Shown: piece after piece, positions 1-45,803 of the stretch
How positions within the stretch are numbered: the first letter of the stretch is position 1
Layout: the number at the start of each line of letters is the position of its first letter
Assembly: GCA_949840605.1 (NCBI GenBank)
Contig: CATKXN010000007.1
Span: 1 to 45,803, forward strand
Length of the DNA stretch: 45,803 bases
Direction of reading: 5' to 3'
From: an uncultured Alistipes sp.
Lineage (GTDB): Bacteria; Bacteroidota; Bacteroidia; Bacteroidales; Rikenellaceae
Program-made: the position numbers and the translations under genes
The notes under the pieces: generated by a model
What the model saw: the letters and a program-made list of their open reading frames with translations, nothing else
What the model was told of the DNA's origin: nothing
Databases searched by the model: none

Positions 1-146
1 ATAGGAAAGGCTGGTTCAAGACAACCCTGGTGGTATCATTCCAGTTCCACCACACCCAGATGGACGGCGCCCATGCCGCCCGGTTTCTGGAGCGTTTGCA
101 GGAGGAGATCAGACAAGTCCATTCGCAGGTCAAAGCCTCCGGCTGA
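1..146 (+). CDS. Chloramphenicol-acetyltransferase-type protein, C-terminal end only
   Basis: Reading frame 3 is open from the left edge to a TGA at 144-146 and encodes about 47 C-terminal residues. The segment VSFQFHHTQMDG followed by AARFLERLQ fits the end of trimeric CatA-type acyltransferases, in which the HHxxxDG signature carries the catalytic histidine that activates the hydroxyl of the acceptor; the final helix (FLERLQEEI) also fits. The substrate cannot be read from this fragment: many chromosomal CatA-like proteins are not resistance enzymes. The ClC gene follows closely and in another frame. The gene start lies outside the window. Confidence 0.7.
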   Translation, partial: RKGWFKTTLVVSFQFHHTQMDGAHAARFLERLQEEIRQVHSQVKASG

Positions 147-172
147 CCCGGAGGCTGTCGAACAGCCAGATC

Positions 173-1882
173 ATGATGCTTCTGGCCGTGGTGGTCGGTG
201 TGCTCGCGGGATTCGGAACCTATCTGTTCGAAATCCTGCTCCACTTCATCAAGCAGGGGCTCATCAGCTGGTTCCCGGTGGACAGCGCCCATTTTCTGCT
301 GCTGATCTACCCCGCCGTGGGCATCATCCTGGCGACGCTGTTCGTCAAATACATCGTCCGCGACAACATCTCCGAGGGCGTGACGCGCGTGCTCTACGCC
401 ATGTCGCGCCGCAACTCGCGCATCGCCGGCCACAACTGCTGGACCTCGGTCGTGGGCGGCGCCACGACCATCGGATTCGGCGGTTCGGTCGGTCCCGAGG
501 CACCGATCGTGCTGACGGGAGCCGCCATCGGGTCCAACATCGGACGGATGGCGCGCCTCAACTACAAACACACGACGCTGCTGCTGTGCTGCGGCGCCGG
601 AGCCGCCCTGGCGGCGATCTTCAAGGCTCCGATCACGGGCGTGGTCTTCGTGCTGGAGATCCTGATGCTCGACATCACCGCCGGCTCGGTCATCCCGCTG
701 CTGATCGCCTCGATCACCGCCACGACGATGGCCTTCATGCTGCGCGGCTTCGATCCGATCCTCGCCGTGACGCTGGCCCCCGAGGACGCTTTCGAGCTGT
801 GGCAGATACCGCTCTTCATCCTGCTGGGCGGACTGAGCGGACTGATGTCGTGGTATTTCACCTCGATGAACTCCCGCGTCGGGAATTTCTTCAAGGGCAT
901 CGACAAACAGTACAAGAAGTGGCTCTGGGGCGGCGTGATCCTCGGCGTCCTGATCTTCATCTTCCCGCCGCTATACGGCGAGGGTTACGAGGGATTCACC
1001 TCGCTCATGCACGGCAACGCGCAGGAGCTGTTCAACAACTCGCTCTTCTACCGGTTCCGCGACATCGACTGGGTCATCATCCTCTTCGTCATCGCCACGA
1101 TGTTCTTCAAGGTCATCGCCATGGCCTCGACCAACGCCGCGGGCGGCGTGGGCGGAACGTTCGCCCCGTCGCTGTTCGTCGGGGCGTTCACGGGCGCTTC
1201 GCTGGCGCTCGTCTGCAACACGCTGTTCGGCTGGGAGGTGTCGATCGTCTCGTTCACGCTGGTGGGCATGGCGGGCGTCATGTCGGGGGTGATGAAGGCC
1301 CCGCTCACGTCGATCTTCCTCATCGCCGAACTCTCGAACGGCTACGGGCTCTTCATCCCGCTGATGATCACGGCCTGCATCTCGTTCGCCGTGGGCTACT
1401 ACCTCGACCCCGACTCGATCTACACCAAGCAGCTGCGCCTGAACGGCGAGCTGCTGACACACGACAAGGACCAGTCGGTGTTCGTCTTCCTGAAACTGGA
1501 GGAGCTGATGGAGACCGATTTCCTGCGCATCCGGGAGAACATGACCCTCGGGGACATCGTGCACATCATCTCGACGGCGCGCCGCAACATCTTCCCCGTG
1601 ATCGACAACTTCGGACGGCTGATCGGCGTGGTCCAGCTCGACGACCTGCGCGAAGACATGTTCAAGCACGAGCGGTACGGCCGCCCGATCTCGGACTACA
1701 TGATCCCGCCTCCGGACCGGATCATCGAGCACGAAACGATCCTGAGCGTCATGGAGAAATTCGAGGACAAGCATACGTGGATGCTGCCCGTCGTGGACAA
1801 GCAGGGGCGCTACCTCGGATTCATCTCCAAGTCGCGCATCCTGAACGCCTACCGCGAGCAGCTGGTGAAAATACAGCAATAG
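173..1882 (+). CDS. ClC-family chloride channel or Cl-/H+ antiporter with C-terminal CBS pair
   Basis: Membrane protein of at least 569 residues. The N-terminal ~410 residues are hydrophobic with ClC ion-path motifs: GGSVGPEAP (about residue 104), the GxFAPSL-type motif GGTFAPSL (about 325) and GVMKAPLTS. Residues ~435-569 form two CBS domains (FPVIDNFGRLIGVV and LPVVDKQGRYLGFI), usually nucleotide-binding regulators of transport. The glutamate in GPEAP is the gating glutamate of the family, which leaves both channel and H+-coupled antiporter possible. The ATG at 173 opens straight into the first membrane helix and looks short. No in-frame ATG, GTG or TTG exists upstream before the stop at 2-4, so a CTG start (143 or 155, reading LSNSQIMM) is possible. 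The PAS gene starts 2 bases after its stop. Confidence 0.9.
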   Translation: MMLLAVVVGVLAGFGTYLFEILLHFIKQGLISWFPVDSAHFLLLIYPAVGIILATLFVKYIVRDNISEGVTRVLYAMSRRNSRIAGHNCWTSVVGGATTIGFGGSVGPEAPIVLTGAAIGSNIGRMARLNYKHTTLLLCCGAGAALAAIFKAPITGVVFVLEILMLDITAGSVIPLLIASITATTMAFMLRGFDPILAVTLAPEDAFELWQIPLFILLGGLSGLMSWYFTSMNSRVGNFFKGIDKQYKKWLWGGVILGVLIFIFPPLYGEGYEGFTSLMHGNAQELFNNSLFYRFRDIDWVIILFVIATMFFKVIAMASTNAAGGVGGTFAPSLFVGAFTGASLALVCNTLFGWEVSIVSFTLVGMAGVMSGVMKAPLTSIFLIAELSNGYGLFIPLMITACISFAVGYYLDPDSIYTKQLRLNGELLTHDKDQSVFVFLKLEELMETDFLRIRENMTLGDIVHIISTARRNIFPVIDNFGRLIGVVQLDDLREDMFKHERYGRPISDYMIPPPDRIIEHETILSVMEKFEDKHTWMLPVVDKQGRYLGFISKSRILNAYREQLVKIQQ

Positions 1883-1884
1883 TC

Positions 1885-2223
1885 ATGGAAAACCCCTTCC
1901 CCTGGGCCGAAGAGGCCGGCTGCGCCGTCACGGTGTGCGACACCGAGGGCACGATCCTCTACATGAACGAGAAGGCGCGGACCACGTTCGCCAAACACGG
2001 CGACCTCATCGGCCGGAACCTCTTCGACTGCCACAACGAACGTTCGCGCGAGATGATCCGCCGGATGCTCGCCACGGGAGGCACGAACGCCTACACGATC
2101 GAGAAGCAGGACACACGCAAGATGATCTACCAGACGGCCTGGAAAGAGCGCGGCGAGGTCCGCGGGCTGGTGGAGATCTCGATGGAGATACCGCCCGAGA
2201 TGCCGCATTACATCCGGAAATGA
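1885..2223 (+). CDS. Small single-domain PAS protein
   Basis: A 112-residue cytoplasmic protein that is essentially one PAS fold: CAVTVCDTEGTILYMNEKA is the typical first strands, followed by helices and the closing strands (IYQTAWKERGEVRGLVEIS). No kinase, cyclase or DNA-binding domain is attached, so it would act by binding a ligand or a partner protein. The ATG lies 2 bases after the ClC stop, so the two are very probably co-transcribed and the PAS protein may serve the same process. Cys residues at the start (GCAVTVC) and in LFDCHNE are notable but no cofactor can be assigned. Confidence 0.8.
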   Translation: MENPFPWAEEAGCAVTVCDTEGTILYMNEKARTTFAKHGDLIGRNLFDCHNERSREMIRRMLATGGTNAYTIEKQDTRKMIYQTAWKERGEVRGLVEISMEIPPEMPHYIRK

Positions 2224-2226
2224 AAA

Positions 2227-2314
2227 GAGGCTGTCCAACAAGTCCGATTTTTACGATTTCACCCCCGCTCCGGCAGGGGTGATTTTCAATTTCGGGGACT
2301 TGTTAGACAGCCCC
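2227..2314. repeat. Long inverted repeat between convergent genes (terminator or small palindromic element)
   Basis: The arms GGCTGTCCAACAAGTCC (left, from about 2229) and GGACTTGTTAGACAGCC (right, to about 2312) are complementary except for one position, and an inner stem CACCCC/GGGGTG (about 2260-2281) continues the fold. It sits between the PAS gene (+) and the YciI-like gene (-), so it could end transcription from both sides. The length (~88 bases) and nested structure also fit a small non-autonomous palindromic element. Confidence 0.6.
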
Positions 2315-2319
2315 TTGTT

Positions 2320-2604
2320 TTACAGAAACGCCTCGAATCCGGGCAGGTGTTTCGTAGGAGAAAACTCGACGACCTCGTAGTCGGCGACGCCGTGGATGCG
2401 GAACGGATCGTCGCACGTCAGAGCCTCGACGGCCGCACGGTCCGCGGCACGGCAGAGAATGACGCCTCCCGTGCGGGGATTCCGCGGCCCCGAGCAGAGG
2501 AAAGTTCCCGCAGCATAGTGCCGGTCGAGGTATTCGCGATGCGCCGCGAGGTGCCGCTCCACTTCGGCAAGCGGTTTCTTATAGGTGAGCAGAATGATGA
2601 ACAT
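2320..2604 (-). CDS. YciI-like protein
   Basis: A 94-residue protein of the YciI/ferredoxin-like dimeric alpha-beta barrel family. It starts MFIILLTYKKPL, has the family's central His (LAAHREYLDRHYAAG) and ends in the usual PF-x-x-HGVADYEVVEFSP segment. The start was set at the ATG at 2604 because family members begin within a few residues of the first strand; a longer frame reaching 2694 would add unrelated residues. Its biochemical role is not known; YciI proteins have been proposed as small hydrolases or isomerases. It stands alone between two palindromic elements. Confidence 0.8.
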   Translation of the reverse strand: MFIILLTYKKPLAEVERHLAAHREYLDRHYAAGTFLCSGPRNPRTGGVILCRAADRAAVEALTCDDPFRIHGVADYEVVEFSPTKHLPGFEAFL

Positions 2605-2652
2605 AAAAAGAAATAAATACGTTGCTATATTGAGCCCCGCCGAAACGCATGC

Positions 2653-2757
2653 GTCATTGCGAGGAGGGTGAAAGCCCGACGCGGCAATCCGCACCGGGAT
2701 TGTAACGTTACGATCATCGATCGGATTGCCACGGCGTCTTCGACGCCTCGCAATGAC
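2653..2757. repeat. Dispersed hairpin repeat (GTCATTGCGAGG ... CCTCGCAATGAC)
   Basis: The outer arms GTCATTGCGAGG (2653-2664) and CCTCGCAATGAC (2746-2757) are perfect reverse complements; inner arms GGCAATCCG and CGGATTGCC (about 2683-2691 and 2722-2730) pair too, and the centre holds TAACGTTA. The nested structure of ~105 bases in an intergenic space is typical of mobile palindromic (REP/MITE-like) repeats. Similar GTCATTGCGAGG palindromes are common in unrelated genomes. Confidence 0.65.
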
Positions 2758-2794
2758 CCGGCTTGAGCTGGAGCCCTGACTTTCCGCCGCCCCC

Positions 2795-2903
2795 TAAAAC
2801 CCGCCTCTTAGCATAAAGCCGGCCTCTTTATCCGGGCGTAGAGCCGGATGGATAGCGCGGAGCCCGCGAGACGCCCATAAAACCCGCCTCTTAGGCGGGC
2901 GGG
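2795..2903 (-). terminator. Paired TAAAACCCGCCTCTTAG motifs, the second forming the terminator of kdsD
   Basis: The 17-mer TAAAACCCGCCTCTTAG occurs twice, at about 2795 and 2877 (82 bases apart). The second copy continues into GGCGGG, forming the stem CCCGCCT/AGGCGGG (2883-2899). Read on the minus strand this stem is followed by TTTTA, so it acts as an intrinsic terminator just past the kdsD stop at 2904. The first copy lacks its right arm. Confidence 0.6.
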
Positions 2904-3869
2904 TTACAGTTTGATGTCGTAAATCTGGATCACGCCCGAGAGCTTTCCGGCGGCATCCGTCACGAGCAGCGAGGTGACCTTGTTGCGGGTCATCATCTTC
3001 TCGGCCTCGATCAGCTTCTCCTCCGGCGCGATGGTCTTGGGGTTGCGCGTGGCGATGTCCGCGGCCCGGATGTTGAAAAACTCCCCGCGCAGGCGCTCCA
3101 TCGCGCGGCGCACGTCGCCGTCGGTGACGATGCCCTCGATGCGGTCGCCGTCGCAGATCACGATCAGCCCCAGCCCGCCTTTCGAAATGGCATGGATCAT
3201 CTCCGCCGCCGGACAGTCGGGAGCCACCACCGGCAGGTCGTGGTCGCGCATGACGTTGCCCACGGTCATCAGCAGACGCCGCCCGAGGCTTCCGCCCGGA
3301 TGCAGACGCGCGAAATCGACGCTCGTGAATCCCCGCATCTGCATCAGCGACACGGCCAGCGCATCGCCCATGGCGATCTGCGCCGTGGTCGACGAAGTGG
3401 GCGCGAGATGCAGGATGCAGGCCTCCTCGCGGACCCCAACGTCCAGATGCACGTCGGAATTCCGGGCCAGCGCCGATTCGGGGTTGCCGGTCATCGAAAC
3501 GATCCGGTTGCCGTTGGAGTGGATGAAGGGAACGATCTTCAGAATCTCGTCCGTCTCGCCCGAATAGGAGAGCGCCACCACGATGTCCTCTTTCGAGATC
3601 ATGCCCAGGTCGCCGTGGAAAGCCTCCCCGGGGTGGAGGAAAAAGCTCGGGGTGCCGGTCGAAGCGAGCGTCGCGGCGATCTTGCGCCCCACGAGGCCCG
3701 ACTTGCCCATGCCCGTGATGATACACTTGCCGCGGCTTTCGAGGATCAGCTCCACGGCCGCGGCGAACTCGTCGCCCAAAGTCTCTTCCAGATGTTTGAG
3801 CGTCAGCATCTCCGTATGGACCGCCTTGCGGGCCACCGCGAGAATCTGCGCCTTTGTCGTATCGGTCAT
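2904..3869 (-). CDS. kdsD: D-arabinose 5-phosphate isomerase
   Basis: A 321-residue cytoplasmic enzyme that converts D-ribulose 5-phosphate to D-arabinose 5-phosphate, the first step of Kdo synthesis. An N-terminal SIS domain (residues ~30-190) carries CIITGMGKSGLVGRK and the phosphate-binding SYSGETDE loop, plus LAPTSSTT and HPGGSLGRRL. A tandem CBS pair follows (~205-321; GLIVICDGDRIEGIVTDGD and TSLLVTDAAGKLSGVIQI), the full-length KdsD/KpsF architecture. The start ATG overlaps the kdsA stop (TAATG), so the two are translationally coupled in the lon-yjbR-kdsB-kdsA-kdsD operon. Being next to kdsA and kdsB supports KdsD rather than a capsule-specific KpsF. Confidence 0.93.
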   Translation of the reverse strand: MTDTTKAQILAVARKAVHTEMLTLKHLEETLGDEFAAAVELILESRGKCIITGMGKSGLVGRKIAATLASTGTPSFFLHPGEAFHGDLGMISKEDIVVALSYSGETDEILKIVPFIHSNGNRIVSMTGNPESALARNSDVHLDVGVREEACILHLAPTSSTTAQIAMGDALAVSLMQMRGFTSVDFARLHPGGSLGRRLLMTVGNVMRDHDLPVVAPDCPAAEMIHAISKGGLGLIVICDGDRIEGIVTDGDVRRAMERLRGEFFNIRAADIATRNPKTIAPEEKLIEAEKMMTRNKVTSLLVTDAAGKLSGVIQIYDIKL

Positions 3870-4624
3870 TACAGCAGGGATTTAATTAACGCTTCCAAAT
3901 CGTCGAGCCGCAGCATGTTCGCGGCGTCGCTCAGCCCCTTGTCGGGATCGGGGTGCACCTCGAAGAAGAAGCCGTTGGCCCCGAATGCCTTGGCCGCAAG
4001 GGCCATAGCGGGCACGAACTCCCGGTTGCCGCCCGTCTTGCCGCCCGCCGCGCCGGGACGCTGTACTGAGTGGGTGCAGTCCATGACGACCGTGGGGGCG
4101 ATTTTCAGCATGTCGGGGATATTGCGGAAATCGACCACGAGGTTGTTGTAACCGAACGAATTGCCGCGCTCGGTCAGCCAGATGTCGGCAGCCCCGGCCT
4201 CGCGGGCCTTTTCATATGGGTATTGCATGTCGGGACCCGAGAGGAACTGGGCCTTCTTGATGTTCACCGTCCTGCCGGTCCCGGCCGCGGCGACCACCAG
4301 ATCGGTCTGGCGGCAAAGGAACGCCGGAATCTGGATGACGTCGACCACCTCGCCCACGGGCGCGGCCTGCCACGCCTCATGGATGTCCGTGAGGAGTTTC
4401 AGCCCCCATTTCGCCCGCACGTCGGCAAGCATCTGCAGCCCCTTTTCGAGCCCCGGGCCGCGGAACGACGCGATCGACGTGCGGTTGGCCTTGTCGAACG
4501 ACGCTTTGAAGATGATGTCGGTGCCGAGCGTCCGGTTGATGGCCGCCAGCCGTGCGGCCACGACATCGAGCAGTTCGGCCGATTCGATCACGCACGGACC
4601 CGCTATAAATATCGGACTTCCCAT
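3869..4624 (-). CDS. kdsA: 3-deoxy-8-phosphooctulonate (Kdo-8-phosphate) synthase
   Basis: Condenses arabinose 5-phosphate with phosphoenolpyruvate to Kdo-8-phosphate. 251 residues from the ATG at 4624: GSPIFIAGPCVIES opens the TIM barrel, then FKASFDKANRTS, LTDIHE, QIPAFLCRQTDL, NIKKAQFL, and MDCTHSVQRPG near the active site. The Cys in AGPC and the MDCTHS sequence bear on whether the enzyme is metal-dependent; that is not settled here. A start at 4648 would add MHNSQFII, encoded by an AT-rich repeat-like junction, so the inner ATG, 2 bases after the kdsB stop, is preferred. Co-transcribed with kdsB and kdsD. Confidence 0.93.
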   Translation of the reverse strand: MGSPIFIAGPCVIESAELLDVVAARLAAINRTLGTDIIFKASFDKANRTSIASFRGPGLEKGLQMLADVRAKWGLKLLTDIHEAWQAAPVGEVVDVIQIPAFLCRQTDLVVAAAGTGRTVNIKKAQFLSGPDMQYPYEKAREAGAADIWLTERGNSFGYNNLVVDFRNIPDMLKIAPTVVMDCTHSVQRPGAAGGKTGGNREFVPAMALAAKAFGANGFFFEVHPDPDKGLSDAANMLRLDDLEALIKSLL

Positions 4625-4626
4625 AA

Positions 4627-5394
4627 TTATGAATTGTGAATTATGCATTGCGAATCGAGAAAGCGTTCCGCTTTCTCCAGGTCCTCGGGGGTGTCGATAC
4701 CGACGGTCTCGACCTCCGAAATCCCAACGCCGATCCTGTAGCCGTTCTCCAGCCAGCGCAGCTGCTCCAGCGATTCGGCCTTTTCGAGCGCCGACTGAGG
4801 CAGGTCCGTCACCGCGCGCAGCACGTCGGTGCGGAAGGCGTAGAGCCCGATATGTTTATAAAAGGTATGGCGTGCGAGCCACTCCTCGCGCGGAACGCCC
4901 CGCAGGTAGGGGATCACCGAACGGGAAAAATAGAGGGCCCGCGACTGCGCGTCGAGGACCACCTTGGGAGAGGTGGGATTTTCGAGTGCAGCGAGTCCGT
5001 CGGCCTCCGTAAAAGGTTTCACGAGCGTGGCGATGTCGGTCGCGGGATCGTCGAAGCACCGCTTCACGGCCTCCAGCTGCGAGGGCTGGATAAAGGGTTC
5101 GTCGCCCTGCACGTTCACCACCACGTCGTACGGCACGCCCAGCCGGTCATAGGCCTCCCGGCAGCGGTCGGTACCGCTTCGGTGGTCCGGGGAGGTCATT
5201 TCGACCCGGCCCCCGAAGGCCAGCACGGCGTCGTAGATACGCTCGTCGTCGGTGGCCACCACGGCGTCGTCCAGCACGCCGGCGACCTGCTCGTAAACCC
5301 GCTCGATGACGGGCTTGCCGCCCAGCCGCGCCAGCGGTTTTCCGGGAAAGCGCGTCGAAGCGTAACGCGCGGGAATGATTGCGATGAATTTCAT
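4627..5394 (-). CDS. kdsB: 3-deoxy-manno-octulosonate cytidylyltransferase (CMP-Kdo synthetase)
   Basis: Activates Kdo with CTP to CMP-Kdo, the donor for lipid A core assembly. 255 residues with the family landmarks [17 protein letters not shown] (CTP-binding), [31 protein letters not shown] and KHIGLYAFR. Its ATG overlaps the stop of the yjbR-like gene by 4 bases (ATGA). The last residues (SQCIIHNS) come from the AT-rich junction with kdsA and are probably not conserved. All three Kdo supply genes, kdsB-kdsA-kdsD, are adjacent. Confidence 0.95.
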
Positions 5395-5777
5395 ATCTGC
5401 CTGTCTTTTTCGGCCAGTTCGGCCTGCTGCTTTTTCGTCAGATGCGCCGCAGCCAGTTCATACGACCGCCGGACCAGCTCCAGCAGGAGCCTCTCGGGTA
5501 CGTCGCTGTCGAAACGGACGCTGATCCAATGCTTTTTGTTCATGTGCCAGCCCGGGCCGATACCCTCGTAACGCTCGCGCAGTTCCGGAATCCGTTCGGA
5601 ATCGCACCGCAGATTGCAGAAATCCCACGCTACGGCATTCACGAAGCAGAACCACTTGTCCAGCACGTAAAACACGAGGATGTCCCGGTCGTAATCCGAC
5701 GACGACTTGCCGAACGGAAAATCGTCGTGCGCCCCCGCGAACGAAAGGCACCGGGTCCGGAACTCCTCGATATTCAT
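5391..5777 (-). CDS. MmcQ/YjbR family protein
   Basis: A 128-residue cytoplasmic protein of the CyaY-like fold YjbR family. It begins [23 protein letters not shown], close to the family's opening (E-FR-C-S--G--E-FPFG), contains [15 protein letters not shown] and [15 protein letters not shown] segments, and has the conserved [17 protein letters not shown]. YjbR proteins are described as DNA-binding in structure papers, but no defined function is known. It is locked between lon and kdsB: its start overlaps the lon stop by one base (TAATG) and its stop overlaps the kdsB start, so it is translated from the same message. Confidence 0.88.
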
Positions 5778-8206
5778 TACTCCAAAGCCAGTTTCAGCAC
5801 CTCGTCGTTGGTCCTCACGTAGTGGAACGTCAGCCCGGCGATATAATCGGCCTTGATCTCGGCTATGTCCTTGCGGTTCTCCTCCGAGAGGATCAGTTCG
5901 GTGATGCCGGCACGCTTGGCGGCCAGAATCTTCTCCTTCACGCCGCCCACGGGCATCACCCGTCCGCGGAGGGTCGTCTCGCCCGTCATGGCGATCCGCT
6001 CCTTCACCTTGCGTCCCGTATAGGTCGAGACGATCGAGGTGACCATCGTGATGCCCGCCGAGGGACCGTCCTTCGGGATCGCGCCCTCCGGCACGTGGAT
6101 ATTGATGTCGTTCTTTTCGAATAGCTCGGGGTCGATACCCAGCTCCCGGTGGTGGGCCATCACCCACTCGTGGGCGATCGTGGCCGACTCCTTCATCACC
6201 TCACCGAGGTTGCCCGTGAGGCTCACCTTGCCCTTGCCGGGCGTCAGCACCGACTCGATGTAGAGAATGTCGCCGCCGACCTCGGTCCAGGCGAGGCCCG
6301 TCACGACGCCCGTCATGCCGCCCACCTCGTACTCCTCGCGGAGGAACTTGGGCATGCCGAGGATCTTCTCGACCTCCCGGGCCGAAACCTCGGGGGCGAA
6401 AGCCTCGTCGAAAGCGATCTGCTTGGCGCGGGCGCGGGCGATCTTCGCCAGGTTCTTGTCCAGCGAGCGGACGCCCGATTCGCGCGTATAGCCCGAGACG
6501 ATCCCCTCGACGGTCTCCGCCGACATCGTCATCTCCTGCTCCTTGATGCCGTGGGCCTCGCGCTGCTTGGGCAGCAGGTGATCCAGGGCGATGCGCACCT
6601 TCTCCTCCGCGAGGTAGCCGGGGATGTTGATCATCTCCATGCGGTCGCGGAGCGCCGGGGCGATGTTGGCGATGTTGTTGGCCGTGGCGATGAACAGCAC
6701 CTTCGACAGGTCGTATTCCATGTCGATGTAGTTGTCGTGGAAGGTGGTGTTCTGCTCCGGATCGAGGACCTCCAGCAGGGCGCTCGACGGGTCGCCGTGG
6801 TTCGAGACCGTCACCTTGTCCACCTCGTCGAGGATGATGACGGGATTGGACGATCCGCACCGTTTGATGGTCTGGATGATCCGGCCCGGCATGGCGCCGA
6901 TGTACGTGCGGCGGTGTCCGCGGATCTCCGACTCGTCGTGCAGTCCGCCCAGCGAGATGCGGCCGAACTTGCGGCCCAAAGCCGCGGCGACCGACTTGCC
7001 CAGCGAGGTCTTGCCCACGCCCGGAGGGCCGTAGAGGCAGAGGATCGGCGATTTGAGGTCGCCCTTGAGCTTGATGACCGCCAGGTGCTCCAGAATGCGC
7101 TCCTTCACCTCGTCCAGTCCGAAATGGTCGCGGTCGAGCTGTTCGCGGGCGCAGGTCAGGTCGAGGTTGTCCTTCGTCACGTCGTTCCACGGCAGTTCCA
7201 GCAGCAGCTGCAGGTAGGTCATCTGCACCGAATATTCGGCCACGGCGGGGTTCAGCCGCTCGACCTTCTGCAACTCCTTCTCGAAGGTCTCGCCGACCTC
7301 CTCGGGCCAGTTCTTCTTCTTGGCCGCCTCGCGCATCTTCTCGATGTCGGCGTCGGCGCCGTCGCCCAGTTCGTCCTGGATGGTGCGCATCTGCTGCTGC
7401 AGGTAGTAGTCGCGCTGCTGCTTGTCGATCTCCTGCTTGACGCGTTCCTGAATCTGATTTTTCAGTTCGGCCAGCTGCTGCTCGCGGATGAGTATTTCGA
7501 GCAGCTTGCGCGCGCGGGCCAGCAGGCCGGGAGCCTCCAGCAGCGACTGACGGTCCTCGTCCGTGAGCTCCATGTTGGAGCAGATGAAGTTGATGATGCC
7601 GCGTTTCGAGTCGATGTTCTTGATGGCGAATGCAGCCTCCTTGGGCATCGACGGCGAGACGTTGATGATGTTCAGCGCCACGTCGCGGATCGAATCCACG
7701 AGGGCCTCGAACTCGATGCTCTTCAGATCGGGCGTCGAATCGCGCAGGGCCGTCACCCGGGCCTTGAAATAGGGCTCGGTGGTGATGTATTCCGTGATCT
7801 CGATCTTCTCCAGACCGTTCAGGATCACCGTCAGGTTGCCGTTGGGCATCTCCAGTATCTTGATGATCCGCGCCGCGGTGCCGACCTTGTACATGTCGTC
7901 CGGCGCGGGGTCCTCGACCTCGCTTTCGCGCTGCAGCACGGCCCCCAGGATGCCGCCCTCGGCATTCACGGCGCGCACGAGGTTGATGCTCTTGTCGCGG
8001 CCCACCGTGATGGGGGTGATCGCCCCCGGGAAAAGCACCGAGGAGCGCAGCGTAAGGATGGGTATGATCTCGGGAACCTCGACCTCCTCCACGGTTTCGT
8101 CGCCGCCGGTGACGATGGGAATCACGTGGTGTTTGCCGTCGAGCAGTTCGGGAGCCAGGTTCATGTCGTCTGCTTCAAAGGTTTCTATCTTATTTTTTTT
8201 GCTCAT
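5777..8206 (-). CDS. lon: ATP-dependent protease La (Lon)
   Basis: Cytoplasmic AAA+ serine protease that removes damaged and regulatory proteins. 809 residues from the ATG at 8206 ([10 protein letters not shown]). A LON substrate-binding domain (~40-240) is followed by a coiled coil (~240-310), an AAA+ module (Walker [11 protein letters not shown], Walker [11 protein letters not shown], sensor ATANN) and the protease domain with the Ser716-Lys759 dyad ([10 protein letters not shown] and [12 protein letters not shown]). A longer frame to 8230 would add MQHYILYD from the promoter-proximal leader. It is the first gene of a five-gene run ending in kdsD; a TACCTTTG -7 box lies at 8235-8228. Confidence 0.97.
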
Positions 8207-8227
8207 ATCATACAATATATAATGTTG

Positions 8228-8286
8228 CAAAGGTAACGTTTTTTCAGGAATTTTATTTTATCTTTGACAGAATGTTAATAACTTTG
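8228..8286. promoter_or_regulatory. Divergent promoters for lon (-) and valS (+)
   Basis: The 112-base gap between lon and valS holds a minus-strand -7 box TACCTTTG (8235-8228) and two plus-strand boxes, TATCTTTG (8259-8266) and TAACTTTG (8279-8286). All fit the Bacteroidota TAnnTTTG consensus. The lon leader would be only ~15-20 bases. The -33 elements are poor on both sides. Confidence 0.5.
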
Positions 8287-8318
8287 CATCCCTGAAAACA
8301 AAGTAAAATCTACGCGCC

Positions 8319-10955
8319 ATGCAAATCGCCGACAAATACGCACCGCAGCAGATCGAGTCCAAGTGGTACGACTACTGGATCGACCGGGGCATCTTCCACT
8401 CGGAGCCCGACGAACGGGAACCCTATACGATCGTCATCCCGCCCCCCAACGTGACGGGCATGCTCCACATGGGGCACATGCTCAACAACACGCTGCAGGA
8501 CGTGCTGGTGCGCCGTGCGCGCATGTCCGGGAAGAACGCCTGCTGGGTGCCGGGCATGGACCACGCGTCGATCGCCACGGAGGCCAAGGTGGTGGCGATG
8601 CTCCACGAAAAGGGCATCGAAAAGGCGTCGCTCACACGCGAGGAATTCCTCCGCTACGCCTGGGAATGGAAGGAGAAATACGGCGGCGTGATCCTCCGGC
8701 AGCTGCGCAAGCTGGGCGCCTCGTGCGACTGGGACCGCACCTGCTTCACGATGGACGAAGCCCGCACGGAGAGCGTCCTGCGCGTCTTCTGCGACCTCTA
8801 TGAAAAGGGGAAAATCTACCGCGGCGTGCGGATGGTCAACTGGGACCCCGCGGCGCAGACGGCCCTTTCGGACGAAGAGGTGGTCTTCAAGGAGTCGCAC
8901 GGCAAACTCTACTACCTGCGCTATGCGGTCGAGGGCTCCGACCGGACGATCATCGTCGCCACGACGCGCCCCGAAACCATCCTGGGCGACACGGCGCTGT
9001 GCGTCAATCCCAACGACCCGCGCTACGAGTGGCTGGCCGAGGGGGCCCGCGTCGTCGTGCCGCTGGTGGGCCGTTCGATTCCGGTGATCCGCGACGAATA
9101 CGTGGACATCGAGTTCGGAACGGGCGCCCTGAAGGTGACCCCGGCACACGACGTGAACGACTACATGCTGGGCGAGAAATACGGGCTGGAGACCATCGAC
9201 ATCTTCAACGACGACGGCACCGTAAACAACAAGGTGGGCCTCTACGCGGGTCAGGACCGGTTCGACGTGCGCCGGCAGATCGAGAAGGACCTCGACGCGG
9301 CGGGCCTGCTGGAAAAGACCGAGGAGTACACCAACAACGTGGGCTATTCGGAGCGCACGGGCGTGGCCATCGAGCCGAAGCTCTCGATGCAGTGGTTCCT
9401 CTCGATGCGGGAGCTGGCCGTACCGGCGACGAAAGCCGTGATGGAGGATGCGATCCGCTTCGTGCCCGAGAAATACAAGAACACCTACCGCCACTGGATG
9501 GAGAACATCAAGGACTGGTGCATCTCGCGCCAGCTGTGGTGGGGGCAGCGCATTCCGGCCTACTATTTGCCCAAAGGCGGCTTCGTGGTGGCCCTGACGG
9601 CCGAAGAGGCGCTGGAAAAGGCCCGCGCGAAGAGCGGCGACGCCACGCTGCAGCTGACGGACCTGCGGCAGGACGAGGACGTGCTGGACACGTGGTTCTC
9701 GTCGTGGCTGTGGCCCATCTCGGTGTTCGACGGCATCCGTCACCCGGACAACAAGGAGATCAGCTACTACTATCCCACCGACGATCTGGTGACCGGTCCG
9801 GACATCATCTTCTTCTGGGTGGCCCGCATGATCATGGCCGGATATGAATTCCGCGGCGAAAAGCCTTTCGGAAACGTCTATTTCACGGGCATCGTGCGCG
9901 ACAAGATCGGCCGCAAGATGTCGAAGCAGCTGGGCAACTCGCCCGACCCGCTGGACCTGATCGACAAGTTCGGCGCCGACGGCGTGCGCATGGCCATGCT
10001 CATCTCCTCGTCGGCAGGCAACGACGTGATGTTCGACGAGGCGCTCTGCGAGCAGGGCCGCAACTTCGGCAACAAGATATGGAACGCCTACCGCCTCCTC
10101 AACGGCTGGACGGCGGACGCCGCGGCCGCACAGAGCGAGAACAACCGCCTCGCCGTCGCATGGTTCGAACAGGCGCTGGGACGCTCGCTCCGCCAGATCG
10201 CCGAGGATTTCAAGACCTACCGCATCTCGGAGGCTTTCAAGGAGGCTTACCGCCTGTTCTGGGACGATTTCAGCGGTCTGTATCTCGAGATGGTGAAGCC
10301 CGCCTACGGACAGCCGATCGACGTCCCGACGCTGGAGGCCACGAAGGGTTACTTCGACGCCCTGATGCGCGTACTGCACCCGTTCATGCCGTTCGTCACG
10401 GAAGAGATCTGGCAGGACCTCGCGCCGAGGGCCGAGGGCGCCTCGATCTGCATGGCGCAGATGCCCGAACCCGCGGCCGAAGACGCCGCGATGCTGGCGC
10501 GCTTCGAACTGGCCCGGGAGATCATCACCTCGGTGCGCAATATCCGCAACCAGAAGAACCTGCCGCAGAAGGAGGCGCTGACCCTCAAGGTCATCGCCGA
10601 CGAGAACTACCCGGCGGAATTCGCCCCCGTGGTGATGAAGATGGCCAACCTCGCGGCCGTCGAGACCGTGACGGAGAAAGACCCGGCGGCTGCGGCGTTC
10701 ATCGTCAAGACGACGCAGTATTTCGTGCCGATGGCGGGCAGGATCGACGCCGAGGCCGAGCGCAGGAAACTCACGGACGACCTGGCCTACTACGAGGGAT
10801 TCCTCGCTTCGGTAATGAAGAAACTCTCGAACGAACGCTTCGTCACGTCGGCGCCCGAAAAGGTCGTGGCCAACGAGCGCGCCAAGCAGGCCGACGCCGA
10901 AGCGAAGATCGCGGCGCTGAAAGAGCAGCTGGAGGCACTCGGTTCAGGCAGATAA
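8319..10955 (+). CDS. valS: Valyl-tRNA synthetase
   Basis: Charges tRNA-Val. 878 residues, the normal bacterial length. Class I signature HMGH near residue 50 ([15 protein letters not shown]); KMSKQ near residue 533 ([17 protein letters not shown]) in place of KMSKS, as in some valS lineages; the CP1 editing domain lies between ([26 protein letters not shown]). An anticodon-binding helical domain follows, and a C-terminal coiled-coil arm ends the protein (~810-878). The ATG at 8319 is the only sensible start. Confidence 0.97.
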
Positions 10956-10972
10956 ATCGTAAAACACCCGCC

Positions 10973-12220
10973 ATGACCCCACGATACAAACTCGTCCTGC
11001 TATGCTGTGTCCTGATCCTGACAGCTGCCGGTGCGCAGGCTCAGGCATTCAGGCTGGAGGGCAGGATCGAGGGATTGCAGACCGGGGACACGCTCCGCTT
11101 CGAACGCATTCTCCTGCCCGCGTGGAAGTACGAACCGGGATTCGAAGTCGTAATCCGCAAACCGGGCGCATTCCGCTACCGGGGAAAACTGGAACACGAC
11201 CGGTACTATATGATGACCTACCGTCCGAAAACCGGAAAGGCCGCGGCCGGGGATCGCAGCGGCAAGCCCGTCATCGTCAGGCCCGGAGACCGGATCGGCA
11301 TGACCGGCACGACGGACGCGATTTACTATTGCCGCCTCAGCGGAGGCATCTACGACGAACCGACATTGTCCAGCCTGTTGGCGGCCGATGATTCGCTCGG
11401 CCGGGTCCGGGGCCGTTACCTGGAGAATGCGCGGGCGGCGTCGGAGCGCAACGATACGGACGCCAGCCGGGAATGGGGCGAAAAATTCAGCCGTTTCTAC
11501 GAAGGCAACCCCGGCATGGAGCGGATAAAATCGCTGCGAAAAGCCTACGAATCAGCCAATCCGCACGGAAGCCTGTACCTGCTGATCGACAAGATTCCCA
11601 TGCTGTCGTACACGCCGGCCAGGGAGACGCACCGGTTTTACGAATCGTTGTCCGAAGGGTTGAAAACAAGCTATTTCGGTCGTATATACGCCGACTGCAT
11701 GGAAAAAATGGACCGGCTCGCCGAAGGGAATCCGGCACCGGATTTCACGCTGGCGACGACCGACGGCCGTACGGTCGCCAAGGCCGATTTCAAGGGCCGT
11801 TACCTGCTGATCTACCATTGGGGAATGTGCCCGGGTTCGATCTATATCGACCGGCAGGTGTGCGGTCTGTTCGAAAAGTACCGGGACAAAGGGCTGCAGG
11901 TGGTGGGACTGACCGAATCGATCGCCGCCATCCGAGGCGTATATGAAAGTCTGCCCGCAGATCAAAAGACGCCGTCGGCGGGTGTGGACGACATGCGGCC
12001 CGTGCTGGCCGGCATGCTGGACCACGAATGGATCGAAGCGGAACTGGAAACCGGGCACCCCGAAAACCGGCGGATCATGGAAGCATATGCCATCGGCGGC
12101 TGGCCGTTCTTCGTTCTGATCGGCCCGGACGGCACCATCCGGGCGCGCAACTACACGGACGCCTTTTACCGGGCGAAGAAGATTCTGGCCAGGGAGCTGG
12201 ACGAAACGGCGGCCGAATGA
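10973..12220 (+). CDS. Secreted thioredoxin-fold protein with a CxxS site
   Basis: 415 residues. A signal peptide (MTPRYKLVLLCCVLILTAAG, cleavage after AQA) sends it to the periplasm or envelope. Residues ~26-120 resemble the N-terminal beta domain common in Bacteroidota TlpA-like proteins (FRLEGRIEGLQTGDTLRFER). Residues ~252-410 are a TlpA/AhpC-like thioredoxin fold: APDFTLATTDGRTV, then YLLIYHWGMCPGS, and a cis-Pro region GGWPFFVLIGPDGTI. At the active site Cys286 is followed by Pro-Gly-Ser289, so the second cysteine of CxxC is missing; the protein should isomerise or bind thiols rather than run a normal disulfide cycle. Cys297 lies nearby and might act as partner. It follows valS by 17 bases; no functional link is evident. 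Confidence 0.8.
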   Translation: MTPRYKLVLLCCVLILTAAGAQAQAFRLEGRIEGLQTGDTLRFERILLPAWKYEPGFEVVIRKPGAFRYRGKLEHDRYYMMTYRPKTGKAAAGDRSGKPVIVRPGDRIGMTGTTDAIYYCRLSGGIYDEPTLSSLLAADDSLGRVRGRYLENARAASERNDTDASREWGEKFSRFYEGNPGMERIKSLRKAYESANPHGSLYLLIDKIPMLSYTPARETHRFYESLSEGLKTSYFGRIYADCMEKMDRLAEGNPAPDFTLATTDGRTVAKADFKGRYLLIYHWGMCPGSIYIDRQVCGLFEKYRDKGLQVVGLTESIAAIRGVYESLPADQKTPSAGVDDMRPVLAGMLDHEWIEAELETGHPENRRIMEAYAIGGWPFFVLIGPDGTIRARNYTDAFYRAKKILARELDETAAE

Positions 12221-12288
12221 ACCGCAGCCGGCACCGGGCCGGGACATCCCCTTCGATTTTTATGTTCGATCTCTAACATACGCATATT

Positions 12289-12753
12289 TTGGCTTCTATC
12301 ACCATCTACACCGACGGCTCGGCCCTCGGAAACCCCGGGCCCGGGGGTTACGGCGCAGTGCTGCTCTCGGGACCTCACCGCAAGGAACTGTCGCAGGGTT
12401 TCCGGCTGACGACCAACAACCGCATGGAGCTCATGGGCGTCTGCGTGGCGCTCGAAACCCTCAAATTCGAGGGTTCGGACGTCGTGATCTACTCTGATTC
12501 GAAATACGTCGTCGACGCCGTCACCAAAGGCTGGGTCTTCGGCTGGGTGCGCAAGGGTTTCGCGGGCAAGAAGAACCCCGACCTGTGGATGCGCTTCCTC
12601 AGCGCGTACAACCGACATAACGTCCGGTTCGTCTGGGTCAAGGGCCATGCCGACACGGTGGAGAACAACCGCTGCGACGTGCTGGCCGTCGCGGCGGCGA
12701 ACGACCGCGCACACTGGCTGGAAGATACGGGATACGATCCCGCGGAGCGGTAA
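12289..12753 (+). CDS. rnhA: Ribonuclease HI, TTG start
   Basis: Cleaves the RNA strand of RNA-DNA hybrids. 154 residues with the four acidic residues: Asp9 (IYTDGSALGNPGPGG), Glu47 (NNRMELMG), Asp70 (YSDSKYV) and Asp130 (NNRCDVLA), and the active-site-flap His120 (VKGHAD). No in-frame ATG exists between the stop at 12274-12276 and the first conserved strand, so translation must begin at the TTG at 12289, giving MASITIYTDG. Confidence 0.93.
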   Translation: MASITIYTDGSALGNPGPGGYGAVLLSGPHRKELSQGFRLTTNNRMELMGVCVALETLKFEGSDVVIYSDSKYVVDAVTKGWVFGWVRKGFAGKKNPDLWMRFLSAYNRHNVRFVWVKGHADTVENNRCDVLAVAAANDRAHWLEDTGYDPAER

Positions 12754-12788
12754 ACGGAAACGCCGCCGCTCTTTTTCTGCTCCTCAGG

Positions 12789-12815
12789 GCGGGAACTTTC
12801 ACCGAAATTTCCCGC
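12789..12815. terminator. Hairpin downstream of rnhA (weak)
   Basis: GCGGGAA (12789-12795) pairs with TTCCCGC (12809-12815). There is no clear T run after it, so it may be a transcript-end stem rather than an intrinsic terminator. The rest of the gap to 12905 shows nothing recognisable. Confidence 0.3.
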
Positions 12816-12908
12816 AGGTTTCGCCTTTCGGGTTATTATTTCTGCCTTCGGGGGCGTAACGACCCTTATATCAGTCGCAGCCGTTGGCCGTACCGTCCGC
12901 AATCCGGT

Positions 12909-12940
12909 TTTGGTGCTGTCAATTCTTTTTTGTATCTTTG
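12909..12940 (+). promoter_or_regulatory. Upstream promoter P1 of the exporter-kinase operon
   Basis: TTTG (12909-12912), exactly 20 bases, then TATCTTTG (12933-12940): a full match to the Bacteroidota housekeeping promoter. It lies about 110 bases before the exporter ATG. Confidence 0.65.
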
Positions 12941-13013
12941 GCTGCGCCGAAGATACTTCCGCTCGGCAAAATGCAAGCAAACTTGCTTTTGCTCTCGCTT
13001 ATTCGTATCTTTG
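12941..13013 (+). promoter_or_regulatory. Promoter P2 inside a degenerate copy of the promoter repeat
   Basis: CTTG (12982-12985), 20 bases, TATCTTTG (13006-13013). The stretch from GGCTGCGCC through GCAAGCAAACTTGCTTTTGC is a diverged copy of the 75-bp unit repeated at 20586-20798. The -33 TTG sits in the right arm of the inverted repeat GCAAGcaaaCTTGC. The two -7 boxes (P1 and P2) are 73 bases apart. Predicted leader from P2 is about 30 bases. Confidence 0.6.
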
Positions 13014-13051
13014 TTTCGATTATTGCGTAACTATCAAACCATACGCCCGGA

Positions 13052-14881
13052 ATGTTCAAGACATACATGCGGCTGTTGGGCTTCGCCCGGCCGATCAAGA
13101 AATACGCCATCCCCTATTTCTTCTACTCCCTGTTCTACGCGCTGTTCAACTCGCTGACGTTCATGCTGATCATCCCGATCCTGAACACCATGTTCGACGC
13201 GAACTACTCGTTCGAGTACGTCGAGAAACTGCCGCCCGTGGAGCTGAACAAGGAGTATCTGGCCACACTCTTCAATTTCGCCTATTCGCATATCTTCCAG
13301 GAATATTCCACGCAGAACGTACTGCTGCTGCTGGCCGCCGTAGCCGTCTGCATCAGCCTGCTGAGCAACCTGTTCCGCTACCTGGGAGCCTGGACCATGG
13401 AGAACATGCGCACGAGGACCCTGCAGCGGATGCGCAACGAGATGTTCTCGCGCGTGATGGATATGAACGTGGGCTACTTCTCGGACCAGCGCAAGGGCGA
13501 CATCATCTCGAAGATCACCTCCGACGTGGGCGTCGTGCAGTTCTGCATCACCAACACGCTCCAGGTGTCGTTCCGCGAACCGTTCCTCATCATCGGCTAC
13601 ATCGTGATGATGGTGGCCATTTCGTGGGAACTGGCGATCTTCTCGGTGCTGTTCCTTCCGGTGGTCGCGCTGCTGATCGGCAGCATCGTCAAGAAACTCC
13701 GCCACCCGGCCCGCACCAACCAGCAGCGCATGGGCGAAATGGTCGCCACGCTCGACGAATCCCTCGCGGGCATCAAGGTCATCAAGAGCTACAACGCCGT
13801 CGAATACATCAAGCAGAAATACTACGCCATCAGCGCCGACCTGGCGCGGCTGACCCTCTCGATGGCCCGCCGCCAGCAGCTGGCGTCGCCGATGAGCGAA
13901 TTCCTCGGCATCGCGGCCGTGGGCGTGATCCTCGTCTTCGGCGGCTCGCTCGTGGCCAAGGGGACGCTCGATCCCGGCGGTTTCATCGCCTTCGTGGCCA
14001 TCTTCTCGCAGATCACGCGCCCCGTGCGCACCTTCATCGACCAGTTCGCCAACATCAACCAGGGCATCGCCGCCGGCGAACGCATCTTCTCGATCATCGA
14101 CACCGTTCCCGAAATCCAGGACGCCCCCGGCGCCCGCGAACTCACGGGACTCAGCGAAAAGATCGAGTTCCGCGACGTGCACTTCTCCTACGACGGTTCG
14201 CGCGAGGTGATCGACGGCGTTTCGTTCGAGATCCTCCGCGGGCAGACCGTGGCGCTGGTGGGCCCCTCGGGCGGCGGCAAGTCGACCCTGAGCGAACTGC
14301 TGCCGCGGTTCTACGACCCCACGTCGGGCGACATCCGCATCGACGGCGTCTCGCTGCGCGATTACACGCAGGAGAGCGTGCGCGAACACATGAGCGTCGT
14401 GGCGCAGGACACCGTGTTGTTCAACGACACCATCGAGGGCAATATCGCCATGGGCAAACGCGGCGCCACGCACGAAGAGGTGGTCGAGGCGGCGAAGGTC
14501 GCCAACGCCGACTGCTTCATCCGCGAGAGCCCCGAAGGGTACGAAACGAACATCGGCGACCGGGGCGTGAAACTCTCCGGCGGACAGCGCCAGCGGCTCT
14601 CGATCGCCCGCGCGGTGTTGAAGAACCCCGACATCCTGATCCTCGACGAGGCCACCTCGGCCCTCGACACCGAGAGCGAGAAACTCGTGCAGGAGGCCCT
14701 CAACAACCTGCTCAAAGGCCGCACGTCGGTGGTCATCGCCCACCGTCTGTCAACCATCCACAACGCCGACCAGATCATCGTCGTGGACCACGGGCGCATC
14801 GCCGAACGCGGTACGCACGCCGAACTGATGGAGCGCAACGGCATCTATGCCAAACTGATCGAGATGCAGTCCTTCGACTAA
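13052..14881 (+). CDS. MsbA-like ABC exporter (fused membrane and ATPase domains)
   Basis: 609-residue half-transporter: six membrane helices in residues ~15-330, then an ATPase domain with Walker A GPSGGGKST (~404-412), signature LSGGQRQR (~508), Walker B ILILDEATSALD and the H-loop VIAHRLS. The architecture fits type IV ABC exporters such as MsbA, which flips lipid A across the inner membrane. In this lineage it is the likely but unproven lipid A-core flippase; a multidrug exporter cannot be excluded. Two tandem promoters precede it and the histidine kinase gene starts 35 bases after its stop. Confidence 0.92.
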   Translation: MFKTYMRLLGFARPIKKYAIPYFFYSLFYALFNSLTFMLIIPILNTMFDANYSFEYVEKLPPVELNKEYLATLFNFAYSHIFQEYSTQNVLLLLAAVAVCISLLSNLFRYLGAWTMENMRTRTLQRMRNEMFSRVMDMNVGYFSDQRKGDIISKITSDVGVVQFCITNTLQVSFREPFLIIGYIVMMVAISWELAIFSVLFLPVVALLIGSIVKKLRHPARTNQQRMGEMVATLDESLAGIKVIKSYNAVEYIKQKYYAISADLARLTLSMARRQQLASPMSEFLGIAAVGVILVFGGSLVAKGTLDPGGFIAFVAIFSQITRPVRTFIDQFANINQGIAAGERIFSIIDTVPEIQDAPGARELTGLSEKIEFRDVHFSYDGSREVIDGVSFEILRGQTVALVGPSGGGKSTLSELLPRFYDPTSGDIRIDGVSLRDYTQESVREHMSVVAQDTVLFNDTIEGNIAMGKRGATHEEVVEAAKVANADCFIRESPEGYETNIGDRGVKLSGGQRQRLSIARAVLKNPDILILDEATSALDTESEKLVQEALNNLLKGRTSVVIAHRLSTIHNADQIIVVDHGRIAERGTHAELMERNGIYAKLIEMQSFD

Positions 14882-14916
14882 GACAAAACGACCTAACGGA
14901 AAACCGGTCCCTTTCC

Positions 14917-16398
14917 ATGAACGAACATCCTGTCTCCGCCGAACTGTTGCAACAACTTCTCGACGCATCGGGCGTCGGGTGGTGGCGCCTCGATTTCGGC
15001 AAACGCGAAATGACCTGCTCCCGGCAGGCAGCGGAACTCTTCGGCACGGACCGCACCCGCATTTCGTTCGAAGAAGTCTTCCTGCTCCCCGAGGAGGAAC
15101 ACCGCACGCGGATCTACACCCGCTGCGCCGCACTCAAGGCCTCCGACACGCTCGACGAAACATTCGTCACGGCGAACGGCGGCAAGCTCGTGCAAATCAA
15201 CGCCGTGGAGGTGAAAACCGACCCGCGGACGAATGTCCGAACGGCCTTCGGCAGCGTGCGCCGCCTCTCGGACGGAGCTCCCGAAAACACGGAACTCGCC
15301 TCCGTCAACCGGAATTACAAGGCGACGCAGCGCAATTACAACCATCTCACCCAACTGATCGAGCATCTGCCGATCGGCTACCTGCGCATCAACATCCTGC
15401 GCGATGAAACGGGCGAAGCCGTCGATTACCTGCTTTCGTACATCAACCAGCAGGCCGGCCGGATACTGGGCGTCCGCACGCAGGACTTCGCCGGAAAAAC
15501 GGCCAGCGAAACCGGAACGGACCCCCGGGTAACGATCCCGAAATTCATAAATATTCCCTCCGAAGAGTTCCGGGAGCATCTTTGGCAGGCCCCGGTCTCG
15601 GAGCGCATCTGCCGCACGCTGATCTACAACAATCCGGGCGACGACGACGAACTGGTCATCCTGCTCGAAGACATCACCGAAGCCACGCGCAGCCGGGAAC
15701 AGCTGCGCCGGGCGAAGGAACGCGCCGAAGAGGCCAACCGCCTCAAATCGGCCTTTCTGGCCAACATGAGCCACGAAATCCGCACACCGCTGAACGCCAT
15801 CGTCGGATTTTCGGAACAGCTCGTCAACGAACCGGACAGCGACACCCGCAAGGAGTACAGCGACATCATCCGGCGCAACAACGCGCTGCTGCTGCAGATC
15901 ATCTCCGACGTGCTCGACCTGGCGCTCATCGAATCCGGACGGTCGGAGGTCATCCGCACGACGTTCGACGCCCGGGAATTCGTCCGCGAAACGGCCGAGG
16001 CGTTCCGCCGGAAGTGTCCATCGGGCGTGGAACTCCGCGTAGAAGAGGACCTTCCGCCGCTCTCGGTCCGGGCATACCGGCAGGGTGCTGCCCGGATCAT
16101 CGGCAACTACGTCAGCAACGCCCTGAAATTCACCCGGGAGGGATCGGTCACGATCGGATTCCGCGAAATTCCCGGCCATGTCCGCTTCTACGTCCGCGAC
16201 ACGGGTATCGGCATCGCCCCCGAGGACCACGGACGCATCTTCGAACGCTTCGTCAAACTCGACACCTTCACGCAGGGGACCGGCCTGGGGCTCTCGGTCT
16301 GCAAATCGATCGCCGAACAGCTGGGCGGCCGCGTCGGCGTCGATTCGGCCGTCGGCCGGGGCTCGTGCTTCCGGCTCGACATTCCCGTCCGGGAATAG
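14917..16398 (+). CDS. PAS-domain sensor histidine kinase, orphan
   Basis: 493 residues without signal peptide or membrane helices, so a cytosolic sensor. Two PAS-like domains (~5-125 and ~140-265; GVGWWRLDFGKREMTCSRQA and LPIGYLRINILRDETGEAV), a coiled coil (REQLRRAKERAEEANR), then HisKA with His286 in FLANMSHEIRTPLNAIVGF, and a HATPase domain with N box NYVSNALKFTREG, G1 DTGIGIAPED and G2 GTGLGLSVCKSIAEQLGG. No receiver domain is attached and no response regulator is nearby, so its partner is encoded elsewhere. It lies directly after the MsbA-like gene, suggesting co-transcription. The start was set at the ATG at 14917; the frame is open further back, but only in antisense-like, non-conserved sequence. 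Confidence 0.93.
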   Translation: MNEHPVSAELLQQLLDASGVGWWRLDFGKREMTCSRQAAELFGTDRTRISFEEVFLLPEEEHRTRIYTRCAALKASDTLDETFVTANGGKLVQINAVEVKTDPRTNVRTAFGSVRRLSDGAPENTELASVNRNYKATQRNYNHLTQLIEHLPIGYLRINILRDETGEAVDYLLSYINQQAGRILGVRTQDFAGKTASETGTDPRVTIPKFINIPSEEFREHLWQAPVSERICRTLIYNNPGDDDELVILLEDITEATRSREQLRRAKERAEEANRLKSAFLANMSHEIRTPLNAIVGFSEQLVNEPDSDTRKEYSDIIRRNNALLLQIISDVLDLALIESGRSEVIRTTFDAREFVRETAEAFRRKCPSGVELRVEEDLPPLSVRAYRQGAARIIGNYVSNALKFTREGSVTIGFREIPGHVRFYVRDTGIGIAPEDHGRIFERFVKLDTFTQGTGLGLSVCKSIAEQLGGRVGVDSAVGRGSCFRLDIPVRE

Positions 16399-16463
16399 CT
16401 CGGGCCAACCTCGCCGCATGTCAATAATCGAGCTTAAAAAGTCCGATTATTAAAACTTTTTTA

Positions 16464-16471
16464 TATCTTTG
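16464..16471 (+). promoter_or_regulatory. -7 box of ileS
   Basis: TATCTTTG at 16464-16471, 39 bases before the ileS ATG, in an AT-rich stretch after the kinase gene. The -33 element is not clear. The TTG inside this box is in frame with ileS but is promoter sequence, not a start codon. Confidence 0.5.
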
Positions 16472-16510
16472 CTGCCTGTCAGAGAAACCGCGAAGAAATT
16501 TCTTACCGAT

Positions 16511-19500
16511 ATGAAGTTCAAGGAGTATAAAGGCCTCGACCTGGCCGGCGTAGCCGCCGACGTGCTCGGCGAGTGGGACGCCCGCGACACATTCCACAAA
16601 AGCATCACGACCCGCGAGGGACATCCCGCGTTCGTATTCTACGAAGGCCCCCCCTCGGCCAACGGCATGCCGGGCATCCACCACGTCATGGCCCGCACGA
16701 TCAAGGACATCATCTGCCGCTACAAGACGCAGCAGGGATACCTCGTGCACCGCAAGGCGGGATGGGACACCCACGGACTGCCCGTGGAGCTGGGCGTCGA
16801 GAAGAAACTCGGCATCACCAAGGAGGACATCGGCAGGAAGATCTCGATCGAGGAGTACAACCGCACGTGCCGCGAGGCCGTGATGGAGTTCACGGGCGCC
16901 TGGGAGAACCTCACGCGCAAGATGGGCTACTGGGTCAACATGGACGATCCGTACATCACCTACGACAACAAATACATCGAGACGCTGTGGTGGCTCCTGA
17001 AGCAGCTCTTCGACAAGGGCCTGCTCTACAAGGGCTACACCATCCAGCCCTATTCGCCGGCCGCCGGAACGGGTCTCTCGACCCACGAGCTGAACCAGCC
17101 GGGTTGCTACCGCGACGTGAAGGACACAACCTGCACGTCGCAGTTCCGGGTGATCCGCAACGCTAAGAGCGAGAAGCTCTTCGACGGCGTCGAGGGCGAC
17201 CTCTATTTCCTCGCCTGGACCACCACGCCGTGGACCCTGCCGTCGAACACCGCGCTGGCCGTGGGCCCCGCGATCGAATACGTGCGGGTCAAATGCCGCA
17301 ACCCCTATACCGACCGGCCGCAGACGGTCATCCTGGCCAAAGAGCTGCTTGGTTCCTACTTCACCAAGAAGATGGAGGGCGCCTACGAGGTGCTGGAAGG
17401 CGTCTGGAAAGGTCCCGAGCTGGAGGGCATCTGTTACGAGCAGCTGATCCCGTGGGTGAAACCGATGGGCGACGCGTTCCGCGTGATCGTCGGCGACTAC
17501 GTGACCACCACCGACGGTACGGGCATCGTCCACATCGCCCCGACGTTCGGCGCCGACGACGACCGCGTGGCGAAAATCGCAGGCATCGCACCGCTCTTCC
17601 TGGTCGACCGAGCCGGCAAGAACCAGCCGATGGTTGACCGGCAGGGCAAATTCTTCCTCGTCGAGGACCTCGACCCGGAGTTCGTGAAGACGAACGTCGA
17701 CGCCGCGAAATACGGCGAGTATGCGGGCCGCTACGTGAAGAACGCCTACGACGAGCGGCTGAGCGACACCGACCCGACGCTGGACGTCGACATCGCGGTG
17801 ATGCTGAAAGCCGAAAACAAGGCGTTCAAGATCGAGAAGCACACCCACTCCTACCCCCACTGCTGGCGCACGGACAAGCCCGTATTGTATTACCCGCTCG
17901 ACTCGTGGTTCATCCGCACCACGGCGCTGCGCGACAAGATGATCGAACTGAACAGGACGATCCGCTGGAAACCCGAATCGACCGGCACGGGCCGTTTCGG
18001 CAAATGGCTCGAAGGACTGGTGGACTGGAACCTCTCGCGCTCGCGCTTCTGGGGAACTCCGCTGCCGGTATGGGCCACCGAAGACTACTCGGAGGTGAAG
18101 TGCATCGGTTCGGTCGAGGAGCTGATCGGCGAAATCGAGAAGTCGATCGCCGCGGGTGTGATGAAGGAGAACCCGTACAAGAATTTCAAGGTCGGGGACA
18201 TGTCGAAGGAGAACTATTCGACGGCGAACATCGACCTGCACCGTCCCTACGTGGATTCGATCGTGCTCGTTTCGTCGAAAGGCGAGCCGATGAAGCGCGA
18301 ACAGGACCTGATCGACGTGTGGTTCGACTCGGGCGCCATGCCCTATGCGCAGGTGCACTATCCGTTCGAGAACAAGGAGGGCTTCAACGAGGTCTACCCC
18401 GCCGACTTCATCGCCGAGGGCGTCGACCAGACGCGCGGCTGGTTCTTCACGCTGCACGCCATCGCCTCGATGCTGTTCGACTCAGTGGCGTTCAAAAACA
18501 TCATTTCGAACGGACTGGTGCTGGACAAGAACGGCAACAAAATGTCCAAACGCCTGGGCAACGCCGTCGATCCGTTCGAGGTGCTCGACACCTACGGAGC
18601 CGACGCGACGCGCTGGTACATGATCTCCAACTCGCAGCCGTGGGACAACCTCAAATTCGACCGCGACGGCGTCGACGAAGTGCGCCGCAAGTTCTTCGGA
18701 ACCCTCTACAACACCTATTCGTTCTTCGCCCTCTACGCCAACGTGGATTCGTTCACGGGACGGGAGCCGGAGGTGCCGATGGAGAAGCGCCCCGAGATCG
18801 ACCGCTGGATCATCTCGCTGCTGAATACGCTGGTCAAGAACGTGACCGAATCACTCGAAGAGTACGATCCGACCCCGGCGGCCCGCGCCATCCAGGAGTT
18901 CGTGGGCGAGAACCTCTCGAACTGGTACGTGCGCCTCAACCGCAAACGCTTCTGGGGCGGCGGCATGTCGGAGGACAAGCTGGCGGCCTACCAGACGCTC
19001 TACACCTGCCTGGAGACCGTGTCGATGCTCGCGGCGCCCTTCGCGCCGTTCATCTCCGACCGCATCTTCACGGACCTCAATGCCGTGAGCGGCCGCCACG
19101 CCGAAGAGTCGGTGCACCTCGCAACTTTCCCGAAAGCCGACGAACGGCTGATCGACACGCGGCTGGAAGAGATGATGTCGCTGGCCCAGAAAGTCTCGTC
19201 GATGGTGCTGGCCCTGCGCCGCAAGGTCTCGATCAAGGTGCGCCAACCGCTGACCAAGATCCTGATCCCGGTGCTCGATCCCGCCACGGCGGAACGCATC
19301 TCGGCCGTGAAGAACCTCATCATGGGAGAGGTCAACGTCAAGGAGGTCGAGCTGATCGAAAAGACGACCGGGCTCATCACCAAACGGATAAAACCCAACT
19401 TCAAGACCCTCGGACCGCGCTACGGCAAGTACATGAAGCAGATCGCCGCCCTGGTGGCCGGCTTCTCGCAGGAGCGCATCGCCGAGATCGAGGCGGCTCC

Positions 19501-19906
19501 CGAAACGGTGCTCGACCTCGGCGGCGAAAAGATCGCCGTGACGCCGGCCGATTTCGAGATCACCTCGGAGGATATGCCCGGATGGCTGGTCGCTTCGGAG
19601 GGCAAACTCACCGTGGCGCTCGACATTACGGTCACCGAAGAGCTGAAAGCCGAAGGTGTGGCACGCGAGTTGATAAACCGCATCCAGAATATCCGCAAGG
19701 ATTCCGGATTCGAGGTCACCGACAAAATCCGCGTCGAGATCGAGGACAAGCCCTGCGTGGCCGACGGCATCGCCCGGTTCGCCGGCTACATCGCATCGCA
19801 GACCCTCGCCGTGGAGGTGAAAGCCGCGCCGGAACCCGCCGGCGAGACGATCGCGGAGACCGATGTCGACGAAGAACCGCTGCGCATCGCCGTGACGCGG
19901 ATATAG
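16511..19906 (+). CDS. ileS: Isoleucyl-tRNA synthetase, long (type 2-like) form with a GIHH signature
   Basis: Charges tRNA-Ile. 1131 residues from the ATG at 16511, longer than E. coli-type IleS (~940) and in the range of the eukaryote-like type 2 enzymes. Ordered landmarks: GPPSANGMPGIHH (residues ~47-58), the editing domain (WTTTPWTLPSNTALA, GTGIVHIAPTFGADD), KMSKRLGN (~677), the anticodon-binding domain and a long C-terminal extension. The class I signature HxGH reads G-I-H-H here: the first and third positions are exchanged. The GxHH form has been described for some type 2 enzymes and tied to very high mupirocin resistance. A TTG-start reading from 16469 would fall inside the promoter and is rejected. 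Confidence 0.96.
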   Translation: MKFKEYKGLDLAGVAADVLGEWDARDTFHKSITTREGHPAFVFYEGPPSANGMPGIHHVMARTIKDIICRYKTQQGYLVHRKAGWDTHGLPVELGVEKKLGITKEDIGRKISIEEYNRTCREAVMEFTGAWENLTRKMGYWVNMDDPYITYDNKYIETLWWLLKQLFDKGLLYKGYTIQPYSPAAGTGLSTHELNQPGCYRDVKDTTCTSQFRVIRNAKSEKLFDGVEGDLYFLAWTTTPWTLPSNTALAVGPAIEYVRVKCRNPYTDRPQTVILAKELLGSYFTKKMEGAYEVLEGVWKGPELEGICYEQLIPWVKPMGDAFRVIVGDYVTTTDGTGIVHIAPTFGADDDRVAKIAGIAPLFLVDRAGKNQPMVDRQGKFFLVEDLDPEFVKTNVDAAKYGEYAGRYVKNAYDERLSDTDPTLDVDIAVMLKAENKAFKIEKHTHSYPHCWRTDKPVLYYPLDSWFIRTTALRDKMIELNRTIRWKPESTGTGRFGKWLEGLVDWNLSRSRFWGTPLPVWATEDYSEVKCIGSVEELIGEIEKSIAAGVMKENPYKNFKVGDMSKENYSTANIDLHRPYVDSIVLVSSKGEPMKREQDLIDVWFDSGAMPYAQVHYPFENKEGFNEVYPADFIAEGVDQTRGWFFTLHAIASMLFDSVAFKNIISNGLVLDKNGNKMSKRLGNAVDPFEVLDTYGADATRWYMISNSQPWDNLKFDRDGVDEVRRKFFGTLYNTYSFFALYANVDSFTGREPEVPMEKRPEIDRWIISLLNTLVKNVTESLEEYDPTPAARAIQEFVGENLSNWYVRLNRKRFWGGGMSEDKLAAYQTLYTCLETVSMLAAPFAPFISDRIFTDLNAVSGRHAEESVHLATFPKADERLIDTRLEEMMSLAQKVSSMVLALRRKVSIKVRQPLTKILIPVLDPATAERISAVKNLIMGEVNVKEVELIEKTTGLITKRIKPNFKTLGPRYGKYMKQIAALVAGFSQERIAEIEAAPETVLDLGGEKIAVTPADFEITSEDMPGWLVASEGKLTVALDITVTEELKAEGVARELINRIQNIRKDSGFEVTDKIRVEIEDKPCVADGIARFAGYIASQTLAVEVKAAPEPAGETIAETDVDEEPLRIAVTRI

Positions 19907-19926
19907 TCCCGATATATCCTGTAAAA

Positions 19927-19986
19927 TTTGGTAATATCGGAATTATTGCTTAATTTTACATAAAACCAATCAAGGAGGATACGACT
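19927..19986 (+). promoter_or_regulatory. Promoter and strong Shine-Dalgarno of the DksA-like gene
   Basis: TTTG (19927-19930), 20 bases, TAATTTTA (19951-19958; the last base differs from consensus). Just before the ATG stands AAGGAGGATACGACT, a full AGGAGG at normal spacing. Such a motif is rare in Bacteroidota, where most genes are read without it. Confidence 0.55.
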
Positions 19987-20367
19987 ATGGCAGACGAAAG
20001 AACACGGTACAGCGACGCGGAACTCGAAGAGTTCAAGCAGCTTATCCTGAAAAAGCTCGAGAACGCCCGCGCCGACTACGAGCTGTTGCGCGCCACGATC
20101 ACCCATACGGCCGACAACGACACCGAGGATACATCGCCGACGTTCAAAGTGCTGGAAGAGGGCGCCGCAACCCTCTCGAAAGAGGAGAGCGGCCGGCTGG
20201 CAGCCCATCAGATGAAGTTCATCCGCAACCTCGAAATGGCACTCGTGCGCATCGAGAACAAGACCTACGGCATCTGCAAGACCACCGGAAAGCTTATCCC
20301 CAAGGAGCGCCTGATGAAGGTGCCTCACGCCACCGAATGCATCGAGGCCAAGGAAGGCCGCCGATAG
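19987..20367 (+). CDS. TraR/DksA-family protein with a partly lost zinc finger
   Basis: 126 residues: an N-terminal helical coiled coil (DAELEEFKQLILKKLENARADYELL) followed by the zinc-finger region. In DksA the finger uses four cysteines; here the positions are Cys97, Thr100, Cys118 and Ala121 (YGICKTTGKLIPKERL and HATECIEAK), so zinc binding is unlikely or different. DksA binds RNA polymerase through the secondary channel and works with ppGpp; whether this protein does so is inference. Bacteroidota homologues often lack full Cys4 fingers. It has its own promoter and terminator, so it is a single-gene unit. Confidence 0.88.
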   Translation: MADERTRYSDAELEEFKQLILKKLENARADYELLRATITHTADNDTEDTSPTFKVLEEGAATLSKEESGRLAAHQMKFIRNLEMALVRIENKTYGICKTTGKLIPKERLMKVPHATECIEAKEGRR

Positions 20368-20429
20368 CCCCGGAGAGGGGAAGGGCGGAAAAGCGGGGCC
20401 GGAGAAAGCCCTGAGCCGAATCCCGAATG

Positions 20430-20460
20430 AAAAAGACGACCTTTGCAGGCCGTCTTTTTT
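20430..20460 (+). terminator. Intrinsic terminator after the DksA-like gene
   Basis: AAGACGACC and GGCCGTCTT pair around TTTGCA with one bulged position, followed by TTTTTT ending at 20460. The A run on the 5' side makes it potentially bidirectional. From 20461 to 20585 nothing is recognisable. Confidence 0.75.
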
Positions 20461-20585
20461 CGTGCCCGCCGGCGAGCGACAAAAAGGTGCGGAAAGGCCG
20501 TTTTTGAACCATATCCGGGGTCCGAAGCCCAATTTAGCGCTTCGGGAAGCACTTTTTGCCGAAAAATTCCGTTATCTTACAGAAC

Positions 20586-20798
20586 ATAGGCTGCGCCTCG
20601 GCCATGTTCAGATAAACTTGGCTTTGCGCTCGGCTTGCACCGTCTTTGGCCCTGCCTTAGATAGGCTGCGCCTCGGCATAATGCAAGTAAACTTGCTTTT
20701 GCGCTCGGCTTGCACTGTCTTTGGCCCTGCCTTAGATAGGCTGCGCCTCGGCATAATGCAAGTAAACTTGCTTTTGCGCTCGGCTTGCACTATCTTTG
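20586..20798 (+). repeat. Tandem array of a 75-bp promoter-bearing repeat (2.8 copies)
   Basis: Three head-to-tail units begin with ATAGGCTGCGCCTCGGC at 20586, 20661 and 20736; the first two are exactly 75 bases and the third stops at its -7 box. Copies 2 and 3 are nearly identical, copy 1 is more diverged. Each carries AAACTTG, 20 bases, then an 8-base -7 position reading CGTCTTTG, TGTCTTTG and TATCTTTG respectively. Only the last, next to the gene, keeps the TA needed for TAnnTTTG. GCAAGtaaaCTTGC in copies 2 and 3 forms an inverted repeat over the -33 element. Confidence 0.85.
20767..20798 (+). promoter_or_regulatory. Promoter of the Omp85-like gene
   Basis: CTTG (20767-20770), 20 bases, TATCTTTG (20791-20798), only 5 bases before the ATG at 20804. 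Transcription from this box should begin at or next to the start codon, so the message is probably leaderless. Confidence 0.6.
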
Positions 20799-20803
20799 AC
20801 ACA

Positions 20804-22639
20804 ATGTTCGTCCGGTTTTGCATATTGGTCCTGACCCTGACTGCGGCGGCAACCGCCTCCTTTGCCCGCGTCGCAGGCCCCGTCGCGCATACGCCCGACC
20901 GCTTCACCCCCGACAGCGCCCGGGTGTCGAATCCCGGCGCCTCGGCCCGCAACCAACGCCTCTACGACAGCATCCAGTCGAAAACCAACCGCCGCGCCGT
21001 GCCGCGCATGCTCTACAAGATGCTCTTCGTGAAACCCGTCCTCGACACCACCCTCAACGGCCGCGTGACCGACGAAAGCCGCCTGCTGCAACCCTATTCC
21101 GGGAAAACCATCGGCGAAATCACTGTCGACCGCCGGCAGATCTTCGATCCCGGGGGCAACTGGCTCGAACGCACCGCCAACAAAACCCACCGGCTCACCC
21201 GCGAACGCGTCATCCGCCGCGACCTGCTCTTCGAACCGGGCGACACGCTCGACCCGGAACTGATCGTGCGCAACAAACAGCTGATCCGCTCGCGCGGCTA
21301 CATCGCCGACGTCGACATCGCGGTGCTGCCCGACGCCTTCGACTCGACGCGCGTCAACCTGGCCATCACCACGCGCGACAGCTGGACCATCACGGTCGAC
21401 GGAGGCATCCACTCCGAGGGCCGGACGATGATCGGGCTCTCCGACGCCAATATCCTCGGCTGGGGCAACAAACTCAAGTTCATGACCAATTTCAGCCGCA
21501 AGGACTTCTCCTACGGCGGCAACCTGGTCGAATACGAAATCCCCAACGTGCTGGGAAGCTTCTACACCGCGGAATTCGCCGCCGGGCGCGACTTCTACAA
21601 CTCGACGCTCGACATGGGGCTGCGCAAGGAGTTCATCAAGCCCACCGACTACGAAATCGGCCTCACCTACAGCGACATCAAGTCCAAACGCTACATGGTC
21701 GAGCAGGACACCTCGCTGCTCGTCAAGGAGCGGAACCTCGACGCCTGGGGCGGATACTCCCGCTTCCTGCGGCGGATCAACTCGAGCGTCTACCTCACGG
21801 GACGCTACAACTACCGCCGCGTCAGCCGGTGGCCTCTCGTGGGACCGCATTTCAACCCGGCGCTGCACGACCAGGACGCCCTGCTGGTCGGTGCGGGCCT
21901 CTACCGCGAGAAGTTCTTCACGGCCAACATGATCTACGGATTCGGCCTCCGCGAATACCTGGCGACCGGCTACAAGGCCGAGCTGACGACGGGTTATTCG
22001 TGGGGCAAGTTCAACGACGCCATGTACCTGGGCATGAGCTATGAAACAGGAGGTTTCCGCGGCGTGGGCTACATCATGGGCGGATTCACGCTGGGAAGCT
22101 ACATCGACCTCAACGACGGCATGTGGCGGCGCAGCGCCGTGGATGTCGACCTGCGGTGGTTCTCCAACCTGTTCCTTTTCCGGCGCAGCCGCATCCGCCA
22201 GTTCCTCGCCTTCAACTACACCCAGGGGTGGAATCGCGGCACGGGCAGCGACGAAAGCATCCGTTTCACCCGCATCGACGGACTGCAGGCACTCAAGGAG
22301 CACATCATCGGCACCAACCGCATGATCCTCAACACCGAAACGGTCGTCTTCACGCCCTACCAGCCGTTGGGATTCCGCATCGCCGTGTTCGGATTCGCCG
22401 ACTTCGGACTGATCGGCTATTCGCCCAACATCTTCAAGAACGACTTCTTCACCTCGTTCGGCCTGGGCGTGCGGCTGCGAAACGAACGGCTGGTCTTCAA
22501 CACGATCCAAATCCGGCTGGGCATCGCCTTCGGCAAGAACGGGCTGGTCGAGAGCGAGTATTTCCGTCTCTCGAACTCCACGCGCATGGAGCAGTACCGC
22601 TACCGACCGACGCGTCCCGAAATCGTCGAGTTCAAGTAG
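20804..22639 (+). CDS. Omp85-like outer-membrane protein (POTRA plus beta barrel)
   Basis: 611 residues with a signal peptide (MFVRFCILVLTLTAAATASF). Residues ~95-190 form a POTRA-like domain (GKTIGEITVDRRQIF, then RDLLFEPGDTLDPELIVRN and RGYIADVDIAVLPD). From ~200 to the end the sequence alternates as in a beta barrel (LSDANILGWGNKLKF, AEFAAGRDFYNSTLDMGL, TYSDIKSKRYMVEQD), closing with strands that end RLGIAFGKNG. It resembles the BamA/TamA superfamily but has at most two POTRA domains. The substrate or exported partner is unknown. The chosen ATG is the first after the promoter and gives the signal peptide. Confidence 0.82.
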   Translation: MFVRFCILVLTLTAAATASFARVAGPVAHTPDRFTPDSARVSNPGASARNQRLYDSIQSKTNRRAVPRMLYKMLFVKPVLDTTLNGRVTDESRLLQPYSGKTIGEITVDRRQIFDPGGNWLERTANKTHRLTRERVIRRDLLFEPGDTLDPELIVRNKQLIRSRGYIADVDIAVLPDAFDSTRVNLAITTRDSWTITVDGGIHSEGRTMIGLSDANILGWGNKLKFMTNFSRKDFSYGGNLVEYEIPNVLGSFYTAEFAAGRDFYNSTLDMGLRKEFIKPTDYEIGLTYSDIKSKRYMVEQDTSLLVKERNLDAWGGYSRFLRRINSSVYLTGRYNYRRVSRWPLVGPHFNPALHDQDALLVGAGLYREKFFTANMIYGFGLREYLATGYKAELTTGYSWGKFNDAMYLGMSYETGGFRGVGYIMGGFTLGSYIDLNDGMWRRSAVDVDLRWFSNLFLFRRSRIRQFLAFNYTQGWNRGTGSDESIRFTRIDGLQALKEHIIGTNRMILNTETVVFTPYQPLGFRIAVFGFADFGLIGYSPNIFKNDFFTSFGLGVRLRNERLVFNTIQIRLGIAFGKNGLVESEYFRLSNSTRMEQYRYRPTRPEIVEFK

Positions 22640-22682
22640 GACGAAAGCGGAACTTTTTTTCGACTTTCTATGATTAAATACG

Positions 22683-22690
22683 TATATTTG
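22683..22690 (+). promoter_or_regulatory. -7 box of the amino-sugar kinase-murQ operon
   Basis: TATATTTG at 22683-22690, 25 bases before the kinase ATG, in an AT-rich gap after the Omp85-like gene. No good -33 element. Confidence 0.45.
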
Positions 22691-22715
22691 CGCTGCACGC
22701 AAATAGAGGATTTCC

Positions 22716-23537
22716 ATGTTAATCATTGCCGACAGCGGATCGACCAAATGCACGTGGATCACGGACGACGGCGCGCACACGACGAGCGTACGCACCCGGG
22801 GGATCAACGTCGTGCAGCACTCCGCGGAACAGATACGCGAAACGCTCGCGGAGGTGCCCCCGTGCGGCGCAGCGACGGCCGTGCGGTTCTACGGCGCCGG
22901 GTGCGGCGCGACGTTCCCCGAAGCGAGCGAAAAACTGCGCCGGGAACTGGCGTCGCATTTCGGCACGGAGGACGTCGCCGTCGAATCGGACCTGCTGGGT
23001 GCGGCGCGCGCCCTCTTCGGGCGCGGCGAAGGCATCGCCTGCATCCTCGGCACGGGCTCGAATTCGTGCTGGTGCCGCGACGGCGAAATCCTGCAGAACG
23101 TGCCCCCGCTGGGCTATGTGCTGGGCGACGAGGGCGGCGGCGTGCACCTGGGACGCAATTTCCTGAACGGCATCTTCAAGGGACACATTCCCCTGAAAGA
23201 GGAGTTTCTGGCCACGACCGGGCTCAGCTACGAGGAGATTCTCCGCCGCGTCTACAGCGAGCCCTACGCCAGCCGGTTCCTGGCATCGTTCGCCCCCTTC
23301 ATCCTCGCGCACACGGATTGTCCCGAAGTGCGCGAAATGGTCCGCCGTTCGTTCCGCGAATTCGCCTCGCGCAACCTGAGCCGCTATCCGCAAGAGCTCG
23401 CCGTTTCGTTCGTGGGCGGCATCGCGGCCCGCTTCGGGGAGCTGCTGCACGAAGCGCTGGCAGCCGCGGGGCGCCGCATCGAAACCATCGTCGAATCCCC
23501 CGCAGCGGGACTTTTGGAATACCATCATGGAAGATAA
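22716..23537 (+). CDS. BadF/BadG-type sugar kinase, probably for N-acetylglucosamine or N-acetylmuramic acid
   Basis: 273-residue cytoplasmic kinase of the ASKHA fold. The first phosphate loop is IIADSGSTKCTW at the N-terminus, the second GTGSNSC (~108-114), followed by LGYVLGDEGGGVHLGRNFL, typical of eukaryote-type GlcNAc kinases and bacterial MurK. The stop lies inside the start of murQ (11-base overlap), so the two are coupled. This supports a role in phosphorylating amino sugars released from peptidoglycan before MurQ acts. MurNAc versus GlcNAc preference cannot be read from sequence. Confidence 0.85.
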   Translation: MLIIADSGSTKCTWITDDGAHTTSVRTRGINVVQHSAEQIRETLAEVPPCGAATAVRFYGAGCGATFPEASEKLRRELASHFGTEDVAVESDLLGAARALFGRGEGIACILGTGSNSCWCRDGEILQNVPPLGYVLGDEGGGVHLGRNFLNGIFKGHIPLKEEFLATTGLSYEEILRRVYSEPYASRFLASFAPFILAHTDCPEVREMVRRSFREFASRNLSRYPQELAVSFVGGIAARFGELLHEALAAAGRRIETIVESPAAGLLEYHHGR

Positions 23538-24369
23538 AATCACCGAACAGGCTTCGGCCTACGACAACCTGCAGCAGATGTCGGTGCACGACATCCTGAC
23601 GGGCATCAACCGCGAAGACGCCCGCGTGCACGAAGCCGTGCGTGCGACCATTCCCGTCATGGAACGGCTCGTCGAACGCATCGTCGAACGCATGCGGCGC
23701 GGCGGGCGGATTTTCTACATCGGCGCCGGGACGAGCGGCCGGCTGGGCGTCACCGACGCTTCGGAGCTGCCCCCGACCTACGGCGTACCGCACGAACTGG
23801 TGATCGGACTGATCGCCGGGGGCGACGGAGCCCTGCGCCGGGCCGTGGAACACGCCGAGGACGACACCGAAGGCGCATGGCGCGACATGGCGCCCTACCG
23901 CCCCACGGCCGACGACACGCTGATCGGCATCGCGGCGTCGGGCACCACGCCCTACGTCGTCGGAGGACTGCGCACGGCGCGCCGCCGCGGACTGCTCACC
24001 GCCTCGGTCACCTGCAACCCCGCGTCGCCCGTGGCTGCCGAAGCGGAATATGCCCTCGAAGCCGTCGTGGGGCCCGAGTTCGTGACCGGATCGACGCGCA
24101 TGAAGGCCGGAACGGCCCAGAAATTGATGCTCAACATGCTCTCCACGGCCGTGATGATCCGCCTCGGGCGCGTCGAGGGCAACCGCATGGTCAACATGCA
24201 GCTCACCAACGACAAACTCGTGGCCCGCGGAACGCGCATGGTCGCCGAGGCGTCGGGGCTCGCGGAAGCCGAAGCGCGGCGGCAGCTGCTGCGCTTCGGC
24301 TCGGTGAAACGGGCGCTGGAGGAGATCGATAAAATAGTTAAATCAAGACCGGATGAAAACCGAATATGA
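23527..24369 (+). CDS. murQ: N-acetylmuramic acid 6-phosphate etherase
   Basis: Removes the lactyl ether from MurNAc-6-phosphate to give GlcNAc-6-phosphate in wall-sugar recycling. 280 residues, one SIS fold: FYIGAGTSGRLGVTDASELPPTYG contains the catalytic Glu region, followed by IGLIAGGDGALRRAVEHAEDD and GIAASGTTPYVVGGL, with GSTRMKAGTAQK near the C-terminal half. It overlaps the kinase gene by 11 bases and the acetyltransferase gene by 17 bases. Confidence 0.96.
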   Translation: MEDKITEQASAYDNLQQMSVHDILTGINREDARVHEAVRATIPVMERLVERIVERMRRGGRIFYIGAGTSGRLGVTDASELPPTYGVPHELVIGLIAGGDGALRRAVEHAEDDTEGAWRDMAPYRPTADDTLIGIAASGTTPYVVGGLRTARRRGLLTASVTCNPASPVAAEAEYALEAVVGPEFVTGSTRMKAGTAQKLMLNMLSTAVMIRLGRVEGNRMVNMQLTNDKLVARGTRMVAEASGLAEAEARRQLLRFGSVKRALEEIDKIVKSRPDENRI

Positions 24370-24952
24370 AAAATGTATGGCGGGAGAATCTTTCAACGGT
24401 TCTTCGCCCGAAATAACCGAAATGACAGTGCGCACCAAACGACTTCTGCGCCGACTTAGGGATACCGATTATGCCGACAACGAGACGAAACAGCGTATCT
24501 ATCAGGAAATGTTCGGAAGCATCGGCGAAGACGTCTATATAGACATTGATTTCCGTTGCGAGTATGGCAGAAACATACATTTCGGCAACAAGGTTATAGT
24601 GAACATGAACTGCACGTTCCTCGACAATAATCGTATCAACATCGGCAACAATGTGATGATAGCCCCGGATGTAAAGATATTCACGGCCACCCACTCGGTT
24701 CATCTTTCAGAGAGGATGCCTGAAAGGATAAAAACCGGCGCATCCATTTGTGCCACGATCGCATCTCCTGTGACAATCGAAAACGGTGTGTGGATCGGCG
24801 GCAACTCCACGATACTGCCGGGAGTAACGATAGGCCAAAATTCCGTTATCGGTGCGGGAAGTGTCGTCGTGAAAGATATCCCTGCAGATTCAATAGCCGT
24901 GGGGAATCCGTGCCGTGTCATAAAGTCTATCGCTCAAAAATCCTGTCAATAA
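24353..24952 (+). CDS. Sugar O-acetyltransferase (maltose/galactoside acetyltransferase type)
   Basis: 199-residue cytoplasmic left-handed beta-helix protein. The N-terminus has the Maa/LacA opening (EYEKCMAGESFNG), and hexapeptide repeats run from ~70 to 185 (GRNIHFGNKVIVNMNCTFLD, NRINIGNNVMIAPDVKI, GVWIGGNSTILPGVTIG, IGAGSVVVKDIP). The catalytic His is in FTATHSVH. It transfers acetyl from acetyl-CoA to a sugar hydroxyl; the true acceptor is unknown. The base composition is visibly more AT-rich than its neighbours, with ATA and AAA-type codons, and it overlaps murQ by 17 bases, suggesting later insertion at the end of the operon. Confidence 0.9.
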   Translation: MKTEYEKCMAGESFNGSSPEITEMTVRTKRLLRRLRDTDYADNETKQRIYQEMFGSIGEDVYIDIDFRCEYGRNIHFGNKVIVNMNCTFLDNNRINIGNNVMIAPDVKIFTATHSVHLSERMPERIKTGASICATIASPVTIENGVWIGGNSTILPGVTIGQNSVIGAGSVVVKDIPADSIAVGNPCRVIKSIAQKSCQ

Positions 24953-25074
24953 GTTGAATTGTGAATTTCGCAATTGAACCGGCCGAGGCCTCTATTTCAT
25001 GGGTGAGGACAGGCAATTTGGCGCAATTAAAAATATTTAACGACCGATGAGTCCCTTTTCCATGAATACGAAAA

Positions 25075-26130
25075 ATGGCTAAATTCTTCTCAGACCGCGA
25101 GATACGCGCCGTGGCAGTATTCCTGCCGCTGGCCGGGCTGCTCGTCACGGCCCTGATGCTGGTGCGCCCGGCGGCCGACCCCGAGGCGGCCCGGCGAGCC
25201 GAAGCCGCGATGGAGATGCGCCGCGACAGCGTCGCGCCGAGGCCTTTCGACCCCAACACGGCGACGCTGGACGACCTGCTGGAGCTGGGACTTACGAAAT
25301 ACGAGGCCGTGAGCCTGCTGAAATACCGCGCCGCAGGCAAGGTGTTCCGCATTCCCGAAGACCTGGCGCTCTGCCACGGCATCGGCGACTCGCTCTACCG
25401 GCGGCTGGCGCCGTGGGTCCGCATCGGACGCAAATACGCCATCGCCCCGGAGGAATACCGCACGGGGCGCATCCTTCCCGAACCGCTGGCGCCCCGGCCG
25501 TTCCGCATCGACACCGTGAGCGCACGCTACCTGCGGGCCATCGGAGCCCTGTCGAAACGGCAGGCCGAAGCCTTCGTCCGCTGGCGCGACCTGCGCGGCA
25601 TCTACGACATGGAGGAGCTGCGCGACTGCTACGTCGTGAGCGATTCGGTGGCCGCGGCGCTCGAACCCTACGTCATCTTCCCCGAGCGGAAGCCCCATCC
25701 GACCGAAGAGCCCGTCGAGCTGAACTCGGCCGATTCGGCGGCCCTGCGCTCCGTTTCGGGCATCGGCCCCAAGACCGTCGGGGCGATCCTCGCCTACCGC
25801 GAACGGCTCGGAGGATTCCTCCGCGCGGAGCAGCTCGCCGAGGTTCCGGGAGTCACGGAACGCAACTATGAAAAAATTTTGAAACAAATTTACTGCGATA
25901 GTTGCAAAATTCGGAAAATTGATATTAACTTTGCAGGCCCGAAAGTGCTGGGAAGACATCCCTACATAGCACCGCAGGCATTACGAAAATTGCTGAAAGC
26001 AAGACAGTTGAAAGGAGGTTGGAGTACCGCTGAAGAATTAGTAGAACAACACATACTGACCCGCAGGGAGGCAGCACGGCTGGCTCCTTATCTGCAATTC
26101 GGGTCTGTCAGCGGACCTGCCGACGAGTAA
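25075..26130 (+). CDS. Membrane-anchored helix-hairpin-helix (ComEA-like) protein
   Basis: 351 residues. One membrane helix near the N-terminus (AVAVFLPLAGLLVTALMLV) and then three helix-hairpin-helix modules: ~56-115 (FDPNTATLDDLLELGL), ~140-200, and ~215-275 (VELNSADSAALRSVSGIGPKT). The C-terminal ~75 residues (KIDINFAGPKVLGRHPYI) look like a fourth, conserved module. HhH modules bind DNA without sequence preference; ComEA uses them to take up DNA, so an outward-facing DNA-binding role is plausible, not proven. The AT-rich stretch at 25870-25935 encodes KILKQIYCDSCKIRKIDINFAG and happens to contain a TAACTTTG box (25926-25933). Confidence 0.82.
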   Translation: MAKFFSDREIRAVAVFLPLAGLLVTALMLVRPAADPEAARRAEAAMEMRRDSVAPRPFDPNTATLDDLLELGLTKYEAVSLLKYRAAGKVFRIPEDLALCHGIGDSLYRRLAPWVRIGRKYAIAPEEYRTGRILPEPLAPRPFRIDTVSARYLRAIGALSKRQAEAFVRWRDLRGIYDMEELRDCYVVSDSVAAALEPYVIFPERKPHPTEEPVELNSADSAALRSVSGIGPKTVGAILAYRERLGGFLRAEQLAEVPGVTERNYEKILKQIYCDSCKIRKIDINFAGPKVLGRHPYIAPQALRKLLKARQLKGGWSTAEELVEQHILTRREAARLAPYLQFGSVSGPADE

Positions 26131-26222
26131 ACGGACCATTTCCGGGGAAAGGGCATCGAGGATGCACGCCCCGCAGACACGACAACGAACGAATTAAAAA
26201 ACAACAAAAAACTGAGAATACA

Positions 26223-26414
26223 ATGATTATCATGCCGGTAAAAGAGGGCGAAAACATCGAGCGCGCCCTGAAAAAGTTCAAACGCAAATACGAGCGCACG
26301 GGCGTCCTGAAGGAGCTCCGCCGCCGCCAGTACTTCACCAAGCCTTCGATCGCGAAGCGCGAGGCGATGCAGCACGCCGTATACGTGGAACATATGTACC
26401 GCGACGAGGAATAG
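26223..26414 (+). CDS. rpsU: Small ribosomal subunit protein bS21
   Basis: 63 residues: PVKEGENIERALKKFKRKYE at the N-terminus and a basic middle (KELRRRQYFTKPSIAKRE) are the bS21 pattern; the acidic tail is typical of Bacteroidales. It is a 30S protein near the anti-Shine-Dalgarno end of 16S rRNA. No Shine-Dalgarno is seen before its ATG. It could be read from the TAACTTTG box inside the preceding gene (25926), with a leader near 290 bases. A strong terminator follows. Confidence 0.93.
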   Translation: MIIMPVKEGENIERALKKFKRKYERTGVLKELRRRQYFTKPSIAKREAMQHAVYVEHMYRDEE

Positions 26415-26436
26415 CCCCTGCGGGGCCGACCGAAAA

Positions 26437-26474
26437 CGGGAACGTTCTTTCACGGAGCGTTCCCGATTTTTTTT
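26437..26474 (+). terminator. Intrinsic terminator of rpsU
   Basis: CGGGAACG (26437-26444) pairs with CGTTCCCG (26458-26465), followed by a run of eight T. Confidence 0.88.
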
Positions 26475-26518
26475 GCCGCACAATTCATCCGAAAGCACCG
26501 CTGGTCGGACTTTTTGTC

Positions 26519-26526
26519 TATATTTG
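26519..26526 (+). promoter_or_regulatory. -7 box before RNA-like element copy 1
   Basis: TATATTTG, 6 bases before the first conserved base of the element at 26533. The second copy has TACCTTTG at the same distance on the other strand, so the box is shared although the flanks differ. No clear -33. Confidence 0.5.
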
Positions 26527-26532
26527 CATTAC

Positions 26533-26743
26533 GTCCGCCATAGCGGGCCGCTTGACTACACTTGGAAATCTGGAAAATTTTTAGCAAGTGATTAAGCACA
26601 TATTCCTGCTGTTGCGGCGCCCGCGCCGGGACTGGCACGGGATATGATCCTACGTCACAACGGCGCGGGCTATATGTGCTTATTTCTTGCAAGGTTTACC
26701 AGAACCTCAGAGCGAATAAGTAACAGTAGTCCGCGTTCGTTTT
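26533..26743 (+). ncRNA. Candidate structured RNA, copy 1 (211 bases)
   Basis: Nearly identical in its middle ~110 bases to an inverted copy at 33102-33311 and equal in length. Predicted fold: a 5' hairpin CCGC-CATA-GCGG; UCUGG with CCAGA; then a long imperfect stem GCAAGTGATTAAGCACATAT with ATATGTGCTTATTTCTTGC; an inner stem CCCGCGCCG with CGGCGCGGG; and a small hairpin GGATATGATCC. Within the inner stem the copies differ at one base (C here, T there) that keeps pairing as G-U. Both copies share a -7 box 6 bases upstream and the same 3' end (GTAACAGTAGTCCGCG). The antisense reading frame shared by both copies differs at amino-acid-changing positions, so coding is not supported. No known RNA family is claimed. 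Confidence 0.5.
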
Positions 26744-26771
26744 ACGGACGCGCTGCAAAAAACGCCGCGCC

Positions 26772-27035
26772 ATGAATTCTTTCACCCATCCCTGCCGTTC
26801 CCGCACCAGTGACTTTTGCCGCGACGAAGAGCGTCTGCGGTTCGTGCTGCGCGCCTCGGGGCTTACGACCGGACAGTTCGCCCGCGAAATCGGGCTTCCC
26901 GACAGCGAACTTCTCTACCGGATCAAGGCCGGCAAGGCTCCGCTCGGATTCGAGATCGCCGAACGCATCCACCGCCGCTATCCACAGATCGACTCCTGCT
27001 GGCTGCTTACTGGGGAGGTTCGCGGAGCGCAATAG
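26772..27035 (+). CDS. Small HTH (Cro/CI-type) DNA-binding protein
   Basis: 87 residues. Residues ~20-82 fit a short helix-turn-helix of the XRE type: LRFVLRASGLTTGQFAREIG, then LPDSELLYRIKAGKAPLGFE and a helix ending in DSCWLLTGE. The WLLTGE ending is the usual end of phage CI-like DNA-binding domains, and here the protein stops where CI would continue into its dimer domain. It starts 28 bases after the RNA-like element and faces the larger repressor gene; a Cro-like opponent is possible but unproven. Confidence 0.65.
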   Translation: MNSFTHPCRSRTSDFCRDEERLRFVLRASGLTTGQFAREIGLPDSELLYRIKAGKAPLGFEIAERIHRRYPQIDSCWLLTGEVRGAQ

Positions 27036-27112
27036 GGCGGGCGGCAAAAGGACGGATACCGCGGGCGTATTGAATTGCCTCGCTTCGTTTCGGCGATCCG
27101 ATCCTGGCGGCG

Positions 27113-27232
27113 GCAGCGAAAAATCGCGTCGCATAGCGATCCCGGAAACAGTGGGGGAGCGACATTGCGTGTAAAGCCGCTGTCGCTCCCCATTGATTTC
27201 CGGCAATCGGAGATTGCGCGATTTTTCGTTGC
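27113..27232. repeat. 120-bp nested palindrome
   Basis: Three pairs of arms nest in order: GCAGCGAAAAATCGCG (27113-27128) with CGCGATTTTTCGTTGC (27217-27232), one mismatch; CCGGAAA (27142-27148) with TTTCCGG (27197-27203), exact; GGGGAGCGACA (27154-27164) with TGTCGCTCCCC (27181-27191), exact. It fills the space between two convergent regulator genes and ends 6 bases before the repressor stop codon. It could end both transcripts, or be a mobile palindromic element or a DNA target. Confidence 0.75.
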
Positions 27233-27237
27233 TCTTG

Positions 27238-27909
27238 CTAACGGATGGAGTTCATCCTGATGCTCGCCTTGACGAGCGCGATGGCGCGGATGCGCGCGAT
27301 CTCCACCTCCTTGTCGGCGTGGTGGACGTTCTGGCTCACGAGTTTCACGTAGCCTTCCCGGTCGGATTTCTGGATGTATTTCACCGTCACGTACTCCTCG
27401 CCGTCGATGTCGATCGACAGCAGGTACATGTCGCCCCAGAAGATGTCGTCGATGGCGTGCAGCTGCTTGTAGAGCACGATGTCGCCGCTCTTCAGCAGCG
27501 GGTACATCGAGTCCCCGACGATGTAGATCGCTCCGTCGCACTTCGGGAGGTTGGGGATGTGGATGAAGTTGACGGGTTTGGTCTGCGTCCGGTCGGAGAA
27601 CAGAGGCACCAGCCCCGCCGTGCCCTCGATCGAATAGAGGGGCACGCTCTGCAGAGGCAGCGAATTGTCCGTGCGGCGCATGTAGGCCGTCAGGTCGGGT
27701 TCGGCGTTGAACATGCTGCCCTTGCCGGTTTCGAGCCATTCGGGGTTCACGTTCAAATCCTGAACCAGGATGTTGCGGTTGCGGGTCGAGAGGCCCGCCT
27801 TGCCGGTTTCGATCATCGAGAGCGCTGCTTTGCCGATCCCAAGTCGCTGTGCCAGCTGCTCTTGCGTCAGGCCGAGCTGTTTGCGCATCAGTTTTACCCG
27901 TTCGTTCAT
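27238..27909 (-). CDS. Phage-type repressor, HTH plus S24 self-cleaving domain
   Basis: 223 residues. An XRE HTH occupies ~3-60 (MRKQLGLTQEQLAQRLGIGK; NPEWLETGKG at its end). An S24/LexA-like domain (~85-215) has the candidate cleavage site Ala98-Gly99 (IEGTAGLVPL), the nucleophile Ser134 (YIVGDSMYPLLKSGD) and general base Lys177 (EEYVTVKYIQ). All residues needed for RecA-stimulated self-cleavage are present, so it should be an SOS-sensitive repressor like lambda CI. It is divergent from the 95-aa gene and the terminase gene; their promoters overlap (27956-28023). Confidence 0.9.
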   Translation of the reverse strand: MNERVKLMRKQLGLTQEQLAQRLGIGKAALSMIETGKAGLSTRNRNILVQDLNVNPEWLETGKGSMFNAEPDLTAYMRRTDNSLPLQSVPLYSIEGTAGLVPLFSDRTQTKPVNFIHIPNLPKCDGAIYIVGDSMYPLLKSGDIVLYKQLHAIDDIFWGDMYLLSIDIDGEEYVTVKYIQKSDREGYVKLVSQNVHHADKEVEIARIRAIALVKASIRMNSIR

Positions 27910-27931
27910 GGCTTTTGTATTGGAATTATTG

Positions 27932-27967
27932 ATATCGAAAATTTGTAATTTCGTATTGAAAATTCAA
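27932..27967. promoter_or_regulatory. Candidate repressor operators
   Basis: Two adjacent inverted repeats: ATATCGAAA (27932-27940) with TTTCGTAT (27949-27956), and the perfect 12-base palindrome TTGAAAATTCAA (27956-27967). The second covers the -33 TTG of the rightward promoter, so a bound repressor would block rightward transcription. Confidence 0.45.
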
Positions 27968-27985
27968 ATATTGAACTTATCTTTG
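27956..27985 (+). promoter_or_regulatory. Rightward promoter of the 95-aa gene and terminase
   Basis: TTG (27956-27958), 19 bases, TATCTTTG (27978-27985). A transcript from here must cross the -7 and -33 elements of the leftward promoter. Confidence 0.6.
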
Positions 27986-27990
27986 TCCTG

Positions 27991-28023
27991 CAAAGTTAAA
28001 CAATTTATTTTGATTCCTGCAAA
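27991..28023 (-). promoter_or_regulatory. Leftward promoter of the repressor gene
   Basis: On the minus strand TTTG (28023-28020), 21 bases, TAACTTTG (27998-27991). Its -7 box lies 5 bases from the -7 box of the rightward promoter, face to face. RNA polymerase cannot use both at the same time. Repressor leader ~75 bases. Confidence 0.6.
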
Positions 28024-28050
28024 CAATTTCCAAAAAACTATTTATAATCA

Positions 28051-28338
28051 ATGATCTATTCGGTTTCATCGGAACTTTACCTGGAGGTGGCCGCGCGTCT
28101 GGCGGAGGCCATCGGGGGCGGAAGTTACTTTTCGGGTTCGCTCGCCTTCCCTTTCGGCGGCACGGAATGCCGGCTGACGGCCTCGGTGATCGTCTACCGG
28201 CGGGTCGAACGCCTGCCCGAGGGCGACCGGGATGCGATCGCCGACCTGGTGCCCGTGTGGTGGGAGTTTCACACCGCGGGCGACGGCGGCGAGGTGCTCA
28301 ACGACTTCTCGTTCTCCGAACTGCGGACGTATCTCTGA
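28051..28338 (+). CDS. Protein of unknown function, 95 residues
   Basis: Not recognised as a named family. It has an alternating strand/helix pattern: a helix ELYLEVAARLAEAIG, then SYFSGSLAFPFGGTECRLTASVIVYRRVE, then a Trp-rich VPVWWEFHTAGDGGEVLNDFSFSELRTYL. No signal peptide or membrane helix. From memory, similar small proteins with a PVWWEF-type segment occur near Bacteroidales mobile genes, but this was not searched. It is the first gene of the rightward unit controlled by the repressor and precedes the terminase. Confidence 0.7.
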   Translation: MIYSVSSELYLEVAARLAEAIGGGSYFSGSLAFPFGGTECRLTASVIVYRRVERLPEGDRDAIADLVPVWWEFHTAGDGGEVLNDFSFSELRTYL

Positions 28339-28462
28339 CGCTCCGCCCGCACCCCGGCCCCATCCTTTCCCGGCACGGCGCTGCCGCCGGGGTGCAACCC
28401 GCAAAAAAACTGCCCGCCGCGGCGCCGCGCAAGGGTTTTTCTATTACAAACAACTTTTCAAG

Positions 28463-29980
28463 ATGGTTAAAACGACCGAACCGACCTCTGCGGAAACAGC
28501 TTCCGCAGAGGTTTTTATGACTGGCGGGACGGCGTCTCCGAACAATGCCGGCGAGTTGCCGGCTGCCGCCGCGCCTCCCTCCTTCGCCGACTTCGCGCTC
28601 GGGGTCTATCCCTTTCTCGAACTGCAGCCATTCCACCGGACCTATTACCGCGTGCTGGAAGCCTTCGCCGCGGGGCGCATCCGGCGGCTGATCGTCACCA
28701 TGCCGCCCCAGCACGGCAAGAGCGTCGGGGCCACGACCCTGCTTCCGGCCTACGTGCTGGGGCTGGACCCCGACCTGCGGGTCGCCGTGGCCTCCTATTC
28801 GGGTTCGCTGGCCTCGAAGTTCAACCGTCGCGTGCAGCGCATCATCGAATCGCGGGAGTACGCCGCCTTTTTCCCCGGCACCGCCATCAAGCAGGGGGCG
28901 AAGCCCGCCGGCTACATCCGCACGGCCGACGAGGTCGAGATCATCGGCCGCCGCGGCGGACTGCTCTCCGTCGGACGCGAGGGGTCGCTGACGGGCAACC
29001 GCGTGGACTGCTTCGTGCTGGACGACCTCTATAAAGACGCCCTCGAAGCCAATTCGCCGCTCGTCCGCGCCAATTGCTGGGAGTGGTACACCTCGGTGGT
29101 GAGGACCCGCATGCACAACGCCTCGCGCGAACTGATCGTCTTCACGCGCTGGCACGAGGAGGACCTGATCGGCACCCTCGCGGCCCGCGAGCCGGTCGAG
29201 GAGCTGCGCGAGTGGCCGCAACTGGAGAGTCTGCCCGCCGATAGGTGGCTGCACCTCAATTTCGAGGCCCTGAAAAGCGGTCCGCCCACCGGCATCGACC
29301 CCCGGCAGCCCGGCGAAGCGCTGTGGGAGGAGCAGCACGGAGCGGTTCTGCTGGCGGCCAAACGGCGGCTGGACCCCCTGCAGTTCGAAGCGATGTACCA
29401 GGGACATCCCTCGTCCCGCGAGGGACTGCTCTACGGGCTGAATTTCGCCGAGTACGACGATCTTCCGCACGAGATCGTCCGCCGCGCCAACTACACCGAT
29501 ACGGCCGACACGGGCGACGACTATCTCTGCTCGCTCTGCTATGCCGTCGATGCCGACGGGGTGATCTACATCACCGATGCGGTCTATTCGCGCGAACCGA
29601 TGGAGGTGACCGAACCGCTTGTGGGGGAGGCGTTAGTGCGCTCCGACACGCGGCTGGCGGCCGTCGAGAGCAACAACGGCGGCCGCGGCTTCGCCCGGGC
29701 CGTGCAGGCGCTGGCGCCGGGCGTCCGGGTCGAGTGGTTCCACCAGGGCGCCAACAAGGAGGCCCGCATCCTCTCCAACTCGGCCACGGCGCTGCATCTC
29801 CTGCGGTGGCCCCGGGGGTGGAACCTCCGCTGGCCCGAGCTGTACGCCCACCTGACGACCTACCGGCGGAAAGTCCGCGCCAACCGCTGGCACGACGCCG
29901 CCGACGTCGTGACGGGCATCGTCGAGCGCGAGGCCGCCGGCCGCGACCGGAAACGGGTCCGGGGCGTGCGGTTTATGTGA
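28463..29980 (+). CDS. Phage terminase large subunit, intact but without other phage genes
   Basis: 505 residues. The ATPase part has Walker A PPQHGKSV (~81-88) and Walker B CFVLDDLYKD (~183-192), with FTRWHEEDLIG as motif III/coupling region. The RNase H-like nuclease part follows (~345-490): an acidic first strand (DTADTGDDYLCSLCYAVDADG), Glu402 in AAVESNNGG and Asp478 in HDAADVVTG. Terminase packages phage DNA into procapsids and cuts it. No portal, capsid, protease, tail or small terminase gene lies in the window. The upstream ATG (28463) is used here, but a hairpin with a T run ends exactly at the next in-frame ATG (28517), which is a credible alternative start removing 18 poorly ordered residues. 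Confidence 0.88.
   Translation: MVKTTEPTSAETASAEVFMTGGTASPNNAGELPAAAAPPSFADFALGVYPFLELQPFHRTYYRVLEAFAAGRIRRLIVTMPPQHGKSVGATTLLPAYVLGLDPDLRVAVASYSGSLASKFNRRVQRIIESREYAAFFPGTAIKQGAKPAGYIRTADEVEIIGRRGGLLSVGREGSLTGNRVDCFVLDDLYKDALEANSPLVRANCWEWYTSVVRTRMHNASRELIVFTRWHEEDLIGTLAAREPVEELREWPQLESLPADRWLHLNFEALKSGPPTGIDPRQPGEALWEEQHGAVLLAAKRRLDPLQFEAMYQGHPSSREGLLYGLNFAEYDDLPHEIVRRANYTDTADTGDDYLCSLCYAVDADGVIYITDAVYSREPMEVTEPLVGEALVRSDTRLAAVESNNGGRGFARAVQALAPGVRVEWFHQGANKEARILSNSATALHLLRWPRGWNLRWPELYAHLTTYRRKVRANRWHDAADVVTGIVEREAAGRDRKRVRGVRFM
28484..28516 (+). terminator. Terminator-like hairpin at the head of the terminase gene
   Basis: CCTCTGCGGAA and TTCCGCAGAGG (ending at 28511) form a perfect 11-bp stem with a 5-base loop, followed by TTTTT and then directly ATG (28517). 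Position and form suggest an attenuator or end of the transcript of the 95-aa gene, which would separate it from the terminase gene. Confidence 0.6.
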
Positions 29981-30028
29981 TCCGCCGCCGGAACGCACGA
30001 GTTTCTCCGGCAGCCCGTGCGGATGCGG

Positions 30029-30066
30029 AAAAGCCCTGGTTTCCCATCTGGAAACCAGGGCTTTTT
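30029..30066. terminator. Strong bidirectional terminator after the terminase gene
   Basis: AAAAGCCCTGGTTTCC (30029-30044) and GGAAACCAGGGCTTTT (from 30050) form a perfect stem with A and T runs on both sides. It lies between the terminase gene (+) and the lipoprotein gene (-) and seals the rightward unit. Confidence 0.88.
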
Positions 30067-30167
30067 CAGATAAACGGGACGGTTCGGATGAACGGGCGGT
30101 TCGGCCGGCCTCCTTTGTCGGGGAGATCCCCACCGGCCGCGTACCCGTTGCGTCTCCGTCCCGTCGA

Positions 30168-31418
30168 TCATTCGGCTTTCCGGGGCTGCATGAAATTGAG
30201 CGCGATCCCGAACGCATCGGTGTTCTCTTTCCAGATGGTCTCGAATCCGGCGAAATTCTCGATTTGCAGCATCATGAGGAGCATGCCGATCATCTGGACC
30301 GTCTCGTCCTCCGGGTTCTCCTTTTTCATTTGGGCGATCATTTCATCGATCTTCGGGAGTGCCGGCAGCAGCGCCGTGACGAACGGGGCGGCCATCTCCT
30401 TGTCGATGTAGATTTTCAGTGCGCCGTCGCTCGCCGCGTATTTCAGCGGGATGCCGGCGTTCATCCACTCCATGACGGTGGGCAGCAGGGGTGTGATGTC
30501 GATGCCGAATTCGGACAGTGCGCCGATGATCTCCGTCAGAGCCTCCGTGTCGGGAGCCGTGCCGCCGTTGTCCTCGCCGACCTGTCCGAGAATGGCGCCG
30601 ATGCTGGGTACGACGCGGAGGCAGCCGTCCTTGACATACCAGAAAGCCAGGTTTTTCGGCGAACTCAGCCATTCGTTGTTATGTATATCGCTCCAGAGGG
30701 CGTATTTTTCGTCTTCGGAGTAGGACATCGAGTTCAGTACATCGGCGATGTCGGGGGACCCAGTCCAGTATTTGGCGGTGATGTTGCCGTCGGCCGAGAA
30801 AGTCACCTGGTTCAGGTATTGGAAGAGAAACGCGCTGCCGAACGTGGAGACGATCGTCGCCAGGAATTCCGCATTGGGCTTGGCCGCATCGAGGGCGCTC
30901 CAGTCCATCCAGACCGGACCCGTGGCCAGCGTGCCGTCTTCGGCCACCTCCGACTGGTATTGCAGGGCCCAGTTTCCCGTCAGTCCGCCCTGGGCATCGG
31001 CGCTCAGCGCGGAGGTGAGCGTCAGCGAAACTTTACCTTCGGGAGTGATGTTGCCCCGTGCCGCGAGGTTGATGATTATCGGTTCTGCGGCTGCGGACCG
31101 CATGGCCGGACCTGTCGTCAGGCCCTTTTCGCCGGAGATGTCGAACGACCCGTCGGGTTTTTCTGACAGCGCGACGGCCATCGAGACCTCCGCATAACCG
31201 GGCAGTACGCCGGTCAGCAGCAGCGTGCCCTGGGTGGCGCTCGAAGCGGTCAGCTGCACGCTTCCGGAGTTGGCGTCTCCGTTGACGGTCAGCGTGGCGT
31301 CCGCGCCCGTGATGGGGGCGGTGGGAAGTTGTTTCCAGGCGGGAGTTTCCCCGTCGTCGTCGCAGGCCGTGAACGACAGCGCTGCGGCCATGACCAGTAA
31401 GGTTAAGATTTTTTTCAT
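30168..31418 (-). CDS. Bacteroidota lipoprotein of unassigned family (DUF4925-like at best)
   Basis: 416 residues from the ATG at 31418. A lipoprotein signal peptide ends at Cys19 (LSFTAC), followed at once by three Asp; acidic residues after the cysteine are the known surface-export signal in Bacteroidetes lipoproteins, so it may face outward. The mature part has a Ser/Thr-rich beta region with repeated 'LTL-S' strands (~35-150), a middle rich in aromatic residues (KYWTGSPDIADVLNSMSYSEDEKY) and a helical C-terminus (LLPALPKIDEMIAQMKKENP). It resembles gut Bacteroidetes DUF lipoproteins of ~400 residues; exact family uncertain. It has its own promoter and shares the terminator at 30029-30066. 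Confidence 0.8.
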   Translation of the reverse strand: MKKILTLLVMAAALSFTACDDDGETPAWKQLPTAPITGADATLTVNGDANSGSVQLTASSATQGTLLLTGVLPGYAEVSMAVALSEKPDGSFDISGEKGLTTGPAMRSAAAEPIIINLAARGNITPEGKVSLTLTSALSADAQGGLTGNWALQYQSEVAEDGTLATGPVWMDWSALDAAKPNAEFLATIVSTFGSAFLFQYLNQVTFSADGNITAKYWTGSPDIADVLNSMSYSEDEKYALWSDIHNNEWLSSPKNLAFWYVKDGCLRVVPSIGAILGQVGEDNGGTAPDTEALTEIIGALSEFGIDITPLLPTVMEWMNAGIPLKYAASDGALKIYIDKEMAAPFVTALLPALPKIDEMIAQMKKENPEDETVQMIGMLLMMLQIENFAGFETIWKENTDAFGIALNFMQPRKAE

Positions 31419-31459
31419 TTGTTTGAATTTAGTAAAGGAAGTGCTTTTCCCTTTTGTGT

Positions 31460-31491
31460 CAAAGGTAGTTAGCCCTCGTGTGCCGGGCAAA
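31460..31491 (-). promoter_or_regulatory. Promoter of the lipoprotein gene
   Basis: On the minus strand TTTG (31491-31488), 20 bases, TACCTTTG (31467-31460): full match. Leader about 35 bases. The stretch 31500-31690 beyond it shows nothing else recognisable. Confidence 0.65.
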
Positions 31492-31708
31492 TAAATTCAT
31501 CGGAGGAGGGTATTTTCATCACGAACGCAGGGTTTTCAATTACGGCGCGTTTTCCGGGCCCCGCGACGGGCTTCGCCGGGCGTCCGGACGCTGTCTCGCA
31601 GGCGGGTAATGTGAAGCCTGCGTTAAATATGTTCCCGCGCGGAACCAAACGAACCGTTTTTCCGTACCTTAGCTGCGGTAATGTAACCGAATTTTGACAA
31701 TAAACGGA

Positions 31709-32797
31709 ATGAAATCACTGAAAATCGGAAATTTATGCGCCTCCATGCCCATCGTTCAGGGCGGCATGGGCGTAGGCGTGTCCCTCGCGGGCCTGGCTTC
31801 GGCCGTGGCCAATCAGGGCGGGGTCGGCGTGATCTCGTCGGCGGGCCTCGGGGTGATCTATAACGACTATTCGAAGGACTACCGTGCGGCTTCGATCTGG
31901 GGGCTGAAGGAGGAGCTCCGCAAGGCCCGCGAAGCCACGCGCGGCATCATCGGCGTCAACGTCATGGTCGCCATGTCGAATTTCGCCGATATGGTGCGCA
32001 CCGCCGTCGCCGAGAAGGCCGACATCATCTTCTCGGGAGCCGGACTGCCGCTCAACCTGCCGTCGTTCCTGACCGAGGGCGCCAAGACCAAGCTGGCCCC
32101 GATCGTTTCGTCGGCGCGCGCCGCGAAAGTGCTGTGCCGGAAATGGTTCTCGGAGTACAGCTATATCCCCGACGCCATCGTCGTCGAGGGCCCCAAGGCA
32201 GGCGGGCACCTGGGTTACAAGGCCGAGCAGATCGCCGACGAGCACTACTCGCTGGAAACGATCGTTCCGGAGATCGTCGCCGAAATCCGGGCTTTCGAAC
32301 ACGAGCACGACTGCCATATCCCGGTGATCGCCGGCGGGGGCATCTACACGGGCGAGGACATCTACCGCATCATGGAGCTGGGCGCCGACGGCGTGCAGAT
32401 GGGCACGCGCTTCGTCACGACCGAGGAGTGCGACGCCGATCCGGCCTTCAAGCAGAGCTATATCGAGGCCCGCGAGGCGGACATCGAGATCATCCAGAGC
32501 CCTGTCGGCATGCCGGGGCGGGCCATCCACAACTCGTTCCTCGACCGGGTGAAGGAGGGGCTGAAACGCCCGAAGAACTGCCCATTCGACTGCATCAAGA
32601 CCTGCGACGTGACGCACAGCCCCTATTGCATCATGCTGGCCCTCTACAACGCCTTCAAGGGCAAACTCCGCAACGGTTACGCCTTCTGCGGGGCGAACGC
32701 CTGGCGCGCCGAGAAAATCCAGTCGGTGCGCGACCTGATGGCCTCGCTGCGGACCGAGTACGACACTTTTGCAGCCGGCTTGAGAAGCCGTTTTTAG
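31709..32797 (+). CDS. Nitronate monooxygenase / FabK-like flavoprotein
   Basis: 362 residues from the ATG at 31709, a TIM-barrel FMN enzyme of the 2-nitropropane dioxygenase family. Landmarks: PIVQGGMGVGVS near the N-terminus, FSGAGLPLNLP, VVEGPKAGGHLG, VIAGGGIYTGEDIYRIMELGADGVQMGTRF (phosphate-binding part of FMN). The C-terminal third has a cysteine cluster, NCPFDCIKTCDVTHSPYC, seen in one branch of the family and perhaps structural or metal-binding. Function could be nitronate oxidation or an enoyl reductase-type step; FabK is not proven. An upstream TTG (31694) in the same frame is less likely. Confidence 0.88.
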   Translation: MKSLKIGNLCASMPIVQGGMGVGVSLAGLASAVANQGGVGVISSAGLGVIYNDYSKDYRAASIWGLKEELRKAREATRGIIGVNVMVAMSNFADMVRTAVAEKADIIFSGAGLPLNLPSFLTEGAKTKLAPIVSSARAAKVLCRKWFSEYSYIPDAIVVEGPKAGGHLGYKAEQIADEHYSLETIVPEIVAEIRAFEHEHDCHIPVIAGGGIYTGEDIYRIMELGADGVQMGTRFVTTEECDADPAFKQSYIEAREADIEIIQSPVGMPGRAIHNSFLDRVKEGLKRPKNCPFDCIKTCDVTHSPYCIMLALYNAFKGKLRNGYAFCGANAWRAEKIQSVRDLMASLRTEYDTFAAGLRSRF

Positions 32798-32845
32798 GGG
32801 CGATGGCAGGGGCGTAAGCAGCGGTTCCGGTCCGTACCCCCCCCC

Positions 32846-32980
32846 TCTGAACCCGTTCTTAAATGGGTTCGGCGCGAACCGGTTGCCGCCGGCACAAATC
32901 CGCGATCCGCGCTTCCGATCCCTTCTGACCCCGTCTCTTAGATGGGTTCGGCGCGAACCAGCCGCCGCCGGCATCAACCC
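32846..32980. repeat. Two direct copies of a ~78-base intergenic unit
   Basis: CTGAACCCGTTCTTAAATGGGTTCGGCGCGAACC (from 32847) and CTGACCCCGTCTCTTAGATGGGTTC (from about 32925) share the 18-mer ATGGGTTCGGCGCGAACC followed by GCCGCCGGCA. Each begins with a short ACCC...GGGT hairpin round a CTCTTAG-like loop, close to the motif at 2795-2900 and that at 43495-43590. No gene is in 32798-33101. Confidence 0.65.
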
Positions 32981-32982
32981 GT

Positions 32983-33016
32983 AACCCCTCCCGGATGCAT
33001 TCCGGGAGGGGTTTTT
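32983..33016. terminator. Perfect palindromic terminator
   Basis: CCCCTCCCGGA and TCCGGGAGGGG pair round TGCAT, with AA before and TTTTT after. It lies ~190 bases past the nitronate monooxygenase gene, beyond the direct repeats. Confidence 0.82.
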
Positions 33017-33101
33017 CATACCCATTCGGGATAAGGCGCAAAGAGGACCGGGGGTATGTCCCTTACGTCGGTGAGCAGCCGCCCGATGCCGTTTATGCCC
33101 C

Positions 33102-33311
33102 AAAACGAACGCGGACTACTGTTACTATTCCACCGATGGCTCTGGCAAGCCCTGCAAGAAATAAGCACATATAGCCCGCGCCGTTGTGACGTAGGATCAT
33201 ATCCCGTGCCAGTCCCGGCGCAGGCGCCGCAACAGCAGGAATATGTGCTTAATCACTTGCTAAAAATTTACCAGATTTCAGAGCCTGATTAAGCGGCCCG
33301 CTATCGCGGAC
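33102..33311 (-). ncRNA. Candidate structured RNA, copy 2 (210 bases), inverted
   Basis: Reverse-strand copy of the element at 26533-26743, with a TACCTTTG -7 box at 33325-33318, 6 bases upstream. The 5' hairpin reads CCGC-GATA-GCGG (loop changed, stem kept); the inner stem reads CCUGCGCCG with CGGCGCGGG (G-U kept); the outer pairing can use GGCUCUG with CAGAGCC, which copy 1 lacks. The two copies point toward each other over 6.8 kb. No gene follows on its strand within 300 bases, so it is not a leader. The flank 33326-33440 holds nothing recognisable. Confidence 0.5.
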
Positions 33312-33442
33312 ATGAAACAAAGGTATGGAAAAAAACGATCGCGCGCAACTCCGAGCCGCATTTTTTCCGGCCGCCGCACCGGAACCGGACGAAGCCAGCA
33401 AATAAAATCCGGATTTTGGCGGACCAATTCCGGAATTTTTTG

Positions 33443-33450
33443 TATCTTTG
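33443..33450 (+). promoter_or_regulatory. -7 box of the kdu operon
   Basis: TATCTTTG at 33443-33450, 76 bases before kduI. The nearest -33 match, TTTG at 33415-33418, is 24 bases away, longer than usual; an activator may be needed. Confidence 0.5.
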
Positions 33451-33526
33451 CAAGGATGAAATTGGCGAACCAATTTCGAAAAGCAAAACCGGCACAACCC
33501 TAATAAACTAAATTTTAACGACTTAT

Positions 33527-34369
33527 ATGAAAACCAATTACGAAATCCGCTATGCAGCGCATCCCCAGGATGCGAAAAGCTACGACACGGCGCGTCTGCG
33601 CCGCGATTTCCTGATCGAGAAAGTATTCGCGGCCGACGAGGTCAACCTGGTCTACTCGATGTACGACCGCATGATCGTCGGCGGCGCGATGCCCGTCGCC
33701 GAGACGCTCCGCCTCGAGGCCATCGACCCGCTGAAAGCTCCTTTCTTCCTCACCCGCCGCGAGTTGGGTCTGTTCAACGTCGGAGGCCCCGGCGTGGTGA
33801 AGGCCGGCGACGCGGTGTTCGAGCTCGACTACAAGGAGGCCCTCTACCTCGGTTCGGGCGACCGTGAGGTGACTTTCGAAAGCAAAGACCCGAAGAACCC
33901 CGCGAAATTCTATTTCAACTCCACGACGGCCCACCGCAACTACCCCGACAAGAAGGTCACGAAGGCCGATGCCGTGGTGGCTCACATGGGTTCGCTCGAA
34001 GGGTCGAACGACCGCAATATCAACAAGATGATCGTCAACCAGGTGCTGCCGACCTGCCAGCTGCAGATGGGCATGACCGAACTGCTGCCCGGCAGCGTGT
34101 GGAACACGATGCCCGCGCACGTGCACTCGCGCCGCATGGAGGCCTATTTCTATTTCGAGGTCCCCGAGGAGTACGCCGTGTGCCACCTGATGGGCGAGGT
34201 CGAGGAGACGCGCCACATCTGGATGAAGGGCGACCAGGCCGTGCTGTCGCCCGAGTGGTCGATCCACAGCGCCGCCGCGACCCACAACTACACCTTCATC
34301 TGGGGCATGGGCGGCGAGAACCTCGACTACGGCGACCAGGACTTTTCGAAAATTACGGACTTAAAATAG
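33527..34369 (+). CDS. kduI: 5-keto-4-deoxyuronate isomerase
   Basis: 280-residue cupin enzyme that turns 5-keto-4-deoxyuronate from pectin or glycosaminoglycan breakdown into 2-keto-3-deoxy-5-ketogluconate (diketogluconate), the substrate of KduD. Typical segments: FLIEKVFAADEVNLVYSMYD, FFLTRRELGLFNVGGPG, the metal-binding PAHVHSRRMEAYFYFEVP, and the closing SIHSAAATHNYTFIWGMGGEN. The start matches family length. It leads a three-gene operon. Confidence 0.97.
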   Translation: MKTNYEIRYAAHPQDAKSYDTARLRRDFLIEKVFAADEVNLVYSMYDRMIVGGAMPVAETLRLEAIDPLKAPFFLTRRELGLFNVGGPGVVKAGDAVFELDYKEALYLGSGDREVTFESKDPKNPAKFYFNSTTAHRNYPDKKVTKADAVVAHMGSLEGSNDRNINKMIVNQVLPTCQLQMGMTELLPGSVWNTMPAHVHSRRMEAYFYFEVPEEYAVCHLMGEVEETRHIWMKGDQAVLSPEWSIHSAAATHNYTFIWGMGGENLDYGDQDFSKITDLK

Positions 34370-34373
34370 CGGT

Positions 34374-34736
34374 ATGTCCCCCAGAGAAGTCTTGAAAAAA
34401 TGGATCGACTGCTTTAACGCTGCCGATGCGTCCGGCATTGCGGAGTTATATGCAGAAGATGCAGTAAACCATCAGGTCGCAAACGATCCGGTGACGGGCA
34501 AAACCGCCATTCACGAAATGTTTGCCGATGAATTCGCAACGGCCGAGATGGTTTGCATCGCAGAAAATATTTTCGAAGACGGAGAATGGGCCATATTGGA
34601 ATGGAAGGACCCCCTCGGACTTCGCGGATGCGGATTCTTCCATGTAAAAAACGATAAAATCATATTTCAAAGAGGATATTGGGACAAGCTCTCATTTTTG
34701 AAGCAACATAATCTTCCGATCGTATCAAACCGTTAA
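34374..34736 (+). CDS. NTF2-like/SnoaL-type small protein inserted in the kdu operon
   Basis: 120 residues with the NTF2-like fold (VLKKWIDCFNAADASGIAELYAEDAVNHQ, then strands FFHVKNDKIIFQRGYWDKLSF). This fold holds small isomerases, hydratases and cyclases but also non-enzymes; the substrate is unknown. It starts 4 bases after kduI and ends 27 bases before kduD, so it is co-transcribed. It is more AT-rich than both flanking genes, which suggests later arrival. In most Bacteroidales known to me, kduI and kduD are neighbours without such a gene. Confidence 0.82.
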   Translation: MSPREVLKKWIDCFNAADASGIAELYAEDAVNHQVANDPVTGKTAIHEMFADEFATAEMVCIAENIFEDGEWAILEWKDPLGLRGCGFFHVKNDKIIFQRGYWDKLSFLKQHNLPIVSNR

Positions 34737-34763
34737 ATCTGAAATAACAAACCTCATAAAACA

Positions 34764-35558
34764 ATGGTAAACTTTTCTTTGGAAGGTAAGGTAGCGCTCG
34801 TGACGGGCGCCTCTTACGGCATCGGATTCGCACTGGCTACGGCTTTCGCACGCCAGGGCGCAAAGATCGTCTTCAACGACATCAAACAGGAACTGGTGGA
34901 CAAAGGCCTGGCCGCCTACGAGGCCGAGGGCATCGAGGCCAAAGGCTACGTCTGCGACGTGACCAGCGAGGAGCAGGTCAACGCCATGGTGGCCCAGATC
35001 GAAAAGGAGGTCGGCGTGGTGGACATCCTGGTCAACAACGCCGGCATCATCAAGCGCATCCCGATGGTCGAAATGACCGCCGCGGAGTTCCGCCAGGTGA
35101 TCGACATCGACCTCAACGGTCCGTTCATCGTCTCGAAGGCCGTCATCCCCTCGATGATCAAGAAGGGCAAGGGAAAGATCATCAACATCTGCTCGATGAT
35201 GTCGGAGCTGGGCCGCGAGACCGTGTCGGCATACGCCGCAGCCAAGGGCGGTCTGAAGATGCTGACCCGCAACATCGCTTCGGAGTACGGCGAGTACAAC
35301 ATCCAGTGCAACGGCATCGGCCCGGGCTACATCGCCACGCCCCAGACCGCTCCGCTGCGCGAGCGTCAGGCCGACGGTTCGCGCCACCCGTTCGACTCGT
35401 TCATCGTGGCCAAGACCCCCGCGGCACGCTGGGGAACGCCCGAAGACCTGATGGGTCCCGCCGTGTTCCTCGCCTCGGACGCCTCGGACTTCGTCAACGG
35501 CCACATTCTCTATGTGGACGGCGGCATCCTGGCCTACATCGGCAAGCAGCCGAAGTAA
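34764..35558 (+). CDS. kduD: 2-dehydro-3-deoxy-D-gluconate 5-dehydrogenase
   Basis: 264-residue short-chain dehydrogenase that reduces diketogluconate to 2-keto-3-deoxygluconate. The NAD-binding TGASYGIGFALA loop, NNAG motif, and the Ser-Tyr-Lys triad (CSMMSELGRETVSAYAAAKGG) are present; the C-terminus ends LYVDGGILAYIGKQPK as in KduD. It closes the kduI operon and is followed by a strong terminator. Confidence 0.95.
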   Translation: MVNFSLEGKVALVTGASYGIGFALATAFARQGAKIVFNDIKQELVDKGLAAYEAEGIEAKGYVCDVTSEEQVNAMVAQIEKEVGVVDILVNNAGIIKRIPMVEMTAAEFRQVIDIDLNGPFIVSKAVIPSMIKKGKGKIINICSMMSELGRETVSAYAAAKGGLKMLTRNIASEYGEYNIQCNGIGPGYIATPQTAPLRERQADGSRHPFDSFIVAKTPAARWGTPEDLMGPAVFLASDASDFVNGHILYVDGGILAYIGKQPK

Positions 35559-35657
35559 ACGGACTGCGGCCGGACGCTGTCGCCGGTCGCAGTCGCCGCC
35601 TTGGGCGTCGCATACAGATCCGACCCTCCCCGAGGGGAGGGAGACGGCGCTCGCTAT

Positions 35658-35697
35658 GGAACAAGCCCCTGCCTTTTCGAAGACAGGGGCTTGTTCC
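35658..35697. terminator. Bidirectional terminator between kduD and the ABC-F gene
   Basis: GGAACAAGCCCCTG (35658-35671) and CAGGGGCTTGTTCC (35684-35697) form a perfect 14-bp stem between convergent genes. T runs are short, so it may act through stability of the stem. Confidence 0.75.
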
Positions 35698-35718
35698 GTT
35701 CGGCGGTCAAACGCACCG

Positions 35719-37443
<1,725 letters not shown>

Positions 37444-37451
37444 TTATTCAA

Positions 37452-37459
37452 TATATTTG
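37452..37459 (+). promoter_or_regulatory. -7 box of korA-korB
   Basis: TATATTTG at 37452-37459, about 107 bases before korA. The leader is unusually long for the window and could host control; no attenuator hairpin is seen. Confidence 0.45.
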
Positions 37460-37566
37460 CATGTTATAGGATGCGGTTCGGCACGAACACGGACAAATTC
37501 GCACCGATCCGTTTCCCCTACCATGTTGTAAAACCGTTGTACTAACCCTAATCTGAAAACAAAATC

Positions 37567-39411
37567 ATGGAACAAACAAAAGTGCGGGAGTTGCAGGATG
37601 TCGTGATTCGCTTCTCGGGCGATTCGGGCGACGGCATGCAGCTTACGGGCACGCTCTTTTCCGACACTTCGGCGCTGCTGGGGAACGGCATCTCGACCTT
37701 CCCCGACTACCCGGCCGAAATCCGCGCCCCGCAGGGAACCGTGGCGGGCGTCTCGGGATTCCAGGTACATTTCGGCGACCACCGCGAACTCAATCCCGGC
37801 GATTACTGCGACGTGCTGGTGGCCATGAACCCCGCGGCGCTCAAGGCCAACCGCAAATGGCTCAAACCCGGCGCCACGGTCATCCTCGACGGCGACTCGC
37901 TCACCGAGGAGCACCTCAAAAAGGCGGGATTCGCAACGCTGGACCCGCTGGAAGAGCTCAAACTCGACGAATACAACGTCGTAGTCCCCGACATCACCAC
38001 CATGACGCGCGAGGCGCTGAAAGACACCGGACTGGACAACAAGGCGGTCGTCAAGTGCAAGAACATGTTCGCGCTGGGCATCTGCTTCTGGCTGTTCGAC
38101 CGTCCGGAGGACTACGCCCTGAAATACCTCGACGGCAAATTCGCCAAGAAGAATCCCGCCGTGGCCGAGGCCAACAAACGGGCCATCGCGGCAGGTTACA
38201 ACTACGCGGCCAACACCCACCAGTTCGCCAACAACTACACCGTAGCCCCGGCACCCCGCCAGAAGGGCACCTACCGCTCGATCAACGGCAACGTCGCCAC
38301 GGCGTGGGGCCTGTGCGCCGCCGCCGAGAAGGCCGGGCTGCCGCTCTTCTGCGGCTCGTACCCGATCACCCCGGCGACGGTGATCCTCGAGGAGCTGGCC
38401 AAACGCAAGGACCTCGGAGTGAAGACCGTGCAGGCCGAGGACGAGATCGCGGGCATCTGCACCGCCATCGGAGCCGCCTTTGCGGGCAATTTCGCCGTGA
38501 CGACCACCTCGGGACCGGGTCTGTCGCTCAAAAGCGAGGCGCTGGGCCTGGCCGTGATGACCGAACTCCCGCTGGTCGTCGTCGACGTACAGCGCGGAGG
38601 CCCCTCGACGGGACTCCCGACCAAGACCGAGCAGAGCGACCTGGCGCAGGCCCTCTACGGCCGCAACGGCGAATGTCCGGTGATCGTCGTGGCCGCCTCG
38701 TCGCCCAGCGACTGCTTCCACTACGCATTCGAGGCCGGACGTCTGGCTATGGAGCACATGACGCCCGTGATCCTGCTGACCGACGGATTCATCGCCAACG
38801 GTTCGGAGCCGTGGCGCATTCCGTCGATGAAGGACTACCCCGCCATCCAGCCCCCGATCGTCGACGAGGCCCCCGAAGGCGGATTCATGCCCTACGTGCG
38901 CAACGAAAAGCTGGCCCGCGGCTGGGCGTTCCCCGGCAAGGTGGGTCTGGAACACCGCGTGGGCGGTCTGGAGAAGGACTGCGTCAAGGGCTGCATCTCG
39001 CACGACCCGGCCAACCACCAGAAGATGACGCGCACGCGCGCCGAAAAGGTGGCCAAAGCCGCCGAGGACATCCCGGCACAGACCGTCTACGGCGACGCCG
39101 AGGGCGACCTGCTGGTCGTAGGCTGGGGCGGCACGCGCGGCCATCTGCAGAATGCCGTGGACGAAATGCGCAAAGAGGGCAAAAAGGTTTCGCTGTGCCA
39201 TTTCAACTACATCAACCCGCTGCCGAAGGGCGTGCGCGAGATCTTCTCGAAATTCGGAAAGATCGTCGTCTGCGAACTCAACGAAGGCCAGTTCGCCAAC
39301 TACCTGCGCCAGAACCTCCAGGAGTTCCCCTACGAACAGTACAACAAGTGCGAGGGACTGCCCTTCACGGTTGTAGAGCTTAAACAGAAATTCGAATCCT
39401 TACTGAAGTAA
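37567..39411 (+). CDS. korA: 2-oxoacid:acceptor oxidoreductase, fused gamma-alpha subunit
   Basis: 614 residues. Residues ~10-190 are the gamma domain (IRFSGDSGDGMQLTG), ~200-600 the pyruvate-ferredoxin oxidoreductase alpha domain (FCGSYPITPATVILEEL, TTTSGPGLSLKSEALGLAV, DVQRGGPSTGLPTKTEQSDL). With KorB it oxidatively decarboxylates 2-oxoglutarate or another 2-oxoacid to the acyl-CoA, reducing ferredoxin. The order gamma-alpha fused, then beta, without a delta subunit, is the Bacteroidetes/Archaea KorAB type. The substrate is inferred from this layout. Confidence 0.92.
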   Translation: MEQTKVRELQDVVIRFSGDSGDGMQLTGTLFSDTSALLGNGISTFPDYPAEIRAPQGTVAGVSGFQVHFGDHRELNPGDYCDVLVAMNPAALKANRKWLKPGATVILDGDSLTEEHLKKAGFATLDPLEELKLDEYNVVVPDITTMTREALKDTGLDNKAVVKCKNMFALGICFWLFDRPEDYALKYLDGKFAKKNPAVAEANKRAIAAGYNYAANTHQFANNYTVAPAPRQKGTYRSINGNVATAWGLCAAAEKAGLPLFCGSYPITPATVILEELAKRKDLGVKTVQAEDEIAGICTAIGAAFAGNFAVTTTSGPGLSLKSEALGLAVMTELPLVVVDVQRGGPSTGLPTKTEQSDLAQALYGRNGECPVIVVAASSPSDCFHYAFEAGRLAMEHMTPVILLTDGFIANGSEPWRIPSMKDYPAIQPPIVDEAPEGGFMPYVRNEKLARGWAFPGKVGLEHRVGGLEKDCVKGCISHDPANHQKMTRTRAEKVAKAAEDIPAQTVYGDAEGDLLVVGWGGTRGHLQNAVDEMRKEGKKVSLCHFNYINPLPKGVREIFSKFGKIVVCELNEGQFANYLRQNLQEFPYEQYNKCEGLPFTVVELKQKFESLLK

Positions 39412-39413
39412 CC

Positions 39414-40445
39414 ATGGCAGACTACAAATACACCCCTGCGGATTTCAAGAGCGACCAGGAGGTACGCTGGTGTCCCGGATGCGGCGACCACGCCATACTC
39501 AGCGCCGTGCAGCGCGCGCTGCCCGAGATCGCCGACGCGCTCGACACGCCCCACAACCTGTTCACGTTCGTGTCGGGCATCGGATGCTCGTCGCGTTTCA
39601 TCTACTACATGAAGACCTACGGGTTCCACTCCGTGCACGGACGCGCCAACGCCGTGGCGACGGGCGTCAAGACCGCCAATCCGCGCCTCTCGGTGTGGGT
39701 GACGACGGGCGACGGCGACTCGCTGGCCATCGGCGGCAACCACTTCATCCACGCCATCCGCCGCAACGTGGACCTGAACGTCATCCTGTTCAACAACGAG
39801 ATCTACGGCCTCACCAAAGGCCAGTACTCCCCCACCTCGAAGCTGGGCAAGATCACCAAGACCTCGCCTTACGGCACGGTCGAGAAGCCGTTCAACCCCG
39901 GCGAGCTGGTGATCGGCGCCAAGGGCACGTTCTTCGCCCGCACGATCGACATGGAGGTCCAGCTTTCGAAAGAGTGCCTGATCGCCGCCGCCAAGCACAA
40001 GGGCATGTCGGTGATCGAGGCGCTGCAGAACTGCGTGATATTCAACGACAAGACCCACTACGACTTCGCCGCCGACAAAGCCACGCGCGCCGAGCGCACC
40101 GTCGTGCTGCGCCACGGCGAGAAGATGCTCTTCGGAGCCAATAAGGAAAAAGGTCTCGTGTTCGAGAACATGAAGCTCAAGGTGGTGACCGTCGGTCAGG
40201 ACGGCTATACGCTGGACGATGTGCTGACGCACGACGCCCACGAGCGCGACACGACGCTGCATTCGATGCTGGCGGCGATGAAATACCCCGACTATCCGGT
40301 CGCCGTGGGCGTGATCCGCGAGGTCGAGGACGACGCGGTGTACGACCGTGCCGTGGAACGCCAGGTCGAGGAGGTGAAAGCCGCGAGCAGGATTCACTGC
40401 GTGGACGACCTGCTGCGTTCGGGCGCCACGTGGGAGGTGGAATAA
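39414..40445 (+). CDS. korB: 2-oxoacid:ferredoxin oxidoreductase beta subunit
   Basis: 343 residues. WCPGCGDHAILSAVQRAL is the cysteine-rich N-terminus; the TPP motif is TTGDGDSLAIGGNH; SGIGCSSRFIYYMKTYGFHSVHGRA precedes it. The Cys residues WCPGCG and IGCSS plus one further Cys (QNCVIF) could bind the [4Fe-4S] cluster as in this family. It starts 2 bases after the korA stop, so the subunits are made in step. A terminator follows. Confidence 0.95.
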   Translation: MADYKYTPADFKSDQEVRWCPGCGDHAILSAVQRALPEIADALDTPHNLFTFVSGIGCSSRFIYYMKTYGFHSVHGRANAVATGVKTANPRLSVWVTTGDGDSLAIGGNHFIHAIRRNVDLNVILFNNEIYGLTKGQYSPTSKLGKITKTSPYGTVEKPFNPGELVIGAKGTFFARTIDMEVQLSKECLIAAAKHKGMSVIEALQNCVIFNDKTHYDFAADKATRAERTVVLRHGEKMLFGANKEKGLVFENMKLKVVTVGQDGYTLDDVLTHDAHERDTTLHSMLAAMKYPDYPVAVGVIREVEDDAVYDRAVERQVEEVKAASRIHCVDDLLRSGATWEVE

Positions 40446-40474
40446 CCCGTCCTACGACCTCCGAAACGTTTCGG

Positions 40475-40508
40475 GGCGCTGAAAAATGATTTCAGCGCCT
40501 CTTTTTTT
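40475..40508 (+). terminator. Intrinsic terminator of korAB
   Basis: GGCGCTGAAAA with ATTTCAGCGCC (40475-40499), followed by seven T. Confidence 0.85.
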
Positions 40509-40518
40509 CGCCCCGGAT

Positions 40519-40549
40519 TTTGCAGAATAAAAAATTCCGATTATCTTTG
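40519..40549 (+). promoter_or_regulatory. Promoter of the tRNA-Ala gene
   Basis: TTTG (40519-40522), 19 bases, TATCTTTG (40542-40549), 10 bases before the tRNA. Confidence 0.7.
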
Positions 40550-40559
40550 CACCTGCATT

Positions 40560-40633
<74 letters not shown>

Positions 40634-40637
40634 CACC

Positions 40638-40674
40638 AAAACGCGACCGTCGGATTTCGACGGTCGCGTTTTTT
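40638..40674. terminator. Terminator after tRNA-Ala
   Basis: ACGCGACCGTCG (to about 40652) and CGACGGTCGCGT (40658-40669) form a perfect stem with AAAA before and TTTTT after; probably works in both directions. Confidence 0.88.
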
Positions 40675-40680
40675 CTCCGG

Positions 40681-40918
40681 TTCGACGTCCGATCGGTGCC
40701 GCGGGTCCGGAAAGCTATCAGGCGTAAGAAATATGCCTTTGCGGCCGACTGCATTCGCCACTACGCCCTCTGCACCGAAGGCGGCATCTATCTGGACACG
40801 GACTTCGAAATCCGCCAAGCGTTCGACGAACTGCTCGCGTCGCGGCTCTTCGCCGTGGTCGGGGTCAATGAAGAGGTGCTGGCCCGCAATATCGAGGAGG
40901 CGAAATCCCGCCCCGGCA
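40681..40918 (+). pseudogene. Internal fragment of a GT32-like (DXD) glycosyltransferase gene
   Basis: 79 codons stay open in one frame and match the core of polysaccharide sugar transferases of the Gly_transf_sug/GT32 type: FDVRSVPRVRKAI, KKYAFAADCIRHYALCTEGG and the catalytic DXD in IYLDTDFEI, then FDELLASRLFAVVGV. The usual N-terminal ~50 residues and C-terminal ~100 are missing: the left side begins right after the tRNA terminator, and the right side is cut at the end of the antiporter gene (40919). No start codon or stop belongs to it. It is best read as a remnant of a capsule or glycan gene left by recombination next to the tRNA gene. Confidence 0.75.
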
Positions 40919-42415
40919 TCAGCCCAGTTTCATCACGTCGTCGATGCCCATATCCTTGTAGGTGGATTCGAGCTCTTCGCTGCGGTCCGAAATGACCAGC
41001 AGCTTGTCGCCCAGGTGCAGTTCCGTCTTGCCCTGCGGCACGAAGTACTCCCCCTCGCGGCAGACCATCATCACCAGCGTATTCTCGGGCAGGGTGATGT
41101 CCCGGAGCGTATGCCCGCTGTCGAGCATCGACTCGTTGACCTCGACCTCCGTGAGCACCGACTTCATGTCCTCGTGGATGTCGACGCTGAACGCCGACTC
41201 CCGCTCCTCGTAGGCCAGTCCCAGCAGGTTGGCCATACCGCTCACGGTGGTGCCCTGCACCACGAGCGAGATGATCGTCGAGAGGAATACCACGTTGAAC
41301 AGCAGCCCGGCCTGCTCGACGCCGGCCATCATCGGGTAGATGGCGAAGAGGATCGGCACGGCGCCGCGCAGTCCCACCCACGAAACATAGAGCCGCGCCT
41401 TGGCGGTAAACCGCCTGAAAGGCAGCAGGCACACGAAGACCGTGACGGGACGCGCCACGAGGATCATGAACACCCCGACGGCGCCCCCCAGAATCAGCAC
41501 CTCGGGCCGGAACAGTTCGTCGCTGTTGACGAACAATCCCAGCGTGAGGAACATGACGATCTGCATCAGCCAGGTGAAACCGTCGAAAAAGACCGTCAGC
41601 GACCGTTTCTGGGCCAGCTTGTAGTTCCCCACCACCAGACCCGCCAGGTAGACGGCCAGATAGCCGTTGCCCTTGACGAGGTCGGTGAAGGCGAACGCGA
41701 AGAAGATGAAGGCCAGCAGCAGCACCGAGTAGAGCGAGTGGTTGGCGAGGTTGATCTTGTTGATCGTCCACACCGCCAGCCGGCCGATCAGGTAGCCCGA
41801 CAAGGCGCCGACGATCATCTGGATCACGAAATAGACGATGCTCATGCCCATGCCGACGCCGCCCGAGGTGTTCGTCACGACGCTGATAAGCAGGATCGTC
41901 AGCATGTAGGCCATCGGATCGTTCGAACCGCTCTCCAACTCGAGCAGCGGGCGCAGGTGCTGTTTGAGCCCCTGTTTCTTGCTTCGCAGGATGGAGAACA
42001 CCGACGCCGAGTCGGTCGAAGACATCGTGGAGGCGAGCAGCAGGGCCAGCGGAAAGGAGATCTGCAATCCGATCCACGGCGCGATGATCCAGACGAATCC
42101 CGCCAGCACCGCGGCCGTCATCACCACCCCCACCGTGGCCAGCACGACGCCGGGCCCGATGATGGGCTTGATCTCCTGAAAGGAGGTATCCATACCGCCC
42201 GTGAAGAGGATGATGCAGAGCGAGATCATGCCCACGAACTGCGTCATGTCGACCGAACGGTACGAGATGAAGTCCAAACCGAACAGCATGCCCACTCCCA
42301 GAAAGAGCAGCAACGCCGGGGCGCCGAAACGATAGGCTACCTTACCGGCCATCACCGCCACGAAGAGCAGCAGAGCGCCGACCAATACTACATTTTCACC
42401 ACTGATGTCTATCAT
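40919..42415 (-). CDS. K+/H+ (or Na+/H+) antiporter, NhaP2-like
   Basis: 498 residues, about 12 membrane helices in ~1-390 of the CPA1/NhaP type: FLGVGMLFGLDF, LFTGGMDTSFQEIKPI, ASTMSSTDSASVFSIL and LELESGSNDPMAYMLTILL (ion-binding Asp in the ND pair), SWVGLRGAVPILFAIYPMM. A cytoplasmic TrkA_C-like domain (~405-490; VMMVCREGEYFVPQGKTELHLGDKLLVI) senses nucleotide or ions in potassium/proton antiporters such as CvrA/NhaP2. It exports K+ in exchange for protons. The next gene upstream (42446-42949) probably shares the transcript. Confidence 0.93.
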   Translation of the reverse strand: MIDISGENVVLVGALLLFVAVMAGKVAYRFGAPALLLFLGVGMLFGLDFISYRSVDMTQFVGMISLCIILFTGGMDTSFQEIKPIIGPGVVLATVGVVMTAAVLAGFVWIIAPWIGLQISFPLALLLASTMSSTDSASVFSILRSKKQGLKQHLRPLLELESGSNDPMAYMLTILLISVVTNTSGGVGMGMSIVYFVIQMIVGALSGYLIGRLAVWTINKINLANHSLYSVLLLAFIFFAFAFTDLVKGNGYLAVYLAGLVVGNYKLAQKRSLTVFFDGFTWLMQIVMFLTLGLFVNSDELFRPEVLILGGAVGVFMILVARPVTVFVCLLPFRRFTAKARLYVSWVGLRGAVPILFAIYPMMAGVEQAGLLFNVVFLSTIISLVVQGTTVSGMANLLGLAYEERESAFSVDIHEDMKSVLTEVEVNESMLDSGHTLRDITLPENTLVMMVCREGEYFVPQGKTELHLGDKLLVISDRSEELESTYKDMGIDDVMKLG

Positions 42416-42445
42416 TCTATCTATTTATATTTTAACCGGTTGCAT

Positions 42446-42949
42446 CTACTGCCCGTCAGCTATGCGCAGTTCGGTCAGCGGCCGGTACTCCAGGTCGGCG
42501 TACTCGAACGCCTGCATGGCCGCAAAACGGTTGTCCGGCGTCCGGTAGACGGCCACGGCCACGGCGGGGACCTGCGCCCGGGGCAGGGAGAAAAGACGTC
42601 CCGCATCGCCCTGTGCGATGCACTCCTTGACCTCCGCGGCCCGTCCGCGCTCGAAATAGAGCTCGTCGTAACGCAGATACCGACGCCCCGCCGGGTAATA
42701 GGGCGCCCCTTCGGGACTGAAAAAACGCGCTGCGAGGGTGATCATCCCCGCCAGCGCCAGCGATCCGCCGAGGAACACCAACGCCGAGCGCATGTTGTTC
42801 GACAACGCTGTGCCGTAAACATGATTCAGAACCAACAGAGCCACGCCCGCTACAAACAGTGCGGCAGGCAGTACGAGGGATTTGCGGCGTCGCACCACAA
42901 ACTCCCCGGGCAAGGCGTACATCGCCTCGCAAATTTTAATTTTATCCAT
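42446..42949 (-). CDS. Conserved two-helix membrane protein of unknown function
   Basis: 167 residues. Two membrane helices: LVLPAALFVAGVALLVLNHV (~25-45) and ALVFLGGSLALAGMITLAARFF (~56-77), then a ~90-residue soluble part (RRYLRYDELYFERGRAAEV, LPRAQVPAVAVAVYRTPDN, QAFEYADLEYRPLTEL). The family is not recognised. It lies 30 bases upstream of the antiporter gene on the same strand and is probably co-transcribed. Confidence 0.75.
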   Translation of the reverse strand: MDKIKICEAMYALPGEFVVRRRKSLVLPAALFVAGVALLVLNHVYGTALSNNMRSALVFLGGSLALAGMITLAARFFSPEGAPYYPAGRRYLRYDELYFERGRAAEVKECIAQGDAGRLFSLPRAQVPAVAVAVYRTPDNRFAAMQAFEYADLEYRPLTELRIADGQ

Positions 42950-43020
42950 ATCTCTTTCATTATTTGACGTTTATAACTCCGGTACCGGAACGGACAAACC
43001 GTTCGGGGGCATTCGGAACG

Positions 43021-43407
43021 CTAAATAATGAGTCGGCGCAGGCGGTAGACGTAATAGTCCACGGCATGCGGACCGACGGAGAGATCATCGGATCGGTACG
43101 TTGAAAAAAAACGGGCAATTCCCATGCCGCCGCGCGATGCAGCGCAACGCCATGCGGCGCGCGCCGCCGTATGAAGGCTTCCGCGCCGGAACACGGGTGC
43201 GGCCGGGGCGGCTTCCGCCTCCCGGAGAACATGGGGTCGGATCAGGTCCGAATTGCAGATGCGCTCGCACTGCCACTGGTCTGCGGACGCATTGCCGACC
43301 GAAAATACCGCCACGGGGGCCGGGCGAACGGTGCGCAATCCCTCCCGGCCCTCCGAAAAGAGCAGGCAGCCCGCGAGGACCAGCAACAGGAAGAACAGTT
43401 TACGCAT
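43021..43407 (-). CDS. Small secreted or lipid-anchored protein of unknown function
   Basis: 128 residues. The N-terminus MRKLFFLLLVLAGCLLFSEG is a signal peptide; LAGC at Cys14 could be a lipobox, although the signal would be very short. The rest is Arg/Ala-rich (AAPAAPVFRRGSL) with an end VDYYVYRLRRLII that recalls the C-terminus of small Bacteroidales hypothetical proteins. TAACTTTG (43438-43431) 24 bases upstream fits its promoter. Translation is supported mainly by signal peptide and promoter; the low-complexity middle lowers confidence. Confidence 0.6.
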   Translation of the reverse strand: MRKLFFLLLVLAGCLLFSEGREGLRTVRPAPVAVFSVGNASADQWQCERICNSDLIRPHVLREAEAAPAAPVFRRGSLHTAARAAWRCAASRGGMGIARFFSTYRSDDLSVGPHAVDYYVYRLRRLII

Positions 43408-43430
43408 ATTACCGAAATTTCAGTCAGATG

Positions 43431-43438
43431 CAAAGTTA
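43431..43438 (-). promoter_or_regulatory. -7 box of the small secreted protein gene
   Basis: TAACTTTG on the minus strand; the -33 element is weak. Confidence 0.4.
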
Positions 43439-43494
43439 CGTTTTTTTCGGAAATGTCTGCATCCCCGAGCGGAAAAGTTCACAAAAGAGCCCAA

Positions 43495-43590
43495 ACCCGG
43501 CTAAAAGCCGGATTTCTGGACGCGGACTGTCGCTCGGACCGCTCTCCACCCGATTCTGCGCCCGCCCGGCTAAGAGCCGGGGTTCAGGAG
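43495..43590. repeat. Paired CCCGGCTAAnAGCCGG hairpins
   Basis: CCCGGCTAAAAGCCGG (from about 43497) and CCCGGCTAAGAGCCGG (from about 43565) are two near-perfect palindromes ~70 bases apart in the gap between two minus-strand genes. They share the NCCCGNCTNNNAGNCGGG plan of the pairs at 2795-2900 and 32846-32980. Either may end transcripts of the TonB-like gene. Confidence 0.6.
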
Positions 43591-43680
43591 CGACAGACAG
43601 TCACCGCACGAATCATCCCATGCTGCGCTCCCGTTCGAGCCGGACAAGACAGCGCGAAAGGTGCCCGTGAGAATCGGAAA

Positions 43681-44484
43681 CTATTGGGGGATGAAGATGT
43701 AAGTGATCGTCCCGGTCTGCTTGGCGGGAGCCGTCTCGTCGATATTGAACAGCGACGAACGCGCCGCCCGCAACGCCGATTCGCGCATACATTCGTCGCC
43801 GCCCTCGGTGACGCGCGCACCGACGACCTTGCCGGCGCGGTTCACCGTGATCGCGACCACCACGTCGCCGCCGCCTTCGCACAGATAGGCCGGAACTTCC
43901 AGCCAGCGCGACGTGCGGACGGGATTCGACAGCGAAAAGGAGACCGTCACGCGTCCCTTGACCTTGCGGTCCTGATGCTCCGCGCCGTCCTCCGTGCCGC
44001 GGCGTTCGCGGATCGCACGCTCCTCGGCCAGCCCCTGCTCATAGGCCTCGCGGTTGGCCTGCATCCGCGCCTCGGCCTCGGCGGCCGCCCGGTTCAGCGC
44101 CGCGGCGTTGGTCCCGCGGTCGTCCCGGAGCTTTTCGTTGAGGGCGTTCTCGTTCGACGTCTGGTTGCGGATGCTCCGCCAGTCGATCTCCTCCTGCTCG
44201 CGGCGCTCGCGCACTTCGCGCTCGAGACGCGCCTTTTCCTGCTCCAGTTCGGCAAGCGACTGCAGGTCGATATACATTCCCTGCTGGTGGGAGCGGGCCC
44301 CCACGACGATTTTCGACGAAACGAAGACGATCATCAGCACCAGATAGGCGATCAGCGTGACGCACAGACCGATACGATGGTCGTAGGCCCATGTTCCCGC
44401 ATCCTCCCTGCGGTTGTCGAAAGGAAGTCGTAGCCGGGGCCGCCGGGGAGCCCTGGGGTTGCTGTCACGCGGATTCTCGGTCAT
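43681..44484 (-). CDS. TonB-like periplasm-spanning protein
   Basis: 267 residues. A basic, Arg-rich cytoplasmic head (~1-36) is followed by one membrane helix ([19 protein letters not shown], ~39-57), then a long charged coiled coil (~72-170; [23 protein letters not shown] and [23 protein letters not shown]). The C-terminal ~75 residues resemble the TonB C-terminal fold ([48 protein letters not shown]). The Pro-rich spacer of classical TonB is replaced by the coiled coil, and no ExbB/ExbD gene is adjacent. It may drive transport or act as a scaffold; it is not certain to be an energy transducer. Confidence 0.8.
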
Positions 44485-44516
44485 TGCTGTCGTTCGGAAT
44501 TTTGAGCAAAAATAAG

Positions 44517-44524
44517 GCTTTTTA
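44517..44524 (-). promoter_or_regulatory. -7 box of the TonB-like gene
   Basis: TATTTTTG on the minus strand, 32 bases before the ATG. Its upstream part borders the promoter repeat of lpxC. Confidence 0.4.
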
Positions 44525-44544
44525 CCGAAATTTTAATATCTTTA

Positions 44545-44611
44545 CAAAAAATAAACTGCGTCTCGGCAATCCCAATAAATTTGGTATTGCGCCCGACTTA
44601 TATTATCTTTG
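44545..44611 (+). promoter_or_regulatory. Promoter of lpxC-fabZ, a diverged copy of the promoter repeat
   Basis: TTTG (44580-44583), 20 bases, TATCTTTG (44604-44611). The preceding CTGCGTCTCGGCA and GTATTGCGCCCGACTTAT follow the 20586-20798 unit. The -33 inverted repeat here reads CCAAtaaaTTTGG where the array has GCAAGtaaaCTTGC, so both arms changed together. Leader about 20 bases. Confidence 0.65.
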
Positions 44612-44636
44612 CGCGAAATATACAAGAAACCCGCTT

Positions 44637-45803
44637 ATGTCTACCAAACAACAAACGCTGAAGGCTCCGATCTCGTTCTCGGGCAAGGGCCTTCATTCGG
44701 GCGTGAAAGTAACCATGACCGTCAATCCCGCCGATGCCGGTCCCGGCCTCGTATTCCGCCGTACCGATATCGAAGGACAACCCATCATCCCCGCCCTGTG
44801 CGACCACGTCGTCGACACCTCGCGCGGCACGACCATCGAGGCCGGCGGCCACCGCGTTTCGACCATCGAACACGTCATGTCGGCGCTCTGGACGCTGGGC
44901 GTGGACAACGCCATCATCGATATCGACGCCGCCGAAACCCCGATCCTCGACGGATCGGCCCGCGAATACGCCCGGGCCGTGGCCGAAACGGGACTGGTGG
45001 ACCAGGACGCCGAGCGCGTGTTCTACCACGTGACCGAAAAGATGGTCTACACGATCCCCGAAAAAGGCGTGGCGATCATCCTCTACCCCGACGACGAATT
45101 CTCCGTCTCGGTGCACGTGGACTACAACTCGAAGGTCATCGGCAACCAGTACGCCACATTCAACCCCGGCGACGACTTCACGGGCAAGATCGCGCCCTGC
45201 CGCACGTTCGTCTTCCTGCACGAACTGGAACCGCTGATGAAGATGAACCTCATCAAGGGCGGCGACCTCGACAACGCGATCGTGGTGGTAGAGAACCCCG
45301 TTCCCGACGAGCAGCTGGAGAACCTCAAGAAGATTTTCGACAAGCCCGACATCGAGATCAAGGCAGGCTACCTGAACAACCTCGAACTGCGCTGCAACAA
45401 CGAGCTGGCGCGCCACAAGCTGCTGGACCTGCTGGGCGACTTCGCCCTGCTGGGCGTGCGGATCAAGGGCCGCGTGTGGGCCACCCGCCCGGGCCACTTC
45501 GCCAACACGGAATTCATGAAGCAGCTCAAGCACGCCATCCGCAAGGCCGGCGAGAAGCCCCGCTTCACCTACGACTGCCGCAAACCGGCGCTGTACGACA
45601 TCAACGACATCCGCAGGATGCTGCCCCACCGTCCGCCGTTCCTGCTGGTTGACCGCATCTTCCACCGCGACGAGACCGACGTGGCGGGCATCAAGAACGT
45701 GACGATGAACGAGCCGTTCTTCGTGGGCCACATACCCGAAGAGCCGTTGATGCCGGTCGTGCTGATCGTCGAGGCCATGGCGCAGTGCAGCGGCATCCTT
45801 GTG
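44637..45803 (+). CDS. lpxC-fabZ: Fused UDP-3-O-acyl-GlcNAc deacetylase / 3-hydroxyacyl-ACP dehydratase (LpxC-FabZ), 5' part
   Basis: 389 codons from ATG at 44637 to the right edge, no stop yet. Residues ~1-310 are LpxC, the committed step of lipid A synthesis: [12 protein letters not shown], the zinc ligands in [14 protein letters not shown] and in [11 protein letters not shown], and [13 protein letters not shown]. From ~320 the FabZ part begins ([18 protein letters not shown]; active-site [10 protein letters not shown], then [10 protein letters not shown]). This fusion is a mark of Bacteroidetes and links lipid A with fatty-acid supply. The FabZ motif usually reads MPGVLxxEAMAQ; here it reads [12 protein letters not shown], with Gly lost. 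Confidence 0.95.

Follow-up and report, generated by a model that had tools for sequence, protein, structure and literature searches.

A multicopy structured RNA family of the Bacteroidota as a probable 5′ leader of accessory genes, with two copies in an Alistipes contig

Introduction

Riboswitches and other structured 5′ leaders place a structured RNA between the promoter and the start codon, with features such as a pseudoknot and a U-run adjoining the closing helix, and the known riboswitch classes mostly stand before genes of one pathway. 6S RNA has the shape of a long rod. 6S-Flavo corresponds to RF01685 (PMC2864571). FopS is a paralogous, multicopy small RNA family of Bacteroides with canonical promoters, whose members of about 65-70 nt consist of a single-stranded 5′ part and a terminator hairpin and act in trans (PMC11697453). 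A survey of human microbiomes gave 3,161 structured-RNA candidates, including Bacteroidetes ones, of which 508 lie within 25 bp upstream of genes; some may be part of the 5′ UTRs of HTH_XRE genes, and an Alistipes example of 49 bp precedes L20 (PMC8040213).

The window analysed here is a stretch of 45,803 nt from an uncultured Alistipes sp. (contig CATKXN010000007.1), and contains two elements, copies A and B, each probably belonging to a structured, hitherto undescribed RNA family in the Bacteroidota whose members serve as 5′ untranslated leaders of mRNAs. The family would share with riboswitches and other structured leaders its place ahead of the start codon and behind the promoter, its pseudoknot and the U-run beside the closing helix, but the 145 downstream proteins spread over 55 Pfam families and no Rfam class matches at curated score. 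Like FopS, it is a family of multicopy RNAs in Bacteroidales that have canonical promoters, whereas its core is larger (about 150-220 nt), knotted according to the predicted pairing, and located before ORFs. The long rod is common to 6S RNA and 6S-Flavo, yet the RNA described here occurs in many copies and stands before genes, and none of the copies scanned is matched by an Rfam family. None of the examples named in excerpted passages of the microbiome survey fits; the family may overlap with one of that survey's candidates, most of all with one that precedes an HTH_XRE gene.

Two Copies in the Window

A preliminary description of this locus had placed two inverted elements at 26533-26743 (plus strand) and 33102-33311 (minus strand), with a TAnnTTTG box six bases 5′ of each. 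Both points are borne out by the sequence: the two elements agree almost completely for some 115 bases and differ beyond them, and the gap between box and element is six bases in both. A covariance model built from 26 sequences, copies A and B among them, matches the window exactly twice, at these two elements. That the element is structured also holds, with folds of −87.5 kcal/mol for copy A (z −6.1) and −88.9 kcal/mol for copy B (z −4.8) that none of 200 dinucleotide shuffles equalled in either case, and the C-to-U difference that retains a G-U pair is real and located in helix P5. The features are as follows.

26519..26526, plus strand: TAnnTTTG promoter box of copy A, TATATTTG, from sequence reading
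26533..26743, plus strand: copy A, putative leader RNA; model match 26539-26740, 123 bits
26533..26548, plus strand: 5′ hairpin of copy A (GUCCGC-CAUA-GCGGGC), from the fold
26542..26545, plus strand: P1 5′ strand, copy A; partner 26734-26737; columns 4-7 with 229-232 of alignment A4
26550..26555, plus strand: X 5′ strand, copy A (GCUUGA); partner 26592-26597
26569..26580, plus strand: P3 5′ strand, copy A, with conserved AAAUCUGGNAAAUUU; partner within 26692-26703
26584..26588, plus strand: P4 5′ strand, copy A; partner 26686-26690 (five pairs); family-wide z 53
26619..26628, plus strand: P5 5′ strand, copy A; partner 26661-26670
26677..26683, plus strand: Y 5′ strand, copy A; partner 26716-26722; family-wide z 11.4
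26729..26733, plus strand: Z 5′ strand, copy A (GUCCG); partner 26745-26749; family-wide z 20.4
26772..27035, plus strand: small ORF of 87 aa behind copy A; weak Xre-like HTH match, under its cut-off
33102..33311, minus strand: copy B, putative leader RNA; model match 33105-33305, 110 bits
33247..33294, minus strand: X, copy B; 33294-33286 with 33255-33247, nine pairs
33318..33325 (33325-33318), minus strand: TAnnTTTG promoter box of copy B, TACCTTTG, from sequence reading

The P1 columns 4-7/229-232 of alignment A4 are paired in 26 of 26 rows, seven of the eleven P3 pairs are invariant across the same number of rows, and the 5′ hairpin was seen by reading to be retained in seven related copies of copy A’s subtype. 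Several helices are weak in the window’s own copies, so that the case rests on the family. In copy A alone X scores 12.5 against a permuted mean of 12.3 (family-wide z 13.6), and an alternative X (26559-26564 with 26585-26590) overlaps P4. Z scores 14 against 12.2 in copy A and is near the permuted means in both copies, while Y is weak in copy B.

Distribution and Conserved Structure of the Family

The covariance model has a match in 139 of the 151 genomes sampled from the genus to which Alistipes sp. An66 belongs; for its order, class and phylum the figures are 95 of 295, 46 of 295 and 20 of 247, respectively, and none of 201 genomes from another phylum was matched. Among three genomes in which copies were counted, one has 29, and the copies are dispersed. 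The earlier notion of a multicopy structured RNA without a named family is thereby upheld: Rfam 15 has no family over the copies at curated or gathering score, and under permissive thresholds only weak matches touch them (MEG8_1, E 2.7; U4, E 0.14, the latter at one end of the copy at locus L014), while a further set of copies drew no match. An identity with 6S RNA was rejected, as neither RF01685 nor RF00013 matches the copies scanned; a whole-genome test with RF01685 gave no signal, with its controls likewise silent.

A structure-free alignment contained 193 cells with two-sided changes, compared with 72 in shuffles and 36-59 when columns were slid by 1-3. Partner exchange over 154 copies gave z-scores of 59 for P2, 53 for P4, 20 for Z, 14 for X and 11 for Y, whereas four negative controls lay between −2.3 and 1.3; here the partner search takes the best helix per copy, such that only the excess over permutations counts. 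The 154 copies are score-chosen fetched loci together with nearly all copies of three genomes rather than a random sample. With 74 dissimilar representatives, none of 200 permutations was as high for P2, P4, X, Y or Z (Z, z 14). Thus the proposal that changes between the copies preserve pairing extends, by covariation and partner exchange, to the whole family. A match to a known family or homologues with broken stems had been named as observations that would speak against it; no Rfam family was found and the homologues keep their helices, but P2 is poor in both window copies, with longest unbroken runs of two pairs in copy A and three in copy B. At variable pairs 206 G-U cells stand against 55 A-C cells, an excess that is expected if RNA is read on this strand and that is aided by a pair-choosing method which counts G-U as paired.

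Besides the long rod, which RNAalifold missed in a mixed alignment by default and found with other settings and RIBOSUM scoring, three helices have family-wide pairing, and not all of them can be drawn flat, which would mean a multi-pseudoknot or competing folds. X and Y overlap P2 and P4 at the junctions, mostly by 0-4 nt. The core of about 150-220 nt is closed by P1, and conserved pairing extends past the T-run toward the start codon. As a general feature the 5′ hairpin was discarded: a stem of at least five pairs occurs in 55 of 105 copies, with 26 expected, and hence belongs to some subtypes only.

Placement Before Genes

A same-strand ORF, defined as an ATG ORF of at least 50 aa within 250 nt, follows the RNA in 149 of 154 copies, a median of 56 nt on, and is present on the control side in 84 of 154. 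Exported-looking ORFs make up 104 of the 149 behind the RNA, compared with 10 of the 84 controls; both 149 and 104 include the ORF of copy B, and at locus L003, which holds the An66 copy, the rule chose a frame other than the HTH frame. This plain test took the place of a window-trained coding score, which failed in A+T-rich genomes. In 125 of 148 copies the TAnnTTTG box lies at most 100 nt from P1, the counts for a pair of control stretches being 9 and 4; a T-run follows P1 in 131 of 154 (control, 10), and ACATAT precedes P1 in 92 of 154 (control, 1). The T-run after P1 would also fit a free RNA ending there.

None of the 55 Pfam families occurs in more than seven of the downstream proteins, and the genes have no evident common pathway, which is unusual for a riboswitch. 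A leader peptide seems unlikely, since a short ATG-led frame, found by reading in some copies, is absent in others; the longest stop-free runs of the RNA are nonetheless longer than in shuffles (median 53 and 41 codons, respectively).

Alternative Explanations

The sequence comparisons establish the family, its helices, the promoter box and the fixed place before ORFs. A multicopy, free-standing small RNA that acts in trans and has its 3′ end at the T-run after P1 would be consistent with the promoter box and the T-run in most copies, and multicopy trans-acting RNAs such as FopS are reported from Bacteroides (PMC11697453). However, the partner bases of Z lie beyond the T-run (z 20 and 14), and all but five of the 154 copies stand before a same-strand ORF at that short median distance, which makes such an RNA improbable. 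Of the multicopy non-coding RNA suggested in the preliminary description, multiplicity and structure stand, but its independence is less well supported, since it behaves like the 5′ leader of the next gene. A leader and a free small RNA are partly compatible, as attenuation would give a short and a long product.

About equally unlikely as the full account is a mobile element or recombination platform, in which promoter and RNA together make up a spreading DNA unit whose 3′ end is a site of gene exchange. It would explain the 29 dispersed copies of one genome, and in most of the 80 pairs of similar copies listed, out of 268, the likeness is confined to a stretch that begins at about −75 or −11 and ends at about +5 or +44. 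The genes directly behind the RNA have been exchanged at one orthologous site, where the loci L175 and L176 have both flanks and the RNA in common but different genes between; two further pairs have a common left flank and RNA, the left side only having been compared. The cores of copies A and B are almost the same although the P2 arms are not, a pattern that gene conversion would produce. On the other hand, unsystematic inspection revealed neither a target-site repeat nor a transposase or integrase partner, no empty site has come to light, the right junction at L175/L176 falls within a gene, and the fixed orientation before ORFs and the matched changes point to selection at the RNA level. A role in mobility or recombination may be an addition to the leader role rather than its replacement. 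Far less plausible still is a structure at the DNA level, i.e. an inverted-repeat element or attC-like recombination site without RNA function: long inverted repeats with variable arms would suit it, but the predominance of G-U over A-C at variable pairs, the promoter box and the ORF orientation argue against it, and the copies are dispersed rather than arranged in a cassette array.

A Possible Mechanism

For a 5′ leader, the transcript would start at the TAnnTTTG promoter, and it would open with the 5′ hairpin, where the subtype has one, and with the motif GACAUAU. The core would then form the rod helices P2-P3-P4 with the tip hairpin P5 and be closed by P1, with X and Y tying together the two ends of the rod. 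After P1 would follow the U-run and then a hairpin whose loop could pair, as Z, with the bases just before the P1 3′ strand, and the start codon would lie a median of 56 nt after P1. We infer that the RNA acts in cis and that the state of P1 and Z governs read-through of the U-run or access of the ribosome; since X and Y share junction nucleotides with P2 and P4, signal-driven branch migration could be the switch. A broader picture, possible but rather doubtful, is that of a phylum-wide portable leader with several interlocked helices, among them a P2-P3-P4 ring that X and Y close. Through it a single RNA-sensed control would apply to accessory genes of unrelated kinds, such as surface lipoproteins, defence genes and small regulators, and the leader would also be the repeat at which those genes are exchanged.

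If it is a leader, the family, standing before mostly exported accessory proteins, would amount to a level of regulation that has until now been missed in major gut bacteria, and it makes testable the question of one leader, many genes and perhaps one signal. Should X, Y and P2-P4 form together, the fold may be a new RNA architecture.

Genomic Context of Copies A and B

The ORF behind copy A shares 50-52% identity with ORFs behind the copies at L008, L009 and L073 and 35% with the one behind L032, while those behind L006 and L035 bear no likeness to it. In copy A the promoter is followed by a same-strand start codon, and the small HTH gene would be under its control; for copy B this is not convincingly so. 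No convincing gene was found behind copy B, and the ORF counted there is most likely the antisense shadow of a nitronate monooxygenase gene, so that copy B may be an orphaned copy.

The preliminary description had the copies pointing inward over a 6.8-kb accessory region and considered them as ends for recombination or inversion. Their position is as described, but copy A belongs with its adjoining ORF, and a border or inversion role seems unlikely because nothing ties both copies to the region as a pair; no inversion was seen. From the recombination proposal there remain the repeated family and the genes swapped behind one orthologous copy. A phage element was rejected as well: four exact patterns had no match in viral contigs, and of the searches among phage and plasmid records, one found a single Synechococcus phage with two weak 40-base matches and one a phage-labelled record, the others being empty. 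By reading, the genes of the phage-labelled record look chromosomal, with a putative WYL-type regulator before the RNA.

In six relatives the similarity to the window stops at 26413-26421, right after rpsU, and nothing beyond it matches up to 37500. None of the six has an RNA copy directly behind rpsU, at the site of copy A (2.2 to 14.5 kb read), which together with the end of similarity indicates that the region is particular to this genome. One of the relatives, L193, carries an RNA copy some 7.8 kb farther along, in the opposite orientation.

The RNA family and its structure

The preliminary description of the window had placed two inverted elements, each preceded by a TAnnTTTG box, and both the elements and their boxes were found where claimed upon checking the sequence, with each element starting six bases after its box. 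The features concerned are:

26533-26743 (+), copy A of the RNA
33102-33311 (-), copy B of the RNA
26519-26526 and 33325-33318, TAnnTTTG boxes of copies A and B
27238-27909, CI/S24-type repressor
28232-29980, terminase-like ORF (Pfam Terminase_6N, 26.8 bits), adjoining the repressor
39566-39644, ARAGORN tRNA-Ser call

TAnnTTTG, given as the sigma-A consensus in PMC9723704, is the group's housekeeping promoter motif. The proposed foldability likewise holds, as both copies fold far better than shuffled sequence. A scan of the window against Rfam 15 at curated scores returned only a tRNA, and a permissive scan around copy A a single match (E 2.7). The tRNA-Ser call, which sits within a coding ORF and is absent from the Rfam scan, is likely false. 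Among the seven ORFs scanned, no phage gene was found beyond the terminase and the repressor.

A first homologue, in Alistipes sp. An66 (L002), was found by one exact pattern and opened a search of whole genomes of the same genus, where reading of the matches showed that the RNA letters vary with the pairing kept. The covariance model R1 was built from 26 copies (200 positions, 64 pairs) aligned with MAFFT without use of structure. In this alignment 84.8% of cells pair, compared with 74.4% in shuffles and 37-51% with the partners slid, and 193 cells are changed on both sides, compared with 72 and 36-59, respectively; the slid comparison favours the R1 pairs, since these were picked by RNAalifold on the same alignment, and the permutation tests are the fairer test. 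The RNA family and its structure are very likely genuine.

At gathering score, Rfam 15 left the RNA itself unmatched in 20 relative loci, the matches there being tRNAs and a SAM-II riboswitch away from the RNA; the riboswitch (L016 1914-1972) lies near one copy. A further 10 and 12 scans, run with an E cut-off of 1, gave one weak match touching a copy, to U4 (E 0.14), which lies at an end of the L014 copy. The literature covered, including passages of PMC11697453, PMC8040213, PMC9723704 and PMC2864571, gave no description of this family. PMC8040213 reports candidate RNAs that may lie in the 5' UTRs of HTH_XRE genes, and an unnamed candidate of that paper possibly overlaps the family.

Position and downstream genes

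Positions were counted over 154 copies, the model matches in fetched loci minus 12 palindromic opposite-strand matches and two duplicates. In 149 of them an ORF that begins with ATG, encodes 50 aa or more and lies on the same strand follows within 250 nt, starting at a median of 56 nt after P1, the helix closing the core, as against 84/154 when the same test is applied to the opposite strand, reading away from the element at its 5' side; the ORF behind copy B, counted in the 149, is probably a shadow ORF. The TAnnTTTG box occurs within 100 nt upstream of 125 of 148 copies (two control stretches, 9 and 4), ACATAT just before P1 in 92/154 (control, 1) and a T-run after P1 in 131/154 (control, 10). 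Among ten copies shown from the class-wide search, one (L165) has no listed ORF behind the RNA. The RNA is likely a 5' leader. Across the 154 copies, the longest stop-free runs within the RNA have a median of 53 codons (shuffles, 41).

By a simple rule (charged start plus hydrophobic stretch), 104/149 downstream ORFs are predicted to be exported, compared with 10/84 control ORFs, and 53 compared with 3 are predicted lipoproteins. Pfam matched 55 families among 145 downstream proteins, each in at most seven; the 25 families listed include BACON, BspA-like LRR, outer-membrane barrels, lipocalin-like, HEPN and restriction endonuclease. By eye, the RNA precedes DNA methyltransferase-like ORFs at two loci of the class-wide search (L170, L174). 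PADLOC called two defence proteins among the 145, and its PD-T4-3 match is probably the GIY-YIG-like protein of L175, whose ORF (3475-4194, by reading) lies directly behind the RNA at an exchanged site.

Distribution

R1 matched 139/151 genomes in the genus (E cut-off 0.01, with no more than 16 candidates scored in each genome), 95/295 in the order (E cut-off 0.001; 8 scored), 46/295 in the class (8 scored) and 20/247 in the phylum (10 scored), in overlapping samples with one genome (G001) common to all. In another phylum, reached via locus L001, none of 201 genomes matched, nor did the one searched with an E cut-off of 1. When 150 candidates were scored, 17 (including one opposite-strand palindromic match), 29 and 27 matches were counted in three genomes, scattered along the chromosome; of the 46 matched genomes in the class sample, 43 gave one to three matches with 8 scored. 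A faecal scaffold labelled bacteriophage (L184, MT838511.1) carries a copy (154 bits) among genes that read as chromosomal, and the label may be wrong.

Possible mobility and gene exchange

For most of the 80 pairs listed, out of 268 similar pairs, the likeness is confined to a stretch around the element that begins at about -75 or -11 and ends at about +5 or +44. At five sites the alignment is unbroken over the 500-base left flank; the gene behind the RNA is the same in two and different in three:

L043/L047
L020/L038
L012/L088

At these three sites the break falls 27-44 nt after P1. At one of them (L175/L176) the right flank is common too: a left part of 1,540 bases (96%) runs up to the break, followed by unrelated genes over 3.0 and 2.5 kb and a right part of 1,514 bases (93%). 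Since the right junction lies within a gene, a dedicated enzyme is no more likely to account for the exchange than homologous recombination using the repeated leaders. The RNA may be a portable, knotted leader that accessory genes have in common and that also takes part in their exchange.

In six relatives the similarity to the window stops at 26421, directly after rpsU, beyond which the three relatives read further differ, with, by reading, a glutamine-synthetase-like gene in two (L193, L194) and another gene in the third (L192). On this sequence comparison, the position after rpsU is a recurrent breakpoint.
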